This document shows positions 1 to 64,000 of a stretch of DNA of 64,000 bases, piece after piece; position 1 is the first letter of the stretch, and the number at the start of each line of letters is the position of its first letter. The notes below the pieces were generated by a model. It ran no database searches and was not told where the DNA came from. It saw only the letters and a program-made list of their open reading frames with translations. A program made the position numbers and the translations under genes. The stretch spans positions 1 through 64,000 of the forward strand of contig VGVH01000004.1 of assembly GCA_016874095.1 (NCBI GenBank). Direction: 5' to 3'. The DNA comes from Gammaproteobacteria bacterium. Its GTDB lineage: Bacteria; Pseudomonadota; Gammaproteobacteria; Steroidobacterales; GCA-2729495.

Positions 1-191
1 CTGCCCCAGAGGCTGGCGTAGAACAGGTCGCCGGCGTAGTCGAAGCTCGCCTGGATCGCCGGGTCGCCCTCGGTCTGAGAAATGCCGCGGAAGTCGTAGT
101 CGGTGTAGACACCGACCGAAGCACTGACTTCGGCCCTGGCGGCCGCCGCAGCCAGCATCGCCGCGATGATGATCAGAAAACGCGCACGCAT
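1..191 (-). CDS. TorF-family putative porin (TIGR02001-like), N-terminal part only, truncated by window edge
   Basis: Minus-strand ATG at 191; translation MRARFLIIIAAMLAAAARAEVSASVGVYTDYDFRGISQTEGDPAIQASFDYAGDLFYASLWG: signal peptide followed by the YTDY(R/D)FRGISQT..DPAIQ motif typical of this family. Confidence 0.75.
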   Translation of the reverse strand, partial: MRARFLIIIAAMLAAAAARAEVSASVGVYTDYDFRGISQTEGDPAIQASFDYAGDLFYASLWG

Positions 192-295
192 GTGATCCCC
201 CCTTGAATGGTGGTCGAAGGCGCAACGCCCACGCCCGTGGCAGCGAGTCTAGTCCCGCCACAGCATCAGAAGCAATAAACGTGCCGGGGCAGCCC

Positions 296-1075
296 CTAGT
301 TGAGCGGGATCGACCAGAACCTCGTGCGATCGGGATCGTGGGCGTGATAGACCTGCCCGATCGCATCGGGGTCATCCAGCGCCTGGACCGAGAGACGCGC
401 CAGATCGGCGCGCCGGATCCAGCTCATTGCACCGGTATCGGGCGTCAGATACACACGACCCTGAGCTTCCTTCTCCAGGAGGCCGCCCGGCCGGATGATC
501 GTGTAGGCGAGTCCGCTGGCGCGCAGGTAGTCCTCTGCGCGGGTCTTTTCGGGAAAGAGGTTCTTCAGGAATTGCTGCGCGACCCACGGCGCAGTATCCC
601 AGGAGTCGCCCGCGCCGATCACGCTAACAAGGACGTAGCGGCTGACGCCGGCGGCCTTTGCCGCGTCGATGGCGTTGCGGTTGCCCTCGAAATCGGGGCG
701 CGGCCCCTCGAGGGAACGGGCACCGAGAGTGGACACGACGGCGCGAATGCCGCCGCCGGCGAAGATCGCGGCGAAGTCCCCGGGATTCATCGCGTCGCCG
801 CGGGCGATGCGCGCGCCCGTGGATTCGGCGTCGGCGGTTTTCGAATCCGGGCGCGCCAGCACGATCACGTCGTCGCCCCTGGCCCGCAGCAGCTTCACGA
901 TCTCGAGGCCCGTCGCGCGCGTGCCGCCGATCACCAGCACCGCGCCATTGCCCGGCTGCGTCGACACGGGCGCCAGGCCGGCGTCGGCCCGGTCAGGTTC
1001 GATGCCCGACACGACGATCCAGAGGATCGCGGCTGCGATGAGTCCGAGGAACATCTTTGTCTTTGGATACCGCAT
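296..1075 (-). CDS. NAD(P)-binding (atypical SDR/NmrA-like) protein with N-terminal hydrophobic segment
   Basis: ORF 296..1108; ATG at 1075 gives MRYPKTKMFLGLIAAAILWIVVSG..., then Rossmann motif VLVIGGTRATGLEIVKLL and later YTIIRPGGL. Confidence 0.75.
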   Translation of the reverse strand: MRYPKTKMFLGLIAAAILWIVVSGIEPDRADAGLAPVSTQPGNGAVLVIGGTRATGLEIVKLLRARGDDVIVLARPDSKTADAESTGARIARGDAMNPGDFAAIFAGGGIRAVVSTLGARSLEGPRPDFEGNRNAIDAAKAAGVSRYVLVSVIGAGDSWDTAPWVAQQFLKNLFPEKTRAEDYLRASGLAYTIIRPGGLLEKEAQGRVYLTPDTGAMSWIRRADLARLSVQALDDPDAIGQVYHAHDPDRTRFWSIPLN

Positions 1076-1089
1076 CGTATTTCGCTCGA

Positions 1090-2436
1090 TCAGCGCGCGG
1101 CGTGGCACTCGATGCGCCGGCCCGCGATTTCACCGGTGAGCCCGCCGTCGTCCCAGGCGATGACGCCGTTGACGATCGTCGTCTGGACAGTGGAACGCAG
1201 CCGTGCGCCTTCCAGCGGCGACCAGGCGACCTTGTAGAGAATGTCCTCGCCGCGGACTTCGTTGGCGGCCTTCATGTCCACCAGCACGAGGTCTGCCCAG
1301 CAGCCTTCGCGCAGGTAGCCACGATCGCGGATGCCGAAGAGATCGGCAACAGAGTGGCTGGTCTTGCGCACGACCTGCTCGATGGTGAGTGTGCCATCGT
1401 GCACGTGCTCCAGGGCCAGCGGCAACGCGTGCTGCACGAGCGGCAAGCCGCTCGGCGCACGGAGGTAGGGCTGCTCCTTTTCGCGCAGAGTGTGCGGCGC
1501 GTGGTCGGTCGCAACGATATCGAGTCGATCCTCGGCAACGGCGCGCAACAGCGCCTGACGGTCGGCGGCAGTCTTGATCGAGGGGTTGCACTTGATCAGG
1601 TTGCCGAGCTCGGCGTAGTGGGAATCGTCGAACCACAGGTGGTGTACGCAGGCCTCGCCGGTGATGCGCTTGCCGGATACGGGTCCCGGCGTGAACAGCC
1701 CGAGTTCCTTCGCCGTCGTCAGGTGCAGCACATGCAGGCGCGCGTCGTAACGACGCGCGAGCCCGACGGCGAGCGAAGACGAGCGATAGCAGGACTCCTC
1801 GTCGCGGATCAGCGGGTGCGCCGATACCGGCACGTCGTCGCCGTATTGCTCGCGCAGCCGCTGCTCGTTGGCGCGGATGAGGGTCGAGTCCTCGCAGTGC
1901 GTGGCTATCAGCAGGGGGCACTCGGCGAATATCCGCTCCAGTGTGACCGGATCGTCCACCAGCATATTGCCGGTCGATGCGCCCATGAACACCTTGACGC
2001 CGCAGGCCTGCTCGGGACGCAGCGCGCGTATCTCCTCGATGTTGTCGTTCGCAGCACCGAACCAGAACGCGTGGTTGGCACGGGCACGGCCTGCGGCTGC
2101 GAGGTACTTGTCGGCCAGTACCGTGCGGATCACCGCGTTCGGAACGGTGTTTGGCATGTCCATGAAGCTGGTGATGCCGCCGGCCACGGCTGCAGCCGAC
2201 TCGGTCGCGATATCGCCCTTGTGGGTCAGGCCCGGTTCGCGGAAATGGACCTGGCTGTCGATCATGCCGGGCAGCAGGTGCATGCCCCTGGCGTCGATCA
2301 CTCGATCGGCCGCCTGCCCCGCGAGTCCGAAGCCGATGCGCTCGATGCGCCCGGCCCGAACGAAAACATCGCCTTCGGTCACGCTGCCCTCGTTGACCAG
2401 CCGCGCGTTGACGATGAGCAGTGATGTGTCAGTCAT
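1090..2436 (-). CDS. dihydroorotase (amidohydrolase superfamily)
   Basis: 448 aa; MIDSQVHFREPGLTHKGDIATES, MDMPNT, ATDHAPHT motifs of dihydroorotases. Confidence 0.88.
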   Translation of the reverse strand: MTDTSLLIVNARLVNEGSVTEGDVFVRAGRIERIGFGLAGQAADRVIDARGMHLLPGMIDSQVHFREPGLTHKGDIATESAAAVAGGITSFMDMPNTVPNAVIRTVLADKYLAAAGRARANHAFWFGAANDNIEEIRALRPEQACGVKVFMGASTGNMLVDDPVTLERIFAECPLLIATHCEDSTLIRANEQRLREQYGDDVPVSAHPLIRDEESCYRSSSLAVGLARRYDARLHVLHLTTAKELGLFTPGPVSGKRITGEACVHHLWFDDSHYAELGNLIKCNPSIKTAADRQALLRAVAEDRLDIVATDHAPHTLREKEQPYLRAPSGLPLVQHALPLALEHVHDGTLTIEQVVRKTSHSVADLFGIRDRGYLREGCWADLVLVDMKAANEVRGEDILYKVAWSPLEGARLRSTVQTTIVNGVIAWDDGGLTGEIAGRRIECHAAR

Positions 2437-3410
2437 AGGGAAGCGTAGCGGTCGGTGGCGCTGACGAGTTCGTGCACAGTACCGGGTTCGAAGGCTGAAT
2501 GCCCGGCATCGTGCACGATGCGCAGCTCCGCCGCCGGCCAGGCGCGATGCAGGTCCCAGGCGGAGGTCATCGGGCAGACGACATCGTAACGACCCTGCAC
2601 GATGACGCCGGGGATTCCCTTCAGTTTCGGCACGTCGCGCAGTATCTGGTCCGGCGAGTCCAGGAATCCGCCGTGCACGAAGTAATGAGCCTCGATCCGC
2701 GCGAGCGCCAGCGCGAAGGCATCTGCGCCGAAGCGGCCGACGGTCTTCTCCGACACCAGCAGGTGGCTGGTCGCGCCCTCCCAGATGGACCAGGCGCGGG
2801 CTGCGGCCTTCGCAACCACGGGATCATCGCCGGTCAGCCGCCGGTAAAAGGCAGAGAGCAGGTCGCCCCGCTCCTGGGCAGGTATGGGCTCGAGATACTG
2901 CTCCCAGCGGTCGGGGAAGATCTCGCTGGCACCGTGCTGGTAGAACCAGGCGAGTTCCGCTGGCCGCAGCATGAAGATCCCGCGCAGCACCAGGGCCTTC
3001 ACCCGCTCGGGGTGGGTCTCGGCGTAGACCAGCGACAGCGTGCTGCCCCATGAGCCGCCGAAGACGACCCACCGGTCGATCCCGAGTTCGCGACGCAGCT
3101 GCTCGATGTCCGCGACCAGGTGCGGGGTCGTGTTCTCCCGCAGCTCGGCATACGGCGTGCTGCGACCGCAGCCACGCTGGTCGAACAGCACGATGCGATA
3201 GCGTTCCGGGTCGAAAAAGCGCCGTGCCGACACATCGGCACCGCCGCCGGGCCCGCCATGGACGAAGACAACGGCATTGCCCGCCGGATTGCCGCACTCC
3301 TCGAAATACACCTCGTGCAGCGCGGACACGCGCATCATGCCCGAGCGGTAGGGCTCGATTTCCGGATACAGGCTCCGGAGTCCGGCAGCGCGTACGGCAT
3401 GCGGTGACAT
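2433..3410 (-). CDS. pip: prolyl aminopeptidase (proline iminopeptidase)
   Basis: HGGPGGG, FDQRGCGRSTPYA, FGGSWGSTLSL; ATG overlap with the dihydroorotase start (2433-2436). Start chosen at MSPHAVRAAGLRSLYPEIEPY. Confidence 0.9.
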   Translation of the reverse strand: MSPHAVRAAGLRSLYPEIEPYRSGMMRVSALHEVYFEECGNPAGNAVVFVHGGPGGGADVSARRFFDPERYRIVLFDQRGCGRSTPYAELRENTTPHLVADIEQLRRELGIDRWVVFGGSWGSTLSLVYAETHPERVKALVLRGIFMLRPAELAWFYQHGASEIFPDRWEQYLEPIPAQERGDLLSAFYRRLTGDDPVVAKAAARAWSIWEGATSHLLVSEKTVGRFGADAFALALARIEAHYFVHGGFLDSPDQILRDVPKLKGIPGVIVQGRYDVVCPMTSAWDLHRAWPAAELRIVHDAGHSAFEPGTVHELVSATDRYASL

Positions 3411-3505
3411 TGCTGCGCAGTATAACGGCAGCTTCAGTGCCGGGCTTCGGGCAGACGCTGCTAGAATCGCCGACGACATCGGACTTGCCTTTCAGACGCC
3501 GAACC

Positions 3506-6220
3506 ATGCGAACCGCCGCCGCCCTGCTCCTTCTTGCCGCAGCAACCACCCACGCGAAGGACGTCGATATCCCGTTCCACCGCGAGGTCCTGGACAACGG
3601 CCTGACACTGGTCGTGCACGAGGACCGGCGCACGCCGATGGTGGAAGTCAGCATCTGGTACCACGTCGGCTCGAAGAACGAAGTGCGTGGCCGTACGGGT
3701 TTCGCGCACCTGTTCGAGCACCTGATGTTCCAGGGCACCGAGAACTATCGCGGCGAAATCATGAACGCGCTCGAGGACCTCGGGTCGCCGGAGTTCAACG
3801 GCACGACCTGGCTCGATCGCACCAACTATTACCAGACCGTGCCGAAGAACGCGCTCGACAGCGTGCTGTGGCTCGAGTCGGACCGCATGGGACACTTCAT
3901 CGGCGCGGTCACCCAGCCGGTGCTCGATGAGCAACGCGGTGTCGTCCAGAACGAGAAGCGCCAACGGCAGAACCAGCCCTACGGAAAAGTCTACGCGCAG
4001 GTGCAGGCGGGCCTGTTTCCGCCCGAGCATCCGTATTCCTGGGAAACCATCGGCTCGATGGAAGACCTCAATGCCGCGTCGCTGGACGACGTGCGCACCT
4101 GGTTCGAGACCTGGTACGGGCCGAACAACGCGGTGCTCGTCATCGCCGGAGACATCGACACGAAGGACGTCGTCGCCAGGGTCAAGCACTACTTCGGCGA
4201 TATTCCCGCGCGCGACACGCCTGCCCGGCCGGAAGCCTGGATACCCAGGCTCGCCGCGACAAAGCGCATCGCGATGACCGATCGCGTGCCCCAGCCGCGT
4301 CTCTTCATGTCGTGGACGAGCCCGCCGTGGGGCAGCGAAGGCGCGCATCACATGGCGATGGCAGTGGCCATACTCGCGGGCAACAAGAACTCGCGCCTTT
4401 ATCAGCGACTCGTATACCGCGACCAGCTGGCCACCGACGTGGAACTCGATGCCACGGCGTTCGAGATTTCCGGCATCACGAGTTTCGAAGCCTCGCCGAC
4501 GCCGGGAGTGGAGCTGGCGAAGATGGAGGCCGTGGTGCGCGAAGAGATCGAGCGCTTCGCCCGCGGCGGGCCGACGCGGCGGGAGATCGAGCGGGTCCGT
4601 GCCGAGGCGCGCGCATGGTTCCTGCGCAGCATCGAGCGCATCGGCGGCAACAGCGGCAAGGCGGCAACGCTCGCGGAAAGCGAGGTCTACGGCGGCCGGC
4701 CGGACGCCTGGAAGGACGAGATGGCGGCCATCGAGTCGGCATCCGCGGACGACCTGAAGCGGATCGTCGCGGAGTGGCTCACCGGCCCCGCGCTGGTCGT
4801 CGAGGTGCAGCCGGCGCAGGAATCGAAAGTTGCCGCGACTGGCGCCGATCGCACCGGCGGATTGCCCAGGCCCGGGCCGGCGCCGTCCGTGGGATTTCCG
4901 GCGGTGGAAAGCCGCACGCTGGGTAACGGCCTGAAGTTGCTGCTCTCTCCCCGCCCGGGCAGCGGGCTGGTCGAGCTGCGGCTCGTGGTCGAAGGCGGCT
5001 ACGCGACCGATCCGATGCCGTTGATGGGCGTCGCGAACGTCACCCTGGCCATGATGGATGAGGGCACGACGAGCCGCGACGCGCTCGAGATCAGCGACGA
5101 ACTCGCGCTGCTTGGAGCCAACCTCGGCACCGGCGCACAGCTGGATACCTCCAGCATCAGCCTGTCCGTGCCCGGCACCGCGCTGCCTGGGGCGCTGGAG
5201 ATCATGGCTGATATAGCGCGCAACCCGTCCTTCCCGCAGAGCGAACTGGACCGGCTGCGCGGTCTGTTCGAGGCGGCGCTGAAACAGGAAAAAACCCGGC
5301 CCACGTCGATGGGCCTGCGCGTGCTGCCGCAGCTGCTGTTCGGCCGCGGGCACGCGTACGCCCGGCCGCTCACGGGTACTGGCACTGAGGCCACGCTCGC
5401 CGCCATCCGCCGCGAGCACATCGTCGAGTTCCACCGGACCTGGTTCCGGCCCAACTGCGCGACGATCGTCGCTGCCGGCGACACGACGTTGGCCGAGCTC
5501 GGCCCGCTCGTCGAGCGCGCCTTCGGTGGCTGGCAGCCAGGCGAGGCGACGCCGCCCGTCATCGGACCACCGCGGCCGGCGGCCGGCAATACGTTGTACC
5601 TGCTCGACCGGCCAGGCGCCGAGCAATCGGTGATCTTCGCCGGTCAGACGCTGCCGGGCCGCGACAGCCCGGGCGATTTCGCGCTCCAATTCCTGAATAA
5701 CGCATTCGGCGGCCAGTTCTCTTCACGACTGAACATGAACCTGCGCGAAGACAAGCATTGGTCCTACGGTGCGTTCAGCATCGTGGCCGACACGCGCGGG
5801 GCGCGGCCGTTCTTTGCCTACGCCCCGGTGCAGACCGATCGCACCGCCGAGTCGCTGGCCGAGGTCCGCCGCGAGTTCGCCGACATCCTCGCCGCGCGGC
5901 CGGTGGGCGACGAGGAGTTCGCGCGCATCCAGCGCAACGAGGTGCTGGCACTCACCGGCCGCTGGGAGACCAACGCTGCTGTGGTCGGATCGCTGGCAGA
6001 GAGCGTGCGGTTCCGGCTCGCGGATGACTACTGGCAGCGCTACGGGGAGCGGCTGGCAGCTGTCACGGCCGAGGATGTCCGAAGCGTTGTCGGGAGCGAG
6101 CTGAAGCCCGATGACCTCGTGTACGTCATCATCGGCGACCGCAGCAAGATCGAACCGGGATTGAAGGCTGCCGGGTTCGGCGATATCCGCGCCATCGACG
6201 CCGACGGCGAAATCCGCTGA
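3506..6220 (+). CDS. M16 family zinc metallopeptidase, two-domain
   Basis: Signal peptide MRTAAALLLLAAATTHA; HLFEHLMFQGT (HxxEH) in N half; second M16-like half downstream. ATG at 3506 within longer ORF. Confidence 0.9.
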   Translation: MRTAAALLLLAAATTHAKDVDIPFHREVLDNGLTLVVHEDRRTPMVEVSIWYHVGSKNEVRGRTGFAHLFEHLMFQGTENYRGEIMNALEDLGSPEFNGTTWLDRTNYYQTVPKNALDSVLWLESDRMGHFIGAVTQPVLDEQRGVVQNEKRQRQNQPYGKVYAQVQAGLFPPEHPYSWETIGSMEDLNAASLDDVRTWFETWYGPNNAVLVIAGDIDTKDVVARVKHYFGDIPARDTPARPEAWIPRLAATKRIAMTDRVPQPRLFMSWTSPPWGSEGAHHMAMAVAILAGNKNSRLYQRLVYRDQLATDVELDATAFEISGITSFEASPTPGVELAKMEAVVREEIERFARGGPTRREIERVRAEARAWFLRSIERIGGNSGKAATLAESEVYGGRPDAWKDEMAAIESASADDLKRIVAEWLTGPALVVEVQPAQESKVAATGADRTGGLPRPGPAPSVGFPAVESRTLGNGLKLLLSPRPGSGLVELRLVVEGGYATDPMPLMGVANVTLAMMDEGTTSRDALEISDELALLGANLGTGAQLDTSSISLSVPGTALPGALEIMADIARNPSFPQSELDRLRGLFEAALKQEKTRPTSMGLRVLPQLLFGRGHAYARPLTGTGTEATLAAIRREHIVEFHRTWFRPNCATIVAAGDTTLAELGPLVERAFGGWQPGEATPPVIGPPRPAAGNTLYLLDRPGAEQSVIFAGQTLPGRDSPGDFALQFLNNAFGGQFSSRLNMNLREDKHWSYGAFSIVADTRGARPFFAYAPVQTDRTAESLAEVRREFADILAARPVGDEEFARIQRNEVLALTGRWETNAAVVGSLAESVRFRLADDYWQRYGERLAAVTAEDVRSVVGSELKPDDLVYVIIGDRSKIEPGLKAAGFGDIRAIDADGEIR

Positions 6221-6222
6221 CG

Positions 6223-7476
6223 GTGACACCGACACCCGGGGGCTGGTTCTACGGCTGGCTGATCGCCGGTATCGCGCTGGTCGTCTATTTCTTCACCAAC
6301 GGGCTGTCGATCTTCGTCCCGCAGAATCTTGCGCCACGCCTGATGGAGACCTTCGGCGTGACTGCGGCCGAGGTCGCACGCACGTCGCTCATCACTTTCG
6401 GCGTGACGGCTGTCGTCGCACCGTTCGCCGGCACGCTGGTCGACCGCCTGGGCGTGCTGCGCGTCCTCAAGTCCGGGCTCGTTCTTCTCGGACTCGCCTT
6501 CCTGGCCTATCCGTTCGCGCGCAGCATCAGTGATCTCTACATCCTGCACGCCGTACTCGGCGTCGGGCTGGCGCTGGCCGGGTTGCTCGTCAACGTCGTG
6601 CTGCTCTCGCGCTGGTTCATCGTCCGGCGGGGGCTGGTCGTGGGAGCGCTCGCTGCCGGTTCGAGCCTTGCGGGCGCGATCCTGCCGCTGGCGATCGCGC
6701 CCTGGGCCACCGATCCCGATACCGGCTGGCGTTACGGCTACGGGGCGCTCGCCGTCGCGTTCTGGGTGCTGGCGGCGCTGCCGGGCTTCCTGCTCCTGCG
6801 GGAGAGTCCCGCGAGCGTCGGCCAGACGCCGGATGGACAGGCGCAGACTGCTGCAGTTGCGAACGATACGACCGGCGTCGGTCTCGGTCGCGCCCTCGGC
6901 AGCCGCACGCTCTGGTGCCTTGCGCTGGGCTCGGCCTGCCTGTGGTTCTCGATCCAGGCCATCACCAGCCAGCTCACGATCTTCCTCGAGCAGGAGGTCG
7001 GCTACTCGCCGCTGGAGGCCACCGAACTGTACTCGACGGTGTTCCTGCTCAGCTTCTTCGGCAAGTTCCTGTATGGCGCCGTGAGCGACCGGTTTGCAAA
7101 GCGGCATGTGATGCTCGCCGCCAGCCTGACGCTGCTGGCCAGCTGCTTCTTCCTGTTCGAACCCGCAACGCCGCTCGCCCTGACGACGAATCCCGACCGC
7201 CTGCTGGCGTTTGCGTTGCTCTTCGGCCTGGGGTTCGGCGGCAGCTTCACGATGATCCAGCTCACCGTGGTCGAGAGTTTCGGCCAGCGGGACCTGGGCA
7301 AGATCCTCGGCATCGTCATCTTCGTCGATGCGCTGGGTGGCGCCAGCGGCCCCGCCGTGGCAGGACAGCTGGCGACCAGCGACGGCAGCTATCTCGGGCC
7401 CTTCCTGCTGGTCACGGTCGTGGCCCTGATCGCGGTGGTGAACGTTCTCTGCATCCGGCCTGTCCGGGCGTCTTGA
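6223..7476 (+). CDS. MFS transporter
   Basis: 417 aa with repeated hydrophobic helices; GWFYGWLIAGIALVVYFFTNGLSIFVPQNL; YGAVSDRFAKR loop motif. Confidence 0.85.
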   Translation: MTPTPGGWFYGWLIAGIALVVYFFTNGLSIFVPQNLAPRLMETFGVTAAEVARTSLITFGVTAVVAPFAGTLVDRLGVLRVLKSGLVLLGLAFLAYPFARSISDLYILHAVLGVGLALAGLLVNVVLLSRWFIVRRGLVVGALAAGSSLAGAILPLAIAPWATDPDTGWRYGYGALAVAFWVLAALPGFLLLRESPASVGQTPDGQAQTAAVANDTTGVGLGRALGSRTLWCLALGSACLWFSIQAITSQLTIFLEQEVGYSPLEATELYSTVFLLSFFGKFLYGAVSDRFAKRHVMLAASLTLLASCFFLFEPATPLALTTNPDRLLAFALLFGLGFGGSFTMIQLTVVESFGQRDLGKILGIVIFVDALGGASGPAVAGQLATSDGSYLGPFLLVTVVALIAVVNVLCIRPVRAS

Positions 7477-7528
7477 TTAGGCGCGCGACGCAGGCAAAAT
7501 ACCGCCGCTCCGAGACAGAGGACGCTGC

Positions 7529-8476
7529 ATGATCCGAGCCGAATCGCTGACCCGCCGCTACGGGCCGCTGACCGCGGTCGACAACCTGAGCTTCATCGTC
7601 CAGCCGGGCGAGGTGCTGGGCTTCCTCGGCCCGAACGGCGCAGGCAAGACGACCACTATGCGGATGATCGCCGGGTTCGTGCCGCCGACTTCCGGTCGCG
7701 CCGAAATCTGCGGCTACTCCGTCGAGGAGCAGTCGCTCGAGGCCCGGCGGCGCATCGGATACCTGCCTGAGGGAGCACCGTCCTACGGGGAAATGTCGGT
7801 ACGCGATTTCCTGCAGTTCGTCGCACGCGTGCGCGGCCTGCGCGGCGACCGGCTGAAGGTCAGGGTCGACGATGTCATCGGCAGGCTGGAACTTGCCGGT
7901 GTGCTGGATCAGCGCATCGAAACCCTGTCGAAGGGGTTCCGCAGACGGGTCGGACTGGCCCAGGCCATAGTCCACGACCCGCCCGTACTCATCCTGGACG
8001 AGCCGACCGACGGACTCGACCCCAACCAGAAGCACCAGGTACGCCAGCTCATCGGCACGATGGCGCGCGACAAGATCATCGTGATCTCCACCCACATCCT
8101 CGAGGAAGTCGACGCCGTCTGCACCCGCGCGATCATAATCGCGGCGGGGCGCATCGTCGCGGACAAGACGCCCGAACAGCTGGCGCGTGATTCGCGCTAT
8201 CACAATGCGGTCACGTTGCGCGTCGAGAAGGCGTCACTCGTGCGGGACATGGCCGCGGAGCTGCGCGGCCTGGAGCAGGTCGCCAGCGTGGACATCGTCG
8301 AGGCGACGCGAACGCTCACCGTTTTCCCTAAAGCCGGTGCCAGTGTCTTCGCGGACGTGTCCGCGCTCGCGACGAGCCGCGGCTGGTCGCTGCAGCAGCT
8401 GACGCTGGAGAACGGCCGGATGGACGAGGTGTTTCGCCGCATCACCACGGAAGCTGCGACGAAAGGGGCCGCCTGA
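7529..8476 (+). CDS. ABC transporter ATP-binding protein (GldA-like)
   Basis: Walker A GPNGAGKTT, signature LSKGFRRRVGLAQA, Walker B VLILDEPTDGLD. Confidence 0.92.
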   Translation: MIRAESLTRRYGPLTAVDNLSFIVQPGEVLGFLGPNGAGKTTTMRMIAGFVPPTSGRAEICGYSVEEQSLEARRRIGYLPEGAPSYGEMSVRDFLQFVARVRGLRGDRLKVRVDDVIGRLELAGVLDQRIETLSKGFRRRVGLAQAIVHDPPVLILDEPTDGLDPNQKHQVRQLIGTMARDKIIVISTHILEEVDAVCTRAIIIAAGRIVADKTPEQLARDSRYHNAVTLRVEKASLVRDMAAELRGLEQVASVDIVEATRTLTVFPKAGASVFADVSALATSRGWSLQQLTLENGRMDEVFRRITTEAATKGAA

Positions 8477-9210
8477 TGGACGGGGTACGCATCATCGCCA
8501 GTCGCGAGTTCGCGGCGTATTTCGCGACACCGCTGGCCTACGTGTTCATCGTCATCTTCCTGGCGTTGATGGGCGTGTTCACGTTCTACCTGGGCGGCTT
8601 CTTCGAGCGTGGCCAGGCGGACCTGCTGCCGTTCTTCAACTTCCACCCGTGGCTCTACCTGTTCCTCGTCCCGGCCATCTCGATGCGGCTGTGGGCCGAA
8701 GAACGCAAGTCGGGGAGCATCGAGCTCCTGATGACGCTGCCGGTGACGACCACCGACGCCGTGATCGGCAAATTCGCCGCGGCCTGGGCGTTCACGGCAA
8801 TCGCCCTGGCGCTCACCTTTCCGATCTGGATCACGGTCAACTACCTGGGCGATCCCGACAACGGGGTCATCGCCGCCGCCTACCTGGGCAGCCTGCTGAT
8901 GGCCGGCGCTTTCCTCGCCATCGGGTCGTGCATATCGGCAGCGAACCGCAACCAGGTCGTGGCGTTCATCATCACGCTGGTGGTGTGCTTCGTCTTCCTG
9001 CTCGCCGGGTTCCCGCTGGTACTCGATTTCTTCAGCGGCTGGGCACCCCAGGCGGTGGTCGACACCATCGCTGGCCTGAGCTTCCTGCAGCACTTCAATG
9101 CCATCAGCAAGGGCGTCGTCGACCTGCGCGACGTCGTGTACTTCCTGGTCGTGATCGGCACCTGGCTCTACGCCACGGCCGTCGTGCTCGACCTGAAGAA
9201 AGCCGATTGA
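8476..9210 (+). CDS. ABC-2 type transporter permease (GldF-like)
   Basis: Starts at the stop of the ATPase gene; 6 hydrophobic segments; RLWAEERKSGSIELLMTLPV typical of ABC-2 permeases. Confidence 0.88.
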   Translation: MDGVRIIASREFAAYFATPLAYVFIVIFLALMGVFTFYLGGFFERGQADLLPFFNFHPWLYLFLVPAISMRLWAEERKSGSIELLMTLPVTTTDAVIGKFAAAWAFTAIALALTFPIWITVNYLGDPDNGVIAAAYLGSLLMAGAFLAIGSCISAANRNQVVAFIITLVVCFVFLLAGFPLVLDFFSGWAPQAVVDTIAGLSFLQHFNAISKGVVDLRDVVYFLVVIGTWLYATAVVLDLKKAD

Positions 9211-9220
9211 GGTATCCCAC

Positions 9221-11104
9221 GTGACGGGTTCCACACGCTCGACCTTCGGTCGCCTGGGCCTGCTTGCCCTGGCGGTGCTTTTCATCGTCGCGGTCACGCT
9301 TTCGAACCGCATTCTGCGCGGTGCGCGGCTCGATCTCACCGAGAACCAGCTCTACACGCTGTCTGAGGGCACGGTGCGCGTACTGGGCGCGATCGAAGAG
9401 CCGCTCAACCTCTACTTCTTCTATTCGGACAAGGCCACGACGGACATTCCCTACCTGCGCTCCTACGCGGATCGGGTGCGGGACACGCTGCGGGAGTTCT
9501 CGCAGCACGCGCAGGGCAGGATCACGGTGACCGAGGTCGATCCCATCCCGTTCTCGGACGAGGAGGACCAGGCCACGCAATTCGGCCTGCAGGGCGTGCG
9601 CCTCGACAACTCGGCAGATGCCGTGTTCATGGGCATTGCCGGCGCGAACAGCGTCGGCGACGACGAGATCCTGCCGTTCCTGGATCCCGGCAAGGAAGCG
9701 CTGCTCGAGTACGAACTGGCGAAGCTGGTCTACTCGCTCGCCAACCCGAAGCGGCCCGTCGTGGGTTTGTTGTCGAGCCTGCCGATGAACGCTGGCTTCG
9801 ATCCGATGACGCAGCAGGTGCGCCAGCCCTGGACGATCACCAGCCAGCTGCGCCAGCTCTTCGAGCTGCGCGAGCTGCAGGCGAGCGCTGCCGCAATCGC
9901 CGACGACGTGCAGGTGCTGATGGTCGTGCACCCGAAGGGATTGCCGGAAAGCGCGCTCTACGCGATCGACCAGTTCATCCTGCGCGGCGGACGCGCAATC
10001 CTGTTCGTCGATCCATGGTGCGAGGCCGACCCCGGCGCCGGCGACCCGATGAACCCGGCAGGGGGGATGGCCAGCGGCGGGCGCAGCTCCAGTCTCGACC
10101 GGATCTTCGGAGCCTGGGGCATCGCCGTGGGCACGGACAATTTCGTGGGCGACGACGGCTACGCGCTGCAGGTCTACAGCCCGCAAGGTCAGCCGGTGCG
10201 CGACATCGGCTATGCAGGCATCGACAACACTGGCATCGACCAGGACGATGTCGTGACGGCCGGGCTGTCGCTCCTGCATCTCGGCTACGCCGGCGCGATC
10301 ACCCGCAGTGAAAACGCCCCTGCCGCCGTGACGCCGCTCGTCCGTTCGAGCGAAATCGCCGGCACCGTCGGCACGGCGGCGCTCGGGTTCATGAGCGACC
10401 CCGCGCTGTTGCGCCAGGGCTTCAAGCCGACCGGCGAGCGCTATACGCTCGCGGCCAGGATCACCGGTGATGTGCCGAGCGCATTCGCGGCCGGTCCGCC
10501 GGGTGGCGCCAGCGCCGGCGAAAAGGGGCATCTGGCCAAGGCCGCGAAAGCGATCAACGTCGTCGTCGTGGCCGACGCGGACCTGCTCGCCGACCGCATG
10601 TGGGTCCGTGCGCAGGACTTCTTCGGCCAGCGCGTTGCGAGCGCGTTCGCCAACAACGGCGATTTCGTCGTCAGTGCCATAGACAATCTCCTCGGCAGCA
10701 GCGACCTGATTGGCATACGCGGCCGGGCGAAGTTCTCGCGGCCGTTCAAGGTCGTCGAGGAACTCCGGCGGGGCGCCGAGGACAAGTTCCGGGTAACTGA
10801 GGAACAGCTGAAGCAGGACCTCGACGAGACCGAGCGGAAGCTCGGCGAACTGCAGGCCAGCCGCCAGGACGGCAATGCCCTCATCATGAGCCCGGAACAG
10901 GAAAAGGAAATCGAGGCCTTCCGCGAGAAGCGCGCGACGATCCGTCGCGAGCTGCGCTCCGTGCAACGCACGCTCGATCGTGACATCGAGCGGCTCGGCA
11001 ATCTGCTGAAGGCGGTCAACATAGGCCTCGTGCCGCTGCTCATCACGATAGTGAGCATAGTCGTGCTGATCGCACGCCGTCGCAGCCGGGGTGGCGCGGC
11101 ATGA
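9221..11104 (+). CDS. Gld family / GldG-like ABC transport auxiliary protein
   Basis: 627 aa; SNRILRGARLDLTENQLYTLSEGT near N-terminus and C-terminal TM; position after ATPase and permease. Confidence 0.82.
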   Translation: MTGSTRSTFGRLGLLALAVLFIVAVTLSNRILRGARLDLTENQLYTLSEGTVRVLGAIEEPLNLYFFYSDKATTDIPYLRSYADRVRDTLREFSQHAQGRITVTEVDPIPFSDEEDQATQFGLQGVRLDNSADAVFMGIAGANSVGDDEILPFLDPGKEALLEYELAKLVYSLANPKRPVVGLLSSLPMNAGFDPMTQQVRQPWTITSQLRQLFELRELQASAAAIADDVQVLMVVHPKGLPESALYAIDQFILRGGRAILFVDPWCEADPGAGDPMNPAGGMASGGRSSSLDRIFGAWGIAVGTDNFVGDDGYALQVYSPQGQPVRDIGYAGIDNTGIDQDDVVTAGLSLLHLGYAGAITRSENAPAAVTPLVRSSEIAGTVGTAALGFMSDPALLRQGFKPTGERYTLAARITGDVPSAFAAGPPGGASAGEKGHLAKAAKAINVVVVADADLLADRMWVRAQDFFGQRVASAFANNGDFVVSAIDNLLGSSDLIGIRGRAKFSRPFKVVEELRRGAEDKFRVTEEQLKQDLDETERKLGELQASRQDGNALIMSPEQEKEIEAFREKRATIRRELRSVQRTLDRDIERLGNLLKAVNIGLVPLLITIVSIVVLIARRRSRGGAA

Positions 11105-12099
11105 GCCAACGCACGCTCCTCGCCCTGCTGGCGACGCTCGCGGTGCTGGCCGCGCTTGCCATTGCGGTTTCGCTGTCGGAGCGCCAGGTTGAATCCGGCA
11201 CGGGCTCGCTGCTGCTGCCGGACCTCAAGGCCGGTTTGAACGACATCGAGCGTATCGTCGTGCGCACGGGCGGGGAGAAGGTCGTCGCCACACTCGTTCG
11301 CGCCAGGGACGGCTGGACCGTGACCGAGCAACAGGACTACGCTGCCGACATCGGCAGGATCCGCAAGCTGTTGCTCGCGCTTGCCGAGGCGAAAATTCTC
11401 GAGGAGAAGACATCCAACGCCGAGCTCTACGACCGCTTGAAGGTCGAGGACATTGCGCTCGCGACAGCCGGCGGCGTTGAAGTAGAACTGGCCAAGGGCA
11501 GTTCGTCGACGAAGGTCATCATCGGTCGCGTGCAGGGCGCGGGCGAGCGCTACTACGTACGGCGCTCCGGCGAGAAGCAGAGCTGGCTGGTGAAGGGCAA
11601 CCTGGATGCAGCCCGGGAAGCGAGCGGCTGGGTCGACAAGACGATCACCGACGTCGCGACGGAACGCATTCAGGCAGTGCGCATCGACTTCCCGGATGGC
11701 AGCGCGACGCAGCTCGTGCGGCCCGCCGACGGCTCCGTCGGTCTGAACCTTGCCGAGCTGCCCAAGGGACGCGAACTGGCCTGGCCCGGTGTCGCCAACG
11801 CCATCGGCGGTGCTCTGGCCGACTTGAGCTTCGACGCCGTCGAGCCCGCCGCCAAATTCGACCCGGACTCAGCCAAGCCGATCACAGCGCGCTTCGAGAC
11901 CAACGATGGCCTGGTCATCGTGGCCGAGACCTGGAAGCTCGCCAGCGGCGAGCGCACACGGTTCCGCGCCAGCGGCGATGAGAAAGCAGCGGCCGAAGCC
12001 GAGCGCATCAACACGCGAGTCGGGGCCTGGGTCTACGCGCTGCCCGACTACAAGCTTGATCACTTCACCAAGCGCCCCGACGACCTTCTGGCCCCCTAG
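11101..12099 (+). CDS. DUF4340 domain-containing protein
   Basis: Overlaps the stop of the GldG-like gene; N-terminal TM helix then L.P.L...LNDIERIVV typical of DUF4340 proteins in this operon. Confidence 0.78.
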   Translation: MSQRTLLALLATLAVLAALAIAVSLSERQVESGTGSLLLPDLKAGLNDIERIVVRTGGEKVVATLVRARDGWTVTEQQDYAADIGRIRKLLLALAEAKILEEKTSNAELYDRLKVEDIALATAGGVEVELAKGSSSTKVIIGRVQGAGERYYVRRSGEKQSWLVKGNLDAAREASGWVDKTITDVATERIQAVRIDFPDGSATQLVRPADGSVGLNLAELPKGRELAWPGVANAIGGALADLSFDAVEPAAKFDPDSAKPITARFETNDGLVIVAETWKLASGERTRFRASGDEKAAAEAERINTRVGAWVYALPDYKLDHFTKRPDDLLAP

Positions 12100-12167
12100 G
12101 TGCCGGGTCGCAGCTTCGCAGCTTTCGCCCGGCGAAAGCTGCGAAGCTGCGACCCGGCACCTAGGGG
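12093..12167. repeat. perfect 75-bp palindrome (37-bp arms, 1-nt centre at 12130) at a convergent gene junction
   Basis: CCCCTAGGTGCCGGGTCGCAGCTTCGCAGCTTTCGCC-C-GGCGAAAGCTGCGAAGCTGCGACCCGGCACCTAGGGG, checked base by base; first mismatch is 12092/12168. Confidence 0.97.
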
Positions 12168-14722
12168 CAGGCTGAGAGGCTGTTCACCCATGCGCTGAGC
12201 AATGCCTCGCCGTCGTCGTCTACGAGGGTGGAACCGAGTGGCGGCATGCCGGCGGAGTCGCGCCGCGCCATTCGCGCGATGACGACGGAGCTGCCCGCAA
12301 CTCCCGGTGCGATGAGCCGCGCGTTTGGCAGACCGAGGTCGCCAGCTGCGGGCAGCACGTTGCAGGTGTTGGTGCTGGCAAACAGCGTCGTGTAGCGCAG
12401 GTCCATGCTCGAAGGCGTCGGCCCGCCCGGCCGATGGCAGCCGGAGCAATTGCTGGACATCCAGGCGCGTGCGCGGTCAGCCAGCGGGGCGGCCGTGTTC
12501 GCCGGATTGGCCATGGTCGCGAGCGTGCTGGCCGGGCCCGGCAGCGGTGTCGAGAACATGCCGATGTGGTCCATCGTCTCGAGCTGGTTCGCCGTGCGCC
12601 CGGTCGTCGGGTAGGTGAAGCTGCGGTTGAGCTGGCGCGTATCGAGCCCGAGCGAGAAGTCAGCCACCGCCGTGTGGCACTGCAGGCATTGCGCCTCGCT
12701 CGGGAAGATCCATTGCTGCGTGCCGACCGTCTTGGTCTTGCCGCCGCGCACACGGGTTGCAGCGGTCTGTGCGTCGTTCCACTCGTAGGTGTATCCGGCC
12801 CAGGCACCGTCCGGATGGCGCATGAAGAGGCGGGTCTCCACCAGCTTCCCGGCCAGCGCGAAACTCTTCATCAGCACGGTGCCGTTCGGGAACGACCAGT
12901 CGGCTGTCGAGCGAGTTATCGTCGTGCTGTTCGGCAAACCGATGTGGCGGCTCTTGATCGCACCATCCGACCAGAACGGTGCGTTGATGTCGTAAGGCAC
13001 GAGTCCGCTCGCAGGCAATGTCGGATTCGCGGCGTTGACGCAGCCTGTCGCCGCGAGGTCGTCCGGCACCGGATCGGGATTGCCGCCGCCGCCCGAGGGC
13101 ACGAGCCTGTTGATCGTGCCGCCGTCGTAATCGGCGTAGTAGATCTCGCCATCTATACCGCGGGCGAAGTCAACGATGCCGTGCACCGTGTCGATCAGCT
13201 GCACGGCCGTGTAGCCGCCGGCGCCGTTGCTGGTCAGCGCCCAGATGCGGCCGGAACCGAAGTCACCGAACACGTAGCGCCCGGCCAGAGCCGGGATCGC
13301 CGTACCGCGGTACACGTCACCGCCCGTCACCGAGATATTCCCGTCAGTGCCGTATGGGTACTCGTACACCGGGTCGATATATGGAGGATTCGCGCAGCGG
13401 CTGGCGTTGAAGCCCAGAGTTCCCTCGCGGCAACTCCAGCCGTAGTTCCCACCCAGGTTGATCTGGTTGATTTCCTCGCGCTCCTTCTCGCCGACATCGC
13501 CGAGCCACAGGGCGCCGGTCTGCGAGTCGAAGCTCCAGCGCCAGGGATTGCGGAAGCCCCAGGCGTAGATCTCGGGACAGGCCTGCGCATTGCCTGTCGG
13601 CCCGCAGCGTGGATTCGGTCCGAAGGGATTGTCGGAAGGAATGTTGTAACCCGGTGTCGGGAACGCAACGCCGAGGACGTTGATGCGCAGCATCTTGCCG
13701 GCGAGGCGGGTCAGGTCCTGGCCACGATTGTTCGGGTCCTCGTTCTGGCTCGCATCTCCGATGCTGATGTAAAGCGAGTTGTCGGCGCCGAAGGCGATGT
13801 CACCACCCTTGTGCGTCCCGGTCGACTGGTCGACCCGCAACAGGATCTGCTCGGTCGATCCGGCGAGGGTCGGCGTCGTGGCGTTGTCGAGTATGAATCG
13901 CGAAATGCGCGATTCCTGCGCGGTACCCGTACCGGTGTAGGAGACGTACACCTCGCGTGTAGTGGGAAAGTTCGGGTGAAACGCGAGGCTGAGCAGGCCA
14001 CCGGAATTCGCAGCGTTGACCCGACCGGAGAGATCGAGCCAGGTCGACGTACCGCCCGGGTTTGCGGTGCTGAACACGCGGATGCGGCCGCTCTGCTCCA
14101 GCACGAACCAGCGGCTGCCGTCGCCCGGCGCCTGCAGTATTTTCGTCGGCGAAGAAAAATCCGGAGCGGCCGGATAGGCATCCACCGCGGTCACGCCGGT
14201 GGGCGCCGTGCCACGCGCCGGAGCGACGCAGCCGGCATTCGACGGGCGCGAATCGAGGCCGAAGGTCGCATCATCGTCGAGGATGGTGACCGTCGCGCTC
14301 GTATCCGGGAGATCGGCATTGACAGCGTCGCTCAACTCGAGCGTCAACGTCTCGTTGGATTCGACCAGCGTGTCGCCGATGACCGGCACGCTGATGACCG
14401 CCGAGGTTACGCCTGCCGGAAACGACAGTGTCCCGGAAGCGCTCACGAAATCCATGCCGGCGGTTGCCGTGCCCGCGGCGGTGGCCCATGAGACCGTCAC
14501 GTCCGCCGTGCCCACGTCGGACAGTGTCACGGCGATGGCGCGCGCGCTGGTACCGGTATTCCCCTCCTGCACGCTGGCATTGAGGATGCGAATCTCGAGG
14601 GCCGTAGCGTCCGGATCTTCGGCACCGCCACCCCCGCAGGCGGCAAGGGCAAGGACGTTCGCGCCCGCGAAAAGGACTCGCAGGCGGACGGATTCCGCGA
14701 TTCGACGGAGCAGTTGAGACAC
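12161..14722 (-). CDS. PQQ-type glucose/sorbosone dehydrogenase with N-terminal Calx-beta-like domain and C-terminal cytochrome c-like motifs; probable lipoprotein
   Basis: ORF 12161..14839; likely GTG start near VSQLLRRIAESVRLRV (start approximate); lipobox LALAACGGGG; Calx-beta pattern (TVSWATAAGTATAGMDF..GTLSFPAG..); dehydrogenase motifs GLLSLAFHPNF, GKMLRI, WGFRNPWRWSFD; two CxxCH motifs (CLQCH, CSGCH). Confidence 0.87.
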   Translation of the reverse strand: MSQLLRRIAESVRLRVLFAGANVLALAACGGGGAEDPDATALEIRILNASVQEGNTGTSARAIAVTLSDVGTADVTVSWATAAGTATAGMDFVSASGTLSFPAGVTSAVISVPVIGDTLVESNETLTLELSDAVNADLPDTSATVTILDDDATFGLDSRPSNAGCVAPARGTAPTGVTAVDAYPAAPDFSSPTKILQAPGDGSRWFVLEQSGRIRVFSTANPGGTSTWLDLSGRVNAANSGGLLSLAFHPNFPTTREVYVSYTGTGTAQESRISRFILDNATTPTLAGSTEQILLRVDQSTGTHKGGDIAFGADNSLYISIGDASQNEDPNNRGQDLTRLAGKMLRINVLGVAFPTPGYNIPSDNPFGPNPRCGPTGNAQACPEIYAWGFRNPWRWSFDSQTGALWLGDVGEKEREEINQINLGGNYGWSCREGTLGFNASRCANPPYIDPVYEYPYGTDGNISVTGGDVYRGTAIPALAGRYVFGDFGSGRIWALTSNGAGGYTAVQLIDTVHGIVDFARGIDGEIYYADYDGGTINRLVPSGGGGNPDPVPDDLAATGCVNAANPTLPASGLVPYDINAPFWSDGAIKSRHIGLPNSTTITRSTADWSFPNGTVLMKSFALAGKLVETRLFMRHPDGAWAGYTYEWNDAQTAATRVRGGKTKTVGTQQWIFPSEAQCLQCHTAVADFSLGLDTRQLNRSFTYPTTGRTANQLETMDHIGMFSTPLPGPASTLATMANPANTAAPLADRARAWMSSNCSGCHRPGGPTPSSMDLRYTTLFASTNTCNVLPAAGDLGLPNARLIAPGVAGSSVVIARMARRDSAGMPPLGSTLVDDDGEALLSAWVNSLSACP

Positions 14723-14887
14723 CGCTGGATTTCCTCGCGACTCACCGCCAGGCCGCACGCAACGCCCACACGACGACGGGCACAAGAATTGTAGCTGCCG
14801 GCGCACGATACCGTGATCGTGTCTCATCCTGGCGAGCATGCGTCGCAGCGCGACCCGAGCTGCTGTGCTGCGACGCAGTCGAGATTC

Positions 14888-15592
14888 CTATCTCGACTGC
14901 CCTCGGCTTCCGAACCGCAGCGCCGTCACGGCCAGCGCGAGGATATTCAGCGCGTCGCCGATGAATCCCGGGATCGGCCCTACCAGCCGCGGCGGCATGC
15001 CGAGCAGAGCGAATGCCGCCATACCACCAGCGAACATCCACGGCCAGCGACCCTGCCGCCAGACGAGCGCACCCGCGATCACCAGCGCCGGAAGCGCGAC
15101 GAACCCTGCCCGCGGGAAGTGAGATGCAACGGCGATCCCCGGCTGCCCGGCGCTGCAGGCCTGCTCGGCCAGCACGGAGGGTACGTAGCGCAGCGTGTCA
15201 CGCCAGCAGGCCGGATACAGAGCGCCGGGGTCCAGCACGTAGCGCCAGTCGAGAGCGAGCAGCACCATGGCCAGCACGCACACGGCGCCCATGGCAGCGC
15301 GCGACGCGAGCCAGCGAACGCCTGCCATCCGCGCCAGCGCAGCCGCGATAATGATCGTGAGCGGCAGCGAGAGATTGAAGAGGACGAAGCGCGGCACGCT
15401 CAGCGACTCCAGCAGCGGCCCCTCGCCGATGAGACTGCCGAGCCCCACCAGCGCCGTGTCGTACGGGAGCGCTGCAGCGAGGAACAGGATCATCGACAGC
15501 ACCAGGCCCCTGCGCGCGAGCCAGTGGCGCAGCAACCAGACTACCAGGACGGTGTCGGCCGCGGCCAACACCAGCATCGCCGTGGAGTACAT
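14888..15592 (-). CDS. hypothetical integral membrane protein
   Basis: 234 aa, multiple hydrophobic stretches; no family recognised. Confidence 0.6.
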   Translation of the reverse strand: MYSTAMLVLAAADTVLVVWLLRHWLARRGLVLSMILFLAAALPYDTALVGLGSLIGEGPLLESLSVPRFVLFNLSLPLTIIIAAALARMAGVRWLASRAAMGAVCVLAMVLLALDWRYVLDPGALYPACWRDTLRYVPSVLAEQACSAGQPGIAVASHFPRAGFVALPALVIAGALVWRQGRWPWMFAGGMAAFALLGMPPRLVGPIPGFIGDALNILALAVTALRFGSRGQSR

Positions 15593-15603
15593 CGCGGCAG
15601 TCC

Positions 15604-16551
15604 TCAGGGCGCCGGCGCGACGGTCTCGCCGCCGTCGGTGGCAACATCATCCATGGCAGGTGCCGCGCCTTCGCCCACGCCAGCTGACGAGCCGGGCTTG
15701 CGAAAGCGGAGCGTCGCGCGATCGCTCTCGCCGACTGCGAGGTACTTCTCCCGATCCTTGTCGCCGAGAGCCAGCGTCGGCGGCAGGGTCCACACTCCTT
15801 CAGGGTGATCGCTGGTGTCGCGCGGATTGGCATTGATCTCGGACGTCGCCTCGAGCACGAAGCCAGCGCGCTCGGCCAGCCCCGTGACGTAGTCCTGGCG
15901 GACGTAACCGGATTCGGCCCTGGGATCCTGCGGCTTGTCGCCAGCCGCGCGGTGCTCCTCGACGCCCAGCACGCCGCCGGGCTTCAGCGCGCGATACATC
16001 GCGGCGAACACGGCTTCCGCCTGGCCGGCATCCATCCAGTTGTGCACGTTGCGGAAAGTCACGACCATGTCGGCGGTGCCGGCGGGTACGAATTCCAGCT
16101 TCTCCGGCGGCGAAAGCACTGCCATCTCGACCTTGCCGTAAAGCGCGGGGTGCGCAGCCAGTTTCTCCGCGTACACCTTCAGGTTGCGCTGCACGTAATC
16201 GTCCTGCGTGGCGGGATCCCAGTGGGCTGCGATGTAGCGGCCCTTGTCGTGCAGATAAGGCGCAAGAATCTCGGTGAACCAGCCTGCACTCGGCCAGATT
16301 TCGACGACGGTCATGTCAGGCCGGATACCGAAGAACTCCAGCGTCTCCTGCGGGTGTCGGTATACGTCGCGCGCGCGGTTTTCTGCCGAGCGATGTTCGC
16401 CGGCAATGGCGGTGGCGAGCGAGCTCTCCTCGATTACCGGAGGCGGCGGTGGCGCTTCATCGCCCGGGGTCGGCGGCGGTGGCTCAGTGCCGCAGCCAGC
16501 GAGGGCCGCGAGCAGTGCGCTCGCCGCGAGGTAACGAATCTCGTTCGCCAT
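15604..16551 (-). CDS. predicted class I SAM-dependent methyltransferase, putative lipoprotein
   Basis: Lipobox LAALAGCGTE; VVEIWPSAGWFTEILAPYL; NVHNWMD; matches my knowledge of exported COG4798-type methyltransferases. Confidence 0.8.
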   Translation of the reverse strand: MANEIRYLAASALLAALAGCGTEPPPPTPGDEAPPPPPVIEESSLATAIAGEHRSAENRARDVYRHPQETLEFFGIRPDMTVVEIWPSAGWFTEILAPYLHDKGRYIAAHWDPATQDDYVQRNLKVYAEKLAAHPALYGKVEMAVLSPPEKLEFVPAGTADMVVTFRNVHNWMDAGQAEAVFAAMYRALKPGGVLGVEEHRAAGDKPQDPRAESGYVRQDYVTGLAERAGFVLEATSEINANPRDTSDHPEGVWTLPPTLALGDKDREKYLAVGESDRATLRFRKPGSSAGVGEGAAPAMDDVATDGGETVAPAP

Positions 16552-16629
16552 GACGGTACTCCCGCGCGCGCCAGGGCGCGATGCGGGGACTCTATCAAAA
16601 TCGGCCTGTGGAATGACCGGTGGCCGGGT

Positions 16630-17280
16630 TCAGCCTGTCGCGGCCATCTGGATGTGACTCAGCTTGGCTGGCTGCGGCCAGCGATAGAACTGGCGCAGTT
16701 CCCGCAGCATGCCGGCGCGCGGGCGGCCTGCCGGATAGCGGCAGCTCAAGCTGCGGCAGTAGCGGGCGGCTAGCCGGTTGGCATCTGCGTACCGGTCCCT
16801 TGCAGCAGGCGCCAGGGCCGGGTCGAAACCGGGGGCGTCGAACAGCTGGTCGAGCAGCCGGCGGCGAGCGGCCTCGGAGTCGGCGCCCGGCAGCGAACCG
16901 GCAGTGACGAACTTGTCGATCTCCGCCTGCAGCTCGAGCTCGAGGAGGGTAACGGCCTTGTCGCGGGCCGCATTCCAGGCGACGTAATTGAAGTGGCTCA
17001 CGCCTTCGAGAGCGAGCAACAGGTCAGCTGTGCTGCCAGAGGAGAATCCGGCGGACAACTGCAGCGGCGCGAGTCGTCCGACGACCGCGGGGTCGAGGAA
17101 CAAGGCAAGCCCAAGCTCGCCGTCCCTCTCCTCCACGAAGAGTTGCTCCCCACAGAACTCGCGCGAGTCATCACTGTCGAGACCGAGCCAGTTGCGATCG
17201 GTGATCAGGTAGTCGCGGACGTCCTCCGCGAGGTCGAGGTCGTAGATACCGAGCAGAAGCTGCTGCAGGTCGCGGATCAT
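16630..17280 (-). CDS. conserved-looking hypothetical protein, downstream of sheath-like gene
   Basis: ORF 16630..17331, ATG at 17280: MIRDLQQLLLGIYDLDLAEDVRDYLITDRNWLG...; 7 bp from the next gene. Confidence 0.65.
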   Translation of the reverse strand: MIRDLQQLLLGIYDLDLAEDVRDYLITDRNWLGLDSDDSREFCGEQLFVEERDGELGLALFLDPAVVGRLAPLQLSAGFSSGSTADLLLALEGVSHFNYVAWNAARDKAVTLLELELQAEIDKFVTAGSLPGADSEAARRRLLDQLFDAPGFDPALAPAARDRYADANRLAARYCRSLSCRYPAGRPRAGMLRELRQFYRWPQPAKLSHIQMAATG

Positions 17281-17287
17281 GACCGCT

Positions 17288-17923
17288 TCAGTGCTCGTAG
17301 CGGCGAATGCCCTGCTGCGTGGGGGTGACACCGGCTGCCATCAGCAGCCGGCTCGCGCGCGGACTGCCGGTCAGCAGCCACTGCTCGTAAACGCGCAGGA
17401 GATCGGCGTCCCGGCCGCTCGCGATCGCACGCACCTCGTTCAGCACATCGACAAGACCCGGAAATTTCGCGGCCAGTTCGGCGAAGACCTCAGCCAGCGC
17501 GGCGGCGCGGATGCTGGAGCGACTGTCCTGGGCCAGGGAGCGATAGGCGCCGCCGCCCATGCCGATGTAGTAGTCGATGCCGACGGCCCGGTCGCGCAAG
17601 CTGTCGGCGAAGAAGCCCGCCGTGAACAGCGCAAAATCGCCCAGCCGCTGCAGAAGGAACAGGCGCTCTTGGCGACTCTCGGTGGCAACGGCCTCGGCGA
17701 GCATCAGCGCCAGCGGGCGGTTCCTGCCGCTACCGGTCGACTCGTGTTCCACGGCATCGCTGCGCGCGTGCAGGGTGAGCAGATTCACGACGTAGCGCGA
17801 AGTTTCGCGCTCGATGGTTACGTGATTGGCAGCCAAAGCCGCGTCGAGGGAGTCGCGGAAGAACCCCTCGAGACTCGCCACAGGGACGAGTGTCCTGCGA
17901 TCGGGTGATACGGACTCTGCCAC
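17288..17923 (-). CDS. hypothetical protein, part of the sheath-like gene cluster
   Basis: 211 aa ORF, close spacing to 16630..17280; no family recognised. Confidence 0.65.
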   Translation of the reverse strand: MAESVSPDRRTLVPVASLEGFFRDSLDAALAANHVTIERETSRYVVNLLTLHARSDAVEHESTGSGRNRPLALMLAEAVATESRQERLFLLQRLGDFALFTAGFFADSLRDRAVGIDYYIGMGGGAYRSLAQDSRSSIRAAALAEVFAELAAKFPGLVDVLNEVRAIASGRDADLLRVYEQWLLTGSPRASRLLMAAGVTPTQQGIRRYEH

Positions 17924-18054
17924 TGCGAGTTCCCGCCGGATCGATCCTAGGCTTTCCCGAATCTAGCGGCATACGGGTGTTGCGGCCGTGGACGACTTCA
18001 CGGGTCGGCCAGGACTTGCACTCGCGGTGATCGAGTGCTGGCGACAGGAAGAAG

Positions 18055-19581
18055 TCAGCCCGCCAGTGCGAGACCCGGCTTCCAGGTGATCTCGCGCGAA
18101 AGGCTCATGCCTGGTGCGTGTGACACTTCGAATGCGACGAATTCGCCCGGCCGGTTGAGGGCGAGCCCGACCGTGATCGTGAGCAGCAGCTCACTCCCGG
18201 CCGCGCGTCTTTCGCAGCGCACGAAAAACGCTTCACGCGGCTCCGCTCCAGCAAGCAACCCCCTCGCGCGCAAGGCGGCCAGGTACTGCTGCAACTGGTC
18301 CTGCACCTCGGAGTCCGCCTGGTCACCGCCCGGCTCGAAGGCCGCCCAACGTGTGTAGCGGAGGACACCGCCCATCACGATCAGCGCTATGCGCCGCTGC
18401 CGCAGGCTGTTCCAGGGCGTCGGCCCGCCCGATCGGGCCATCGTCGTCAGTCCGGCCAGCTCGATCTTCCCCGCGCTGCGCACCAGCGTATTGACGCCGA
18501 GACGCCCGAGCTGGTGCACATCGCCTTCCTCCAGCGCGAGTACCGGCCTGCTGCGGCCCAGTGACAGCAGCGGACGCTTCACGGTGGCAAGGTCCCATGC
18601 CGCGAGTGCGCCCGCGATTGCCCCGGCCGCGCTCAGGTGGCCGCGGGGATCGCCGTGCGGCGGGCTTTCGAGCGCCGGAAAATAGGTAATCGCGTTCGGG
18701 CTGGTGAAATCGCGTTTGCGCTGCACGCGCACCGCATCGTCGACCTCGCCCCAGCTCCCGGGCGGATCGAGCAGCAGCAGCGCAGATCGCTCGCGGCAGT
18801 AACCGTCCGCCGCGAACAGCGCGACCGGCCCCAGCGTCGCGCCGGTCGCGCCAGGCACAAGCGTGACGAAATCGACCCAGGGCACCTGTTCCAGCGCGAA
18901 GAGACCGGTACTCTCCTCCCGCGAACCGATCAGGTCGTAGTCCGTCGGTGCGTTGTCTCCCTGCCAGTCCCAGCGGCCGTAGACGTAGTTCACGACGTTA
19001 CCGGAACCGACGGTACGGGTCGGTCGCTCGGCCGGAAGGGGTCCGGCGAGCCGCACCAGACCGGAACGCTCGAGAACAGTACCGATGAACTCCGCATGGC
19101 CCGGCTGGAGGCTCAAGCCCTGGTAGACCTCCTGCTCCTCGACGAGCGGTTGCGACGGGGAGCGACAGCGATGGATAACCAGGTTGAATCGCAGCCGGTC
19201 AGCAGACGCCGTTCCGTCATGATCGACCGAAGCGCGTAGGTGCTCGAGGGGGCCCGGATTACGCGCCTCGAGTTTCAGGTCGCCGCACAGACCCGGCAGC
19301 GTAATCTGGTTGCAGCGCGCGGAGCGGCTGACGCGCACGACGACAGCCTCCCTGCCGCCATTCTCGAAATACTGGTACAGCAGGAATTCCGTCCGGCTCG
19401 GGTAACCGGGCACGCTGAAACGCGCCAGGAATTCCTCGAGGCTGTGCACAGCGACGGGAATATTCACCGGACCGCGCGGTGCCGGTCCGATGAAGGCAGC
19501 GACGCTCACCCGCTCCACAGGTATGACCTGACCGCGGGGCGGGATCTCGACGACCGAGATGCCGCGACTGACCGGATCCAA
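18055..19581 (-). CDS. phage/contractile tail sheath-like protein
   Basis: N-terminal GISVVEIPPRGQVIPVERVSVAAFIGPAPRGPVNIPVAVHSLEEFLARF...LLYQYFENGGREAVVVRVSRSA and C-terminal AFFVRCERR...LNRPGEFVAFEVSH fit tail sheath proteins at both ends. Confidence 0.85.
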   Translation of the reverse strand: MDPVSRGISVVEIPPRGQVIPVERVSVAAFIGPAPRGPVNIPVAVHSLEEFLARFSVPGYPSRTEFLLYQYFENGGREAVVVRVSRSARCNQITLPGLCGDLKLEARNPGPLEHLRASVDHDGTASADRLRFNLVIHRCRSPSQPLVEEQEVYQGLSLQPGHAEFIGTVLERSGLVRLAGPLPAERPTRTVGSGNVVNYVYGRWDWQGDNAPTDYDLIGSREESTGLFALEQVPWVDFVTLVPGATGATLGPVALFAADGYCRERSALLLLDPPGSWGEVDDAVRVQRKRDFTSPNAITYFPALESPPHGDPRGHLSAAGAIAGALAAWDLATVKRPLLSLGRSRPVLALEEGDVHQLGRLGVNTLVRSAGKIELAGLTTMARSGGPTPWNSLRQRRIALIVMGGVLRYTRWAAFEPGGDQADSEVQDQLQQYLAALRARGLLAGAEPREAFFVRCERRAAGSELLLTITVGLALNRPGEFVAFEVSHAPGMSLSREITWKPGLALAG

Positions 19582-19631
19582 TGCCTGGTACCCCTCGCAA
19601 CAACGCGGGCTATCTTAGTCGAACGGTGCGA

Positions 19632-20369
19632 TTACTGTCCGGCGCCGGTTGCCTCGGACTTCAGCACGGCGTCTTCGCCCGTGAACCAGTCGTAGGTCAC
19701 GACGTTCTGTACGCGGCGGGCGGCCGCCACGCCGGCAACAGCGTCCTGGCTGCCGGCCATGATCGCGACCGGGAATCCGCACCGAGCGGGTTGTCCGGCC
19801 CCGGCGGCGCCACGGCGGGCAGCGGATCCCCCCGCCTCTGCATGCTCCTTGCGGATCGAGGCTGGTACGCGCCAGACCGGAGCCTTTTTCTTCCGCGTGA
19901 CGCGAGTCCGCCCCAGCGGTGTCGCCCAGCCCTCCCGGCCAATGCTGATCGGGAAAGTATGGACTACGGGCGTCGCACTCTTCTGCACCTTCGGATACCA
20001 GAACAGGCGTTTCGAGACGACGTTGAGGACGATGCCCTCGCGCGGCGGGACGAGTTCCGTACCCTCCCCCGGCAACCAGGGATCGACGCCCGGGTTTGCC
20101 TCGAGCATTTCGTCATAGCCGAGGTCGTAGGCCTGGGCAACGTCTATGAAGGTGTCCTTTTCGCGGCTGCGCATCACCTGCAACTCGCCCACGATGTTGC
20201 CTGCCGCCGGAAGGTCGAACCGCGTCGTCGGAAGCGGCGGCAGCTCGGCCGGCGCTGCCCGCGCTGCCGGCTACTCCGGCAGGAACAGCAGCGAACAGCC
20301 GGTGCAGAGCAAGGTCACCGCAGCCACCGCGGCGATGCGCATGGCGACCTGGTGCCCGATCCGCATCAT
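19632..20369 (-). pseudogene. degenerate LysM / L,D-transpeptidase (ErfK/YbiS-like) lipoprotein gene
   Basis: ATG at 20369 or 20366; lipoprotein signal MRIAAVAAVTLLCTGC; in-frame TAG (plus-strand 20271..20273); then LysM-like and GIVLNVVSKRLFWYP...TFPISIGREGWATPLGRTRVTRK...VWRVPASIRKEHAEAG; frameshift at a 6-nt C run (19828..19833), after which the other frame continues DPLPAVAPPGPDNPLG; no SHGCxR catalytic motif in any of the three minus frames. Confidence 0.8.
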
Positions 20370-21142
20370 TTGCCGCAGGCCGGTTTCTTGCCGGCGGCGC
20401 GCGCAGCGTTGTAGATCTGGAGTGTCTCGGGAAGCTCCGCTATCAGCTGGTTGATGCGCTTCTCCGGCGCCGGATGCGTCAGCATGAACTCGGGAGGTCG
20501 CCGCTTCTCGTTCTGCTGCATGTTGTTCCAGAAGGGCACGGCCTGGCGGGGATCGAATCCGGCAGCTGCCATGTAGCGCAGGCCCACCACATCGGCTTCC
20601 GACTCGTTGCCGCGCGTGAACGGCTTGTTCAGGCCAAGGTCGGCAATAAGGCTGCCGAGGGCCGCCCCGCTATTGCCCGTGCCGGTCAGGATCGCGAGCC
20701 CGCTCACGCCGATATTCGCGGTCGCGGCCCGATTGGCGCGCTCGAGGCTGTGTTTCTCCGTCACGTGTGCGATCTCGTGACCGATTACCGTTGCCAGCTG
20801 GTCCTGGTTGTCCATCCGCTTGAGAATCCCCGAGAACACGCCGATATTCCGGCCAGGCATGGCGAAGGCGTTTGCCTCGTCGTTCTCGAAGACCTCGACA
20901 TCCCACTCCAGCTCGTCGTAGTCGTCAGGCAGCTCGCGGACGATGGCGTTGACCACGCAGTTCACGTACGCACGGGTGCGGGCGTCCTTGACCACGTCGC
21001 CCTGGCGGCGCATCTGCTCGAACGCGACCTGCGACTGGCTGTCTATCTCGCTCTCCGTGACCAGCGGCAAGGCACAGCCGGCGGCGACGCCAAGCGTCGC
21101 TGCAGCTGCGGCAAGCAAGCGGAACTCCGCGGACATGCGCAT
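20366..21142 (-). CDS. M48 family metalloprotease, putative lipoprotein
   Basis: HEIAHVTEKHSLER zinc motif; lipobox LGVAAGCALP; start chosen at MRMSAEFRLLAAAAA. Confidence 0.9.
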   Translation of the reverse strand: MRMSAEFRLLAAAAATLGVAAGCALPLVTESEIDSQSQVAFEQMRRQGDVVKDARTRAYVNCVVNAIVRELPDDYDELEWDVEVFENDEANAFAMPGRNIGVFSGILKRMDNQDQLATVIGHEIAHVTEKHSLERANRAATANIGVSGLAILTGTGNSGAALGSLIADLGLNKPFTRGNESEADVVGLRYMAAAGFDPRQAVPFWNNMQQNEKRRPPEFMLTHPAPEKRINQLIAELPETLQIYNAARAAGKKPACGK

Positions 21143-21215
21143 CACGACACCCTCGCGGCGATTATAGACCCGGCAACCGGGGCGAGGGATTCGACCGCCG
21201 GGCGCAGGCGGCGGT

Positions 21216-22244
21216 TCACGGCAGGGATCCTTCCTTCTGCCGCTGGGCGATCCAGAGCTCGACCTGGTCGGCGGCGGCACGCACGGCGGCAAGCAGGCGC
21301 TCCTGCAGGCTGTGGCGGGCCTTGTAGGTGACATGGAAAACATCGGCCCGCTCCGTTGCGGCCAGCAGGTAGTCGTCGCTCGAACCGAGCTCGTCGATCA
21401 GGCGCAACTCCAGGGCGCGCGTGCCATACCAGTGCTCGCCGGTGGCGACCGCCTCGATATCCAGCTGCGGCCGGTTTGCCACCACCATGTTCTTGAACAA
21501 CGCGTGAACCTCCTCGAGTTCCTCGCGCAGTTTCGCGCGGTCTTCCTCGGTGTTCCTGCCGAACATCGTCACCGTACGCTTGTACTTGCCGGCGGTGACC
21601 TGCTCGAAATCCACGCCACGGTCGGTCAGTGCCCGGTTGAAGTTCGGGATCTGCGCGATCACGCCGATCGATCCGACGACAGCGAACGGCGCGGCGATGA
21701 TACGGTTCGCCACGCAGGCCATCATGTAGCCGCCGCTCGCCGCGCCTTTGTCGACGATTGCGGTCAGCGGAATGCCGCGCGAACGCAGTCGCGCCAGCTG
21801 GCTGGCAGCGAGGCCGTGTTCGTGCACCGCGCCACCGAAATTCTCGAGCCGCAGTACCACCTCGTCGCGCGCGGTGGCGAGCGACACCACCGCCGTGATC
21901 TCCTCGCGCAGCGAGCTGACTGCGGTTGCACGGATATCGCCCTTGAAGTCGATGACGAATACGCGCGGCTTTGGTTCAGCCTTGTCGGCGGACTTCTCCG
22001 CAGCCTTGCGCTGTTTTTCCTCGCGCTTGGACTCTTTCTTCCACTCGGCCTTCGACAGCGCCGCCTGGCGCAGCGGCGCAGTGAGCTCGCGCAGGCTGTT
22101 GTTCAGCTTCTCGACCGTGAGGTGGCCGACGGCACTGCCCTTGCGTGACAGCGCCACGATGACCAGCGTCGTCGCGCCGGCGGCGGCGACGAAGGTGACT
22201 GCCTTGGCCAGGAACAGGCCGTATTGGAAAAGAAACTCGGTCAT
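21216..22244 (-). CDS. sohB: protease SohB (S49 peptidase family)
   Basis: MTEFLFQYGLFLAKAVTFVAAAGATTLVIVAL N-terminus; VDKGAASGGYMMACVANRI catalytic region. Confidence 0.92.
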   Translation of the reverse strand: MTEFLFQYGLFLAKAVTFVAAAGATTLVIVALSRKGSAVGHLTVEKLNNSLRELTAPLRQAALSKAEWKKESKREEKQRKAAEKSADKAEPKPRVFVIDFKGDIRATAVSSLREEITAVVSLATARDEVVLRLENFGGAVHEHGLAASQLARLRSRGIPLTAIVDKGAASGGYMMACVANRIIAAPFAVVGSIGVIAQIPNFNRALTDRGVDFEQVTAGKYKRTVTMFGRNTEEDRAKLREELEEVHALFKNMVVANRPQLDIEAVATGEHWYGTRALELRLIDELGSSDDYLLAATERADVFHVTYKARHSLQERLLAAVRAAADQVELWIAQRQKEGSLP

Positions 22245-22279
22245 GCATTGCTACCCGTGGAATCCGCCGCGCCCGTCGC

Positions 22280-23284
22280 TCAGCCCAGTCCTGCGTTGCT
22301 GCGTTCGAGCGCGCGCTCCGCGCGATAGCTGGAACGGACCAGCGGCCCTGACACGACTTCAGTGTAACCGAGCGCAAGTCCCTGCTCCCGGTAGCGGGCG
22401 AACTCGTCCGGGTGAACGAAACGGCGTACCGCCAGGTGGTTCGAGGTCGGCTGGAGGTACTGGCCCAGCGTCAGCAGGTTGCATCCGGCTGAGCGCAGGT
22501 CCTGCATCGCCTCGACGATTTCCGCGTCGGTCTCGCCAAGACCCAGCATGAGGCTGCTCTTGGTGAGGATATCGGGACGTGCCGCGCTGGCAATGCGCAG
22601 CACTTCGAGCGACTGGTCGTAGGTGGCGCGCGGATCGCGGACTTCGCCGGTCAGGCGGCGGACCGTCTCGAGGTTATGGGCAAAGACGGCCAGATCCGTC
22701 GCCACCACGGTACGAACCGCGGCCTCGTCTCCGGCGAAATCGGGCGTCAGCGCTTCCACTGCGGTCTGCGGGCAACGCGCCCGGATGGCCTCGATGCAGG
22801 CGCCGTAGTGCGCTGCGCCGCCGTCGGGCAGATCGTCGCGGTCGACGGAGGTGAGCACGATGTAACCGAGCCCCATCAGCTCGACCGTGCGGGCAGCGTT
22901 GGCGGGTTCCTCCGGGTCGATCCAGCCGTGCGGATTCCCGGTGTCCACGGCGCAGAAACGGCAGGCGCGGGTGCAGACACTGCCCATGAGCATGATCGTC
23001 GCGGTGCCGTTGCCCCAGCACTCCCCGATATTCGGGCAGAGCGCGTCCTCGCAAACCGTCGACAGCCGGTGCTCGCGCACGACGGCCTGCACGGCGCCAT
23101 AGCGACCGCCGCCCGGCGCCTTGGCGCGCAGCCAGGGAGGCTTGCCGCCGCGGACCAACTCAACCGGCCCGGCCGTCCGCTTTATGCCGTTCTTGATAGC
23201 CGTGAAGCCGGCCGCCGTGCGGTACTTCTCGCCGCTGCGGGCGTCGGCTTCGGTGACGACGGCGATGCCACGGAGCTCGCTCAT
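22280..23284 (-). CDS. lipA: lipoyl synthase
   Basis: Radical SAM motif CTRACRFC plus auxiliary cluster [12 protein letters not shown]; start at MSELRGIAV. Confidence 0.95.
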
Positions 23285-23333
23285 GCGGGTATTCTGGCAC
23301 GTGGCATGACCCGATGGGCCAGTTGTGCGGACC

Positions 23334-23361
23334 AAAAAAAAGCCCGGCCATACGGCCGGGC
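23334..23361 (-). terminator. intrinsic (Rho-independent) terminator
   Basis: Minus strand GCCCGGCC-GTAT-GGCCGGGC followed by T8 (A-tract 23334..23341 on plus). Confidence 0.9.
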
Positions 23362-23388
23362 AATACAGGGGAAAGACGGTGCGACCAC

Positions 23389-23406
23389 GGGAGCCCGCGG
23401 GCTCCC
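23389..23406. repeat. 18-bp perfect palindrome GGGAGCCCGCGGGCTCCC
   Basis: Self-complementary; between the 65-aa ORF stop and the terminator hairpin. Confidence 0.9.
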
Positions 23407-23422
23407 CGACATCAGACGAAAA

Positions 23423-23620
23423 TCAGTGCACCCTCGACCAGTTCAGCAGCTCAACGGCGTTGGCATCCAGGTTGAAGTTCTTGGCGAGGATCGCCTCGAT
23501 CTCCGCTGGATCGAGTACCGTGTTGGCCGGCTGGTTCAGCTCGACCACCCCGGTGTACTCGTCCGCCATACCGACATCTGCCGACTTCAGCAGGAAGCGC
23601 GTGTAGTACTTGGCGTGCAT
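23423..23620 (-). CDS. small hypothetical protein (65 aa)
   Basis: MHAKYYTRFLLKSADVGMADEYTGVVELNQPANTVLDPAEIEAILAKNFNLDANAVELLNWSRVH; non-overlapping, followed by an intrinsic terminator. Confidence 0.7.
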   Translation of the reverse strand: MHAKYYTRFLLKSADVGMADEYTGVVELNQPANTVLDPAEIEAILAKNFNLDANAVELLNWSRVH

Positions 23621-23811
23621 GGCTCCACTCTAGGCGGCACCCGCTATTGATTCTGTGAAGAGGCGCGCAATTCCACCATCCGCATAACTGCCGGGAATCA
23701 CTCGAAATACGGCTGGATTTCTTCCCATCCCGAGTGTTGCGGCCCTCTAAGCCGCTGCCCGGCCGCTGTGCTATAGATGCGACCGGTTCCGGTTTTCGTG
23801 ACGCCAGTCCC

Positions 23812-25218
23812 ATGAAGCGTTATCCCAGCGTTCGGTTCGCGGTCCTGCTCGCCGCGTTGATCATTGCGATATCGCCGGGGCGCGGCTCCGAACCAGCTGA
23901 GCCCGTCGATGCCGCGCGCGCCGCCGCTGAAGCCGTCGAGGCAGCCCTCTTCGCACCTGGCGCATACGGCGCAGGCCTGGCCGCGCGCGACAAGGCTGCT
24001 GCCGACGCAGAAGAGAAGTTCAGGCAGGCTGCGCGGCAGGCGGCCGTTGCCCGCGAGCGTTTCGCTGCAACGCTTAGGAAGCGTGAAGAAGCCCGTTCGG
24101 CAGAGGCTTACCTCCTCGCTCCGCAACCGTGGGCGCGCGCCGAGGCGATGCTCGGCCAGGCGGCACAGCGACTTGAACGTGCGGCCGAGGAAGCGGCAGA
24201 CGAGCGCGCCGCGGAGGCCCTCGCCCTCTACGATGCCGCCGAACTCGCCGCGCTCAAGGCCGCAGTGTTGACGGCAGCGCGCACGAAGGTCATGGAACTG
24301 GAACCGTCCGGCGCCGACCGACTGGCTCCCCGCACGAGCCAGCGCGCCCGCGACCTGCTGGCAGGCGCCGAGGCCGAACTCGATGCGGACCGGGGGCGGC
24401 AGGAGGCCGCCGGCCGGCTCGCCGCCGAATCACTGGAGAGAGCGCGCCATGCGCTGGCGCTGGCCGGCTGGCTGCGCAGCGCGCGTGAACGCGACGGAAC
24501 CGCCGAGGACACGCTCCTCGCCTGGCAGGAATCGTTGCGGCGTTCCGCGACGGCTTCCGGCGAGACTCTCGACTTCTCCGCGGGACCCGATGCCGCGAGC
24601 GCCGCCCTTGCCACAGCCGTTGCGAAATTGCGCGGACTCGCCACGGAACAGGCTGCGGCATTGGCGGAACGCGGACGCCAGATCCAGGCGCTCGAGGAAG
24701 AGATCAGGGAACTCGATGCCAGGCTGGCTGCAGCCGGCAGCGAAGCGCGGTCTCTCGGGGAGCGGCTCGCGGAGCGAGAGCGTGCCATCGAGCAGTTCGC
24801 GCGACTCGAGCAGGCCTTCGCTGCGGGTGGAGCAACGGTGCTGCGCCAGAGCGAGAACATCATCGTGCGGCTGACCGGGCTCAGTTTCGCATCGGGTTCT
24901 TCCAGGCTGCCTGGTTCTGCGCAACAGCTGCTCGATGCGCTGCGCGAGGCAGTCAATATCTATCCGCGGGCGAGTTTCGCGCTCGAGGGCCACACTGACT
25001 CGAGCGGTGACAGCGCTGCCAACCAGCGGCTGTCCCAGTCGCGCGCCGAGGCGGTAAGAACCTACATGGTCGGAACGCTCGAAGTGCCGGAAGGTCGCGT
25101 AACTGCCGTCGGATTCGGCGATACGCGACCTGTGGCGAGCAATGCCAGCCCGGATGGGCGCGGCCAGAACCGTCGCATCGACCTGCTGATCGAGCCCCGT
25201 GAGTCGCTAACGCCCTGA
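23812..25218 (+). CDS. OmpA family protein with long Ala/Glu/Arg-rich coiled-coil region
   Basis: Signal peptide; C-terminal ALEGHTDSSGDSAANQRLSQSRAEAVRTYMV...GFGDTRPVASN..GRGQNRRIDL peptidoglycan-binding motif. Confidence 0.88.
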   Translation: MKRYPSVRFAVLLAALIIAISPGRGSEPAEPVDAARAAAEAVEAALFAPGAYGAGLAARDKAAADAEEKFRQAARQAAVARERFAATLRKREEARSAEAYLLAPQPWARAEAMLGQAAQRLERAAEEAADERAAEALALYDAAELAALKAAVLTAARTKVMELEPSGADRLAPRTSQRARDLLAGAEAELDADRGRQEAAGRLAAESLERARHALALAGWLRSARERDGTAEDTLLAWQESLRRSATASGETLDFSAGPDAASAALATAVAKLRGLATEQAAALAERGRQIQALEEEIRELDARLAAAGSEARSLGERLAERERAIEQFARLEQAFAAGGATVLRQSENIIVRLTGLSFASGSSRLPGSAQQLLDALREAVNIYPRASFALEGHTDSSGDSAANQRLSQSRAEAVRTYMVGTLEVPEGRVTAVGFGDTRPVASNASPDGRGQNRRIDLLIEPRESLTP

Positions 25219-26127
25219 AACCCGCCGCACCTCATCGCGCCACCACCGCGCGACGATCGCGCCGCAGGCCGGATGCGACAGGTACCCGTAGCACTTGTGC
25301 ACGTTCAGGCCATCGGGGTTGCGGAACCAGGTCATGAGATCGAGCTGGTCGGTGATTTCATCGACCAGCCCCAGCGCGCGCATCTCGCCCCAAATACCGG
25401 CGAAGCGCGCATCGAGCGTGGTCATCTCGCCTATGGCCGCGATGTTCTTCCAGCGGCGGATGCGGGTCGGGAAGCGTCGCTCGCCCGACTGTCCTGACCC
25501 GAGGAGTCGGCTGCGCACGAAGCGCAGCCCCAGCGGGCTGCCTACACTGAGGAACAGGTCGACTTTCTGCGGAGCGGCGAACAAATGCGACAGCTCCCAG
25601 AGCGCGTCGAAGGCGATGACGGAACCCAGGCTGTGCCCGATGAGCAACACGCGGCGCTCGTGCCGCCAGGCATCGAGCAGCGCATCGCCGACCATCTTCC
25701 TGACCTGGACTGCAACACCGCGCTCGTTGGCGAAATACCGGCGGATATCGCGAAGCGTCGCGCGCATGTTCGGGTCGCTGACGAGATCGAACAGCGGCGG
25801 AAACGCATCGCTCAACCGGTACAGCGCCCGCTGCATACGCCGGCCGAGGGATCGCGCCTCGCGCCGGTCCCGCGGCTCCGGCCCCGGGAGCGCAAGCAGA
25901 CGCTCGATCCCGGCCTGGTCCAGGGAAATGTCCCGCTGCGTGTCGTAGAACACATGCGCCCAGGAAACGAGTTTGAACGCGGCGGGATGGCGCGCCAGGT
26001 CTGCGCCAGCATCCGCGTCGGCGCGTGAGACGCCGGCCGTCAGGCAACGCCAGAGGGCCGCGTGGTGGTCGGCAGTCGGCGGTTTCGGCTTGATGCCGGG
26101 CACGTAGATGATCAGCGGATCGCTCAC
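25207..26127 (-). CDS. alpha/beta-hydrolase-like protein of unknown function
   Basis: LIYVPGIKPKP; nucleophile-elbow GHSLGSVIAFDAL. Convergent 12-bp overlap with the OmpA-family gene. Confidence 0.7.
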   Translation of the reverse strand: MSDPLIIYVPGIKPKPPTADHHAALWRCLTAGVSRADADAGADLARHPAAFKLVSWAHVFYDTQRDISLDQAGIERLLALPGPEPRDRREARSLGRRMQRALYRLSDAFPPLFDLVSDPNMRATLRDIRRYFANERGVAVQVRKMVGDALLDAWRHERRVLLIGHSLGSVIAFDALWELSHLFAAPQKVDLFLSVGSPLGLRFVRSRLLGSGQSGERRFPTRIRRWKNIAAIGEMTTLDARFAGIWGEMRALGLVDEITDQLDLMTWFRNPDGLNVHKCYGYLSHPACGAIVARWWRDEVRRVSGR

Positions 26128-26810
26128 GCGCCCACCAGGTCCGCAAGCGCCGCCAGATCGGCCACGCGGTGCGTCGCAGGCTCGAGGGACGACGGCCAGG
26201 CATGCAGCCCGCGGTCTACCCAGACCGCCTGCATGCCGGATGCGCGGGCACCGGCAACGTCACTCAGCGGGTTGTCACCGGCGTGGAGTATCTCGCCCGG
26301 CTGCAGAGACAGCGCCTCGCTGACCGACAGGAAGGCGCGTGCATCAGGCTTTGCCGCGCCGATGGCAAAGGCCGTGAACACCGCGCCGAAGTACTGCTGC
26401 AATCCGATCGCGGCGAGGTCCGCGGTGCCGTTCGTGAGCGCCACCAGTGGCCCGCGCCGCGCGAGCCGTGCGAGCGCTGGCTCGACATCGTCGAACAGAA
26501 CCAGCCTATTGCGGACGCGCTGGAACTCGGCAAAAGCGGCCTTCGCCAGCGAGTCGTCGTAACCGCTTTCGCGGGCCATCCGGGCGAACGTCGTCTGCCT
26601 GAGAAATGGCAGATCGTGACCGCGGTCGGGATGGGCCAGGCCGACCTCGAAGCGCAGGCGGCGCATCGCCTCGGGCGTGAACCGCTGAGTGATCCGCGGG
26701 TAATGCCGCGCGAACCAGTCGTGCACGGCACGTTCGGCACGCACGATCGTCGGGCCGAGATCCCAGAGCGTGTCATCGAGATCGAGGCAGACGGCTTTGA
26801 CGTGGACCAT
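26124..26810 (-). CDS. HAD family hydrolase (YjjG-like)
   Basis: CLDLDDTLWDLG; ALTNGTADL; GDNPLSDVAGARASGM. Confidence 0.9.
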   Translation of the reverse strand: MVHVKAVCLDLDDTLWDLGPTIVRAERAVHDWFARHYPRITQRFTPEAMRRLRFEVGLAHPDRGHDLPFLRQTTFARMARESGYDDSLAKAAFAEFQRVRNRLVLFDDVEPALARLARRGPLVALTNGTADLAAIGLQQYFGAVFTAFAIGAAKPDARAFLSVSEALSLQPGEILHAGDNPLSDVAGARASGMQAVWVDRGLHAWPSSLEPATHRVADLAALADLVGA

Positions 26811-26882
26811 TGAGCGGGCCGCGGGCTGGCGCGATTGGCCTGAAGGCCGCATTGTCACGGCTACGGCGCCGGGGCGCCAGCG

Positions 26883-28178
26883 TCAGCTGCCGACGGCGCG
26901 CTTGCGATCGGCGCGGAAGCGCCCGGTCTCGATGTGCGAGGATCCCGCGTCCTTGACGACGACGCGATTGCGCCCGTCTTCCTTGGCCTGGTAAAGGGCC
27001 TCGTCCGCAAGCTGTATGGCGCCCTTGAGGCTGCGCTCCCCGTTGGCAGCGACGACGGCCACACCCACGCTGACAGTGAGGAAGCGGCTGGCCCCGGACT
27101 CCGCGTGCGGGATCTCCATCGTCTCGACGCGTTGGCGCAGGTGCTGCGGCAGTTCGCGCGAGAAGTCGCTGGGCGGGCCGTAGAGGACCAGAGACATTTC
27201 TTCGCCACCGAGTCGCGCTGCGCAGTCGAGCGGACGCTGCGCGCCCAGCGAAATCACCTTGGCCACGCGCTTCAACGCATCGTCACCGGCCTGGTGCCCG
27301 TAGAGGTCGTTGTAGGCCTTGAAGTGGTCGATGTCGAACAACATTATCGTTATCTGCCCGCCGTCGCGTCGCGACTGCCGCCAGATGCGCTCCATATAGG
27401 CGTTGTAGGCACGGCGGTTGTAGAGGCCGGTCAGTCCATCCCGCTCGGCGAGATCCTCGAGGATTCCCTTGTTCCTGAACGATTGCCGGGCAGTGACCTC
27501 GAGCTGGAAGCAGCAAAGGGCGCCGACTGCGTTCACGGCCGCGAGCAGGATCGCCTCGAATGCGGTTTCATGCAGGCCGAATTTCCAGTGAAACAGGCCC
27601 CAGATGTAGGTGGCGGTGATCGTGAGCGCCGTGGTTGCTGCGTACCAGAAAAGCAGGCCGGATATGAGCCAGACGATCATGATCCAGGCGACTTCCGTGG
27701 CGAAATAGTATGGCGTGCCGTGCAGGCTCGCACGCAGGGTGACGGAGGTTACGATCAGCCCGGTGAGCAAGGTGCTTGCGGCGAGTAGCGGCTGATAGAG
27801 GTAGTGACGCTCGCGCTGGTACGAGGCCATCAGGGTGGCCATCAGCAGCGGCATAAGTACGGCGAGACCGAACGTCGCGGTGACAGGCGTGATGTTGTCG
27901 CGTGCGAGTCCGAACCCGGTAAGAAATACCACCGCAAGCGTGACGATGACCAGCAACGGCCGAACCTTCGGATAGTTCAGGTCTGCGTAGTGCTGGCGGA
28001 ACTGCTCTTCGACGTAGCGGGTGAATCGCAGGCGCGCCAAACCGCGGCGGTGCTGTTCGCCCACCAGCGTGCTCAGATCAAGATCGCGCGTCGACACGTG
28101 GCTTGCCCCATCGCGCCACCGCGCCCCGGTGGCCAACACCGGAAGGCTATCGGGGATGCGCCGGTGCAACTGAGGCAT
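26883..28178 (-). CDS. GGDEF-domain protein (putative diguanylate cyclase) with N-terminal membrane domain
   Basis: DGLTGLYNRRAYNAYM; FDIDHFKAYND; RLGGEEMSLVL (GGEE[MF]-type active site); several TM helices upstream. Confidence 0.92.
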   Translation of the reverse strand: MPQLHRRIPDSLPVLATGARWRDGASHVSTRDLDLSTLVGEQHRRGLARLRFTRYVEEQFRQHYADLNYPKVRPLLVIVTLAVVFLTGFGLARDNITPVTATFGLAVLMPLLMATLMASYQRERHYLYQPLLAASTLLTGLIVTSVTLRASLHGTPYYFATEVAWIMIVWLISGLLFWYAATTALTITATYIWGLFHWKFGLHETAFEAILLAAVNAVGALCCFQLEVTARQSFRNKGILEDLAERDGLTGLYNRRAYNAYMERIWRQSRRDGGQITIMLFDIDHFKAYNDLYGHQAGDDALKRVAKVISLGAQRPLDCAARLGGEEMSLVLYGPPSDFSRELPQHLRQRVETMEIPHAESGASRFLTVSVGVAVVAANGERSLKGAIQLADEALYQAKEDGRNRVVVKDAGSSHIETGRFRADRKRAVGS

Positions 28179-28271
28179 GATTCACACTTCCGGGCGGCCT
28201 GCACGGCGTGACGCGGCGCGCAGCGCTCCGTTATGCTGCGCGCCATCTCTCGCCGGACTTCTGAACCAACG

Positions 28272-28871
28272 ATGAACATGGGGCGAACCCGGTCGGCGTT
28301 CGAAGTTGCAGCGGCCGCAGCCGGTATCGCAGCGGTGCTTCTGCTCGGCACTTTCGCCCTGCGCCAGAAGCTTCCCGCGCCTGCCAGGCCAGCCGCATCC
28401 ACTGCGGGCGGCTTCATGCCCTGCGATATCCCCGGCGGCGGCTACTGGCGCGGCAGCATCCACGGCGACGGCGCGCTCACGATCGACTGGGGCGGCCCAA
28501 CGCTCGGTTGCGACGGGAACCTGCGACCGGACGGCGGCGTACGACTGTTTTTTGCGGGCGAGCCGACTGAGGACGGTCACAGGTTGATACTGGTGATCGG
28601 CATCGGCGCCTCACTGGATGCCCTGGCCGGCAGGGAGCTGGCAGCGAATGTGACCTTGATCGATGAATCGAGGAGCCGTTTCTTCAGCAGCTCGGACGAA
28701 CGCTGCTTCGCAAGGATTGCCGCCGTCGAGAAACTACAGGGGTACGCAACCGCCTATCGCGTTGCAGGGGAACTCTACTGCGCCGGCAGCCTGCCGGCCG
28801 TGGCCGGGCCGGAGTCGGTGACGCTCGGGGACATGCAGTTCGCCGGCCGGTTCGATGCGGGTGATCTATGA
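28272..28871 (+). CDS. hypothetical protein with N-terminal TM/signal anchor
   Basis: ORF 28233..28871; stop overlaps the DUF192 gene start. Confidence 0.6.
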   Translation: MNMGRTRSAFEVAAAAAGIAAVLLLGTFALRQKLPAPARPAASTAGGFMPCDIPGGGYWRGSIHGDGALTIDWGGPTLGCDGNLRPDGGVRLFFAGEPTEDGHRLILVIGIGASLDALAGRELAANVTLIDESRSRFFSSSDERCFARIAAVEKLQGYATAYRVAGELYCAGSLPAVAGPESVTLGDMQFAGRFDAGDL

Positions 28872-29329
28872 AGCGCGCGTTGATCGGGGCGGGGCTGATG
28901 CTGTGTTTGCTCAGCAGGATGGCCGACGCCGCAGAGCCTGCCTTCCTTCTCAGGGAGTTCCGGCAGGTGCAGGGCATGCTGGAGTCGGCCACAGGCTGCC
29001 AGTTCCTGGACGTGTGGCTCGCCGTCACTCCTGAGCAGCGCGCACAGGGCCTGATGTACGTGCGTGAACTCGGCGCCTACGAGAGCATGCTCTTCACTAC
29101 GCCGCAACCCGCGGTACTCAGCATGTGGATGAAAAATACCTATATCCCGCTCGACATGATCTTCATCGGCACGAACAGCCGTGTCTCGAGCATCGCGGCC
29201 GACAGAGTACCGCTCTCCGAGGAAAGCGTGAAATCCACGGAACCGGTGGTCGCCATCCTCGAGGTAAACGGGGGCTATGCCGCTCGCCACCGCGTACGCC
29301 ACGGTGATCGGTTCGTGCTATTCAATTGA
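28868..29329 (+). CDS. DUF192 domain-containing protein
   Basis: RAQGLMYVRELGAYESMLF...LSMWMKNTYIPLDMIFIG. Confidence 0.88.
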   Translation: MKRALIGAGLMLCLLSRMADAAEPAFLLREFRQVQGMLESATGCQFLDVWLAVTPEQRAQGLMYVRELGAYESMLFTTPQPAVLSMWMKNTYIPLDMIFIGTNSRVSSIAADRVPLSEESVKSTEPVVAILEVNGGYAARHRVRHGDRFVLFN

Positions 29330-29741
29330 GCGCGGCTGCCAGCAGCTCACCCAGCTGCCCCCGATCGACCGCGCGTCGCGTGCCTTCACGGCGCTGCGGC
29401 GCCCAGATTGCGTCGGGGAAGTGCGGGTCATCGGCAAACCTCGGGATCACGTGCCAGTGCAGATGGGGAACCTGGTTGCCAAGCGACGCGATATTCATCT
29501 TGTCCGGATTCAGCAACTCACGCAGCGCCGCCTCCACGGCCAGGGTCACCCGCAGGCAATGCGCGCGATCGGGCTCCGCCAGATCGCTCATCTCCCGGAC
29601 GTGGCGGCGCCAGATGACACGACAAAGTGCCGGATAGGCCGCTTCGCCGGCGATGACGACGACGCAACGGTCGTCTGCCCACACGGATGGCGTCGCGGGT
29701 TCGCTGCATAAGGGGCAAGGTATCGCTCCGGCCTCACTCAT
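29322..29741 (-). CDS. HIT family protein
   Basis: CPLC N-terminus and GNQVPHLHWHVIPRF (HxHxH). Confidence 0.9.
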   Translation of the reverse strand: MSEAGAIPCPLCSEPATPSVWADDRCVVVIAGEAAYPALCRVIWRRHVREMSDLAEPDRAHCLRVTLAVEAALRELLNPDKMNIASLGNQVPHLHWHVIPRFADDPHFPDAIWAPQRREGTRRAVDRGQLGELLAAALN

Positions 29742-30972
29742 GGCGCAGCGCCTCGATGGGATCCATGCGCGCGGCACGCAGCGCTGGCCAGCTCGCGAAA
29801 ACGAGATTGACGAGCATGGCCACGGCCAGCGCGGTCAGCGCGTTGCCTGACTCGAAGACGAACGGCAGATTCGCCACGGCCGACGCGGCCCGCGAGGCGA
29901 GCCAACCGACCGCAAGGCCTGCAACGGCGCCGAGCGACGCGAGCAGCAGTGCCTCGAAGGCGAACTGGAAAAAGATGTCGGCGGCCGTCGCGCCGAGCGC
30001 ACGGCGCGTGCCGATCTCGCGGGTGCGGTCACGCACAGCGATCCAGGCGATGGCAAGGACGCCGATGCCCGAGACGACCAGCGCCGAGAAAGCCACCCAC
30101 CGCACCAGGAAGCCCAACCGCTCCGCGGAGGCAAGCTGCGTGGCAATCAATTCCTTCTGGCTGCTGACACGGAAGTCCGCGGGCCGGAAAGCAGAGATCC
30201 GGTGTCGTGCGCGCAGCAGTTCCTCGACATCGACAGAGACGGGCTCCATACGATCGCCGGCTGCGAGCTCGAGCAATATCGAACCGTAGTGCTCCTGATT
30301 CAGGAGGCGGCGCATGGCCGTAGTAAGCGGCACATAGACCTGCTGGTCCTCGTTGGTGATATCGAGCCCCTGGCCGCGCTCGGACAGAACGCCGACAACG
30401 GTGAACGGCACCCGATTGATGAACAGCCGCTCGCCGACCGGCGACTCGTCACCGTACAGGAATTGCGCGACCGCATGCCCGAGCAATGCAACTCGTGTCG
30501 ATCGGCGGACATCCTCGTCGTAGAACGACTCGCCACTCGCGAGGGGCCAGTGCTTGATCGGGAAGAAGTCCGGTTCCACACCGATGACCGGTGAAACGCG
30601 GGAATTGAACCCGGCTTTCAGCCTCAGGCCTGATGAGACAACCGCCGAGGACCGCCGGATTCCGCCGATCTCCCGGCGAATCGCGGCCAGGTCGGCCTCC
30701 CGCAGCGTGGTGACGATCGTGCCGGTCCGTTCGCGTCCGCCGGACGCCCGGCTCTGCTCGGCGTTGACGACGATGACGTTGGCGCCGAGCCGGCGGATCT
30801 TTTCGATCACGAGCGAGCGGCCGCCCGAGGCATAGTTGACTGCAGTCACCGCGCCGGCGACACCGAGGGCGGCGCAGGATACGACCAGCAGCGAGCGGAC
30901 GCGGAATCGCCACGCCTGGCGCAGCGCGCCCGGCAAGAGGTGGCGCCAGCGGCTCCAGCGGGAATCCAACAC
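29734..30972 (-). CDS. ABC transporter permease (MacB/FtsX type)
   Basis: ORF to 31095, probable non-ATG start near LDSRWSRWRHLLPGALRQAW (start approximate); C-terminal TRREIGTRRALGATAADIFFQF motif. Confidence 0.85.
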   Translation of the reverse strand: MLDSRWSRWRHLLPGALRQAWRFRVRSLLVVSCAALGVAGAVTAVNYASGGRSLVIEKIRRLGANVIVVNAEQSRASGGRERTGTIVTTLREADLAAIRREIGGIRRSSAVVSSGLRLKAGFNSRVSPVIGVEPDFFPIKHWPLASGESFYDEDVRRSTRVALLGHAVAQFLYGDESPVGERLFINRVPFTVVGVLSERGQGLDITNEDQQVYVPLTTAMRRLLNQEHYGSILLELAAGDRMEPVSVDVEELLRARHRISAFRPADFRVSSQKELIATQLASAERLGFLVRWVAFSALVVSGIGVLAIAWIAVRDRTREIGTRRALGATAADIFFQFAFEALLLASLGAVAGLAVGWLASRAASAVANLPFVFESGNALTALAVAMLVNLVFASWPALRAARMDPIEALRHE

Positions 30973-30980
30973 TGCGTCCC

Positions 30981-32204
30981 TCAGGAGCGCAGCGCCTGGA
31001 TCGGATCGACCCTCGTGGCAGCCCAGGCCGGTTGCAGCCCGAACACCAGTCCGACCGCAGCCGACAGCGATGCGGCGCCTGCGACGGCGCTCCACAGGAT
31101 CGTGGGCGGCAGGCTGGCCAGCGTCGTCACGATCAGGGTCCCGCCGACGCCGATGGCGATGCCGGCAAACCCGCCGACCAGCGAGATGACCACAGCCTCG
31201 ATCAGGAACTGCGCGAGTATGTCGCCGCGACTCGCCCCGACGGCGCGCCTGACACCGATTTCGCGGTGCCGCTCGCGAACCGCGATGAGCATCAGGCTCA
31301 TGATGACGGTACCGCCGATCAGTGTCGCGACGAACGAGACGCCTGTCAGTATCTTGCGCAGCGTGGAACCGACGTCGACGATGCGGTCAACCTGCGCCTG
31401 CGGACTCGTGACGGTGAAATCGTCTTCCACGGGCGGGACAATGCCGTGCCGCTCCCGCATGAGGGCGGTGATATCCGCGATAGCCTGCTCCGCCCGGGAT
31501 GGGTCGCGCAGCTGGGCCATCATGCCGGTGTAGTAGTCGCGGCGGAAAAGCCGCTTGGCTGAAGTCTCCAGCGGGATGAACAGGATGTTGTCCATGCTGG
31601 CACCGCCCGGACCCACGCCGCGCGACTTCATGATGCCCTTCACCTGGAACGGGACATCGCCGATGCGCACCTGCTTGCCGAGCGGGTCCTCGTCCTGGAA
31701 GAGCGCCTTCTGCAGATCGACGCCGATGACGGCCACGCGCGCGAGCGACTCGTTGTCTTCCGCGGTGATGCCGCTGCCGATGGCCACGTCGTCACCGCGC
31801 ACCTCCGCCCAGTTCGACGAGATGCCCATGACGGACGGGCTTTCCGCGCGATCCCGGTAGGTCACCTCGACGTCGGTCGCGAACTGCACGGTGGCCACCT
31901 GCTTCACGAGCGGCACTTCACTTTCGATCGCCCGCGCGTCGTTGGCGTCCAGCACGGGCGGTACGGTAACCACCGAGGGCATGCCACGTGTGCTCGCACG
32001 GCCCGGGTTGACGATGACGACATCGAAAGTCCCGAGCATGTTCTTGAAGCGCTCCATGACCTGCTTGCGGGTCGCCTCGCCCACCGAGGCAAGCGCGGTG
32101 AGCGACGCGACACCGAGCGTAACGCCCAGCATCATGAAGAAACTGCGCAGCTTGTTGCGCCGGATGCTGCGCAGGGCCATCAGGAACAGATTGCCGATCC
32201 GCAT
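30981..32204 (-). CDS. ABC transporter permease (MacB/FtsX type)
   Basis: RSIRRNKLRSFFMMLGVTLGVASL; VRERHREIGVRRAVGASRGDILAQFL. Confidence 0.9.
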   Translation of the reverse strand: MRIGNLFLMALRSIRRNKLRSFFMMLGVTLGVASLTALASVGEATRKQVMERFKNMLGTFDVVIVNPGRASTRGMPSVVTVPPVLDANDARAIESEVPLVKQVATVQFATDVEVTYRDRAESPSVMGISSNWAEVRGDDVAIGSGITAEDNESLARVAVIGVDLQKALFQDEDPLGKQVRIGDVPFQVKGIMKSRGVGPGGASMDNILFIPLETSAKRLFRRDYYTGMMAQLRDPSRAEQAIADITALMRERHGIVPPVEDDFTVTSPQAQVDRIVDVGSTLRKILTGVSFVATLIGGTVIMSLMLIAVRERHREIGVRRAVGASRGDILAQFLIEAVVISLVGGFAGIAIGVGGTLIVTTLASLPPTILWSAVAGAASLSAAVGLVFGLQPAWAATRVDPIQALRS

Positions 32205-32213
32205 GCTGCCTCC

Positions 32214-32912
32214 TCAACCGGTAGTCGCAGCGGATCGCTGCGCCATCGGTTTATCGCTCGCGATGACGCCGTCGCGTATGACCAGCTCGCGCCTGGCAAA
32301 CGCGGCCACCGCTTCGTCGTGGGTGACCAGCACGATGGTACGGCCTTCGCGATGCAGCTCGGTGAAAAGCCGCATGACGCTCTCGCCCGCCGCGGAATCG
32401 AGATTACCAGTCGGCTCATCCGCGAGTATCAATGGCGGATCGTTCATCAACGCCCGGGCGATCGCGACGCGCTGCTGCTCGCCGCCGGACAACTCGGTGA
32501 CGAAATGGTCCGCGCGTTGGCCCAGGCCGACGCGCTCCAGGATTGTCCTCGCACGTGCCCGATCGACCTGGCCTTCGGCATACAGCGCGGGAACTTCCAC
32601 GTTTTCGAGCGCGGTCGTCCTGGGCAGCAGGTTGAATGACTGGAAAACGAAGCCGATCTTGCGGTTTCGGACGCGTGATCGCGCGATATCGTCGAGGTGG
32701 GATACATCCTCGCCGTCCAGGCGATATTCGCCTGTTGTTGGTGTATCGAGGCAGCCGATGATATTGAGGAGAGACGACTTGCCGGAACCCGACGCGCCAC
32801 GGATGGTCACGAATTCTCCGCGGGCAATGTCGAAGCTCACGTCCCGCAGCGCCGGCACGTCAGTGCCGTCGCCGCGGGTATAGGTGCGCTTCAGGTGGTT
32901 CAGGCTGATCAT
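32214..32912 (-). CDS. ABC transporter ATP-binding protein (MacB/LolD type)
   Basis: GASGSGKSSLLNIIGCLDTPT; LSGGEQQRVAIARAL; LILADEPTGNLDS. Confidence 0.93.
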   Translation of the reverse strand: MISLNHLKRTYTRGDGTDVPALRDVSFDIARGEFVTIRGASGSGKSSLLNIIGCLDTPTTGEYRLDGEDVSHLDDIARSRVRNRKIGFVFQSFNLLPRTTALENVEVPALYAEGQVDRARARTILERVGLGQRADHFVTELSGGEQQRVAIARALMNDPPLILADEPTGNLDSAAGESVMRLFTELHREGRTIVLVTHDEAVAAFARRELVIRDGVIASDKPMAQRSAATTG

Positions 32913-33988
32913 TACAGGTCTCCGCTCGACGAAGGAGGCGACGGATTCGCGAGGACGCGATCACCGGTCTCCAGACCCTGTCTGATTTCGCTGTAGGCCG
33001 AGTCCCGCGTACCGACGCTGACACCGCGCCGCTCGAGGCCTGCCGGCGTCTCGACCATGACATAGCGCTCGGCCCCCTCACGGAGCACGGCTGAACTCGG
33101 CACGACCAGGGTCTGACGCTCCGCGGTCAGCACGGAAACGTTGGCCGTCATGTCGGGCTTGAGCAGCGTCGCAGGCGACGTTATGCGGATCATGACTTCG
33201 AAATTGACGACACCAGAGATGATCGTGCCCTTGGGCGCGATGCGGGCCACGACACCAGAGTGCTCGTCCGCCGGATAGGCCTCGACCGTGAAAGTCACGG
33301 GATTTTCGATCGCCACCCCGCCGATGTCGGTCTCGTCGACCATCGCTATCAGTTCGAGCGCGTCGTCCTCGATGATCGTTGCGAAAGTAGGCGTCGTGAA
33401 GGCGGCAGCTACTGTCTCGCCCTCCTGCGTACTGACGGACGCAACGGTCCCCGAAATGGGCGAGCGGATTACCGCGTATCCCAGGTCGGTCTCGACCACG
33501 GCGGCGTCGCGTCGCGCCTTTTCGAGCCTGGCCGTCGCCGCATCGACCGCGATGCGGGCGTCCTCCACCTGGCTCTCGGCGACGAGTTTCTGCGCGTCCA
33601 TCTTCTCGGTCCTGGCGAGATCGGCTTCGGCGAGACGCAACTCCTGCTGCTGGACCGCCACCTGCGCGCGTGCCTGCGCCAGCCGGGCTTCAAGGCCGCG
33701 TGCGTCGATGCGCGCTATTACGTCGCCCTTGGTAATGTGGGACCCGACCTCGACATTGAGCTGCTCGACGATGCCCGACAGCTGCGATCCGACGCGCACT
33801 TCCCCGCCGACCCGCAGGCGCACGATGCCGGTTGCCAGCACGGTCGATGCCATGGTGCGCCGTTCCGGCGTGGTGAAGACACGGTCCCCTGTTTCGTCAC
33901 CGCCGGCGGCCAGTTGCTGCCAGGCAAACCATGAACCGGCCGCAACGACCGTGGTCGCCAGTAGCACAACCAGCCCGACGCGAGTCAC
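32912..33988 (-). CDS. efflux periplasmic adaptor subunit (MacA-like)
   Basis: VGGEVRVGSQLSGIVEQLNVEVGSHITKGDVIARID; coiled-coil hairpin; VIRSPISGTV. Confidence 0.9.
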   Translation of the reverse strand: MTRVGLVVLLATTVVAAGSWFAWQQLAAGGDETGDRVFTTPERRTMASTVLATGIVRLRVGGEVRVGSQLSGIVEQLNVEVGSHITKGDVIARIDARGLEARLAQARAQVAVQQQELRLAEADLARTEKMDAQKLVAESQVEDARIAVDAATARLEKARRDAAVVETDLGYAVIRSPISGTVASVSTQEGETVAAAFTTPTFATIIEDDALELIAMVDETDIGGVAIENPVTFTVEAYPADEHSGVVARIAPKGTIISGVVNFEVMIRITSPATLLKPDMTANVSVLTAERQTLVVPSSAVLREGAERYVMVETPAGLERRGVSVGTRDSAYSEIRQGLETGDRVLANPSPPSSSGDL

Positions 33989-34464
33989 TTCGCCTGCTTC
34001 TCGTACACCATGACCATCGGCTCCTTGTTGGGCCGCTGGTTCGTCACTGTCATCGTCTTCCCGTCAACGGACAGTTCCCGAATCTCGGTCTTCACGACCT
34101 TCGTGCCGGGCACAGCACCCTCGCTGGTCCATTTGACGACCAGTTTCGCGCCATCCCATTGCGCCACCGTCTCAGCCTTGTCGCCCATCGCGCCCTCATT
34201 GGCTACGCCTTTGCCGCCGAGGTCGTAACTCACCAGGCGCTTCGTCGTCTTCATCATGAAGGTGGAGCTGAAGTCGATCACCAGCGATGCAGTTGTCTGG
34301 CGGACGACCACGGTTTCGTCGACCGCGGACACCATGCCGAGGTTCTTGCCCTTCTTGTTGTTCAGCGTCCACGTTCCATTGAAGTCGGGCACAGCCGCGA
34401 TTGCGCCGCACGAGAAAATCACCAACAAAGCCAGCAATGTTGATATGAGCCTGGAATTGTTCAC
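33985..34464 (-). CDS. hypothetical exported protein
   Basis: Signal peptide VNNSRLISTLLALLVIFSCGAIAA then PDFNGTWTLN; start could be 34488. Confidence 0.65.
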   Translation of the reverse strand: MNNSRLISTLLALLVIFSCGAIAAVPDFNGTWTLNNKKGKNLGMVSAVDETVVVRQTTASLVIDFSSTFMMKTTKRLVSYDLGGKGVANEGAMGDKAETVAQWDGAKLVVKWTSEGAVPGTKVVKTEIRELSVDGKTMTVTNQRPNKEPMVMVYEKQAK

Positions 34465-34489
34465 GTCAGTTTCCCTCCGGTGGATCACG

Positions 34490-34918
34490 CTATGGCACCA
34501 GCACGACCGGTACCGAGGCCGAGCGTACTACGGCCAGTGCCACCGAGCCGACCACCGCGTCGGCAAGGAAGCCGCGACCATGGGCGCCGATTATGATCTC
34601 GTCCGCCCCCGTGCTGCGGGCGAACTCGGCGATTTTCGCGGCCGCCTCGCCGACACCGATATGCAGCGTCGGCTCGATGCCACCTGAGCGCAGCCGCGCA
34701 GCCGCAGATTCAAGCGCCGCCTCCCCTTCCTCGCGGTAATACGCATCCAGGCTGCCCTGGCGGATGAAGAGCTTGACGTTGACGCCGGCCAGCGATGGCT
34801 GCACGTTGAGGAGATGGACTCTGACCGGCCCGCTCTCGACCGCGTGGCGGCGCAGCGCATAGTCCGCTGCTCGCAATCCGAATTCAGATCCGTCAGTAGC
34901 AACCAGCAGGGTCGTCAT
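34490..34918 (-). CDS. universal stress protein (UspA family)
   Basis: LLVATDGSEFGLRAADYAL; IIIGAHGRGFLADAVVGSVA. Confidence 0.92.
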   Translation of the reverse strand: MTTLLVATDGSEFGLRAADYALRRHAVESGPVRVHLLNVQPSLAGVNVKLFIRQGSLDAYYREEGEAALESAAARLRSGGIEPTLHIGVGEAAAKIAEFARSTGADEIIIGAHGRGFLADAVVGSVALAVVRSASVPVVLVP

Positions 34919-35655
34919 GGGGGACCTCCGTTCTCGCTGCGCTTGCCGTCATGGCGAACGAGGTCAACTGGCGCCGCAGTAGCGGCCGCACGGTGCGCAG
35001 CGAGACAGCCGACGGCGACGACGGCCACGGCTCCAGACACTGCAGCGGCCAGTGGCGCCCAGTCCGGCATCTTTGCGCCGAGGTCCGCGAGCACCGCGTC
35101 ATGCACGATCATGTCTCCGCCGATCCACCCGAGCAGGGCAGCGCCACCGAGGATCACGACGGGAAAGCGATCCATCAGCTGCAGTACGAAGCGGCTGCCC
35201 CAGACGATGATCGGTACGCTCACGATGAGTCCGAACACGACCAGGCCGACATGCCCCTTCGCGGCGCCTGCGATCCCGATGACGTTGTCGAGACTCATGA
35301 CCGCGTCGGCCACGATGATCGTCTTCACGGCGCCGGCAAGGTGGGTGCTCGCGTCAATTTCCCGCCCGTCGTCCTCGTCATGCGGCAGCAGCAGCTTGAT
35401 GCCGATCCACAGCAGCAGCAGGCCACCGACGATCTTCAGGAACGGAATCTTGAGGAGTTGCAGCGCAAAGAAAATAAGCGCAACCCGCAAGCCGATTGCA
35501 CCGGCCATGCCCCACCAGATGGCCTGGCGGCGCTGTGCCTCCGGCAGCCGCCGCGAAGCGAGCGCGATCACGATGGCGTTGTCACCGCCCAGCAGGATGT
35601 CGATCGCTATGATCTGGCCGACCGCGATCCAGAATTCGGGGGAGTTGAAGTCCAC
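34915..35655 (-). CDS. TerC family membrane protein
   Basis: IIAIDILLGGDNAIVIALASRRLP; ADAVMSLDNVIGIAGAAKGH. Confidence 0.92.
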   Translation of the reverse strand: MDFNSPEFWIAVGQIIAIDILLGGDNAIVIALASRRLPEAQRRQAIWWGMAGAIGLRVALIFFALQLLKIPFLKIVGGLLLLWIGIKLLLPHDEDDGREIDASTHLAGAVKTIIVADAVMSLDNVIGIAGAAKGHVGLVVFGLIVSVPIIVWGSRFVLQLMDRFPVVILGGAALLGWIGGDMIVHDAVLADLGAKMPDWAPLAAAVSGAVAVVAVGCLAAHRAAATAAPVDLVRHDGKRSENGGPP

Positions 35656-35724
35656 TGTTGTACTTTGGCGCTGCTACAGCGGCAGTTTACCGGCAGCGGC
35701 CGCCCGTCGGGGAGCTATCCCTCG

Positions 35725-36108
35725 TCATTGCGCAGCGGCAGCCCGACAGCGGACTTCATATCGCTGGTCGCGCCGGGCGGGATTGTCTTCCATGAAGTCG
35801 AAGGGGCGCTTCCTGAGGATTTCACGACCTGCAGGACACATGCCGCGCAGCTCGAGCCATTCGTCGAGCCAGCGCATGCGCTCGGCCTCGGCAGTCGCGT
35901 CGTTGTCCGGAAACTCGGCGGTTATGCTGACGTCGAAATAGAAGACGTCACGCGAAGCGCCACCGGCCCCGTCCCTGGGTTGCGTGATCTCGCTGAACCT
36001 GTGGCGGTTATACAGATCCGGTGAATCGAAGGCCGCACAGGACACCAGCATCGCGATCGCCGGCGCCACGAACGGCGTCCACCAGCGGCTACCCATCCAG
36101 GCGGTCAT
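35725..36108 (-). CDS. hypothetical putative lipoprotein
   Basis: AIAMLVSCAAFDS lipobox-like; 127 aa. Confidence 0.6.
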   Translation of the reverse strand: MTAWMGSRWWTPFVAPAIAMLVSCAAFDSPDLYNRHRFSEITQPRDGAGGASRDVFYFDVSITAEFPDNDATAEAERMRWLDEWLELRGMCPAGREILRKRPFDFMEDNPARRDQRYEVRCRAAAAQ

Positions 36109-36157
36109 CGTTATTTCTCCTAAGCGTCGGGACTCCGGCGCTGCAGGGATGAATCGC

Positions 36158-37378
36158 TCATCGCAGGAAATTGACGAAACTGGTCACGATCAGCGCGTTG
36201 GCGAAATCGATGAAGAACGCACCGACGAGCGGGATCACCAGGAATGCGCGCGGCGCGGGACCGAAACGCGCCACCAGCGAGCGCATGTTGGCGACCGCAT
36301 TGGCCGTCGTGCCGGAAGCAAAGCCAATGAAGCCGCTGGCCATGACTGCCGAGTCGTAATCCCGCCCCATGAGCCGGAACGACAGGAACCAGGCGAGCAG
36401 CAGCAGCGTCACGATCTGCGCGAACAGGATCACGAAGAGCGGCAGCGCCTGGCTCGCCAGCTGCCAGACCTTGAGGTCCATCAGTGCTACCACGAGAAAG
36501 ATGTTGAGGGCGAAACCGCCGATGAACTCCATGGCGTTTTCATCGATCTTCAGCCAGTCGGTGGCCTCGTCCAGGTTGCGCAGCACCGACGCGACGATCA
36601 TGGCGCCGATGTAGGCCGGCAACGTGAATCCGGCATCCTGGATGTAGCGGCTCAGTACGCTGCCGATACCCATCGCGATCGCGATGACGACAAGATTGCG
36701 CACGAAGCCGGTGTTTTCGCGTTCGACCTCGATCGTGATCTCGCGGACGGGATAGGTGGTCGGAAAGGCGAGCTCCCGATCGAGTTCGCGCACTGCCCGC
36801 CCCTCAGGCGCGAGACCATGGCGGCGGATCAGCGCCGTTCCGAGCGGATTGCCGGCGATGCCGCCGCAGACGATGCCGAACACCGCCGCCGTGATCGCGA
36901 TCACTGCAGCTCCATCGAGTCCGGCCTCCTCGAACAGCGGCGCGAAAGCAAGCCCGGTTGCGGGACCGCCCATCAGGGTCACGGAACCTGCCATGACACC
37001 GAGCAAGGGCGAAAGGCCGAGCATGCTGGCGATCGCGACACCGACGCCGTTCTGGACGAGACACACGACGATCGAGAAAAGCAGGAACACGACTACCGCC
37101 GCGCCACCCCGCCTGAGCAGCGCCAGGCTCGCCCCCATGCCGATGGTAGTGAAGAAGGCGACGTTCAGCGTCTGCTGGGCGCTGGTGTCGAGTGTGACGT
37201 TGACGAAGCGGTCCCGGCAGACGAACACGACGAGCGCGAAAGCCAGGCCACCGACGACCGCCGAGGGAATGTTGAGACGGTCCAGCAGGCTGACACGTTC
37301 CCGCAACTTCACCCCGGCGTAGTAGACGACGGCAGCGAGGGCCAGGGTCTGCAGCAGGTCGAGTTTCAGTTCCAGCAT
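36158..37378 (-). CDS. gltS: sodium/glutamate symporter
   Basis: MLELKLDLLQTLALAAVVYYAGVKLRERV; GMGASLALLRRGG; TLMGGPATGLAFAP; internal repeat with GFASGTTANAVANM. Confidence 0.9.
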   Translation of the reverse strand: MLELKLDLLQTLALAAVVYYAGVKLRERVSLLDRLNIPSAVVGGLAFALVVFVCRDRFVNVTLDTSAQQTLNVAFFTTIGMGASLALLRRGGAAVVVFLLFSIVVCLVQNGVGVAIASMLGLSPLLGVMAGSVTLMGGPATGLAFAPLFEEAGLDGAAVIAITAAVFGIVCGGIAGNPLGTALIRRHGLAPEGRAVRELDRELAFPTTYPVREITIEVERENTGFVRNLVVIAIAMGIGSVLSRYIQDAGFTLPAYIGAMIVASVLRNLDEATDWLKIDENAMEFIGGFALNIFLVVALMDLKVWQLASQALPLFVILFAQIVTLLLLAWFLSFRLMGRDYDSAVMASGFIGFASGTTANAVANMRSLVARFGPAPRAFLVIPLVGAFFIDFANALIVTSFVNFLR

Positions 37379-37446
37379 GGCGGCAGACTCTACACGCATC
37401 CCTGCCCGGATGGTGCAGCCGCGCGGGCTGTGCGACGATCCACACC

Positions 37447-39102
37447 ATGCGCGGCCTCATGATGGACGTACCGCTCACGACGACGGCGATACTGCGCCAC
37501 GCTGAGCGGATGCACGCGAGCCAGCAGATCGTGTCCCTGACCGCCGATCATCCCTCGCCTGCCGATCCCTGGCGCTACTCCTTTGCCGACCTTGCGGCCC
37601 GTACGCGCCGTCTCGCCAACGCGCTTTGCCGCAAAGGGCTGCGGCAGGGCGACCGCGTCGCGACCCTTGCGTGGAACGATTCGCGGCATGTCGAGCTCTT
37701 CTATGCCGTGGGCGGCGCTGGCCTGGTGCTGCACACGCTGAACCCGCGACTGGCCCCGGAGCAGATCGCCTGGATCTGCAACGACGGTGGAGCAACACTG
37801 CTGTTCGCGGCGCCGGAGTTCGCGCCGCTGCTCGACGGCCTGGCCGCCGGACTCGAGCATGTGCGCCAGGTCGTCTGGCTGACGGACGCCGCACACCGCC
37901 CGCAGGGAAACTCGGCACTTGCGACGGCAGCAAACGACTACGAGTCTTTGCTGGCAGCCGAAAGCCCCGATTTCGACTGGCCGGCAATCGACGAGCGCGA
38001 GGCCAACGCGCTTTGTCATACCTCAGGCACTACCGGCAATCCGAAGGGCGTGCTCTACAGTCACCGCTCCACCGTATTGCATGCGATGGCGGGATCGATC
38101 GCGGACGTTATCGGCATGCGCGCTACCGACACCGTGTTGCCGGTCGTGCCGATGTTCCACGTGAATGCCTGGGGCGTGCCTTTCATTGCACTCTTGAACG
38201 GCGCGCGGCTCGTGTTGCCGGGGCGCGGAGCCGGCGATCCGGCGACGCTCGCCACGCTGATTAATGGCGAGCGTGTGACGCTCGCGCTCGGGGTTCCAAC
38301 GGTGTGGCTGGCCCTGCTGCAGCACCTTGAGAAAACCGCAACCACATTGCCGAGCCTGGCGCGGACGATCGTGGGCGGCGCGGCCTGCCCGCCCGCCATC
38401 ATGGACGAGTTCCGCGAAAAGCACGGCGTGGAGACGCTGCACGCCTGGGGCATGACCGAGATGTCGCCGATCGGAACCATGAACGCGCCGATGCCGGGCG
38501 AGGAAAAGCTGGACGATGCCGGGCGCCGGGCGCGGCGGGCCAAGCAGGGGCGCGCCGTGTTCGGCGTCGACCTGCGCATCGTCGGTGATGGAGGTGCGGA
38601 ACTGCCCTGGGACGGGCGGGCATTCGGCGCGTTGCAGGTCCGCGGGCCATACATCGCCGCCGGCTACTACGGCCACGACACGAGTCCCGCGCACGCCAGC
38701 GGCTGGTTCGACACGGGCGATGTGGCAACGATCGACCCGGACGGGTTCGTGCAGATCACCGACCGCACCAAGGACGTCATCAAGTCGGGCGGCGAGTGGA
38801 TCAGCTCCATCGAGCTGGAGAACCACGCTGTCGGGCATCCCGCCGTGGCCGAAGCGGCTGTCATCGGCGTACCCCACCCGAAGTGGTCGGAGCGGCCGCT
38901 GCTGCTTGCCGTCCTGAAGTCCGGCCAGACGGTGAGCCGCGAGGAATTGCTCGCCCATGTCGCCGGCCGCGTCGCCCGCTGGTGCGTACCTGACGACGCG
39001 GTATTCGTTGGGGAAATCCCCCACACCTCGACCGGCAAGATCAACAAGCTCGCGTTGCGCGAGCGCTACCGTGATCACTACGCGAAGGAGAGCCCGACAT
39101 GA
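37447..39102 (+). CDS. fatty acyl-CoA ligase (AMP-dependent synthetase)
   Basis: [52 protein letters not shown]. Confidence 0.93.
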
Positions 39103-39488
39103 CCATTCACGTCACAGCGCTCTACGCGGGGCTCCTCGGGTTGATGCTGATCGCGCTCGGTCTCAGGGTTGCGCAGCGGCGGCTTAGGTTGCGCATCGGC
39201 CTGGGAACCGGCGAGAACGTGGAGATCGAGCGCGCGGTCCGCGTCCACGGCAACTTCGTCGAATACGTGCCCTTCGCCCTCATCCTGATGGCGTTCTACG
39301 AGGCCGGCGGCGGCCCGCCCGCGGCGCTGCACGCCGCCGGCATCGTCCTGATCATCGCGCGCATCGCGCACGCAGCCGGGCTTACCGGCAGCAGCGGCCG
39401 CTCGCCCGGGCGCTTCGGCGGCACCGTGGCGACCTGGTTGCTGATCGTCGCGCTGTCGGTCGCGAACGTCGTGCAGGCGGTGAACTGA
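39099..39488 (+). CDS. MAPEG family protein
   Basis: Membrane protein with RVHGNFVEYVPFALILMAFYE; ATGA overlap with upstream ligase. Confidence 0.85.
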   Translation: MTIHVTALYAGLLGLMLIALGLRVAQRRLRLRIGLGTGENVEIERAVRVHGNFVEYVPFALILMAFYEAGGGPPAALHAAGIVLIIARIAHAAGLTGSSGRSPGRFGGTVATWLLIVALSVANVVQAVN

Positions 39489-39491
39489 CCG

Positions 39492-41213
39492 TCAACGCAG
39501 GCTGGGTGGAAAGCGGCTGACCGGACCGCCGGCCACGAACAACCGCTCGCCCTTGCCCTCCTCGAACGAGCGGCAGCCGCTGTCGCGCCCGGGATTCCAC
39601 TTGAGGAAGTAGCGGCTTGCATCCAGCGGGCCGCTGAGCGCTTCCACCGTGCCGCGACGATAGTCGTATATCAGCAGGGAGCCGTATGCGTACGGGCCAT
39701 GCCGCTCGCCCCAGTTCGCGGTGTAGATGCCCTCTTCCGTCACCCGGAGCCGCGGCGAGACAACGTCAGCCGCCAGGCTGCTGTCGCGATACTGGAGCCG
39801 GACTGCACCGGCGGTATCCCACCAGCTGTCGAATACTACCGATGGGCCGACGTACGGGCAGACGCCGTCAAGGAGCACGGTCGAGCCGGGCCTCAACTGT
39901 GGAACCGCCTTCGCAAGCGACGCCAGTACAGCCTGTTGCCTGAGCCAGGCTTCACCCCAGTAGAAGCCGATGACGTTGACGATCAGAAATCCCGCCGCGG
40001 CAACGACCGCGACGACACCGGCAAAAACGAATTTTCGCGCGGCAACCGAACGCAACAGGGAAACCAGCCGGCCCAGGATGGCAACCAGACCCAAGGCAAT
40101 ACCCAGGGAGGAAGCAAGGCCGATGCGATTGCTGATTCCGGTGGAGGTGATCCCCGCATTGAAAGTAATGAAGAAGATCGAATAGCCACCGACGAAAATG
40201 ACGGCGGCGGCAATGACAAGAGGAAGGTATGCGCTTCTGTCGAAAGATGCCGCCTCACTGCGCAGCGCGCGCATCAGCCAGGCAAAAACGACGATGCCGC
40301 AAAGGCCAGCGGCTGCAACGGCCCATCCAACTTCATGGCGACCAAGGATATCGGCTAGCACTCGCGGCAGGCCGACTCCGAAGTCACCCGCCACCGTGAC
40401 GGCTGCTGCATCGAAGACAAGCCTGCCGAAGAATTCGAAGTGGTCGGCGAGTTCCGCAGGCCGCATGCGCGCCGTAAAAACGGCCTTGTAGATGCCGCAG
40501 CCCACCAGGATCGCAAGCTGCAGCACTGCGAACGGGACATGCTCGCGCCAGGGCAACGGGCCTCCGCCAGCCATCGCCCGCTGCCGCCAGGCCACAAGGA
40601 GCGGACTGAGCAGGAAAAGCGGCATGAAGATCTCGTAGCTCATGACGCTCACGAAAAGGCCGGTCGCGGAGACCAGCCGCCACTTCGACCGGAACTCCGG
40701 GCGCTCTGCCGCGGCACGCAGATCCGCGAGCAGCGACACCGCGTATCCGACGAACGAGAGTGGTATCTGGATGCACACGAACCAGTAACGGACGGTCGCA
40801 TAGTGCGGCAGCAGCGCCCAGACGATCGCTGTGGCGAGGGCAAAACTGCGGCTGATACCGAGCGCCAGCAGCAGCCGGTAGTACAACACGGCGCCGGCAC
40901 CGAGCATCGCCGTGTTCACGAGATGGTGGCCGAGCGGCTGGTCCCCGAACAGCGCCAGCAGAGTCGCGGCGTAAACGGCGTGGACCGGCCGGGTGATGAT
41001 GCTGTTGGTAAGGAAGAAAGTGCGGCTGTAGATGTCGGCGAGCGACATCGTCGGGCCGCCCATCTGCACGTACCAGAGGAAGCTCCAGTCATCGCTGTAG
41101 AAGCCGAGGAATGGCAGGTACAGCGCAGCCGAAGCTGCGACCAGCGCGAAGATGAATGCACTGTCGGCCAGCCGCTCGCGGCGTGCTGTGTGCAAGGACT
41201 CAGCGGCCTGCAT
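39492..41213 (-). CDS. polytopic membrane protein, glycosyltransferase-like
   Basis: ~570 aa, many TM helices; FYSDDWSFLWYV acidic motif in the first loop resembles GT-C proteins; family not certain. Confidence 0.6.
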   Translation of the reverse strand: MQAAESLHTARRERLADSAFIFALVAASAALYLPFLGFYSDDWSFLWYVQMGGPTMSLADIYSRTFFLTNSIITRPVHAVYAATLLALFGDQPLGHHLVNTAMLGAGAVLYYRLLLALGISRSFALATAIVWALLPHYATVRYWFVCIQIPLSFVGYAVSLLADLRAAAERPEFRSKWRLVSATGLFVSVMSYEIFMPLFLLSPLLVAWRQRAMAGGGPLPWREHVPFAVLQLAILVGCGIYKAVFTARMRPAELADHFEFFGRLVFDAAAVTVAGDFGVGLPRVLADILGRHEVGWAVAAAGLCGIVVFAWLMRALRSEAASFDRSAYLPLVIAAAVIFVGGYSIFFITFNAGITSTGISNRIGLASSLGIALGLVAILGRLVSLLRSVAARKFVFAGVVAVVAAAGFLIVNVIGFYWGEAWLRQQAVLASLAKAVPQLRPGSTVLLDGVCPYVGPSVVFDSWWDTAGAVRLQYRDSSLAADVVSPRLRVTEEGIYTANWGERHGPYAYGSLLIYDYRRGTVEALSGPLDASRYFLKWNPGRDSGCRSFEEGKGERLFVAGGPVSRFPPSLR

Positions 41214-42021
41214 GGATGTCGAACCACTCCCCGACGCCGCCGGACGCCAGTTCCAGGTCAATGTCGTGCAGTGACTGCCAGACGGCGAGCATTTGCTCCA
41301 CGGTCATCCACTCGGGCGGAAGGTCGGCACCGAACGGGCCGCTCGAGCCGCGCGGGAAGCGCCAGTCGCCCAACCTGGCCGGCGCCAGCAAACGCCGGGC
41401 TCTCTGGCGCAGGCGGTACGCCGCCATGTTCAGTGGCTCGCGCGACCGCTTTCTTCTCGCCGCGAGTTCCGGCTCCAGGTTGGCCGGCCCCAGCGTCTGC
41501 AGGTCGTTCTGTCGTACGCAATGAAAACGCCGGTACCCAAAGGCCGCGAGCCTGCGAATGTCACTGTCACCGGCGGCATGGTCCATTTCGATCGATACAA
41601 AGTCGGGAGCCGCACGATCTTCGATCGCATCGAGACAGAAACGGTCGGCGCCTTCGATATCGACCTTCAGGTAATGAGGCACACCATGCTTCTCAAAGAG
41701 AAAGCCCAGTGGTATCCCGGGCACCTTTATCGTGCGCACGTCGCCGCCCAGCATGGCGGCGTGTTCCGCGTCCACGGACGCGAGCATGTCGAACCGCGAC
41801 GACACATGCAGCTCCACCTCGCCGGGCGCGGCCGCGATGGCGACGTTCTCGATGCACAGCTGGCCGCGGGCGATTTCCGCGGCGAATCGCGCCCTGGCGG
41901 GTGCTATCAGCTCCGGGTTCGCCTCGATCGCGACGACCCGAAAGCCGCGATGCAGGTAATAGGCGGTGTCGTTGCCATTGTGCATGCCGACGTCGTAGAC
42001 GAGATCGCGCTGGACGCTCAT
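41200..42021 (-). CDS. FkbM family methyltransferase
   Basis: MSVQRDLVYDVGMHNGNDTAYYLHRGFRVVAIEANPEL; YLKVDIEGAD; ATGA overlap with the symporter stop. Confidence 0.88.
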   Translation of the reverse strand: MSVQRDLVYDVGMHNGNDTAYYLHRGFRVVAIEANPELIAPARARFAAEIARGQLCIENVAIAAAPGEVELHVSSRFDMLASVDAEHAAMLGGDVRTIKVPGIPLGFLFEKHGVPHYLKVDIEGADRFCLDAIEDRAAPDFVSIEMDHAAGDSDIRRLAAFGYRRFHCVRQNDLQTLGPANLEPELAARRKRSREPLNMAAYRLRQRARRLLAPARLGDWRFPRGSSGPFGADLPPEWMTVEQMLAVWQSLHDIDLELASGGVGEWFDIHAGR

Positions 42022-43559
42022 GCGCTGCCCATGATCATGCGCCGCTCCTTGGCGTCGTACGCGGCCAGTGCCGAAGGCTCCGGTTTCAGGAGCGAAACGA
42101 GGATGCCCGCGGCGAAACCGAGCGGTATGGTAAGCAGCGCCGGGTTCTTCAGCGGGAACAGGGCTTCCGGCCTGCCGAGCAGGTCCACCATGATGGTTGG
42201 CGACAGGGCGATGAGCACGAGACTGGAGACCGTCCCGACGATGATCGCGGTGACGGCGCCGGCCGTGGTGAAGCGCCGCCAGAAAATCGACAACACCAGC
42301 GCCGGGAAATTGCCCGAAGCCGCGACGGCAAACGCGAGTCCTACCATGTAGGCGACGTTCTGCCCCTTGAAAAGGATGCCGAGGAGTATTGCCACCACGC
42401 CGAGCACGACCGTTGCCACGCGCGCGACGAGTATCTGCTCGTCGCGCGGCGCATCGCCGCGCCGGTGCACGGACACCCACAGATCATGGCTGAGGGCGGC
42501 GGCGCCCGAGAGCGCGAGGCCGGCGACCACCGCGAGGATCGTCGCGAACGCCACGGCGGCGATGAAACCGAGCAGGCCTGTGCCGCCGAGCACCTCGGCG
42601 AGCAGTGGCGCGGCCATGTTGCCGCCCTGGTCGACCAGCAGGATGGCTTCGCGCCCCACCAGAACCATGGCGCCGAAACCCAGGACGAAAGTCATCAGAT
42701 AGAAGGCGCCGATCAGCCCGGTCGCCCAGAACACGGACTGCCGCGCTGCGCGCGCGTCGGGCACCGTATAGAACCGCATGAGTATGTGCGGCAGCCCCGC
42801 GGTGCCGAACATCAGGGCAAGACCGAGCGAAACGGCGTCGAGCGGATTCGCCACCTGCTTGCCCGGCGCCAGCACTTCTGGTCCGTACTCCGCCGCCGCA
42901 GCCGCAAAGAGCTGCACGGGACTGAAGCCGAAACGGGACAGAGTCAGGAAGCAGAGCAATGCGGCGCCACCGAGCAGCAACACCGCCTTCACGATCTGCA
43001 CCCAGGTCGTCGCGATCATGCCGCCGAACAGTACGTAGGCCAGCATCACCCCACCGACGATCACCACGGCGCTTTCGTAGGAAATGCCGAACATGAGCTT
43101 GACGAGGTTGCCGGCGCCGACCATCTGCGCGATCAGGTACAGGGACACGACGGCGAGCGTCCCGATTGCGGCGGACACGCGCACCGGCACCTGCCGCAGC
43201 CGGAAACTGACGACATCCGCAAAGGTGTAGCGGCCGAGATTGCGCAGCGGCTCGGCGATCAGGAACAACACGACCGGCCAGCCCACGAGCCAGCCCGTCG
43301 AATAGATGAGGCCGTCGAAGCCCGACAGCGAGACCAGCCCGGCAATGCCGAGAAAGCTCGCGGCGCTCATGTAGTCCCCGGCAAGCGCAAAGCCGTTCTG
43401 GCGCCCGCCGATCGAGCGCCCCGCTGCAAAGAACTCCTCGGTGGTCCTGGTGCGCCGCGCAGCCCACCAGGTAATGGCCAGGGTCACCGCGATGAAGGCG
43501 AGGAAAAACGCAATCGCGGTCGCGTTCGGCTCGCCGAGATTCGATGCACCGGGGTTCAT
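42018..43559 (-). CDS. sodium:solute symporter, cation/acetate (ActP) type
   Basis: TTEEFFAAGRSIGGRQNGFALAGDYMSAASFLGIAGLV; FTFADVVSFRL-like segment; linked DUF485 gene. Confidence 0.9.
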   Translation of the reverse strand: MNPGASNLGEPNATAIAFFLAFIAVTLAITWWAARRTRTTEEFFAAGRSIGGRQNGFALAGDYMSAASFLGIAGLVSLSGFDGLIYSTGWLVGWPVVLFLIAEPLRNLGRYTFADVVSFRLRQVPVRVSAAIGTLAVVSLYLIAQMVGAGNLVKLMFGISYESAVVIVGGVMLAYVLFGGMIATTWVQIVKAVLLLGGAALLCFLTLSRFGFSPVQLFAAAAAEYGPEVLAPGKQVANPLDAVSLGLALMFGTAGLPHILMRFYTVPDARAARQSVFWATGLIGAFYLMTFVLGFGAMVLVGREAILLVDQGGNMAAPLLAEVLGGTGLLGFIAAVAFATILAVVAGLALSGAAALSHDLWVSVHRRGDAPRDEQILVARVATVVLGVVAILLGILFKGQNVAYMVGLAFAVAASGNFPALVLSIFWRRFTTAGAVTAIIVGTVSSLVLIALSPTIMVDLLGRPEALFPLKNPALLTIPLGFAAGILVSLLKPEPSALAAYDAKERRMIMGSA

Positions 43560-43843
43560 CCGGCCTGTCCGTCGCCGTCGATCGCGCCGCGCTGCCGGTC
43601 GAAATGCAAGTTGGCCCAGCGCACGTAGACCCAGGTCGTCAGCCAGGCGCCCACGATCACCAGCGCGCCGGCGAGAATCCCGACCGACAGGCCCGGCGCC
43701 ACCTCACGGGCCATCAATCCCTGTGCGAAGGCAACCGCGAAGATGAACCCGAAGTAGAGCAGGAACACCGCCCCGCTGAGCGCGATGGCGATGCGCCAGC
43801 GTGCCGCGGCCAAAGCGCGGATGCGATCGTCGCCCGTGTTCAT
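43556..43843 (-). CDS. DUF485 domain-containing protein
   Basis: RWRIAIALSGAVFLLYFGFIFAVAF; TWVYVRWANLHFD; adjacent to ActP-like gene. Confidence 0.88.
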   Translation of the reverse strand: MNTGDDRIRALAAARWRIAIALSGAVFLLYFGFIFAVAFAQGLMAREVAPGLSVGILAGALVIVGAWLTTWVYVRWANLHFDRQRGAIDGDGQAG

Positions 43844-43908
43844 CGCCTGCTTCTCCCCCTGGAGACGCAGCATAGCCCGTCATTGAGGGTGAATCACCAG
43901 TGCCGCCC

Positions 43909-45513
43909 TCACGCCGCCATCTGCGGCGCCAGCTCCCGGGTCGCGGCGAAGGCGATGTCGGGCCATTTCTCCTGCACCAGGCGCAGGTTGATCATCGTGG
44001 GCGCGAAGTAGACGAGACTGCCGGCGACGTCCTGCGCGATGTTCGTCATGTAGCGATCGCGGAAATCCTTGAGCTTTTTCGCATCGGCCGACGTGATCCA
44101 GCGCGCCGTCGTCACATCGACTCCCTCGAACGCGGCCTCAACGCCGTATTCGTCCTTGAGCCGGTAGGCCACGACATCGAATTGCAGCATGCCGACGGCA
44201 CCCAGGATGAGATCGTTGCCGAGCAGCGGTCGGAAGAACTGTGTCGTGCCCTCCTCCGACAGCTGTTCGAGACCCTTCTGCAGCTGCTTCATGCGCAGTG
44301 GATCCTTGAGCCGGACGCGGCGGAACAGTTCGGGCGCGAAGCTCGGGATGCCGGTGAACTGCAGCGACTCGCCTGCAGTGAACGTGTCGCCCACTGCGAT
44401 AGTGCCGTGGTTGTGCAGTCCGATGATGTCTCCCGCCCAGGCTTCGTCGATGCGGCCGCGATCTGCCGCCATGAAGGTGAGCGCGTCGGAAACACGCACT
44501 TCCTTGCCGAGGCGCACGTGGAAGAGCTTCTGCCCGGTGGTGAACTTGCCGGAGCAGATCCGCATGAAGGCGATGCGGTCGCGATGCTTCGGGTCCATGT
44601 TCGCCTGGATCTTGAATACGAAGCCGCTGAGCGGAGCCTCGTCGGCAATCACTTCGCGCGTGGTGGTCTTCCGTCCGCGCGGCGGCGGCGCGTGCTCGAC
44701 GAAGAAATCGAGCAGCGGCTGCACGCCGAAATTCACCATCGCCGAGCCGAAGAAGATCGGCGCCTGCCTGCCTGCCAGGTAGGCGGCAGCGTCAAAAGGA
44801 TGGGACGCACCCTTCACCAGCTCGAGCTCGTCGCGCAGTTCCGCGAGCATGTCGTCGCCGATGGCTGCGGCGAGCTTCGGGTCGTCGAGTCCCTTGAAGA
44901 TGGTCGAGTCCTGGCGGGTGAAATTGCGGCCGGCTTCGTAGAGATGCACTTCGTCGTCGAGCAGGTGATAGACGCCCTTCAGGCGCGAGCCCATGCCGAT
45001 GGGCCAGGTGACCGGCGCGCACTGGATCTTCAGGATGCGCTCGATCTCGTCGAGAAGGTCGATCGGACTGCGACCCTCGCGATCCAGCTTGTTGACGAAG
45101 CCCATGATCGGCGTGTCGCGCAGGCGGCAGACGTCCATAAGCTTGATCGTGCGCTCTTCCACGCCCTTCGCGCCGTCGACCACCATCAGCGCCGAATCGA
45201 CGGCCGTCAGCACGCGGTAGGTGTCCTCGGAGAAGTCGGCGTGCCCCGGCGTGTCGAGCAGGTTCACGATCCGGTCGCGATAGGGAAACTGCAGCACCGA
45301 AGAGGTGACGGAGATGCCGCGCTCCTTCTCGAGCGCCATCCAGTCGGACGTAGCGTGCGTCGTCGCCTTCCGCGCCTTGACCGATCCGGCCATGCGGATA
45401 GCCCCGCCGAAGAGCAGCAGCTTCTCCGTCAGCGTCGTCTTGCCCGCGTCCGGATGCGAAATGATCGCAAACGTGCGCCGGCGGGTGATTTCCTGTGTCA
45501 GGGGGGTCGACAT
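43909..45513 (-). CDS. prfC: peptide chain release factor 3
   Basis: [51 protein letters not shown]. Confidence 0.95.
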
Positions 45514-45553
45514 GGGGCGCGCAGTATACGGGCAGGCGGACAATCCGGCTAAG

Positions 45554-46429
45554 ATGCCGGACATGCAGCCACCGGCCGGCTTCACGCTCCTCAACCGCTA
45601 CCGCGTGTTCGGCGGCTGGCAGCAGTTCTTCAGCCACTCGTCTACGAACACGCACTGCGACATGCGTTTCGGCCTGTACCTGCCGCCGCAGGCCGAGGCC
45701 GGCCGCGTGCCGCTCCTTATATATCTGGCCGGACTGACCTGCACCGAGGAGACTTTTGCGATCAAGGCAGGTGCGCAGCGAATCGCCGCGGAACTCGGCC
45801 TCGCGGTCCTCACGCCCGACACCAGTCCCCGTGTGCGGCTGCCGGGCGACGACGAGAGCTGGGATTTCGGGCTCGCTGCGGGCTTCTACCTCGACGCGAC
45901 CGAGGCGCCCTGGTCCACGCACTACCGCATGTACAGCTATGTCGCGAGCGAACTGCCCTATGCCCTCGCGCGATCCTTTCCGGTCGATACCGCCCGCATG
46001 GGCATCTTCGGCCACTCGATGGGCGGTCACGGGGCGCTAACCATCGGCCTCAAGCATCCGGAGCGATTCCGGACGCTCTCGGCGTTCGCTCCCATCAGTG
46101 CTCCGATGCAATGCCCCTGGGGTCAGAAGGCATTGCCGCGATATCTCGGCGAGAACCGCGACGCGTGGCGGCGCTACGATGCGACCGAGCTCGTGGCCAC
46201 CGTGCGCAACGCGGCGCAGCGCGCACCGCTGCTGGTCGATCAGGGCCTGGACGACGAGTTCCTCGCGAAACAACTCATGCCTGAGAAGCTGGAGGCTGCA
46301 TGCCGAGCCGTCGGCTATCCGCTGACCTTGCGCCAGCATGCGGGCTACGGGCATGGATACTGGTTCGTCTCGACCTTCGTCGAGGACCATCTGCGCCATC
46401 ACGCGCGCGGACTTTCGGCTGCGGCATGA
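45554..46429 (+). CDS. fghA: S-formylglutathione hydrolase
   Basis: [56 protein letters not shown]. Confidence 0.92.
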
Positions 46430-47232
46430 CCGTGGTGGACGAGCCGACGCTCCGCATCAGCGCCTTCCTCGGCATGTTCCTGCTGGTTGCGCTGTGCGAA
46501 CGGCGCTGGTCCTGGCGCGCCGTCACGCGAGCCCGCCGCTGGCCGGCGAACCTGTCGCTGCTCGCACTTGATGCGCTGTTGCTGCGCCTCGCCTTCCCCG
46601 CCGCCGCAGTGGGATTCGCGCTGTTAGCGGCGTCTCGCGGCTGGGGCTTCCTCGCCAGCGTGGATCTGCCGACCGCGGTGGAGTGGGCCATCGCCTGCCT
46701 GGCCCTCGATGCGGCGATCTGGCTGCAGCATCTCCTGTTTCACCGCGTGTCCTGGCTCTGGCCCCTGCACCGCGTGCACCATAGCGATACCGGTATCGAT
46801 GTGACGACGGGTGTTCGCTTCCATCCGCTGGAGATCCTGATCTCGATGGCGGTGAAGGCGGCCGTGATCGTGACGCTCGGCGCAGCCGCTGGCGCAGTGC
46901 TCGTGTTCGAGGTCGTGCTCAGTTCGAGCTCGCTGCTGAACCACGGCAACCTGCGCCTGCCCAGCCGGTTGGAACCGCTGCTGCGGCTCGTGCTGGTCAC
47001 GCCCGAGATGCACCGCGTCCACCACTCCTGGCACGCGACTGAAATGAATGCGAACTACGGCTTCACGCTGCCCTGGTGGGACCGCCTCTTCGGCACCTAC
47101 CTGCCCGTATCACGCGACGGGGCCGACGGGCAGACCACCGGCCTGCATGAGTGGCGGTCGACACAGGACGGGGGATTCGTCGCTTTGCTGCTGCACCCGT
47201 TTCGTCAGCCGGCGAATGGGGTCGCAGGATGA
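46426..47232 (+). CDS. sterol desaturase / fatty acid hydroxylase family protein
   Basis: Histidine boxes HLLFHR, HRVHHSD, HRVHHSW. Confidence 0.9.
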   Translation: MTVVDEPTLRISAFLGMFLLVALCERRWSWRAVTRARRWPANLSLLALDALLLRLAFPAAAVGFALLAASRGWGFLASVDLPTAVEWAIACLALDAAIWLQHLLFHRVSWLWPLHRVHHSDTGIDVTTGVRFHPLEILISMAVKAAVIVTLGAAAGAVLVFEVVLSSSSLLNHGNLRLPSRLEPLLRLVLVTPEMHRVHHSWHATEMNANYGFTLPWWDRLFGTYLPVSRDGADGQTTGLHEWRSTQDGGFVALLLHPFRQPANGVAG

Positions 47233-48296
47233 CCGGCGAGCACGCCCTCCGCTACCCGCTCGGCGAGACCCTGCCCGAGCCCGGCACCGCCGTCGAAGTG
47301 GCGCCCGGCGTGCGCTGGCTGCGCATGCCTCTGCCCTTCGCGCTGAACCATATCAACCTCTGGCTGCTGCGCGATCGGGTCGACGGGAGGGACGGCTGGT
47401 GCATCGTCGACTGCGGCATCGCTGACGAGGCAACCCGTTCCGCCTGGGAGCAGGTGTTCGCCACCGGCATCGACGGACTGCCGGTGCTGCGGGTGATCGT
47501 GACGCACCTGCACCCTGACCACGCCGGTCTCTGCCACTGGCTGACCGAGCGCTGGCGCACCGAGCAGAGCGAGTGCAGGCTGTGGATGAGCGCAACGGAC
47601 TTCGCCGCCGCACGGGTGATGATCGCGAACGGTTCTGCCGTGGGTGGCGACGGAGCCGCGAACTTTTTCCGCCGGCATGGGCTTACGGATGAAAAATCGC
47701 TCGAGCAGGTCCGGCTGCGCTGGCGCTACTACGCGAACATGGTACCGGCGATGCCGGATGGCTACCGGCGGCTGATGGATGGGCAGGTGGTCGTCGTGGG
47801 CGAGCATGCCTGGGAGTGCATCGCCGGCTACGGCCACGCGCCCGAGCACATCTCGCTGTGGTGCGCGAAGACGAACGTACTGATTTCCGGCGACATGGTG
47901 CTGCCCAGGATCAGTACCAACGTCAGCGTCGGTCACACCGAACCCGAGGGTGATCCCCTGCCGCTGTACCTGCGGTCCATCGCCGCGATGCGCCGGTTGC
48001 CGGGCGATACCCTGGTACTGCCGTCGCACGGCAAGCCCTTCATGGGTCTGCACAACCGCGTGATCCAGCTGGAGCAGCACCACAAGGAGCGTCTCGACGT
48101 CGTGCGCTCGGCCTGCAGCGGCCAGCCGCGCAGCGCCGGCGAGCTTCTGCAGGTGATGTTTCGCCGTTCACTCGACCTGCATCAGACGACGTTCGCGATG
48201 GGCGAGGCCATAGCGCACCTGAACGCCCTCGCCGGCCGCGGCGAGGTGCGCCACGCCCTGCATCCGGACGGCGTCATCCGCTTCGAATCCCGTTAG
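47229..48296 (+). CDS. MBL fold metallo-hydrolase
   Basis: THLHPDHAGL; YGHAPEHISLW; SHGKPF. Confidence 0.9.
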   Translation: MTGEHALRYPLGETLPEPGTAVEVAPGVRWLRMPLPFALNHINLWLLRDRVDGRDGWCIVDCGIADEATRSAWEQVFATGIDGLPVLRVIVTHLHPDHAGLCHWLTERWRTEQSECRLWMSATDFAAARVMIANGSAVGGDGAANFFRRHGLTDEKSLEQVRLRWRYYANMVPAMPDGYRRLMDGQVVVVGEHAWECIAGYGHAPEHISLWCAKTNVLISGDMVLPRISTNVSVGHTEPEGDPLPLYLRSIAAMRRLPGDTLVLPSHGKPFMGLHNRVIQLEQHHKERLDVVRSACSGQPRSAGELLQVMFRRSLDLHQTTFAMGEAIAHLNALAGRGEVRHALHPDGVIRFESR

Positions 48297-48331
48297 GAGC
48301 GGCCGCAGTCGCCGGCTACAATGCCGGCCGC

Positions 48332-49315
48332 ATGAAGATCGGCCCGCACCTCATCGATCCGCCGCTGATCCTCGCGCCCATGGCGGGGGTTACCGACAAG
48401 CCGTTTCGCCTGCTCGCCCGCAGGCTCGGCGCGGGCCTTGCCGTGTCGGAAATGACCATCGCCGATGCCAGGCTGTGGGGTACACGGAAGTCGCGCCAGC
48501 GCATGGACCATTCCGGCGAGCCCGGCCCGGTGAGTGTACAGATCGCAGGCTACGACCCGCAGATGCTGGCCGATGCGGCACGACACAATGTGGCGCTGGG
48601 CGCGGACATCATCGACATCAACATGGGCTGCCCGGCGAAGAAGGTCTGCAATGTTGCTTCCGGTTCCGCGCTGCTCCGCGACGAGCCGCTGGTCGCGCGC
48701 ATCCTGGAGGCTGTGGTGGCGGCGGTGGCCGTACCGGTCACGCTCAAGATGCGCACGGGCTATACGCGCGGCGAGCGCAACGCGCTCACCATCGCGCGCC
48801 TCGCGGAAGCTGCCGGAATCGCCGCCATCGCCGTGCACGGCCGCACCCGCGAGGACCACTTCAATGGCGCTGCCGAGTTCGACACAGTGGCAGCGGTGAA
48901 AGCGGCCGTGGGCATTCCCGTCATCGCCAACGGCGACATCGCCACCCCGGAGCAGGCGCGAGCGGTATTCGACCAGACCGGCTGCGACGCGCTGATGATC
49001 GCGCGCGCGGCGCAGGGTCGGCCATGGATCTTCCGCGAGATCGCCCACTTCCTGGCGACCGGGGCGCATCTGCCCGAGCCGGGGCCCGGCGAAGTAGGCG
49101 ACATCCTGCTCGGCCACGTGGCGGCGCTGCACGAGTTCTACGGCCCGCAACAGGGACTGCGAATTGCCCGAAAGCACATCGGCTGGTACACCGACACGCG
49201 CCCTGATGGCGAGGCGTTCCGGAGCCGGGCGATTCGAATCGCCGATGCTGCTGACCAGCTTGACGCGGTGCGCGGATATTTCGACGCGCTGCCCGACGGG
49301 CGTGCGGCCGCCTGA
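48332..49315 (+). CDS. dusB: tRNA-dihydrouridine synthase, DusB-like
   Basis: LAPMAGVTDKPFR; INMGCPAKKVCN; VIANGDI; LMIARAAQGRPWIF. Confidence 0.92.
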   Translation: MKIGPHLIDPPLILAPMAGVTDKPFRLLARRLGAGLAVSEMTIADARLWGTRKSRQRMDHSGEPGPVSVQIAGYDPQMLADAARHNVALGADIIDINMGCPAKKVCNVASGSALLRDEPLVARILEAVVAAVAVPVTLKMRTGYTRGERNALTIARLAEAAGIAAIAVHGRTREDHFNGAAEFDTVAAVKAAVGIPVIANGDIATPEQARAVFDQTGCDALMIARAAQGRPWIFREIAHFLATGAHLPEPGPGEVGDILLGHVAALHEFYGPQQGLRIARKHIGWYTDTRPDGEAFRSRAIRIADAADQLDAVRGYFDALPDGRAAA

Positions 49316-49339
49316 AGCGGCGCAACACCCTCTTCCAGC

Positions 49340-51262
49340 GTGGCTCTCGTTCGCCTGAATCAGGTGTCCGTCGCCTTCGGCGACGTGCCGATCTTCCGCG
49401 AGGTCGACTTCAGCATCGAGGCCGGAGAGCGAGTCTGTCTCATCGGCCGCAATGGCGCCGGCAAGACCACGCTCATGCGCCTTATCGCCGGCACTCAACA
49501 ACCCGACAGCGGCGAGATCGCGCTGCGCAACGACGTGGTCGTGAGCCAGCTCGAACAGGAGCTGCCGGGTGATCATGGACTCAGCGTTCGGGAGATCGTG
49601 CGCACCGGACTCTCCGATATCGATGCGCTGTTAGAACGCTTCGAGTCACTGGCCGCAAGGCGCGATGCACAGTCCGAAGCGGAATCGCAAAGGCTGCAGC
49701 AACGCATCGACCTGCTCGACGGCTGGCGCCTCGACCAGCGGGTGGAGACCATCCTGAGCGAGCTGTCGCTGCCCGGGGAGCGCAAACTCGGCGAACTGTC
49801 CGGCGGATGGCGCCGCCGCGTCGGGCTGGCGCGCGCGATCGTGTCGCGACCCGACCTTCTGTTACTCGACGAACCGACGAACCACCTCGACCTGGTCAGC
49901 ATCGAGTGGCTGGAACGGCGCATCGCACGCTTCGACGGTGCGGTACTGTTCACCAGCCACGATCGGGCCTTTCTCGACCGTATCGCCACCCGCATCGTCG
50001 AGATCGACCGCGGTCGCCTTGTGAGCTTTCCCGGCGACTACGTGGAGTTCCTCGAGCGCCGGGAGCAGATGCTCGAGGATGAGAAGGCGGCGAACGCGCT
50101 GTTCGACAAGAAACTCGCCTCCGAGGAGGCTTGGATCCGCCAGGGCATCAAGGCGCGGCGGACACGCAACGAGGGCCGTGTCAGAGCGCTCAAGAAGCTG
50201 CGCGTGGAGCGGGCAGCGCGGATTGGGCCGACGCGTCGTGCCCGGATTTCCATCGAGCAGGCTGAGGCTGGCGGGCGCAAGGTGATCGAAGCGCGGGCTA
50301 TCGGGCACGGCTATGGCGGCCGCGTGCTCTTCCGCGACCTCAATGTGAAAATCATGCGCGGCGAGCGCATTGCATTGATCGGCAACAACGGAGTCGGCAA
50401 GACCACGCTGCTGCGCATCCTGCTCGGCGAGATTGAACCGGACCACGGATCGCTCAAGCTCGGCACCGGAATCGAAATCGGCTACTTCGGTCAGATGCGC
50501 GAGACGCTCGACCCGGAGAAAACGGTCGCGGAAGTGGTAGGCAACGGCTATGACTTCGTGCGGCTGGACGGCCGCGAAGTCCACGTCATCGGTTACCTGC
50601 AGGGATTCCTCTTCAGCGCGCGCCGGGCAATGACGCCGGTAAAGGCCCTGTCCGGCGGCGAGAGGAACCGCGTCATCCTGGCGCGACTGTTCACGCGTCC
50701 GACGAATTTGCTGATACTCGATGAACCGACGAACGACCTCGACGTCGAGACGCTGGAGGTACTCGAGGAGCAACTGGTCAACTACCCCGGCACGTTGATC
50801 ATCGTCACGCACGACCGCATATTCGTCGACAGCGTGGCGACAGGCACGCTCGCTTTCGAACAGGGCGGTGTCGTGCGTCGTTACCCGGGTGGATACTCGG
50901 ACTGGCTGTCCCAGGGCGACGAGCTCGCGGTTGCCGACGCGGACGAGGCGGCAGCGGCCCGCGCCCCGAAACCGTCCGGCAGCGGTGGAGAACAGAAGGC
51001 GCAGCGCACCACCCTGAGCTACAGGGACCAGCGCGAACTGGAGGCGACCGGGCCCGCCATCGAAGTCCTTGAGCGGGAAATCGCCCGGCTCGAGCAGGAC
51101 GTCGCGTCCCCGGGCTTCTACGAGCGGCCGTGGGCGGAGACCGAACCTGTACTGACGGCCTTGCGCGAGCGGCAGTCCGACCATGATCGGCTTACCGCGC
51201 GATGGCTGGAACTGGAGGACCTGCGTGAACGACTGGCGAACCCGGTCCGCAAGGGTTCATGA
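49340..51262 (+). CDS. uup: ABC-F family ATPase (Uup-like)
   Basis: Two ABC cassettes (GRNGAGKTT, LSGGWRRRVGLAR; GNNGVGKTT, LSGGERNRVILAR), basic linker, C-terminal coiled coil. Start codon GTG at 49340. Confidence 0.9.
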   Translation: MALVRLNQVSVAFGDVPIFREVDFSIEAGERVCLIGRNGAGKTTLMRLIAGTQQPDSGEIALRNDVVVSQLEQELPGDHGLSVREIVRTGLSDIDALLERFESLAARRDAQSEAESQRLQQRIDLLDGWRLDQRVETILSELSLPGERKLGELSGGWRRRVGLARAIVSRPDLLLLDEPTNHLDLVSIEWLERRIARFDGAVLFTSHDRAFLDRIATRIVEIDRGRLVSFPGDYVEFLERREQMLEDEKAANALFDKKLASEEAWIRQGIKARRTRNEGRVRALKKLRVERAARIGPTRRARISIEQAEAGGRKVIEARAIGHGYGGRVLFRDLNVKIMRGERIALIGNNGVGKTTLLRILLGEIEPDHGSLKLGTGIEIGYFGQMRETLDPEKTVAEVVGNGYDFVRLDGREVHVIGYLQGFLFSARRAMTPVKALSGGERNRVILARLFTRPTNLLILDEPTNDLDVETLEVLEEQLVNYPGTLIIVTHDRIFVDSVATGTLAFEQGGVVRRYPGGYSDWLSQGDELAVADADEAAAARAPKPSGSGGEQKAQRTTLSYRDQRELEATGPAIEVLEREIARLEQDVASPGFYERPWAETEPVLTALRERQSDHDRLTARWLELEDLRERLANPVRKGS

Positions 51263-51564
51263 TCGGTCTTCCCATGCTCGTCGCCATCGCCATACACACC
51301 CACTCCGATGGTCGCCTTCACGCCTGCGCTCCGGACTTCTCCGGCTGTGCCGTGAGCGGGGCGCTCGAGGAAATCGTGCTCCCCACCCTGCGGCTGCAGG
51401 TGGAGGACGAGATCACGGCGCGATTGCTGAACAAGGCTGCGCTGCCGGAAACCCGCAATGGCGATCCGCCGCGCGGAGCCGGGCAGCCCGGCGTACGATG
51501 GGCCAACATCCACATCAATCTCGGCCACCTCGTGGCCCTGGCGAAAACCCAGCAACGCGCATGA
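51259..51564 (+). CDS. hypothetical protein
   Basis: 101 aa ORF with ATGA overlap with uup and with the next ORF. Confidence 0.55.
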   Translation: MIGLPMLVAIAIHTHSDGRLHACAPDFSGCAVSGALEEIVLPTLRLQVEDEITARLLNKAALPETRNGDPPRGAGQPGVRWANIHINLGHLVALAKTQQRA

Positions 51565-51848
51565 AATCCAACGACAAGATCGTTCACCGCGGTGCCACGA
51601 TGACGGCGGACTGGCCCGAGCGCATCCGCCTCGCCCAGAAAGTGCAGCACTGCGAGATCGGCGGCGAGATCCTGCCGCGCATCCGTTACGGCCACGAGCG
51701 CGCCGACCTGGCCGGCAACAAGGGTCCCTGCCTGTCCTGCGGTGTCATCGCCGGCGAGTTCCACGTCGAAGGCTGCCCGAAGGAGCAATGCCCAGGCTGC
51801 GGGGCGCCGCGGTTCACCTGCGACTGCGAGCCTTACGAAGACAGCTGA
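51561..51848 (+). CDS. small cysteine-rich (zinc-ribbon-like) hypothetical protein
   Basis: MKSNDKIVHRGATMTADWPERIRLAQ...CLSCGVIAGEFHVEGCPKEQCPGCGAPRFTCDC. Confidence 0.65.
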   Translation: MKSNDKIVHRGATMTADWPERIRLAQKVQHCEIGGEILPRIRYGHERADLAGNKGPCLSCGVIAGEFHVEGCPKEQCPGCGAPRFTCDCEPYEDS

Positions 51849-51857
51849 GGTGTTCAC

Positions 51858-52607
51858 TTGAACATCCGCGACGGCGTACTGGGACTGGTGACCCTCGCCG
51901 CCGTCGCGACGGCGCTGTCGATCGCGCCGGTGCCGCAGGACCCGGCCTACCACGACTTCGCCGACCAGCGCACGATCCTCGGCATTGCGCATTTCTGGAA
52001 CGTCGCGAGCAATCTCCCCTTCCTGCTGGTCGGCGCACTGGGGCTTGCCGCCACTTCCCGCCTGCATGCAGCGACACATCGCCCCGCCTACCTGATTTAC
52101 TGCACAGGCGTCATGCTGGTCGCGCTCGGCTCAACCTGGTATCACCTCGCGCCATCCACTGAAACACTGCTCTGGGACCGACTGCCCATGACAGTCGCGT
52201 TCATGGCTTTTTTAGCTATGGTGATCGGCGACCGCATTTCCTCAGCGCTTGGCCGTACTCTCTTGTGGCCGCTGCTCGCGGCGGGTGCCGCGTCGGTCGG
52301 CTACTGGTATTGGTCCGAGCTCGCCGGCCGCGGCGACCTGCGGCCGTATGGCCTCGTGCAATTCCTGCCCATGCTGCTGATCGCGATCCTGCTGCTCATG
52401 AGTCGCGGGCCAGGGCTGCGCGGTGGCTGGGTATGGGCGTCGCTCGCGTTTTATGCGGCGGCCAAGCTCGCTGAATTCTTCGACGCGGGCATCCTTGGCC
52501 TGACCTCCGGCTTCAGCGGCCACAGCCTGAAACACCTGCTCGCCGCGGTCGCGGCCGGATGCACCTTGCGCTCGTCGCTCGAGAGCGGGCGAGTCTTGAC
52601 CCGTTGA
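51858..52607 (+). CDS. ceramidase / CREST-superfamily-like membrane protein
   Basis: HFWNVASNLPFLLVGALGL; GVMLVALGSTWYHLAPSTETLLWDRLPMTVAF; ~7 TM helices. Confidence 0.75.
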   Translation: MNIRDGVLGLVTLAAVATALSIAPVPQDPAYHDFADQRTILGIAHFWNVASNLPFLLVGALGLAATSRLHAATHRPAYLIYCTGVMLVALGSTWYHLAPSTETLLWDRLPMTVAFMAFLAMVIGDRISSALGRTLLWPLLAAGAASVGYWYWSELAGRGDLRPYGLVQFLPMLLIAILLLMSRGPGLRGGWVWASLAFYAAAKLAEFFDAGILGLTSGFSGHSLKHLLAAVAAGCTLRSSLESGRVLTR

Positions 52608-52834
52608 ACCAGTCGGGCGCCTTCGTCGTGTTCGCGCTGGCTGGCGCGTTCTCGCCCGGCCCGAACAACACGCTGGCGATGCTCTCGGGCGTACATGGCG
52701 GCATGCGCGCCGTGCTGCCGATGCCGGCGGTGGCCCTGGCGGTGCGGCTGCTCGGGGCCGCCTACCTTATCGCCGCGCTGCTGGCGATTACGGCGATCGC
52801 CGGCGTATGGTCGCAACTGCAAGAGGAATGGTGA
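52604..52834 (+). pseudogene. LysE/RhtB family translocator remnant with internal deletion
   Basis: FALAGAFSPGPNNTLAMLSGVHGGMRAVLP joined directly to ALAVRLLGAAYLIAALLAI; only ~77 codons where ~200 are expected. Confidence 0.7.
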
Positions 52835-52890
52835 TGCCAGGTCAAACCGGGCAAGTGGATCGTCGCGTTCGACGGACTCTACACGCGGAG

Positions 52891-53307
52891 ATGACTGCGA
52901 TGAGCAAGCGTATGGAAGGTCGATGCCTCTGTGGCGCTGTTACCGTTTCTGCGCCTGCCAGGCGCGAAATGTCCGCCTGCCACTGCGGGATGTGCCGTCG
53001 CTGGGGCGGCGGACCGTTGCTTGCGGTGCATTGCGGGGGTGAAGTCACGGTCGGTCCGATGGACAAAGTCAGCGTCTTTCGATCGTCGGAATGGGCCGAA
53101 CGGGCGTTCTGCAGCCAGTGCGGAACCCATCTTTACTACCAGCTCCTGCCGAAGGGTGAATACGTCGTGCCGGCCGGCGTGTTCGACGGGAACGGGAAGT
53201 TCGAGCTGCACCTGCAGATCTACGTCGACCGCAAGCCGGGCAACTATGCCTTCGCGAACCGGACCCGGGAGATGACCGAGGCCGAGGTCCTCGCGATGTT
53301 CGGCTAG
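52891..53307 (+). CDS. GFA family protein (CENP-V/GFA domain)
   Basis: GRCLCGAVTVS...CHCGMCRRWGGGPLLAV...AFCSQCGTHLYY zinc-binding pattern. Confidence 0.88.
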   Translation: MTAMSKRMEGRCLCGAVTVSAPARREMSACHCGMCRRWGGGPLLAVHCGGEVTVGPMDKVSVFRSSEWAERAFCSQCGTHLYYQLLPKGEYVVPAGVFDGNGKFELHLQIYVDRKPGNYAFANRTREMTEAEVLAMFG

Positions 53308-53355
53308 CGCTGCGGCCGAACTGCGATACCATCCGGGAGTCAGGGAGTAACGCGG

Positions 53356-53682
53356 ATGACAGTCAGCTACGAGAGCGGACACGCGAACCGGACCAACCTC
53401 ATCATTCACCTGTTGATGGTGCCGTTGTTCGTCTACGGCACGCTGCGGGCTGGCTGGCTGCTGCTGAACCTGCACCCGTTCCGGGCCTTCCCCTGGCTGT
53501 TCGTGCCACTGTTTGCCCTCGCGGCACAGGGCGCCGGACACCGCCGGGAGAAAATCGCGCCGCAACCCTTCAAGGGAGTCCGGGACTTCCTCAAGCGCAT
53601 CTTCGCGGAACAGTTCTTCCGCTTCTGGGTGTTCTTCCTGAGCGGCGGATGGTGGCGGAACCTGCGGAGCACGGGTCCATGA
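53356..53682 (+). CDS. hypothetical membrane protein, possibly Mpo1/DUF962-like
   Basis: TVSYESGHANRTNLIIHLLMVPLFVYG; two or three TM segments. Confidence 0.5.
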   Translation: MTVSYESGHANRTNLIIHLLMVPLFVYGTLRAGWLLLNLHPFRAFPWLFVPLFALAAQGAGHRREKIAPQPFKGVRDFLKRIFAEQFFRFWVFFLSGGWWRNLRSTGP

Positions 53683-54143
53683 AATTCCTCGAGTGCCTGG
53701 TGCCCCCACCCGCCGTCGGCATCGTTGCCTGCGTACTCATGTGGTTCGCGCGCGATATCGGCCCGCATCTGCCGTTGCCATTCGTGGCCCGGGTGCTGAT
53801 CGGCGTGGCCCTCGCTGCGTTCGGCATGGCCCTGGCCGGTCGTTGCGCCCGCACCTTCATCGGCGCCAGGACGACTCTGAATCCGACGAAGCCAGCCGAA
53901 GCAACGGTGCTCGTCACGCACGGGGCTTTCGCCCGCTCGCGCAATCCGATGTACGTCGCGATGGGCGTGATCGTGATCGGCTGGGGAATCGGCCTCGGGG
54001 CAATACCGGCGCTGCTGCTCGGACTGCTGCTCTTCGTGCTGTGGATCACCCGCTTCCAGATCCTGCCGGAGGAGCGTGCGCTGCGCGACCTCTTCGGCGC
54101 GGAATTCGACGCCTACTGCGCGCGCGTGCGCCGCTGGGTCTGA
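53679..54143 (+). CDS. isoprenylcysteine carboxyl methyltransferase / phospholipid methyltransferase family protein
   Basis: VLVTHGAFARSRNPMYVAMGVIVIGWGIGLG...LPEERALRDLFGAEFDAYCARVRRWV. Confidence 0.88.
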   Translation: MKFLECLVPPPAVGIVACVLMWFARDIGPHLPLPFVARVLIGVALAAFGMALAGRCARTFIGARTTLNPTKPAEATVLVTHGAFARSRNPMYVAMGVIVIGWGIGLGAIPALLLGLLLFVLWITRFQILPEERALRDLFGAEFDAYCARVRRWV

Positions 54144-54149
54144 CCGGCC

Positions 54150-55313
54150 TCAGCCGGGAACCGCGCCGCTCACCCGCAGCGCTGCGATCTCGCCGTCACT
54201 CAATCCCGCATCGCGCAGAACTGATGCAGCGTCGGCGTTGAGCGCGGGCACGCGAAAGTCGGCGCGGCCAGGCTCGGCGGCGTAGCGGACCGGCAAGCCG
54301 ATGTGGGGGTTGCCCTCGCCGTCGGCGCTGATCATGCCGCGGGCGACCGCCTGCTCATGGGCAAAAGCTTCCTTAAGATCCAGCACCTCGCCCCAGCAGA
54401 GATCCTTGTCGCGGAACCAGTGGCGCCAGTGCTCGAGCGTCTCGCGGCCGAAAGCTTCGCGCAGGAAAGCCGTCAGCGGTGCCTGCTGCGGCCCCGGCGC
54501 TGACAATCCCAGCGCAACCAGGTCGGGGCGGCCCAGGCCGTGCAGCAGGCTTTCCACGAATTTGTGTTCGTTGCCGCTGAGAGTGAGGTAGCGGCCGTCC
54601 GCCGTGCGATACACGTTGTAGAACGCACGACCGCCCCAACCGCGCTCGTTCGGGATGTCGTGGGCGCGGCCTTCCGCGAATATCGGGCCGACCACGTTCT
54701 GCGTCCAACCCAGTGTCGCGTCGTGCATGGAGATGTCGATGTAGTCGCCGCGGCCGGTGACCGTGCGCCGGTACAGCGCCATCAGGATGCCGGAGAGCGC
54801 CGTCAGCGACGCGCACATGTCCGCGGCAGGCATGCCCGGCAGCGCCGGCTCGCCGTTGGTGCCGCGATTCAGGTTCGCCACGCCGGCCAGGGCCTGGATG
54901 CTCAGGTCGTGCGCCGGCCGGTCGCGCAGCGGTCCCGACTGGCCGAAAGCGGTGATCGAGCAATAGACGATGCGCGGATTAACCGCCGACACGGCGGCGT
55001 AGTCGATGCCGAGCCGCGCCGCGACACCGGGACGGAACGCTTCGACGAAAACGTCGGCCCGCGCCACGAGCCGCATCAGGACGGCGCGCGCTTCCGGCAG
55101 CTTCAGGTTCAGGCACAGGCTCTTCTTGCCGCGATGGGTGGAGCGGAACCAGGGGGTGTGGCCGTTCTTCACCGGACCGAAGGCCCGCGCGGGCTCGCCG
55201 CCCGGTGGCTCGATCGAGATGACTTCGGCGCCGTGGTCGCACATCGTCTGAGTGAGATGCGGCCCGGGCAGGAGCAGCGACAGGTCGAGCACCCGCACGC
55301 CGTCGAGTTTCAT
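54150..55313 (-). CDS. CaiB/BaiF (class III) CoA-transferase family protein
   Basis: LDGVRVLDLSLLLPGPHLTQTMCDHGAEVISIEPPGGEPAR; HRGKKSLCLNLK; ADVFVEAFRPGVAARLGI. Confidence 0.92.
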   Translation of the reverse strand: MKLDGVRVLDLSLLLPGPHLTQTMCDHGAEVISIEPPGGEPARAFGPVKNGHTPWFRSTHRGKKSLCLNLKLPEARAVLMRLVARADVFVEAFRPGVAARLGIDYAAVSAVNPRIVYCSITAFGQSGPLRDRPAHDLSIQALAGVANLNRGTNGEPALPGMPAADMCASLTALSGILMALYRRTVTGRGDYIDISMHDATLGWTQNVVGPIFAEGRAHDIPNERGWGGRAFYNVYRTADGRYLTLSGNEHKFVESLLHGLGRPDLVALGLSAPGPQQAPLTAFLREAFGRETLEHWRHWFRDKDLCWGEVLDLKEAFAHEQAVARGMISADGEGNPHIGLPVRYAAEPGRADFRVPALNADAASVLRDAGLSDGEIAALRVSGAVPG

Positions 55314-56524
55314 GAACCGACCTTGACGACGCCGGCAGCGGCAAGCTTGCTGATTCGTTCGTCGCTGTAGCCGATCTCGCGCAGCAGTGATGCCGTATCG
55401 GCGCCGAGGGCCTGACAGGCCTTGCCCGGCAGGCGTTGACCATCGAAGCGCAGCGGGTTGGCCAGAAGGCGCAGGTCGGCGCGCGCAGGATGTGGCACGT
55501 TCTCGACCATGCCGACATCCCTGACCCACTGGCTGTCCAGCGCCTGCGGCATGTCGAGCACGGGCGCGACAGGCAGCAATGTGCCGAGCCTTGCGAGCCA
55601 GTCGGCGGTGGTGGAGCGCGACATCACCTCATCGAGTTCAGAGGTGAGTGCAGCGATATTCTGCCGTCGCGCGGTCATCGTCGCGTAGCGGGGATCGCGA
55701 CCCAGTTCGGGGCAACCGAGCGTCTCGATCAAGCGTTCCCAGAACCGGTCCTTCATGCACATGACCATGATCCAGCCGTCCGCCGTGCGCACCAGCTGCA
55801 CGGGCGCCAGCGACGGGTGCGCGGACCTGGGCATGCGCGTGGTGACCGTGCCCTCGTTGAGATACCAGGTGGCCGGATAGCTCAGCTGATGCAGTGCCAC
55901 GTCGAACAGGCAGGCGTCGATATCGCAGCCGCGCCCGCTACGCTCGGCGCCGCGGATGGCCGCGAGCAGGGCCAGGCCGCCCGTCAGGCCCGTCAGGAAA
56001 TCGATGATCGAAAGGCCCATACGCGTCGGAGGGCCATCAGGCTCGCCCGTCAGCGCCATGTAGCCCGCTTCCGCCTGCATGAGGTAGTCGTACCCCGGGC
56101 GCGCCTCGCGGGAGTTGTTGCGGCCGTAGGCGGACAGATGCGCACAGACGATGCGCGGATTGATCCGCGCGAGCTTCGGATACGTCAGACCGAGCTTGTC
56201 CGGCAGATCGCCGCGCAGGTTGTTCATCACGGCCTGCGACGTGCGCGCCAGCGAGTGCAGCACCTCCTGGCCCTCGCCGCTCTTGAGGTCGAGAGCGATG
56301 CTGCGCTTGTTGCGGTTGAAGGTCTGGAAGTATTGCGAGTCGTCACGCTCTCCCAGGTAATGCGGCCCGACGCCACGACTCGCATCGCCGCCGGTCGAAG
56401 GATCCTCCAGCTTGATCACCTCGGCGCCGAGATCGGCGAGGAACATCGAGCCGTAGGGGCCCGCGCCGAATGACTCGCAGGCGAGGATACGCAGGCCCTC
56501 GAGCGGCCGCAGCACCTGGTTCAT
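55310..56524 (-). CDS. CaiB/BaiF (class III) CoA-transferase family protein
   Basis: LEGLRILACESFGAGPYGSMFLADLGAEVIKLEDPSTGGDASR; NRNKRSIALDLKSGEG. Confidence 0.92.
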   Translation of the reverse strand: MNQVLRPLEGLRILACESFGAGPYGSMFLADLGAEVIKLEDPSTGGDASRGVGPHYLGERDDSQYFQTFNRNKRSIALDLKSGEGQEVLHSLARTSQAVMNNLRGDLPDKLGLTYPKLARINPRIVCAHLSAYGRNNSREARPGYDYLMQAEAGYMALTGEPDGPPTRMGLSIIDFLTGLTGGLALLAAIRGAERSGRGCDIDACLFDVALHQLSYPATWYLNEGTVTTRMPRSAHPSLAPVQLVRTADGWIMVMCMKDRFWERLIETLGCPELGRDPRYATMTARRQNIAALTSELDEVMSRSTTADWLARLGTLLPVAPVLDMPQALDSQWVRDVGMVENVPHPARADLRLLANPLRFDGQRLPGKACQALGADTASLLREIGYSDERISKLAAAGVVKVGS

Positions 56525-57687
56525 GCCGGATTTCTCTCGATCAGCTGCCTGGCAATGATGATGCGCTGGATCTCGTTCGTGCCCTCACCGATGCACATCA
56601 GCGGAGCGTCGCGGAAGTAGCGCTCGACGTCGAACTCGGTCGAGTAGCCGTAGCCGCCGTGTATGCGCATGGCATCCATGCTGTTGTCGACGGCGGCCTC
56701 GGAGGCGAAGAGCTTCGCCATCCCGGCCTCCATGTCGCAGCGCTCGCCCGCGTCGTACTTCTTCGCGGCGGCTTCCACCAGCAGCCGGGCGGCTTCGCAG
56801 CGTGTCGCCATGTCGCCGAGCTTCAGCTGTATCGCCTGGTGCTCGGCGATCGGCTTGCCGAAGGTCTTCCGCTCCTGCGCGTAGCGCACTGAGTCGCGTA
56901 AAGCTGCGTTCGCAAGGCCCACACCGCGTGCGGCGACGTTGATGCGGCCGAGCTCCAGGCCGCCGACGGCATGCTGGAAGCCACGGCCCTCGACCCCGCC
57001 GACCAGCCGGTCGGCGTCGACGCGAAAACCATCGAAGACCAGCTCCGCGCTGTCGATCGCCTTGTAGCCGAGCTTCTCGAGCTTCTTGCCCTCGGTGAAC
57101 CCGGGGCCCTTCTCGACGACGAACATGCTCATGCCCTTGTGGGGCGGATCGGCCGCGGTATCGGTACGCGTGAGCAACGCGAAGCAGGTGCCGTGGATGC
57201 CGTTGGTGATCCAGGTCTTCGTGCCGTCGATCAGGTAGCCCCCGCCGTCGCGGCGCGCCGTGGTGCGGATGCGCTGCAGATCGGTGCCGGCGTTCGGCTC
57301 GGTGAGGCCCAGCCCGCCACGCAGCTCGCCGGTCGCGAACCGCGGCAGGAAGCGCTGCTTCTGCTCCTCGGTGCCGAAACGCTCGACACAGGCCGCCATG
57401 ATCAGGTGCGAGTTGAAGATGCCGGTCGGCGCCATCCACGCCTCGGAAATGATCGTGACGAGCCGGGCATAGGTGGAGGCGGAAAGCCCCAGGCCGCCGT
57501 ACTGCGCCCCGATCGTTGCGCCGAACAGGCCAAGCTCCTGCATCTGGGTGACGAGATGGTGCGGATACTCGTCAGCGTGGTCGTACTGGCGCGCGATCGG
57601 CCTGACCTCGCGTTCGACCCAGGCCTGGATCGCGCCGAGGATCTGAGTCTCGTCTTCCGCGCTTGTCTGGTTGCGTGCTGCGGTCAC
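56521..57687 (-). CDS. acyl-CoA dehydrogenase
   Basis: GLTEPNAGTDLQRIRTTA; GTKTWITNG; RIHGGYGYSTEFDVERYFRDA; IGEGTNEIQRIIIARQL. GTG start chosen at 57687. Confidence 0.92.
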   Translation of the reverse strand: MTAARNQTSAEDETQILGAIQAWVEREVRPIARQYDHADEYPHHLVTQMQELGLFGATIGAQYGGLGLSASTYARLVTIISEAWMAPTGIFNSHLIMAACVERFGTEEQKQRFLPRFATGELRGGLGLTEPNAGTDLQRIRTTARRDGGGYLIDGTKTWITNGIHGTCFALLTRTDTAADPPHKGMSMFVVEKGPGFTEGKKLEKLGYKAIDSAELVFDGFRVDADRLVGGVEGRGFQHAVGGLELGRINVAARGVGLANAALRDSVRYAQERKTFGKPIAEHQAIQLKLGDMATRCEAARLLVEAAAKKYDAGERCDMEAGMAKLFASEAAVDNSMDAMRIHGGYGYSTEFDVERYFRDAPLMCIGEGTNEIQRIIIARQLIERNPA

Positions 57688-57698
57688 TCGCGGGCTCC

Positions 57699-58214
57699 TC
57701 AGTAATCTGACCTGTCGTCGACGGCGTGCCCGCGCTTCGGGATCAGCATCGAGCGCTCGAATTCGCACACCACGGTGCCCGCCTGGTTGCGGCCGGTCGT
57801 GCGGATGGTGACGACACCGGCCGTCGGTCGTGATTTCGACTCGCGCACCTCGAGCACCGCCGACTCCGAATACAACGTATCGCCGACGAACAGGGGCGCC
57901 GGCAGCCGGATCTCCTTCCAGCCGAGATTCGCAATCGCCTTGGCACTCGTGTCGGACACGCTCATGCCCACGACCATCGCCACCGTCAGCGGGCTGGCCA
58001 CCAGGCAGCGGCCGAACTCGCTCTTCCTGGCGTACTCGTGATCGAAGTGCAGCGGATGCGTGTTCATGGTCAGCAGCGTGAACCAGGTGTTGTCCGCCTC
58101 GTTGATCGTCCGGCCGGGCCGATGTTCGTAGACATCCCCGACGGTGAAATCCTCGAGATACCTACCCGCCGACTGGCGATATCGTCCGGGCGCGATCTGC
58201 TTGCTGCCTGACAT
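57699..58214 (-). CDS. MaoC family dehydratase
   Basis: RYLEDFTVGDVYEHRPGRTINEADNTWFTLLTMNTHPLHFDHEYA hot-dog hydratase motif. Confidence 0.9.
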   Translation of the reverse strand: MSGSKQIAPGRYRQSAGRYLEDFTVGDVYEHRPGRTINEADNTWFTLLTMNTHPLHFDHEYARKSEFGRCLVASPLTVAMVVGMSVSDTSAKAIANLGWKEIRLPAPLFVGDTLYSESAVLEVRESKSRPTAGVVTIRTTGRNQAGTVVCEFERSMLIPKRGHAVDDRSDY

Positions 58215-58248
58215 GCCTTGCCCCCCGCACTGCGAGTCACCTAGGTTA

Positions 58249-58686
58249 ATGGTTTCCGGGAGCGGATGCCCGCCGCATGGCGCCCTCGCCTGCGTCGCCA
58301 TGGCACTGCTGGCCGCGGCGGTCGCCGTGCGCATGTTCCGCTCACGCGTGGCCGAGATGCGCGAGAAGCGCATCAATCCGCAGAAGCTCGCCAACTCCAT
58401 CGGGATACAGGCGAACCTGCAGGACGTCCAGGCTGCCGACAATTTCCGCAACCTGCTGGAGGCGCCGGTGCTGTTCTACGCGTTGTGCGCGCTGCTGATC
58501 GCGACGGGCAAGGCGTCGCTGCTGTTTGCGGCAGGCGCCTGGATCTATGTGGCGCTGCGCGTCGCGCACAGCGTGATCCACTGCGGCTACAACCGCGTCA
58601 TGCAGCGCTTCTACGCCTACGCGGCCAGTGGCGCCGTGCTGCTCAAGATGTGGATCGGCTACGGGGCGGTGCTGCTCGCTGCCTGA
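58249..58686 (+). CDS. MAPEG family protein
   Basis: ADNFRNLLEAPVLFYALCALLIA; WIYVALRVAHSVIHCGYNRVMQRFYAYAAS. Confidence 0.82.
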   Translation: MVSGSGCPPHGALACVAMALLAAAVAVRMFRSRVAEMREKRINPQKLANSIGIQANLQDVQAADNFRNLLEAPVLFYALCALLIATGKASLLFAAGAWIYVALRVAHSVIHCGYNRVMQRFYAYAASGAVLLKMWIGYGAVLLAA

Positions 58687-60965
58687 AGCGGGGGGCCAGC
58701 CAGGGCCTCGTCGAAGAACCTCACCACCGTCCGCAGCGCATGCAGCCCGCTCACCGGCTCGCGGGTGAGCCCGTGCTTGCCGCCGGGGTAGGTCATCAAG
58801 TCAAAGGGCTTGCCGAGGGACTGCAACTTCGCGAACAAGGCCGTGCTGTGCGTGAAGAGCACGTTGTCATCGGCCATCCCGTGGATCACGAGAAGTTTCC
58901 CTTTCAGCCGATCCGCCCAGCTGAGCACGTCGCCCGCGGCGTATCCAGGCGCGTTGTCCTGCGGCGTGCCCATGTAGCGCTCGGTGTAGTGGGTGTCATA
59001 GAGACGCCAGTCCGTGACCGGCGCACCTGAGACGGCCGCCGCGAAATGATCAGGCGCCTGCAGGATGCACATGAGGGCCATGTAGCCGCCGTAGCTCCAG
59101 CCGAATACGCCGATGCGCGCCGGATCGACGTAGGGCAGCGTGCGCAGGTACTCGACGCCACGGACCTGGTCGGCCACTTCCACACTGCCCATCCGCCGGT
59201 GCAGGGCTGACTCGAAGGCACGACCGCGGAAGCCCGTGCCGCGATTGTCGAGCGAGAACACCACATAGCCGCGCTGAGCCAGGAACTGGTGGAAGGCGGC
59301 GTCGTTGGCGCGCGGGCTGTTGCCCCAGGCGTTGCCGACCTCCTGGGACTCCGGTCCGCCGTATACGTCGACGATCACCGGATACCGCCGGCCAGGCTCG
59401 AGCACCTTCGGCCTGACCAGCTTCCAGTGCAGGGTCTGCCCGTCTTCTGCCGTGAGCGTGCCGAACTCGGTTGGTGAATGCAGGTCCCGGTAACGCGTGT
59501 AGGGATGGTCAGCATCGAGGCGGTTCTCGACCATGACGGCAATCTGCCGACCGGTCGCGTCGCGCAGGGTGATGGATGGTGGTGTCTCGGCCGTGGACCG
59601 GGTATCGACGAAGTACCTGGCGTTTTCCGACATGGCAATGCGGTGCCAACCCGCGCCTGTCGTGATACGCGCAACCGCGCCGCCCGACAGCGGCACGCGA
59701 TAGAGATGCCGCTCGATCGGCGAGTCCCGGTTGGCGGTGAAGTAGACCTGCCCGCGCTGCTCGTCGACACCTGCTACGCCGCGACCGCGCCCCGTCGCCA
59801 CGACCATCCACTCGCCCGAGGTCAGCGGCCTCACGAGCGTGCCGTCGTTTTCGTAAAGGTAAAGGTGCCGGAATCCGCTGCGATCCGAAGCCCAGATGAA
59901 CCGCCGTGACCGCTCGAGGAAGACCAGATCGTTGTGCAGGTTGACCCAGGTGTCGGAGGTCTCGGAAATCAGCGTGCGCGTGCTGCCGCTCACGGGATCC
60001 GCGGCCAGCAGGTCGAGCTTCCTCTGGTCGCGGCTCTGGCGCTGGACGGCGAGCTGGCGGGAGTCGGGGAACCAGTCGACACGGGCGAGATATATGTCCG
60101 TCTCCGCGCCAAGGTCGACCCGCACCGGCTCGCCGCCATCGAGCGGCACGACGCGGAGTTCGACCAGCGCATTCGCCCGGCCAGCGGCCGGGTAGCGCTG
60201 CGTGATCACGTCGGTGCGGTCGGCCTGTATCTCGAAGCGCCTGACTTCGTCGACCGGTGACTCGTCGACAACGGTGTAGGCGATGTAGCGTTCGTCCGGC
60301 GACCACCAGTAGCCCGTGTCGCGGTTCATTTCCTCCTGCGCGATGAACTCGGCCACCGCGTAACTGACGACACCGGCCGCAGGCGGTGTCACGCGCCGCT
60401 CCTGGTCGTTGCCCAGATTGCGGACCCAGAGTGCGCCGTCGCGCAGGTAGCTCACGTAATTGCCGCGGGGCGAGTAACGCGCGTCAGCCTCTGCGCCCTC
60501 CGTCGCAGTCAGGCGGCGGACCGCGCTCGCCGCGGGCCTGCGCAGGTCGTAGGCCCAGAGGTCGCCCGACAGCGGCACCAGCAACCGCTTCCCGTCCTCC
60601 GAGAATTCGTACTCGACGATGCCGGAAAACGCCGCAGTGCGCTGGCGCTCGCGGCGCGCGGCTTCCTCGGCGGAGATGCGCTCCTCCGCCACGAGCGCAG
60701 CGGAGTCGACCAGCAGGCGGTGGCGTCGCCGGGCGATGTCATAGGCCCAGAGGTCGAACTGCCCGGCATTCGACGCCTTGCCGCGCTGGTAGACCACGAG
60801 CTGCGCGTCGGGCGAGAACTGCAGGCCGCGCAACGAGGCGCCCGAGAGATCGGGACTTTCGAAAAGCCGTTCGAGGGTCAATGGCTCGGCCGCAGCGGCG
60901 AACGGAATCAGCGCGGCCAGGAGCATGGCGTGACAGTGACCGGAACACGCTGGCATAGTCGGCAT
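58659..60965 (-). CDS. S9 family peptidase (DPP IV / prolyl oligopeptidase type)
   Basis: Beta-propeller N-domain; VDVYGGPESQEVGNAW; FGWSYGGYMALMCIL; HGMADDNVLF. Signal peptide at N-terminus. Confidence 0.92.
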   Translation of the reverse strand: MPTMPACSGHCHAMLLAALIPFAAAAEPLTLERLFESPDLSGASLRGLQFSPDAQLVVYQRGKASNAGQFDLWAYDIARRRHRLLVDSAALVAEERISAEEAARRERQRTAAFSGIVEYEFSEDGKRLLVPLSGDLWAYDLRRPAASAVRRLTATEGAEADARYSPRGNYVSYLRDGALWVRNLGNDQERRVTPPAAGVVSYAVAEFIAQEEMNRDTGYWWSPDERYIAYTVVDESPVDEVRRFEIQADRTDVITQRYPAAGRANALVELRVVPLDGGEPVRVDLGAETDIYLARVDWFPDSRQLAVQRQSRDQRKLDLLAADPVSGSTRTLISETSDTWVNLHNDLVFLERSRRFIWASDRSGFRHLYLYENDGTLVRPLTSGEWMVVATGRGRGVAGVDEQRGQVYFTANRDSPIERHLYRVPLSGGAVARITTGAGWHRIAMSENARYFVDTRSTAETPPSITLRDATGRQIAVMVENRLDADHPYTRYRDLHSPTEFGTLTAEDGQTLHWKLVRPKVLEPGRRYPVIVDVYGGPESQEVGNAWGNSPRANDAAFHQFLAQRGYVVFSLDNRGTGFRGRAFESALHRRMGSVEVADQVRGVEYLRTLPYVDPARIGVFGWSYGGYMALMCILQAPDHFAAAVSGAPVTDWRLYDTHYTERYMGTPQDNAPGYAAGDVLSWADRLKGKLLVIHGMADDNVLFTHSTALFAKLQSLGKPFDLMTYPGGKHGLTREPVSGLHALRTVVRFFDEALAGPPLQAASSTAP

Positions 60966-60998
60966 GATCGCAGGCTGAACCCGCCACCATTGTCCCAG

Positions 60999-61895
60999 AT
61001 GACGACGAGAAGGGAACTGATCCTCGCAGCCGCCGGCACCGCGCTCGGAGTGCCGGCGCTGGCCGCGACCGCGGCGCCGATCCTGCGGAAGGTGCCATAC
61101 AGCGGCGAGGCCGTGCCGGTGATCGGGCTGGGCACATCGCGCACTTTCGACGTCGATCCCGCCTCCCCGGCATTCCAGCCGCTGGTCGGCGTGATGGAGG
61201 AATTTTTTGCCGGCGGCGGGCGGCTGATCGACTCATCGCCGATGTACGGTCGGGCGGAAGGCGTCACCGGGGCGCTGCTCGGCAAGACGAGGCGGCAAGG
61301 TGCCGCCGTCGTAGCGACCAAGGTATGGACGGACGGTCGCGACGCCGGGATCGAGCAGATGAACATGTCGTTCGCGCGGCTGGGCGTCACGCGTATGGAC
61401 CTGATGCAGGTCCACAATCTCAAGGATTGGCGCACGCACCTGCCGGTGCTGCGGGAGTGGAAGGCCGCCGGCAAGATCCGTTACCTCGGGATCACCACCT
61501 CGTTTGCGCCCCAGTACGCCGATTTCGCAGCGGTGATGCGCGCCGAGCAGCTCGATTTCGTGCAGCTCAACTACAGCATCGGCGAACGTGAAGCCGAGAA
61601 GGTGCTGTTGCCGCTCGCACGCGACCGCGGCATCGCGGTGCTGGTCAACCGCCCCTTCATGCGGGCGGAGCTTTTCCGCCGCGTTGCGGGGCGCACCCTG
61701 CCCGGCTGGGCGCGGGACATCGGCTGCGAGAGCTGGGGCCAGGCCATGCTCAAGTGGATCGTCGCGCACCCCGTCGTCACCTGCGTCATCCCGGCATCGG
61801 CCAAGGCGGCCAACATGCGCGACAACATGCGGGCAGGCTTCGGGGAACTGCCCGACGAGGCATTGCGCGCGCGCATCGCCGCCGACGTCGGCTGA
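60999..61895 (+). CDS. aldo/keto reductase with N-terminal export-type signal
   Basis: MTTRRELILAAAGTALGVPALAATAAP then VPVIGLGTSRTFDV; DSSPMYGRAEGVTG; MQVHNLKDW. Confidence 0.85.
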   Translation: MTTRRELILAAAGTALGVPALAATAAPILRKVPYSGEAVPVIGLGTSRTFDVDPASPAFQPLVGVMEEFFAGGGRLIDSSPMYGRAEGVTGALLGKTRRQGAAVVATKVWTDGRDAGIEQMNMSFARLGVTRMDLMQVHNLKDWRTHLPVLREWKAAGKIRYLGITTSFAPQYADFAAVMRAEQLDFVQLNYSIGEREAEKVLLPLARDRGIAVLVNRPFMRAELFRRVAGRTLPGWARDIGCESWGQAMLKWIVAHPVVTCVIPASAKAANMRDNMRAGFGELPDEALRARIAADVG

Positions 61896-61899
61896 GGAC

Positions 61900-63495
61900 T
61901 CAGCCGAGCCGCAGCCACAGCCCCTTGAGATAGGCCGGTTCGTCCCGCGAGATCGGAAAGTCCGGCGGCTGCGCTGCCCAGTACTGGCACTCGATGCGCC
62001 GCCCGGCCGCATGCACGGCTTCCCGGACGACATCGATGAAGCCTGCCGGCTCGAGCCGCGCGGCATTGCTCGCAGCGAACAGGACGCCGCCAGGCGCAAG
62101 CACGGCCAGCGCAGCCGAGACGAGCCGCCCGTAGTCGGACTCCGCGCGGAACACGCCATGCTCCTTCGACTGCGAGAAGGTCGGCGGGTCGAGCAGGACG
62201 ATGTCGAAACGCCGGCCCTTCTTCGCGAGCCGCCGCAGCCAGTCGAAAGCGTCGCCGTAGATGAAGTCGTGGCCTCCGGCATCGAGCCCGTTCAAGGTGA
62301 AATTGCGCCGGCCCCACTCGAGGTACTTCTTCGACAGGTCGAGACTGGTAACGGTGGCACCGGCCAGTGCCGCAGCCACGGAGAATGCACAGGTGTACGC
62401 GAAGGTGTTAAGCACCGTACCGCCAGCAATCCCGGGCAACGGAAATTTCGCAGCGACATGACCTGCCAGCAGGCGCCTCCGGTTGTCTCGCTGGTCGAGA
62501 AAAATGCCGACCGAGTAACCCTCTTCGAACGACAACTCGAACTCGATACCGTTTTCGCGCGCCCTGAAGCGCGCCGGGGCCGGCTCGCCCGATACGAGCC
62601 GTGGCGAGGCGTCCTCTGCATCGAGACGCTGCAGATTGCGGGTCAGGGTCTTGTGATAGATGCCGGCGATGCCACTTCCGGCCAACGACTCGAGTCGCGC
62701 GATGTCGCCCGGCCCGGGCAACGCGGCGGACTGGTGCAACAGCCAGCGGTCGAATCGATCGACGCGCGCACCGGGCCAGCCGTCGGCCGCGCCGTGCACC
62801 AACCGCAGCGTGTTGGTCTCGGCCGGATCAGCCAGCGCCGCGCGACGAGCCTGGCCGATGTCGGCGGCAAAATCGGCGGGCAGCTCGAAGCTCACCGGCG
62901 CGTCGATTCCGGGATGGTGGAATGCGAGTCGCTCGGCGTGCAGGCACAGCCGCGGTGCGGGGGCGCCACCGTAGAGGGCGTCGCCGAGCACCGGGAATCC
63001 AAGCGCAGCAGATTGCACGCGGATCTGGTGCGTGCGGCCGGTCACCGGCTCGGCCAGAACCGCGTGCACCTGCGGCGGAAACCCCGGTGGCGGCGGTGTC
63101 GGCGCGAATGCGGTTACCGCCTCGTCACCCTCGTCCGCCGTGGCGACGTACACCTTGCCGCGACGGGCAAGGCATGCGCGGGACTCGATCCGACTGCCGG
63201 GCGGCACGCCCGCAGTCAGCATCCGGTATTGCTTGCGCACCGCACGCGCCTCGAACTGGCGGGCGAGCGAGCGACGCGCCAGTGCCGACTTCGCGAATAC
63301 GAGCAGGCCCGAGGTGTCCTTGTCGAGCCGATGCAGATTCGCAAGCTCCGCCCAACGCGGCTCGCGGTCGCGCAGCCACTCGTAGATGCCCTCGCCGAGG
63401 TAGTCGTCGGGCGCATGCGTGTTCCAGCCCGCCGGCTTCGCGACGATGACGATGTGCTCGTCCTCGTGGAGGACGCAGGGCGGGGAACGGTTCAT
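61900..63495 (-). CDS. fusion: RluA-type pseudouridine synthase + RlmI-like class I SAM-dependent methyltransferase
   Basis: N half: KPAGWNTHA, LHRLDKDTSGLLVFAK, GRTHQIRVQSAALGFPVLGD; C half: GFLDQRDNRR-type SVGIFLDQRDNRRRL, NTFAYTCAFSVAAALAGATVTSLDLSKKYLEWGRRNFTLNG, FDIVLLDPPTFSQSKEHGVF. One uninterrupted frame. Confidence 0.88.
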   Translation of the reverse strand: MNRSPPCVLHEDEHIVIVAKPAGWNTHAPDDYLGEGIYEWLRDREPRWAELANLHRLDKDTSGLLVFAKSALARRSLARQFEARAVRKQYRMLTAGVPPGSRIESRACLARRGKVYVATADEGDEAVTAFAPTPPPPGFPPQVHAVLAEPVTGRTHQIRVQSAALGFPVLGDALYGGAPAPRLCLHAERLAFHHPGIDAPVSFELPADFAADIGQARRAALADPAETNTLRLVHGAADGWPGARVDRFDRWLLHQSAALPGPGDIARLESLAGSGIAGIYHKTLTRNLQRLDAEDASPRLVSGEPAPARFRARENGIEFELSFEEGYSVGIFLDQRDNRRRLLAGHVAAKFPLPGIAGGTVLNTFAYTCAFSVAAALAGATVTSLDLSKKYLEWGRRNFTLNGLDAGGHDFIYGDAFDWLRRLAKKGRRFDIVLLDPPTFSQSKEHGVFRAESDYGRLVSAALAVLAPGGVLFAASNAARLEPAGFIDVVREAVHAAGRRIECQYWAAQPPDFPISRDEPAYLKGLWLRLG

Positions 63496-63598
63496 GGCGC
63501 GGTCAACGGCAGGGCGCGACCCGCATGATACCGCGACGGTCCGGGCGGCTGTGCTAGGCTCGACCACGACCCGCACTGAAGTTGCCGGAGGAAGAGCC

Positions 63599-64000
63599 AT
63601 GCAGTCGGAATTCGTCGCATCACTCATGAATCGCCGCGAGGCGGTGCAGTCGTCGCTGCTGTTGGCGATGGCGGGCGCAGCGGCCGGCTGTGCACCGGCG
63701 ACGCCGCCGACGGACAGCAGCGCGACGGCCGCCGGCCCGAGCGGCAAGCCACTCGACTACTCCAATCCGGTCGACAACCTCTATGCCTTTGGCAAGATCT
63801 GGGCCGGCTACGAGGAGCCGGTGATCGGCGGCTTCCACGGCCTCATGTACCTGCGCATCCCGGGCAAGCGCATGATTCCGGTGTTCGGTTATACCGGCAC
63901 GGGCGTGCTGCTCGCGAAGCAGGATCCGGACGGTTCGCTCTGGGTGAAGTCGCGCGAGACCGGCTACTTCACCGACCTCGTTACCGGCGACATCCTCGAG
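63599..64000 (+). CDS. DUF1838 domain-containing protein, N-terminal part, truncated by window edge
   Basis: MQSEFVASLMNRREAVQSSLLLAMAGAAAGCAP... then NLYAFGKIWAGYEEPVIGGFHGLMYLRIPGKRMIPVFGYTGTGVLLAKQDPDGSLWVKSRETGYFTDLVTGDILE. Confidence 0.78.
   Translation, partial: MQSEFVASLMNRREAVQSSLLLAMAGAAAGCAPATPPTDSSATAAGPSGKPLDYSNPVDNLYAFGKIWAGYEEPVIGGFHGLMYLRIPGKRMIPVFGYTGTGVLLAKQDPDGSLWVKSRETGYFTDLVTGDILE

Follow-up and report, generated by a model that had tools for sequence, protein, structure and literature searches.

The closest described systems are built around Y1/HUH transposases of the RAYT kind. In the TIRYT/TIRtron arrangement, a RAYT-like gene lies between long inverted repeats that are unrelated to GTAG REPs, and these repeats are also dispersed as singles, dimers and clusters, the motif GGGGWSAS being present in only some of the TIRs (PMC3733652). 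Subclass 2.1 of TnpA-Y1 corresponds to RAYT group 1, and neither automatic nor manual searches detected REP-like sequences near its genes (PMC6006769). REPINs are hairpin-forming inverted doublets that are mostly intergenic, are linked to one RAYT and probably move as a unit (Bertels and Rainey 2011, PMC3116915).

The locus described here lies in a window of 64,000 nucleotides (C4:1-64000) of a MAG-like assembly of 2.80 Mb in 75 contigs. Its repeats and the long RAYTs of related genomes fit RAYT group 1 (subclass 2.1) and the TIRYT/TIRtron arrangement, a placement made by protein and repeat features. As in TIRtrons, a Y1 gene lies between long inverted repeats that have no relation to REPs, and dimers of these repeats are dispersed. 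The motif GGGGWSAS is not found in the ends, whose head is GGTGCCGG, but it is not strictly defining because the source gives it for some TIRs only. The present ends differ from TIRtron ends in this head and in a clade-specific tandem motif, and their dimers are near-spacerless palindromes with matched arms. The long RAYTs resemble subclass 2.1 in their length of about 290 aa, their C-terminal HTH/Bac_DnaA_C-like domain and their class 2 Y-x3-NP motif, whereas, in contrast to the survey of that subclass, inverted repeats enclose most of them here, and dispersed families are found for three or more of the motif lineages. An inverted hairpin doublet and a cognate RAYT in the same genome are shared with REPINs, but the half-unit is non-palindromic, lacks the 5' GTAG (GT[AG]G) tetranucleotide and does not fold by itself (z = +0.8 for a single half-unit, no better than shuffles), and the copies are few and clustered along the chromosome. 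The HUH core chemistry of the IS200/IS605 Y1 transposases is expected here, although the gene is single-copy, its ends are inverted rather than hairpin ends, and there is no multi-copy IS.

A palindrome at the ends of two convergent genes

Positions 12093-12167 form a perfect palindrome of 37+1+37 bp, in which the arms (12093-12129 and 12131-12167) are 100% complementary around a C at 12130, so that the original prediction of a 75-bp palindrome was exact in coordinates and sequence. The runner-up in the window has an arm of 10 bp, and five shuffles gave arms of 9-10 bp. The RNA fold of the palindrome has an energy of -82.2 kcal/mol (z = -15.2). The predicted TAG stop codons of the DUF4340 gene (12097-12099) and of the glucose-sorbosone dehydrogenase (GSDH) gene (12161-12163, complement), the tandem 8-mer in the arm and the missing T-tract were all confirmed. 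The extent of the element needs to be narrowed. Comparison of nine full copies has placed the boundaries of the element proper at 12099-12161 (63 bp, GGTGCC...GGCACC), and the outer 6 bp on each side, CCCCTA and TAGGGG, are flank that is symmetric at the window site alone; the eight other full copies have 0-2 symmetric flank bases. The features are as follows.

11101-12099, plus strand: DUF4340 gene (PF14238), ending in ...DDLLAP and the stop
12093-12098, no strand: left symmetric flank CCCCTA, outside the repeated unit; supplies TA of the DUF4340 stop, the element supplying G
12099-12161, no strand: putative mobile element, a TIR-TIR palindromic dimer of 63 bp; the eight other full copies all have GGTGCC...GGCACC
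12099-12125, plus strand: left half-unit, consisting of the head GGTGCCGG (12099-12106), GT, the tandem CGCAGCTT (12109-12116 and 12117-12124) and T; its first 18 nt are found exactly at 30 places in the genome, and it is identical at both ends of the RAYT gene
12126-12134, no strand: variable centre CGCCCGGCG; TCACTAG, TCACCAG, TCATTAG, TCG, GAA, CA or nothing in other copies
12135-12161, minus strand: right half-unit, inverted and identical to the left one; head at 12154-12161
12162-12167, no strand: right symmetric flank TAGGGG, supplying TA of the minus-strand GSDH stop
12161-14839, minus strand: convergent Calx-beta/GSDH/cytochrome-like gene (PF03160, PF07995; PF13442 below the cut-off)

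The minus-strand gene encodes an 892-aa protein in which Calx-beta, glucose/sorbosone dehydrogenase and a cytochrome-like C-terminus are fused. The DUF4340 ortholog of a related genome (G006) ends in ...EELLAP and its stop at the same place, and so the element lies at the natural 3' end of this gene. Comparison with an empty site is only indirect because the downstream neighbours of the orthologous DUF4340 genes differ from those in the window, and the relatives, with about 50% protein identity, are too distant for a clean one. The element contributes one base to each of the two stop codons. As a model only, the two genes may once have ended in CCCCTAGGGG, where the TAG stops of both shared the overlap CTAG, and the element would have entered after TA with TA repeated, leaving the proteins unchanged. 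It would have landed where the stops of the two convergent genes overlapped or nearly did, and would have given one base to each stop.

Dispersed half-units and their cognate transposase

A search with the 75-bp sequence has detected related palindromes and half-palindromes on many contigs of this genome. The 18-nt half-unit GGTGCCGGGTCGCAGCTT has 30 exact copies and none with one mismatch, while the same pattern read backwards as a control gave 2+2 matches at up to 3 mismatches. These half-units form nine full palindromes and partial copies, most of them intergenic, and the genome holds about fifteen sites besides the one in the window. The full palindromes have common 27-bp arms and differing centres, and in the copy on C9 each arm carries the same extra T. 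Outside the host record, the exact 18-mer gave 18 scattered single matches to unrelated phyla among 85,000 genomes, which are read as chance. Rfam returned sub-threshold matches only, mostly to microRNA-precursor families, in which any perfect hairpin scores. A literature search for GGTGCCGGGT retrieved no title on such repeats. The contig ends C25:35231-35364 and C28:1-118 overlap at a half-unit but are not identical, one of them having an additional partial tandem copy, which may reflect variation in the sampled population.

The search for a REP-associated transposase that the original prediction had proposed leads to C1:4268-5140, where a Y1/HUH gene (PF01797, with HxH and Y-x3-NP motifs) scores 89.7 bits against a cut-off of 80 for NCBIfam REP_Tyr_transpos. 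Inverted half-units bracket this RAYT gene at C1:4156 and 5166, the second overlapping the RAYT stop codon. Since the same half-units bracket the gene, the palindrome corresponds to a 1,011-bp element reduced to its two ends. The gene is single-copy, and elsewhere in the genome it matched only distant Y1 genes, one at C6 and one at C2. Its C-terminus gives a weak HTH match (PF13542, E 0.005), and relatives in the same tree match Bac_DnaA_C; a PDB sequence search with the protein gave no match. A second RAYT, of 161 aa, at C6:72872-73602 (L016) scores 129.7 bits to REP_Tyr_transpos and is flanked by classic REPs, GTAGGAGCGGCGCAAGCCGCGAC. When up to 3 mismatches are allowed, this orthodox GTAG REP, tied to the C6 RAYT, has 33 matches in the genome, on many contigs and none of them in the window.

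Most full copies are found no more than a few bases from the end of a gene, six of the nine between convergent genes (expected 16%, p ~9e-4) and none between divergent ones, and the palindromes of G116, a genome of another family, are placed similarly. Because the gene calls come from a simple codon-usage script, single distances to gene ends are approximate. Coding sequence is often contributed by the element. The stop codon of a transporter gene at C1:4156 takes its G from a half-unit, and the last codons (...VPGRSFAAF) and the stop of an amidase gene (C1:6145-7584, minus strand) are supplied by an element. The gene at C22:1529-2563 reads into an element, from which it obtains a short C-terminal tail, ...RRCRVAASQL, and its stop.

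The copies are also clustered. Excluding the ends of the transposase gene itself, 7 of 15 sites fall within C1:1-35000 (p ~3e-10 under uniform placement), several of them at junctions between consecutive genes. In G008, a genome in a single contig, another site is no more than 4 kb away for 24 of the 33 sites, compared with 2.2 expected, some of these clusters containing duplicated segments. The clustering is not simply an assembly effect because the orthodox GTAG REP is spread over many contigs, and local transposition is its likely cause. The copies in this genome show no clear target-site motif, no fixed target and no target duplication. A TGAC/GTCA extension is seen at the G116 ends; it possibly belongs to the end itself and not to a target.

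Conserved heads and changing tandem motifs in related genomes

RAYT homologues are present in 20 of 40 genomes of the family, this one counted. Unguided local alignment of the upstream flank with the reverse-complemented downstream flank of long RAYTs has revealed inverted ends around nearly all of them, about 20 RAYTs with a C-terminal HTH, with GGTGCCGG as the common head, whose positions are invariant or nearly so in 20 end sequences. The same alignment found no such ends around short Y1 homologues without the C-terminal tail. The head is followed by a tandem 6-9-mer: CGCAGCTT, CGAAGTTT(T), TGGCTTA(T), TAGCTTTA, TTAGTTATT, TTCGG, TTTCTTAAG or TTTGATTA. Nine tandem-motif states, coded by eye and including two rows with long branches, require 8 changes on the RAYT protein tree, which is the minimum, and therefore each state is confined to one clade. 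The distance between tandem bodies correlates with that between C-terminal regions (Mantel rho 0.37, 0 of 1000 permutations), a modest correlation among 20 related sequences, and less with that between catalytic cores (0.15, p 0.077). Bac_DnaA_C matches the C-terminus of 17 of 25 long RAYT proteins.

Among the genomes searched, each of the five that carry a TGGCTT-type RAYT has dispersed half-units of the TGGCTT type, and so does 1 of the 13 others. This one genome (G005) has 16 such half-units and no TGGCTT RAYT was found in it, which is read as loss or a gap in the genome. The strict palindrome pattern is uncommon elsewhere, occurring in 10 of 196 genomes of the order and 2 of 274 of the class (this one included), and a reversed control gave zero. 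G116 has 19 palindromes and a RAYT, all with the CGCACTTAT motif. A GGTGCCGGGTTTATTTTCC-like palindrome subtype, preceded by AAAA where read, has nearly the same sequence in G013, G014, G021, G026 and G404, genomes that span the family of the window and a more distant family of the class, and this near-identity suggests horizontal spread. In G008, several genes at C1 near 789804-793627 and 1397874-1403198 (L102, L104) are preceded, about 40-60 bp upstream, by half-units that all have one orientation. From the half-unit onwards, the stretches are 80-96% alike within and between clusters and are possibly gene cassettes; three of the proteins have no Pfam match.

The arms are concordant within individual elements. 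In G116, the mean number of differing positions is 0.17 between arms of one element and 0.79 between elements (0 of 100,000 permutations as concordant), a difference that partly reflects shared descent of the copies. In agreement with the original prediction, which took perfect symmetry as a sign of recent origin or active maintenance, the half-units are homogeneous and the G116 arms match better within than between elements. The centres TCACTAG, TCACCAG and TCATTAG are shared at three sites in this genome and GCGGAGC is common to three G116 sites, which argues that dimers are copied as units. Template-switch correction of arms at quasi-palindromes is described as an established process in E. 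coli (PMC7202029), and template switching is likely to keep the arms symmetric here.

Probable origin of the palindrome and proposed recognition by a transposase

Because the same half-units bracket the RAYT gene in inverted orientation, the palindrome is best explained as a miniature non-autonomous derivative, with a probability of about 0.87: two terminal inverted half-units around a loop of 0-9 bp, presumably mobilised in trans by the Y1/HUH RAYT with a C-terminal HTH encoded at C1:4268-5140. It was also proposed that the palindrome is a local bidirectional terminator or 3'-end stabiliser selected at the ends of these two convergent genes. The very stable hairpin, its position exactly at both stops and the excess of full copies between convergent genes are in its favour. 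Yet no terminator-like site, in the sense of a GC stem followed by a T-tract, was found at the palindrome, near-identical copies also lie between same-direction genes and at both ends of the transposase gene, and neither the copies nor their co-variation with the transposase are accounted for, which makes this reading improbable. If the palindrome does terminate transcription or stabilise mRNA, this would be a secondary effect and at most a by-product.

The second earlier proposal, a dispersed REP-like element, was right in substance, given the many copies and the RAYT gene bracketed by the same half-units; what is not borne out is strict REP status, and the element belongs with the TIRYT branch instead. 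An orthodox REP/REPIN, that is, GTAG-tagged imperfect palindromes mobilised by a group 2/3 RAYT, would agree with the inverted, mostly intergenic and RAYT-linked doublets, but is very unlikely, as there is no GTAG/GTGG foot, the half-unit folds no better than shuffles and the genome's own orthodox REP looks quite different. This identity was rejected with two defining features, the GTAG foot and the self-folding unit, already lacking. An insertion sequence of the ordinary DDE type, or a MITE derived from one, would agree with terminal inverted repeats around a transposase gene, but the enclosed gene is a single-copy Y1/HUH transposase and there is no target duplication pattern, so that such an origin is scarcely to be expected. 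Least probable of all is a fold-back artefact of library preparation or assembly. Perfect symmetry in a MAG-like assembly would allow it, but nine full copies that differ in their flanks and in their partly asymmetric loops lie on C1, C4, C9, C10 and C22, and a chimera is unlikely with such copies on at least five contigs; in addition, the two flanks are intact, different genes, and related palindromes occur in independent genomes.

For the miniature element, a plausible mechanism is that the two half-units pair into a hairpin in single-stranded DNA, such as the lagging-strand template, and that the stem presents the tandem motifs as duplex to the C-terminal HTH. The HUH core would then read the GGTGCCGG head, cut the strand and rejoin it, and single-stranded DNA in the vicinity would receive the whole dimer, either copied or moved. 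A dimer would survive where it is harmless, which in this compact genome would be the short gaps of a few bases that separate genes. The arms would be held identical by template switching within the hairpin, or because one arm is copied from the other. These considerations lead to a tentative hypothesis, given slightly less than even odds, that group-1 RAYTs use a two-part address, in which the catalytic core recognises a fixed GGTGCCGG head and the C-terminal HTH a tandem array that changes fast, the array becoming duplex only once half-units pair in single-stranded DNA. Dimers would then be the functional substrate, and each clade would have a private miniature family.

Long HTH-bearing RAYTs of group 1 are common, and their role has been open because a broad survey tied no REP-like repeat to them; their cognate repeats are now clear. 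Since the head is conserved and the tandem motif tracks the C-terminus, recognition can be tested directly by swaps. Gene ends can carry many perfect palindromes, which supply stop codons or short protein tails, and the idea of arm copying suggests a reason for the lasting identity of their arms.

Follow-up and report, generated by a model that had tools for sequence, protein, structure and literature searches.

What does a contractile-sheath gene do in a chromosome when the remaining parts of a tail are missing? The question is raised by a stretch of 64,000 nucleotides (the window) from a gammaproteobacterium of the order Steroidobacterales (assembly GCA_016874095.1, contig VGVH01000004.1). 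A preliminary description, made from the sequence of the window, had proposed a sheath gene followed by two genes of no known family, and had considered it a domesticated sheath with a new role, a remnant, or one part of a split-locus injection system. The genes concerned are the following.

15604..16551, minus strand: methyltransferase-like gene, last of the same-strand run (Methyltransf_25, 6e-05, below the curated cut-off)
16630..17280, minus strand: P0003, 216 aa, mostly helical, of no recognised family, second gene of a pair (no Pfam match)
17288..17923, minus strand: P0002, 211 aa, of no recognised family, first gene of the pair (no notable Pfam, NCBIfam or PHROG match)
18055..19581, minus strand: P0001, orphan (tube-less) contractile-sheath protein, 508 aa, TTG start (PHROG, PDB, AlphaFold2, Foldseek)
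19632..20360 (upstream limit approximate), minus strand: broken LysM/YkuD L,D-transpeptidase gene, directly upstream of the sheath gene (tblastn, YkuD match)

The sheath protein

The three open reading frames lie where the preliminary description had placed them, on the same strand and with products of 508, 211 and 216 aa, and the translation of P0001 is free of stops. Its sheath identity, proposed from terminal motifs, was borne out by both sequence and structure comparisons. Search of PHROG profiles returned phrog_23 (tail sheath, 2e-17, residues 3-446), and among PDB sequences P0001 matched sheaths of the Streptomyces contractile injection system (CIS; 8bky, 7.8e-20; 8bl4, 5.6e-19) and of a haloarchaeal CIS (9ezm, 9.2e-14). 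Pfam and NCBIfam models, the Pfam sheath models included, did not match P0001 itself; PF17482, the Pfam sheath C-terminal domain, is matched by 25 of 50 P0001 homologues. The AlphaFold2 model, built from an alignment of 50 homologues, has a pLDDT of 88.2 and a pTM of 0.88. When it was compared with the PDB by Foldseek, the top match was the contracted sheath of H. borinquense (9ezm_A, 7e-24, 507 columns); sheaths of phages, eCIS and pyocins ranked next. The structure prediction that had been proposed as a check thus returns a sheath fold over the whole chain. P0001 is a full-length contractile tail sheath protein.

Its nearest sequence relatives are eCIS sheaths. These share the full-length fold, at about 510-530 aa, and include the Streptomyces (8bky/8bl4) and haloarchaeal (9ezm) proteins, Alg2 of AlgoCIS, and sheaths from ten loci elsewhere in the class (L100-L109). 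Sheaths of R-pyocins/tailocins and phages, recovered by Foldseek with the P0001 model, are encoded beside tube and baseplate genes in tail operons, unlike P0001.

Prophage origin of P0001 was rejected, since it had no match in the phage records searched. A link of the three proteins to defence was likewise rejected, as PADLOC matched none of them. In a promoter and terminator scan, matches were no more frequent than expected by chance.

Inheritance of the gene and absence of tail parts

Searching with the P0001 protein detected the sheath in 53 of 60 near relatives, in no case with internal stops. All 36 sampled genomes of the window's own family carry it, each in a single copy. Across the order, a sheath profile matched 150 of 197 genomes at E <= 1e-10, in 50 of 60 genera; subtraction of weak matches of another type (G041, G044, G051, G054, G465) leaves about 145 carriers, a count that is assigned by score and includes three partial copies. 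Distribution follows the families of the order: the orphan sheath is near universal in seven of them (f1, f2, f4, f7, f10, f11, f12); f13, f14, f15 and most of f16 lack it.

To place these proteins among other sheaths, a maximum-likelihood tree of 49 sequences was constructed. All but one of the 33 orphan rows form a single clade (support 99/95), whose neighbours are eCIS sheaths from elsewhere in the class. The latter are encoded in the compact operons L100-L109 together with tube, T4_baseplate, Pvc16 and AAA+ genes; the L100 tube matches PF06841 at 1.2e-47. The remaining row is a second lone sheath (L038, contig C3 of G056) with no recognised tail genes in its neighbourhood. Because it groups with eCIS sheaths, orphaning of the sheath may have happened more than once. 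A very divergent sheath-like gene of 510 aa (L048, in G051) also has no recognised tail genes within the surrounding 20 kb; both L038 and L048 were kept apart from the orphan clade.

The sheath gene is under purifying selection. Nei-Gojobori dN/dS of the 14 closest gene pairs ranges from 0.05 to 0.31, and the value near 1 that had been named as evidence against the proposal was not seen.

The preliminary description had found no tube or baseplate gene in the 64 kb, and for the families searched this now extends to the whole assembly. Genome-wide profile searches detected neither gp19 tube (PF06841), gp25 (PF04965), Baseplate_J (PF04865) nor Pvc16 cap (PF14065), by which a contractile injection system would be recognised, nor Hcp (PF05638), the tube of type VI secretion. 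No complete tail or eCIS, which had been named as another finding that would count against the proposal, was therefore detected elsewhere in the genome by these five families. They are equally unmatched in two single-contig genomes (G007 and G008). AAA+ ATPases were left out of the absence tests because the family is not specific. The profiles used would miss a tube whose family is unrelated or has diverged very far.

Possible roles of a sheath without a tube

Order-wide conservation, purifying selection, monophyly and the lack of tube and baseplate genes support the first of the three readings in the preliminary description. P0001 is probably a domesticated contractile sheath that does not inject and is inherited vertically as a chromosomal gene, which suggests that a sheath protein has been adopted for a different cellular job. 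An eCIS-type sheath gene would have parted from its tube, baseplate and cap genes in an ancestor of most families of the order, and would since have been passed on vertically, under purifying selection, as an ordinary chromosomal gene. Injector function would have been lost, since a tube for it to drive and a baseplate from which assembly could start are both lacking.

Comparison with eCIS sheaths reveals what has changed in the protein. Several motifs that are near universal in eCIS are lost in the orphan clade (the N-terminal PGVYIEE, RGVWKAPAG, the acidic residue 403 and the TQxD stretch). Others have been fixed anew, namely Q150, T190 and DYD-L/I-IGS at 215-220. Core glycines, the arginine pair 396-397 and W412 are common to both groups. 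With some motifs lost, others fixed and the core shared, the turnover fits a changed, still constrained function rather than decay.

How such a protein would serve the cell is a more tentative matter. In AlgoCIS, a "handshake" that is conserved interlocks the sheath subunits, and domain I touches the tube through an attachment helix (PMC8894135). T4 gp18 made recombinantly has a tendency to assemble into polysheaths (PMC9230969). By analogy, copies of the orphan sheath might join by their N- and C-terminal segments and self-assemble in the cytoplasm as a hollow or ring-shaped homopolymer, which the cell would use structurally or as a scaffold. We regard a cytoplasmic tube or ring of this kind, made of sheath only, free of tube, baseplate and cap, and serving as a cellular structure, as a possibility somewhat short of even. 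Polysheaths of T4 gp18 and others likewise consist of sheath protein without a tube. They are by-products of a complete phage, whereas the orphan sheath is conserved alone, with no tube family found in the window's genome, and its polymer is a prediction.

In other sheaths the terminal segments lock subunits together; their sequence is altered in the orphan sheath, whose C-terminus extends for about 25 residues after position 487, compared with 9 in eCIS. Since these segments are changed and the C-terminus is longer, the protein could instead be monomeric or form another oligomer. Such alterations, together with the new conserved patch DYD-L/I-IGS, would suit recruitment of the sheath fold as a monomeric or small-oligomeric adaptor for binding or regulation that no longer polymerises. 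We consider this unlikely, as a binding module would hardly seem to need all that the order has conserved, namely the core of the fold and the two terminal segments.

The sheath might also surround a non-homologous filament or cargo in place of the tube and still contract, which would make it a new kind of contractile machine. The full fold is indeed kept and best resembles a contracted sheath, the arginine pair 396-397 is conserved in orphan and eCIS groups alike, and a helix that would be tube-facing by analogy is not clearly degraded in a charge comparison. No gene was found to adjoin the sheath in all families, however, and no baseplate or cap homologue is at hand to set length or provide anchoring. 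This makes a replaced tube distinctly improbable.

Parts of an injection system could in principle be encoded elsewhere in the genome, as the preliminary description had allowed. Some members of the order do have an eCIS: loci L046 (in G044) and L047 (in G042) each contain two sheath and two tube genes. In addition, Baseplate_J matches occur in two relatives (G015 and G030), Pvc16 cap in 2 of 60, and Hcp (PF05638) in 5 of 60, where the match in G014 sits in an 837-aa frame. Complete eCIS loci are nevertheless sporadic in the order, in contrast to the orphan sheath, which is vertically kept in most of it. The eCIS sheaths of G042 and G044 are their own and fall outside the orphan clade. In G042 the system lies on a contig other than that of the orphan sheath, and the searches used it as their positive control. 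The PF06841 tube was detected in only 7 of the 197 genomes, among them just four sheath carriers (G042, G494, G515, G058), so that about 141 of 145 carriers are devoid of a gp19-type tube. Together with the five families unmatched in the window's genome, in G007 and in G008, this leaves a split-locus injection system unsupported and very unlikely.

The tube match in G058 is a mere 81-aa frame in decaying eCIS debris. That locus (L125, on contig C56) contains broken pieces of an AAA+ ATPase, a short tube-like fragment and adjoining transposase-like genes.

Neighbouring genes and meaning of the lone sheath

The two genes downstream of the sheath form a pair, P0003 starting 7 nt after P0002. As had been claimed, they are of no recognised family: Pfam, NCBIfam, PHROG and PADLOC gave no convincing match to either. 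P0002 has an invariant C-terminal histidine. The AlphaFold2 model of P0003 is helical and confident (pLDDT 87), with no PDB fold matching at E<=0.001.

The preliminary description had asked whether the three genes co-occur in relatives. They do so, in the same order, in most genomes sampled from the window's family, to which the position of the pair downstream of the sheath is confined; elsewhere pair and sheath go separate ways. P0002 homologues are present in 140 and P0003 homologues in 38 of 369 genomes of the class, the former mostly and the latter almost entirely without the orphan sheath. Conversely, the sheath is found with no pair beside it in six genomes (G006, G012, G016, G023, G030, G034), one of which, G012, encodes neither P0002 nor P0003 anywhere. 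In G042 the two genes are on contigs other than that of the sheath, and in G059 they are about 16 kb away from it. Joint action of sheath, P0002 and P0003 as one system, to which their common strand and conserved order within the family would point, is thus highly improbable, and the trio was rejected as a system. Judged by its distribution, the pair is an independent, widespread, unannotated gammaproteobacterial one, a neighbour of the sheath and not its obligate partner.

In two genomes (G198 and G398; loci L113 and L114) the pair lies near groESL. Proteins of about 190-200 aa that form a more distant P0002 family occur in more than one third of the sampled genomes of the class, sometimes near glyQS (L117, L118).

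Directly upstream of the sheath, most family members have a full-length transpeptidase gene, adjacent or one gene away, at a distance of 31-966 bp. In the window, tblastn with a full-length relative (in L056) reveals that the gene has a stop inside the frame, a small deletion and a frameshift, and that the portion with the catalytic segment is gone; the YkuD match drops from 8.5e-25 in the relative to 1.2e-06 in the remnant. As the assembly is a draft, these lesions may be assembly errors. Since the sheath is intact beside the broken gene, it seems independent of the enzyme in the window's genome. An obligate link to the transpeptidase was rejected: the association is common in the order, but the gene is broken in the window, and next to the sheath of G016, G023 and G025 none was detected. 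The sheath is therefore retained both where the transpeptidase is broken and where P0002 and P0003 are absent.

In family members devoid of the pair, the methyltransferase-like gene follows directly 3' of the sheath. Conserved neighbours elsewhere are a PLP enzyme, a hydantoinase/oxoprolinase and an ECF sigma factor; they vary by family and provide no functional lead.

That P0001 is a decaying remnant of a lost eCIS or prophage tail is barely conceivable: such debris does occur in the order (L125 in G058), but about 145 carriers (three of them partial), low dN/dS, the lack of internal stops in 53 relatives, the full fold, and one clade over many families with motifs of its own all oppose it, save for a very recent loss in the window's lineage alone.

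Domestication of the sheath would have a precedent in encapsulins, a phage capsid fold domesticated by cells, whose cargo proteins are known. There too a single phage structural protein is retained for a cellular job, although the fold differs from that of a sheath and no cargo came to light for the orphan sheath. No conserved lone sheath was reported in the open-access literature searched, and novelty is to that extent provisional.

If the sheath-only polymer is real, it would be the tail counterpart of encapsulins and a kind of prokaryotic filament undescribed in the open-access literature searched. The accepted view of a contractile sheath is that of a motor which propels a tube. Retention of one throughout an order, with neither tube nor baseplate, would mean that the fold has a stand-alone use and can be selected by itself. 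Since carriers span about 50 genera, any culturable member could serve to probe its role. For annotation, the case cautions against inferring a prophage or an injection system from a "phage tail sheath" gene that stands alone.
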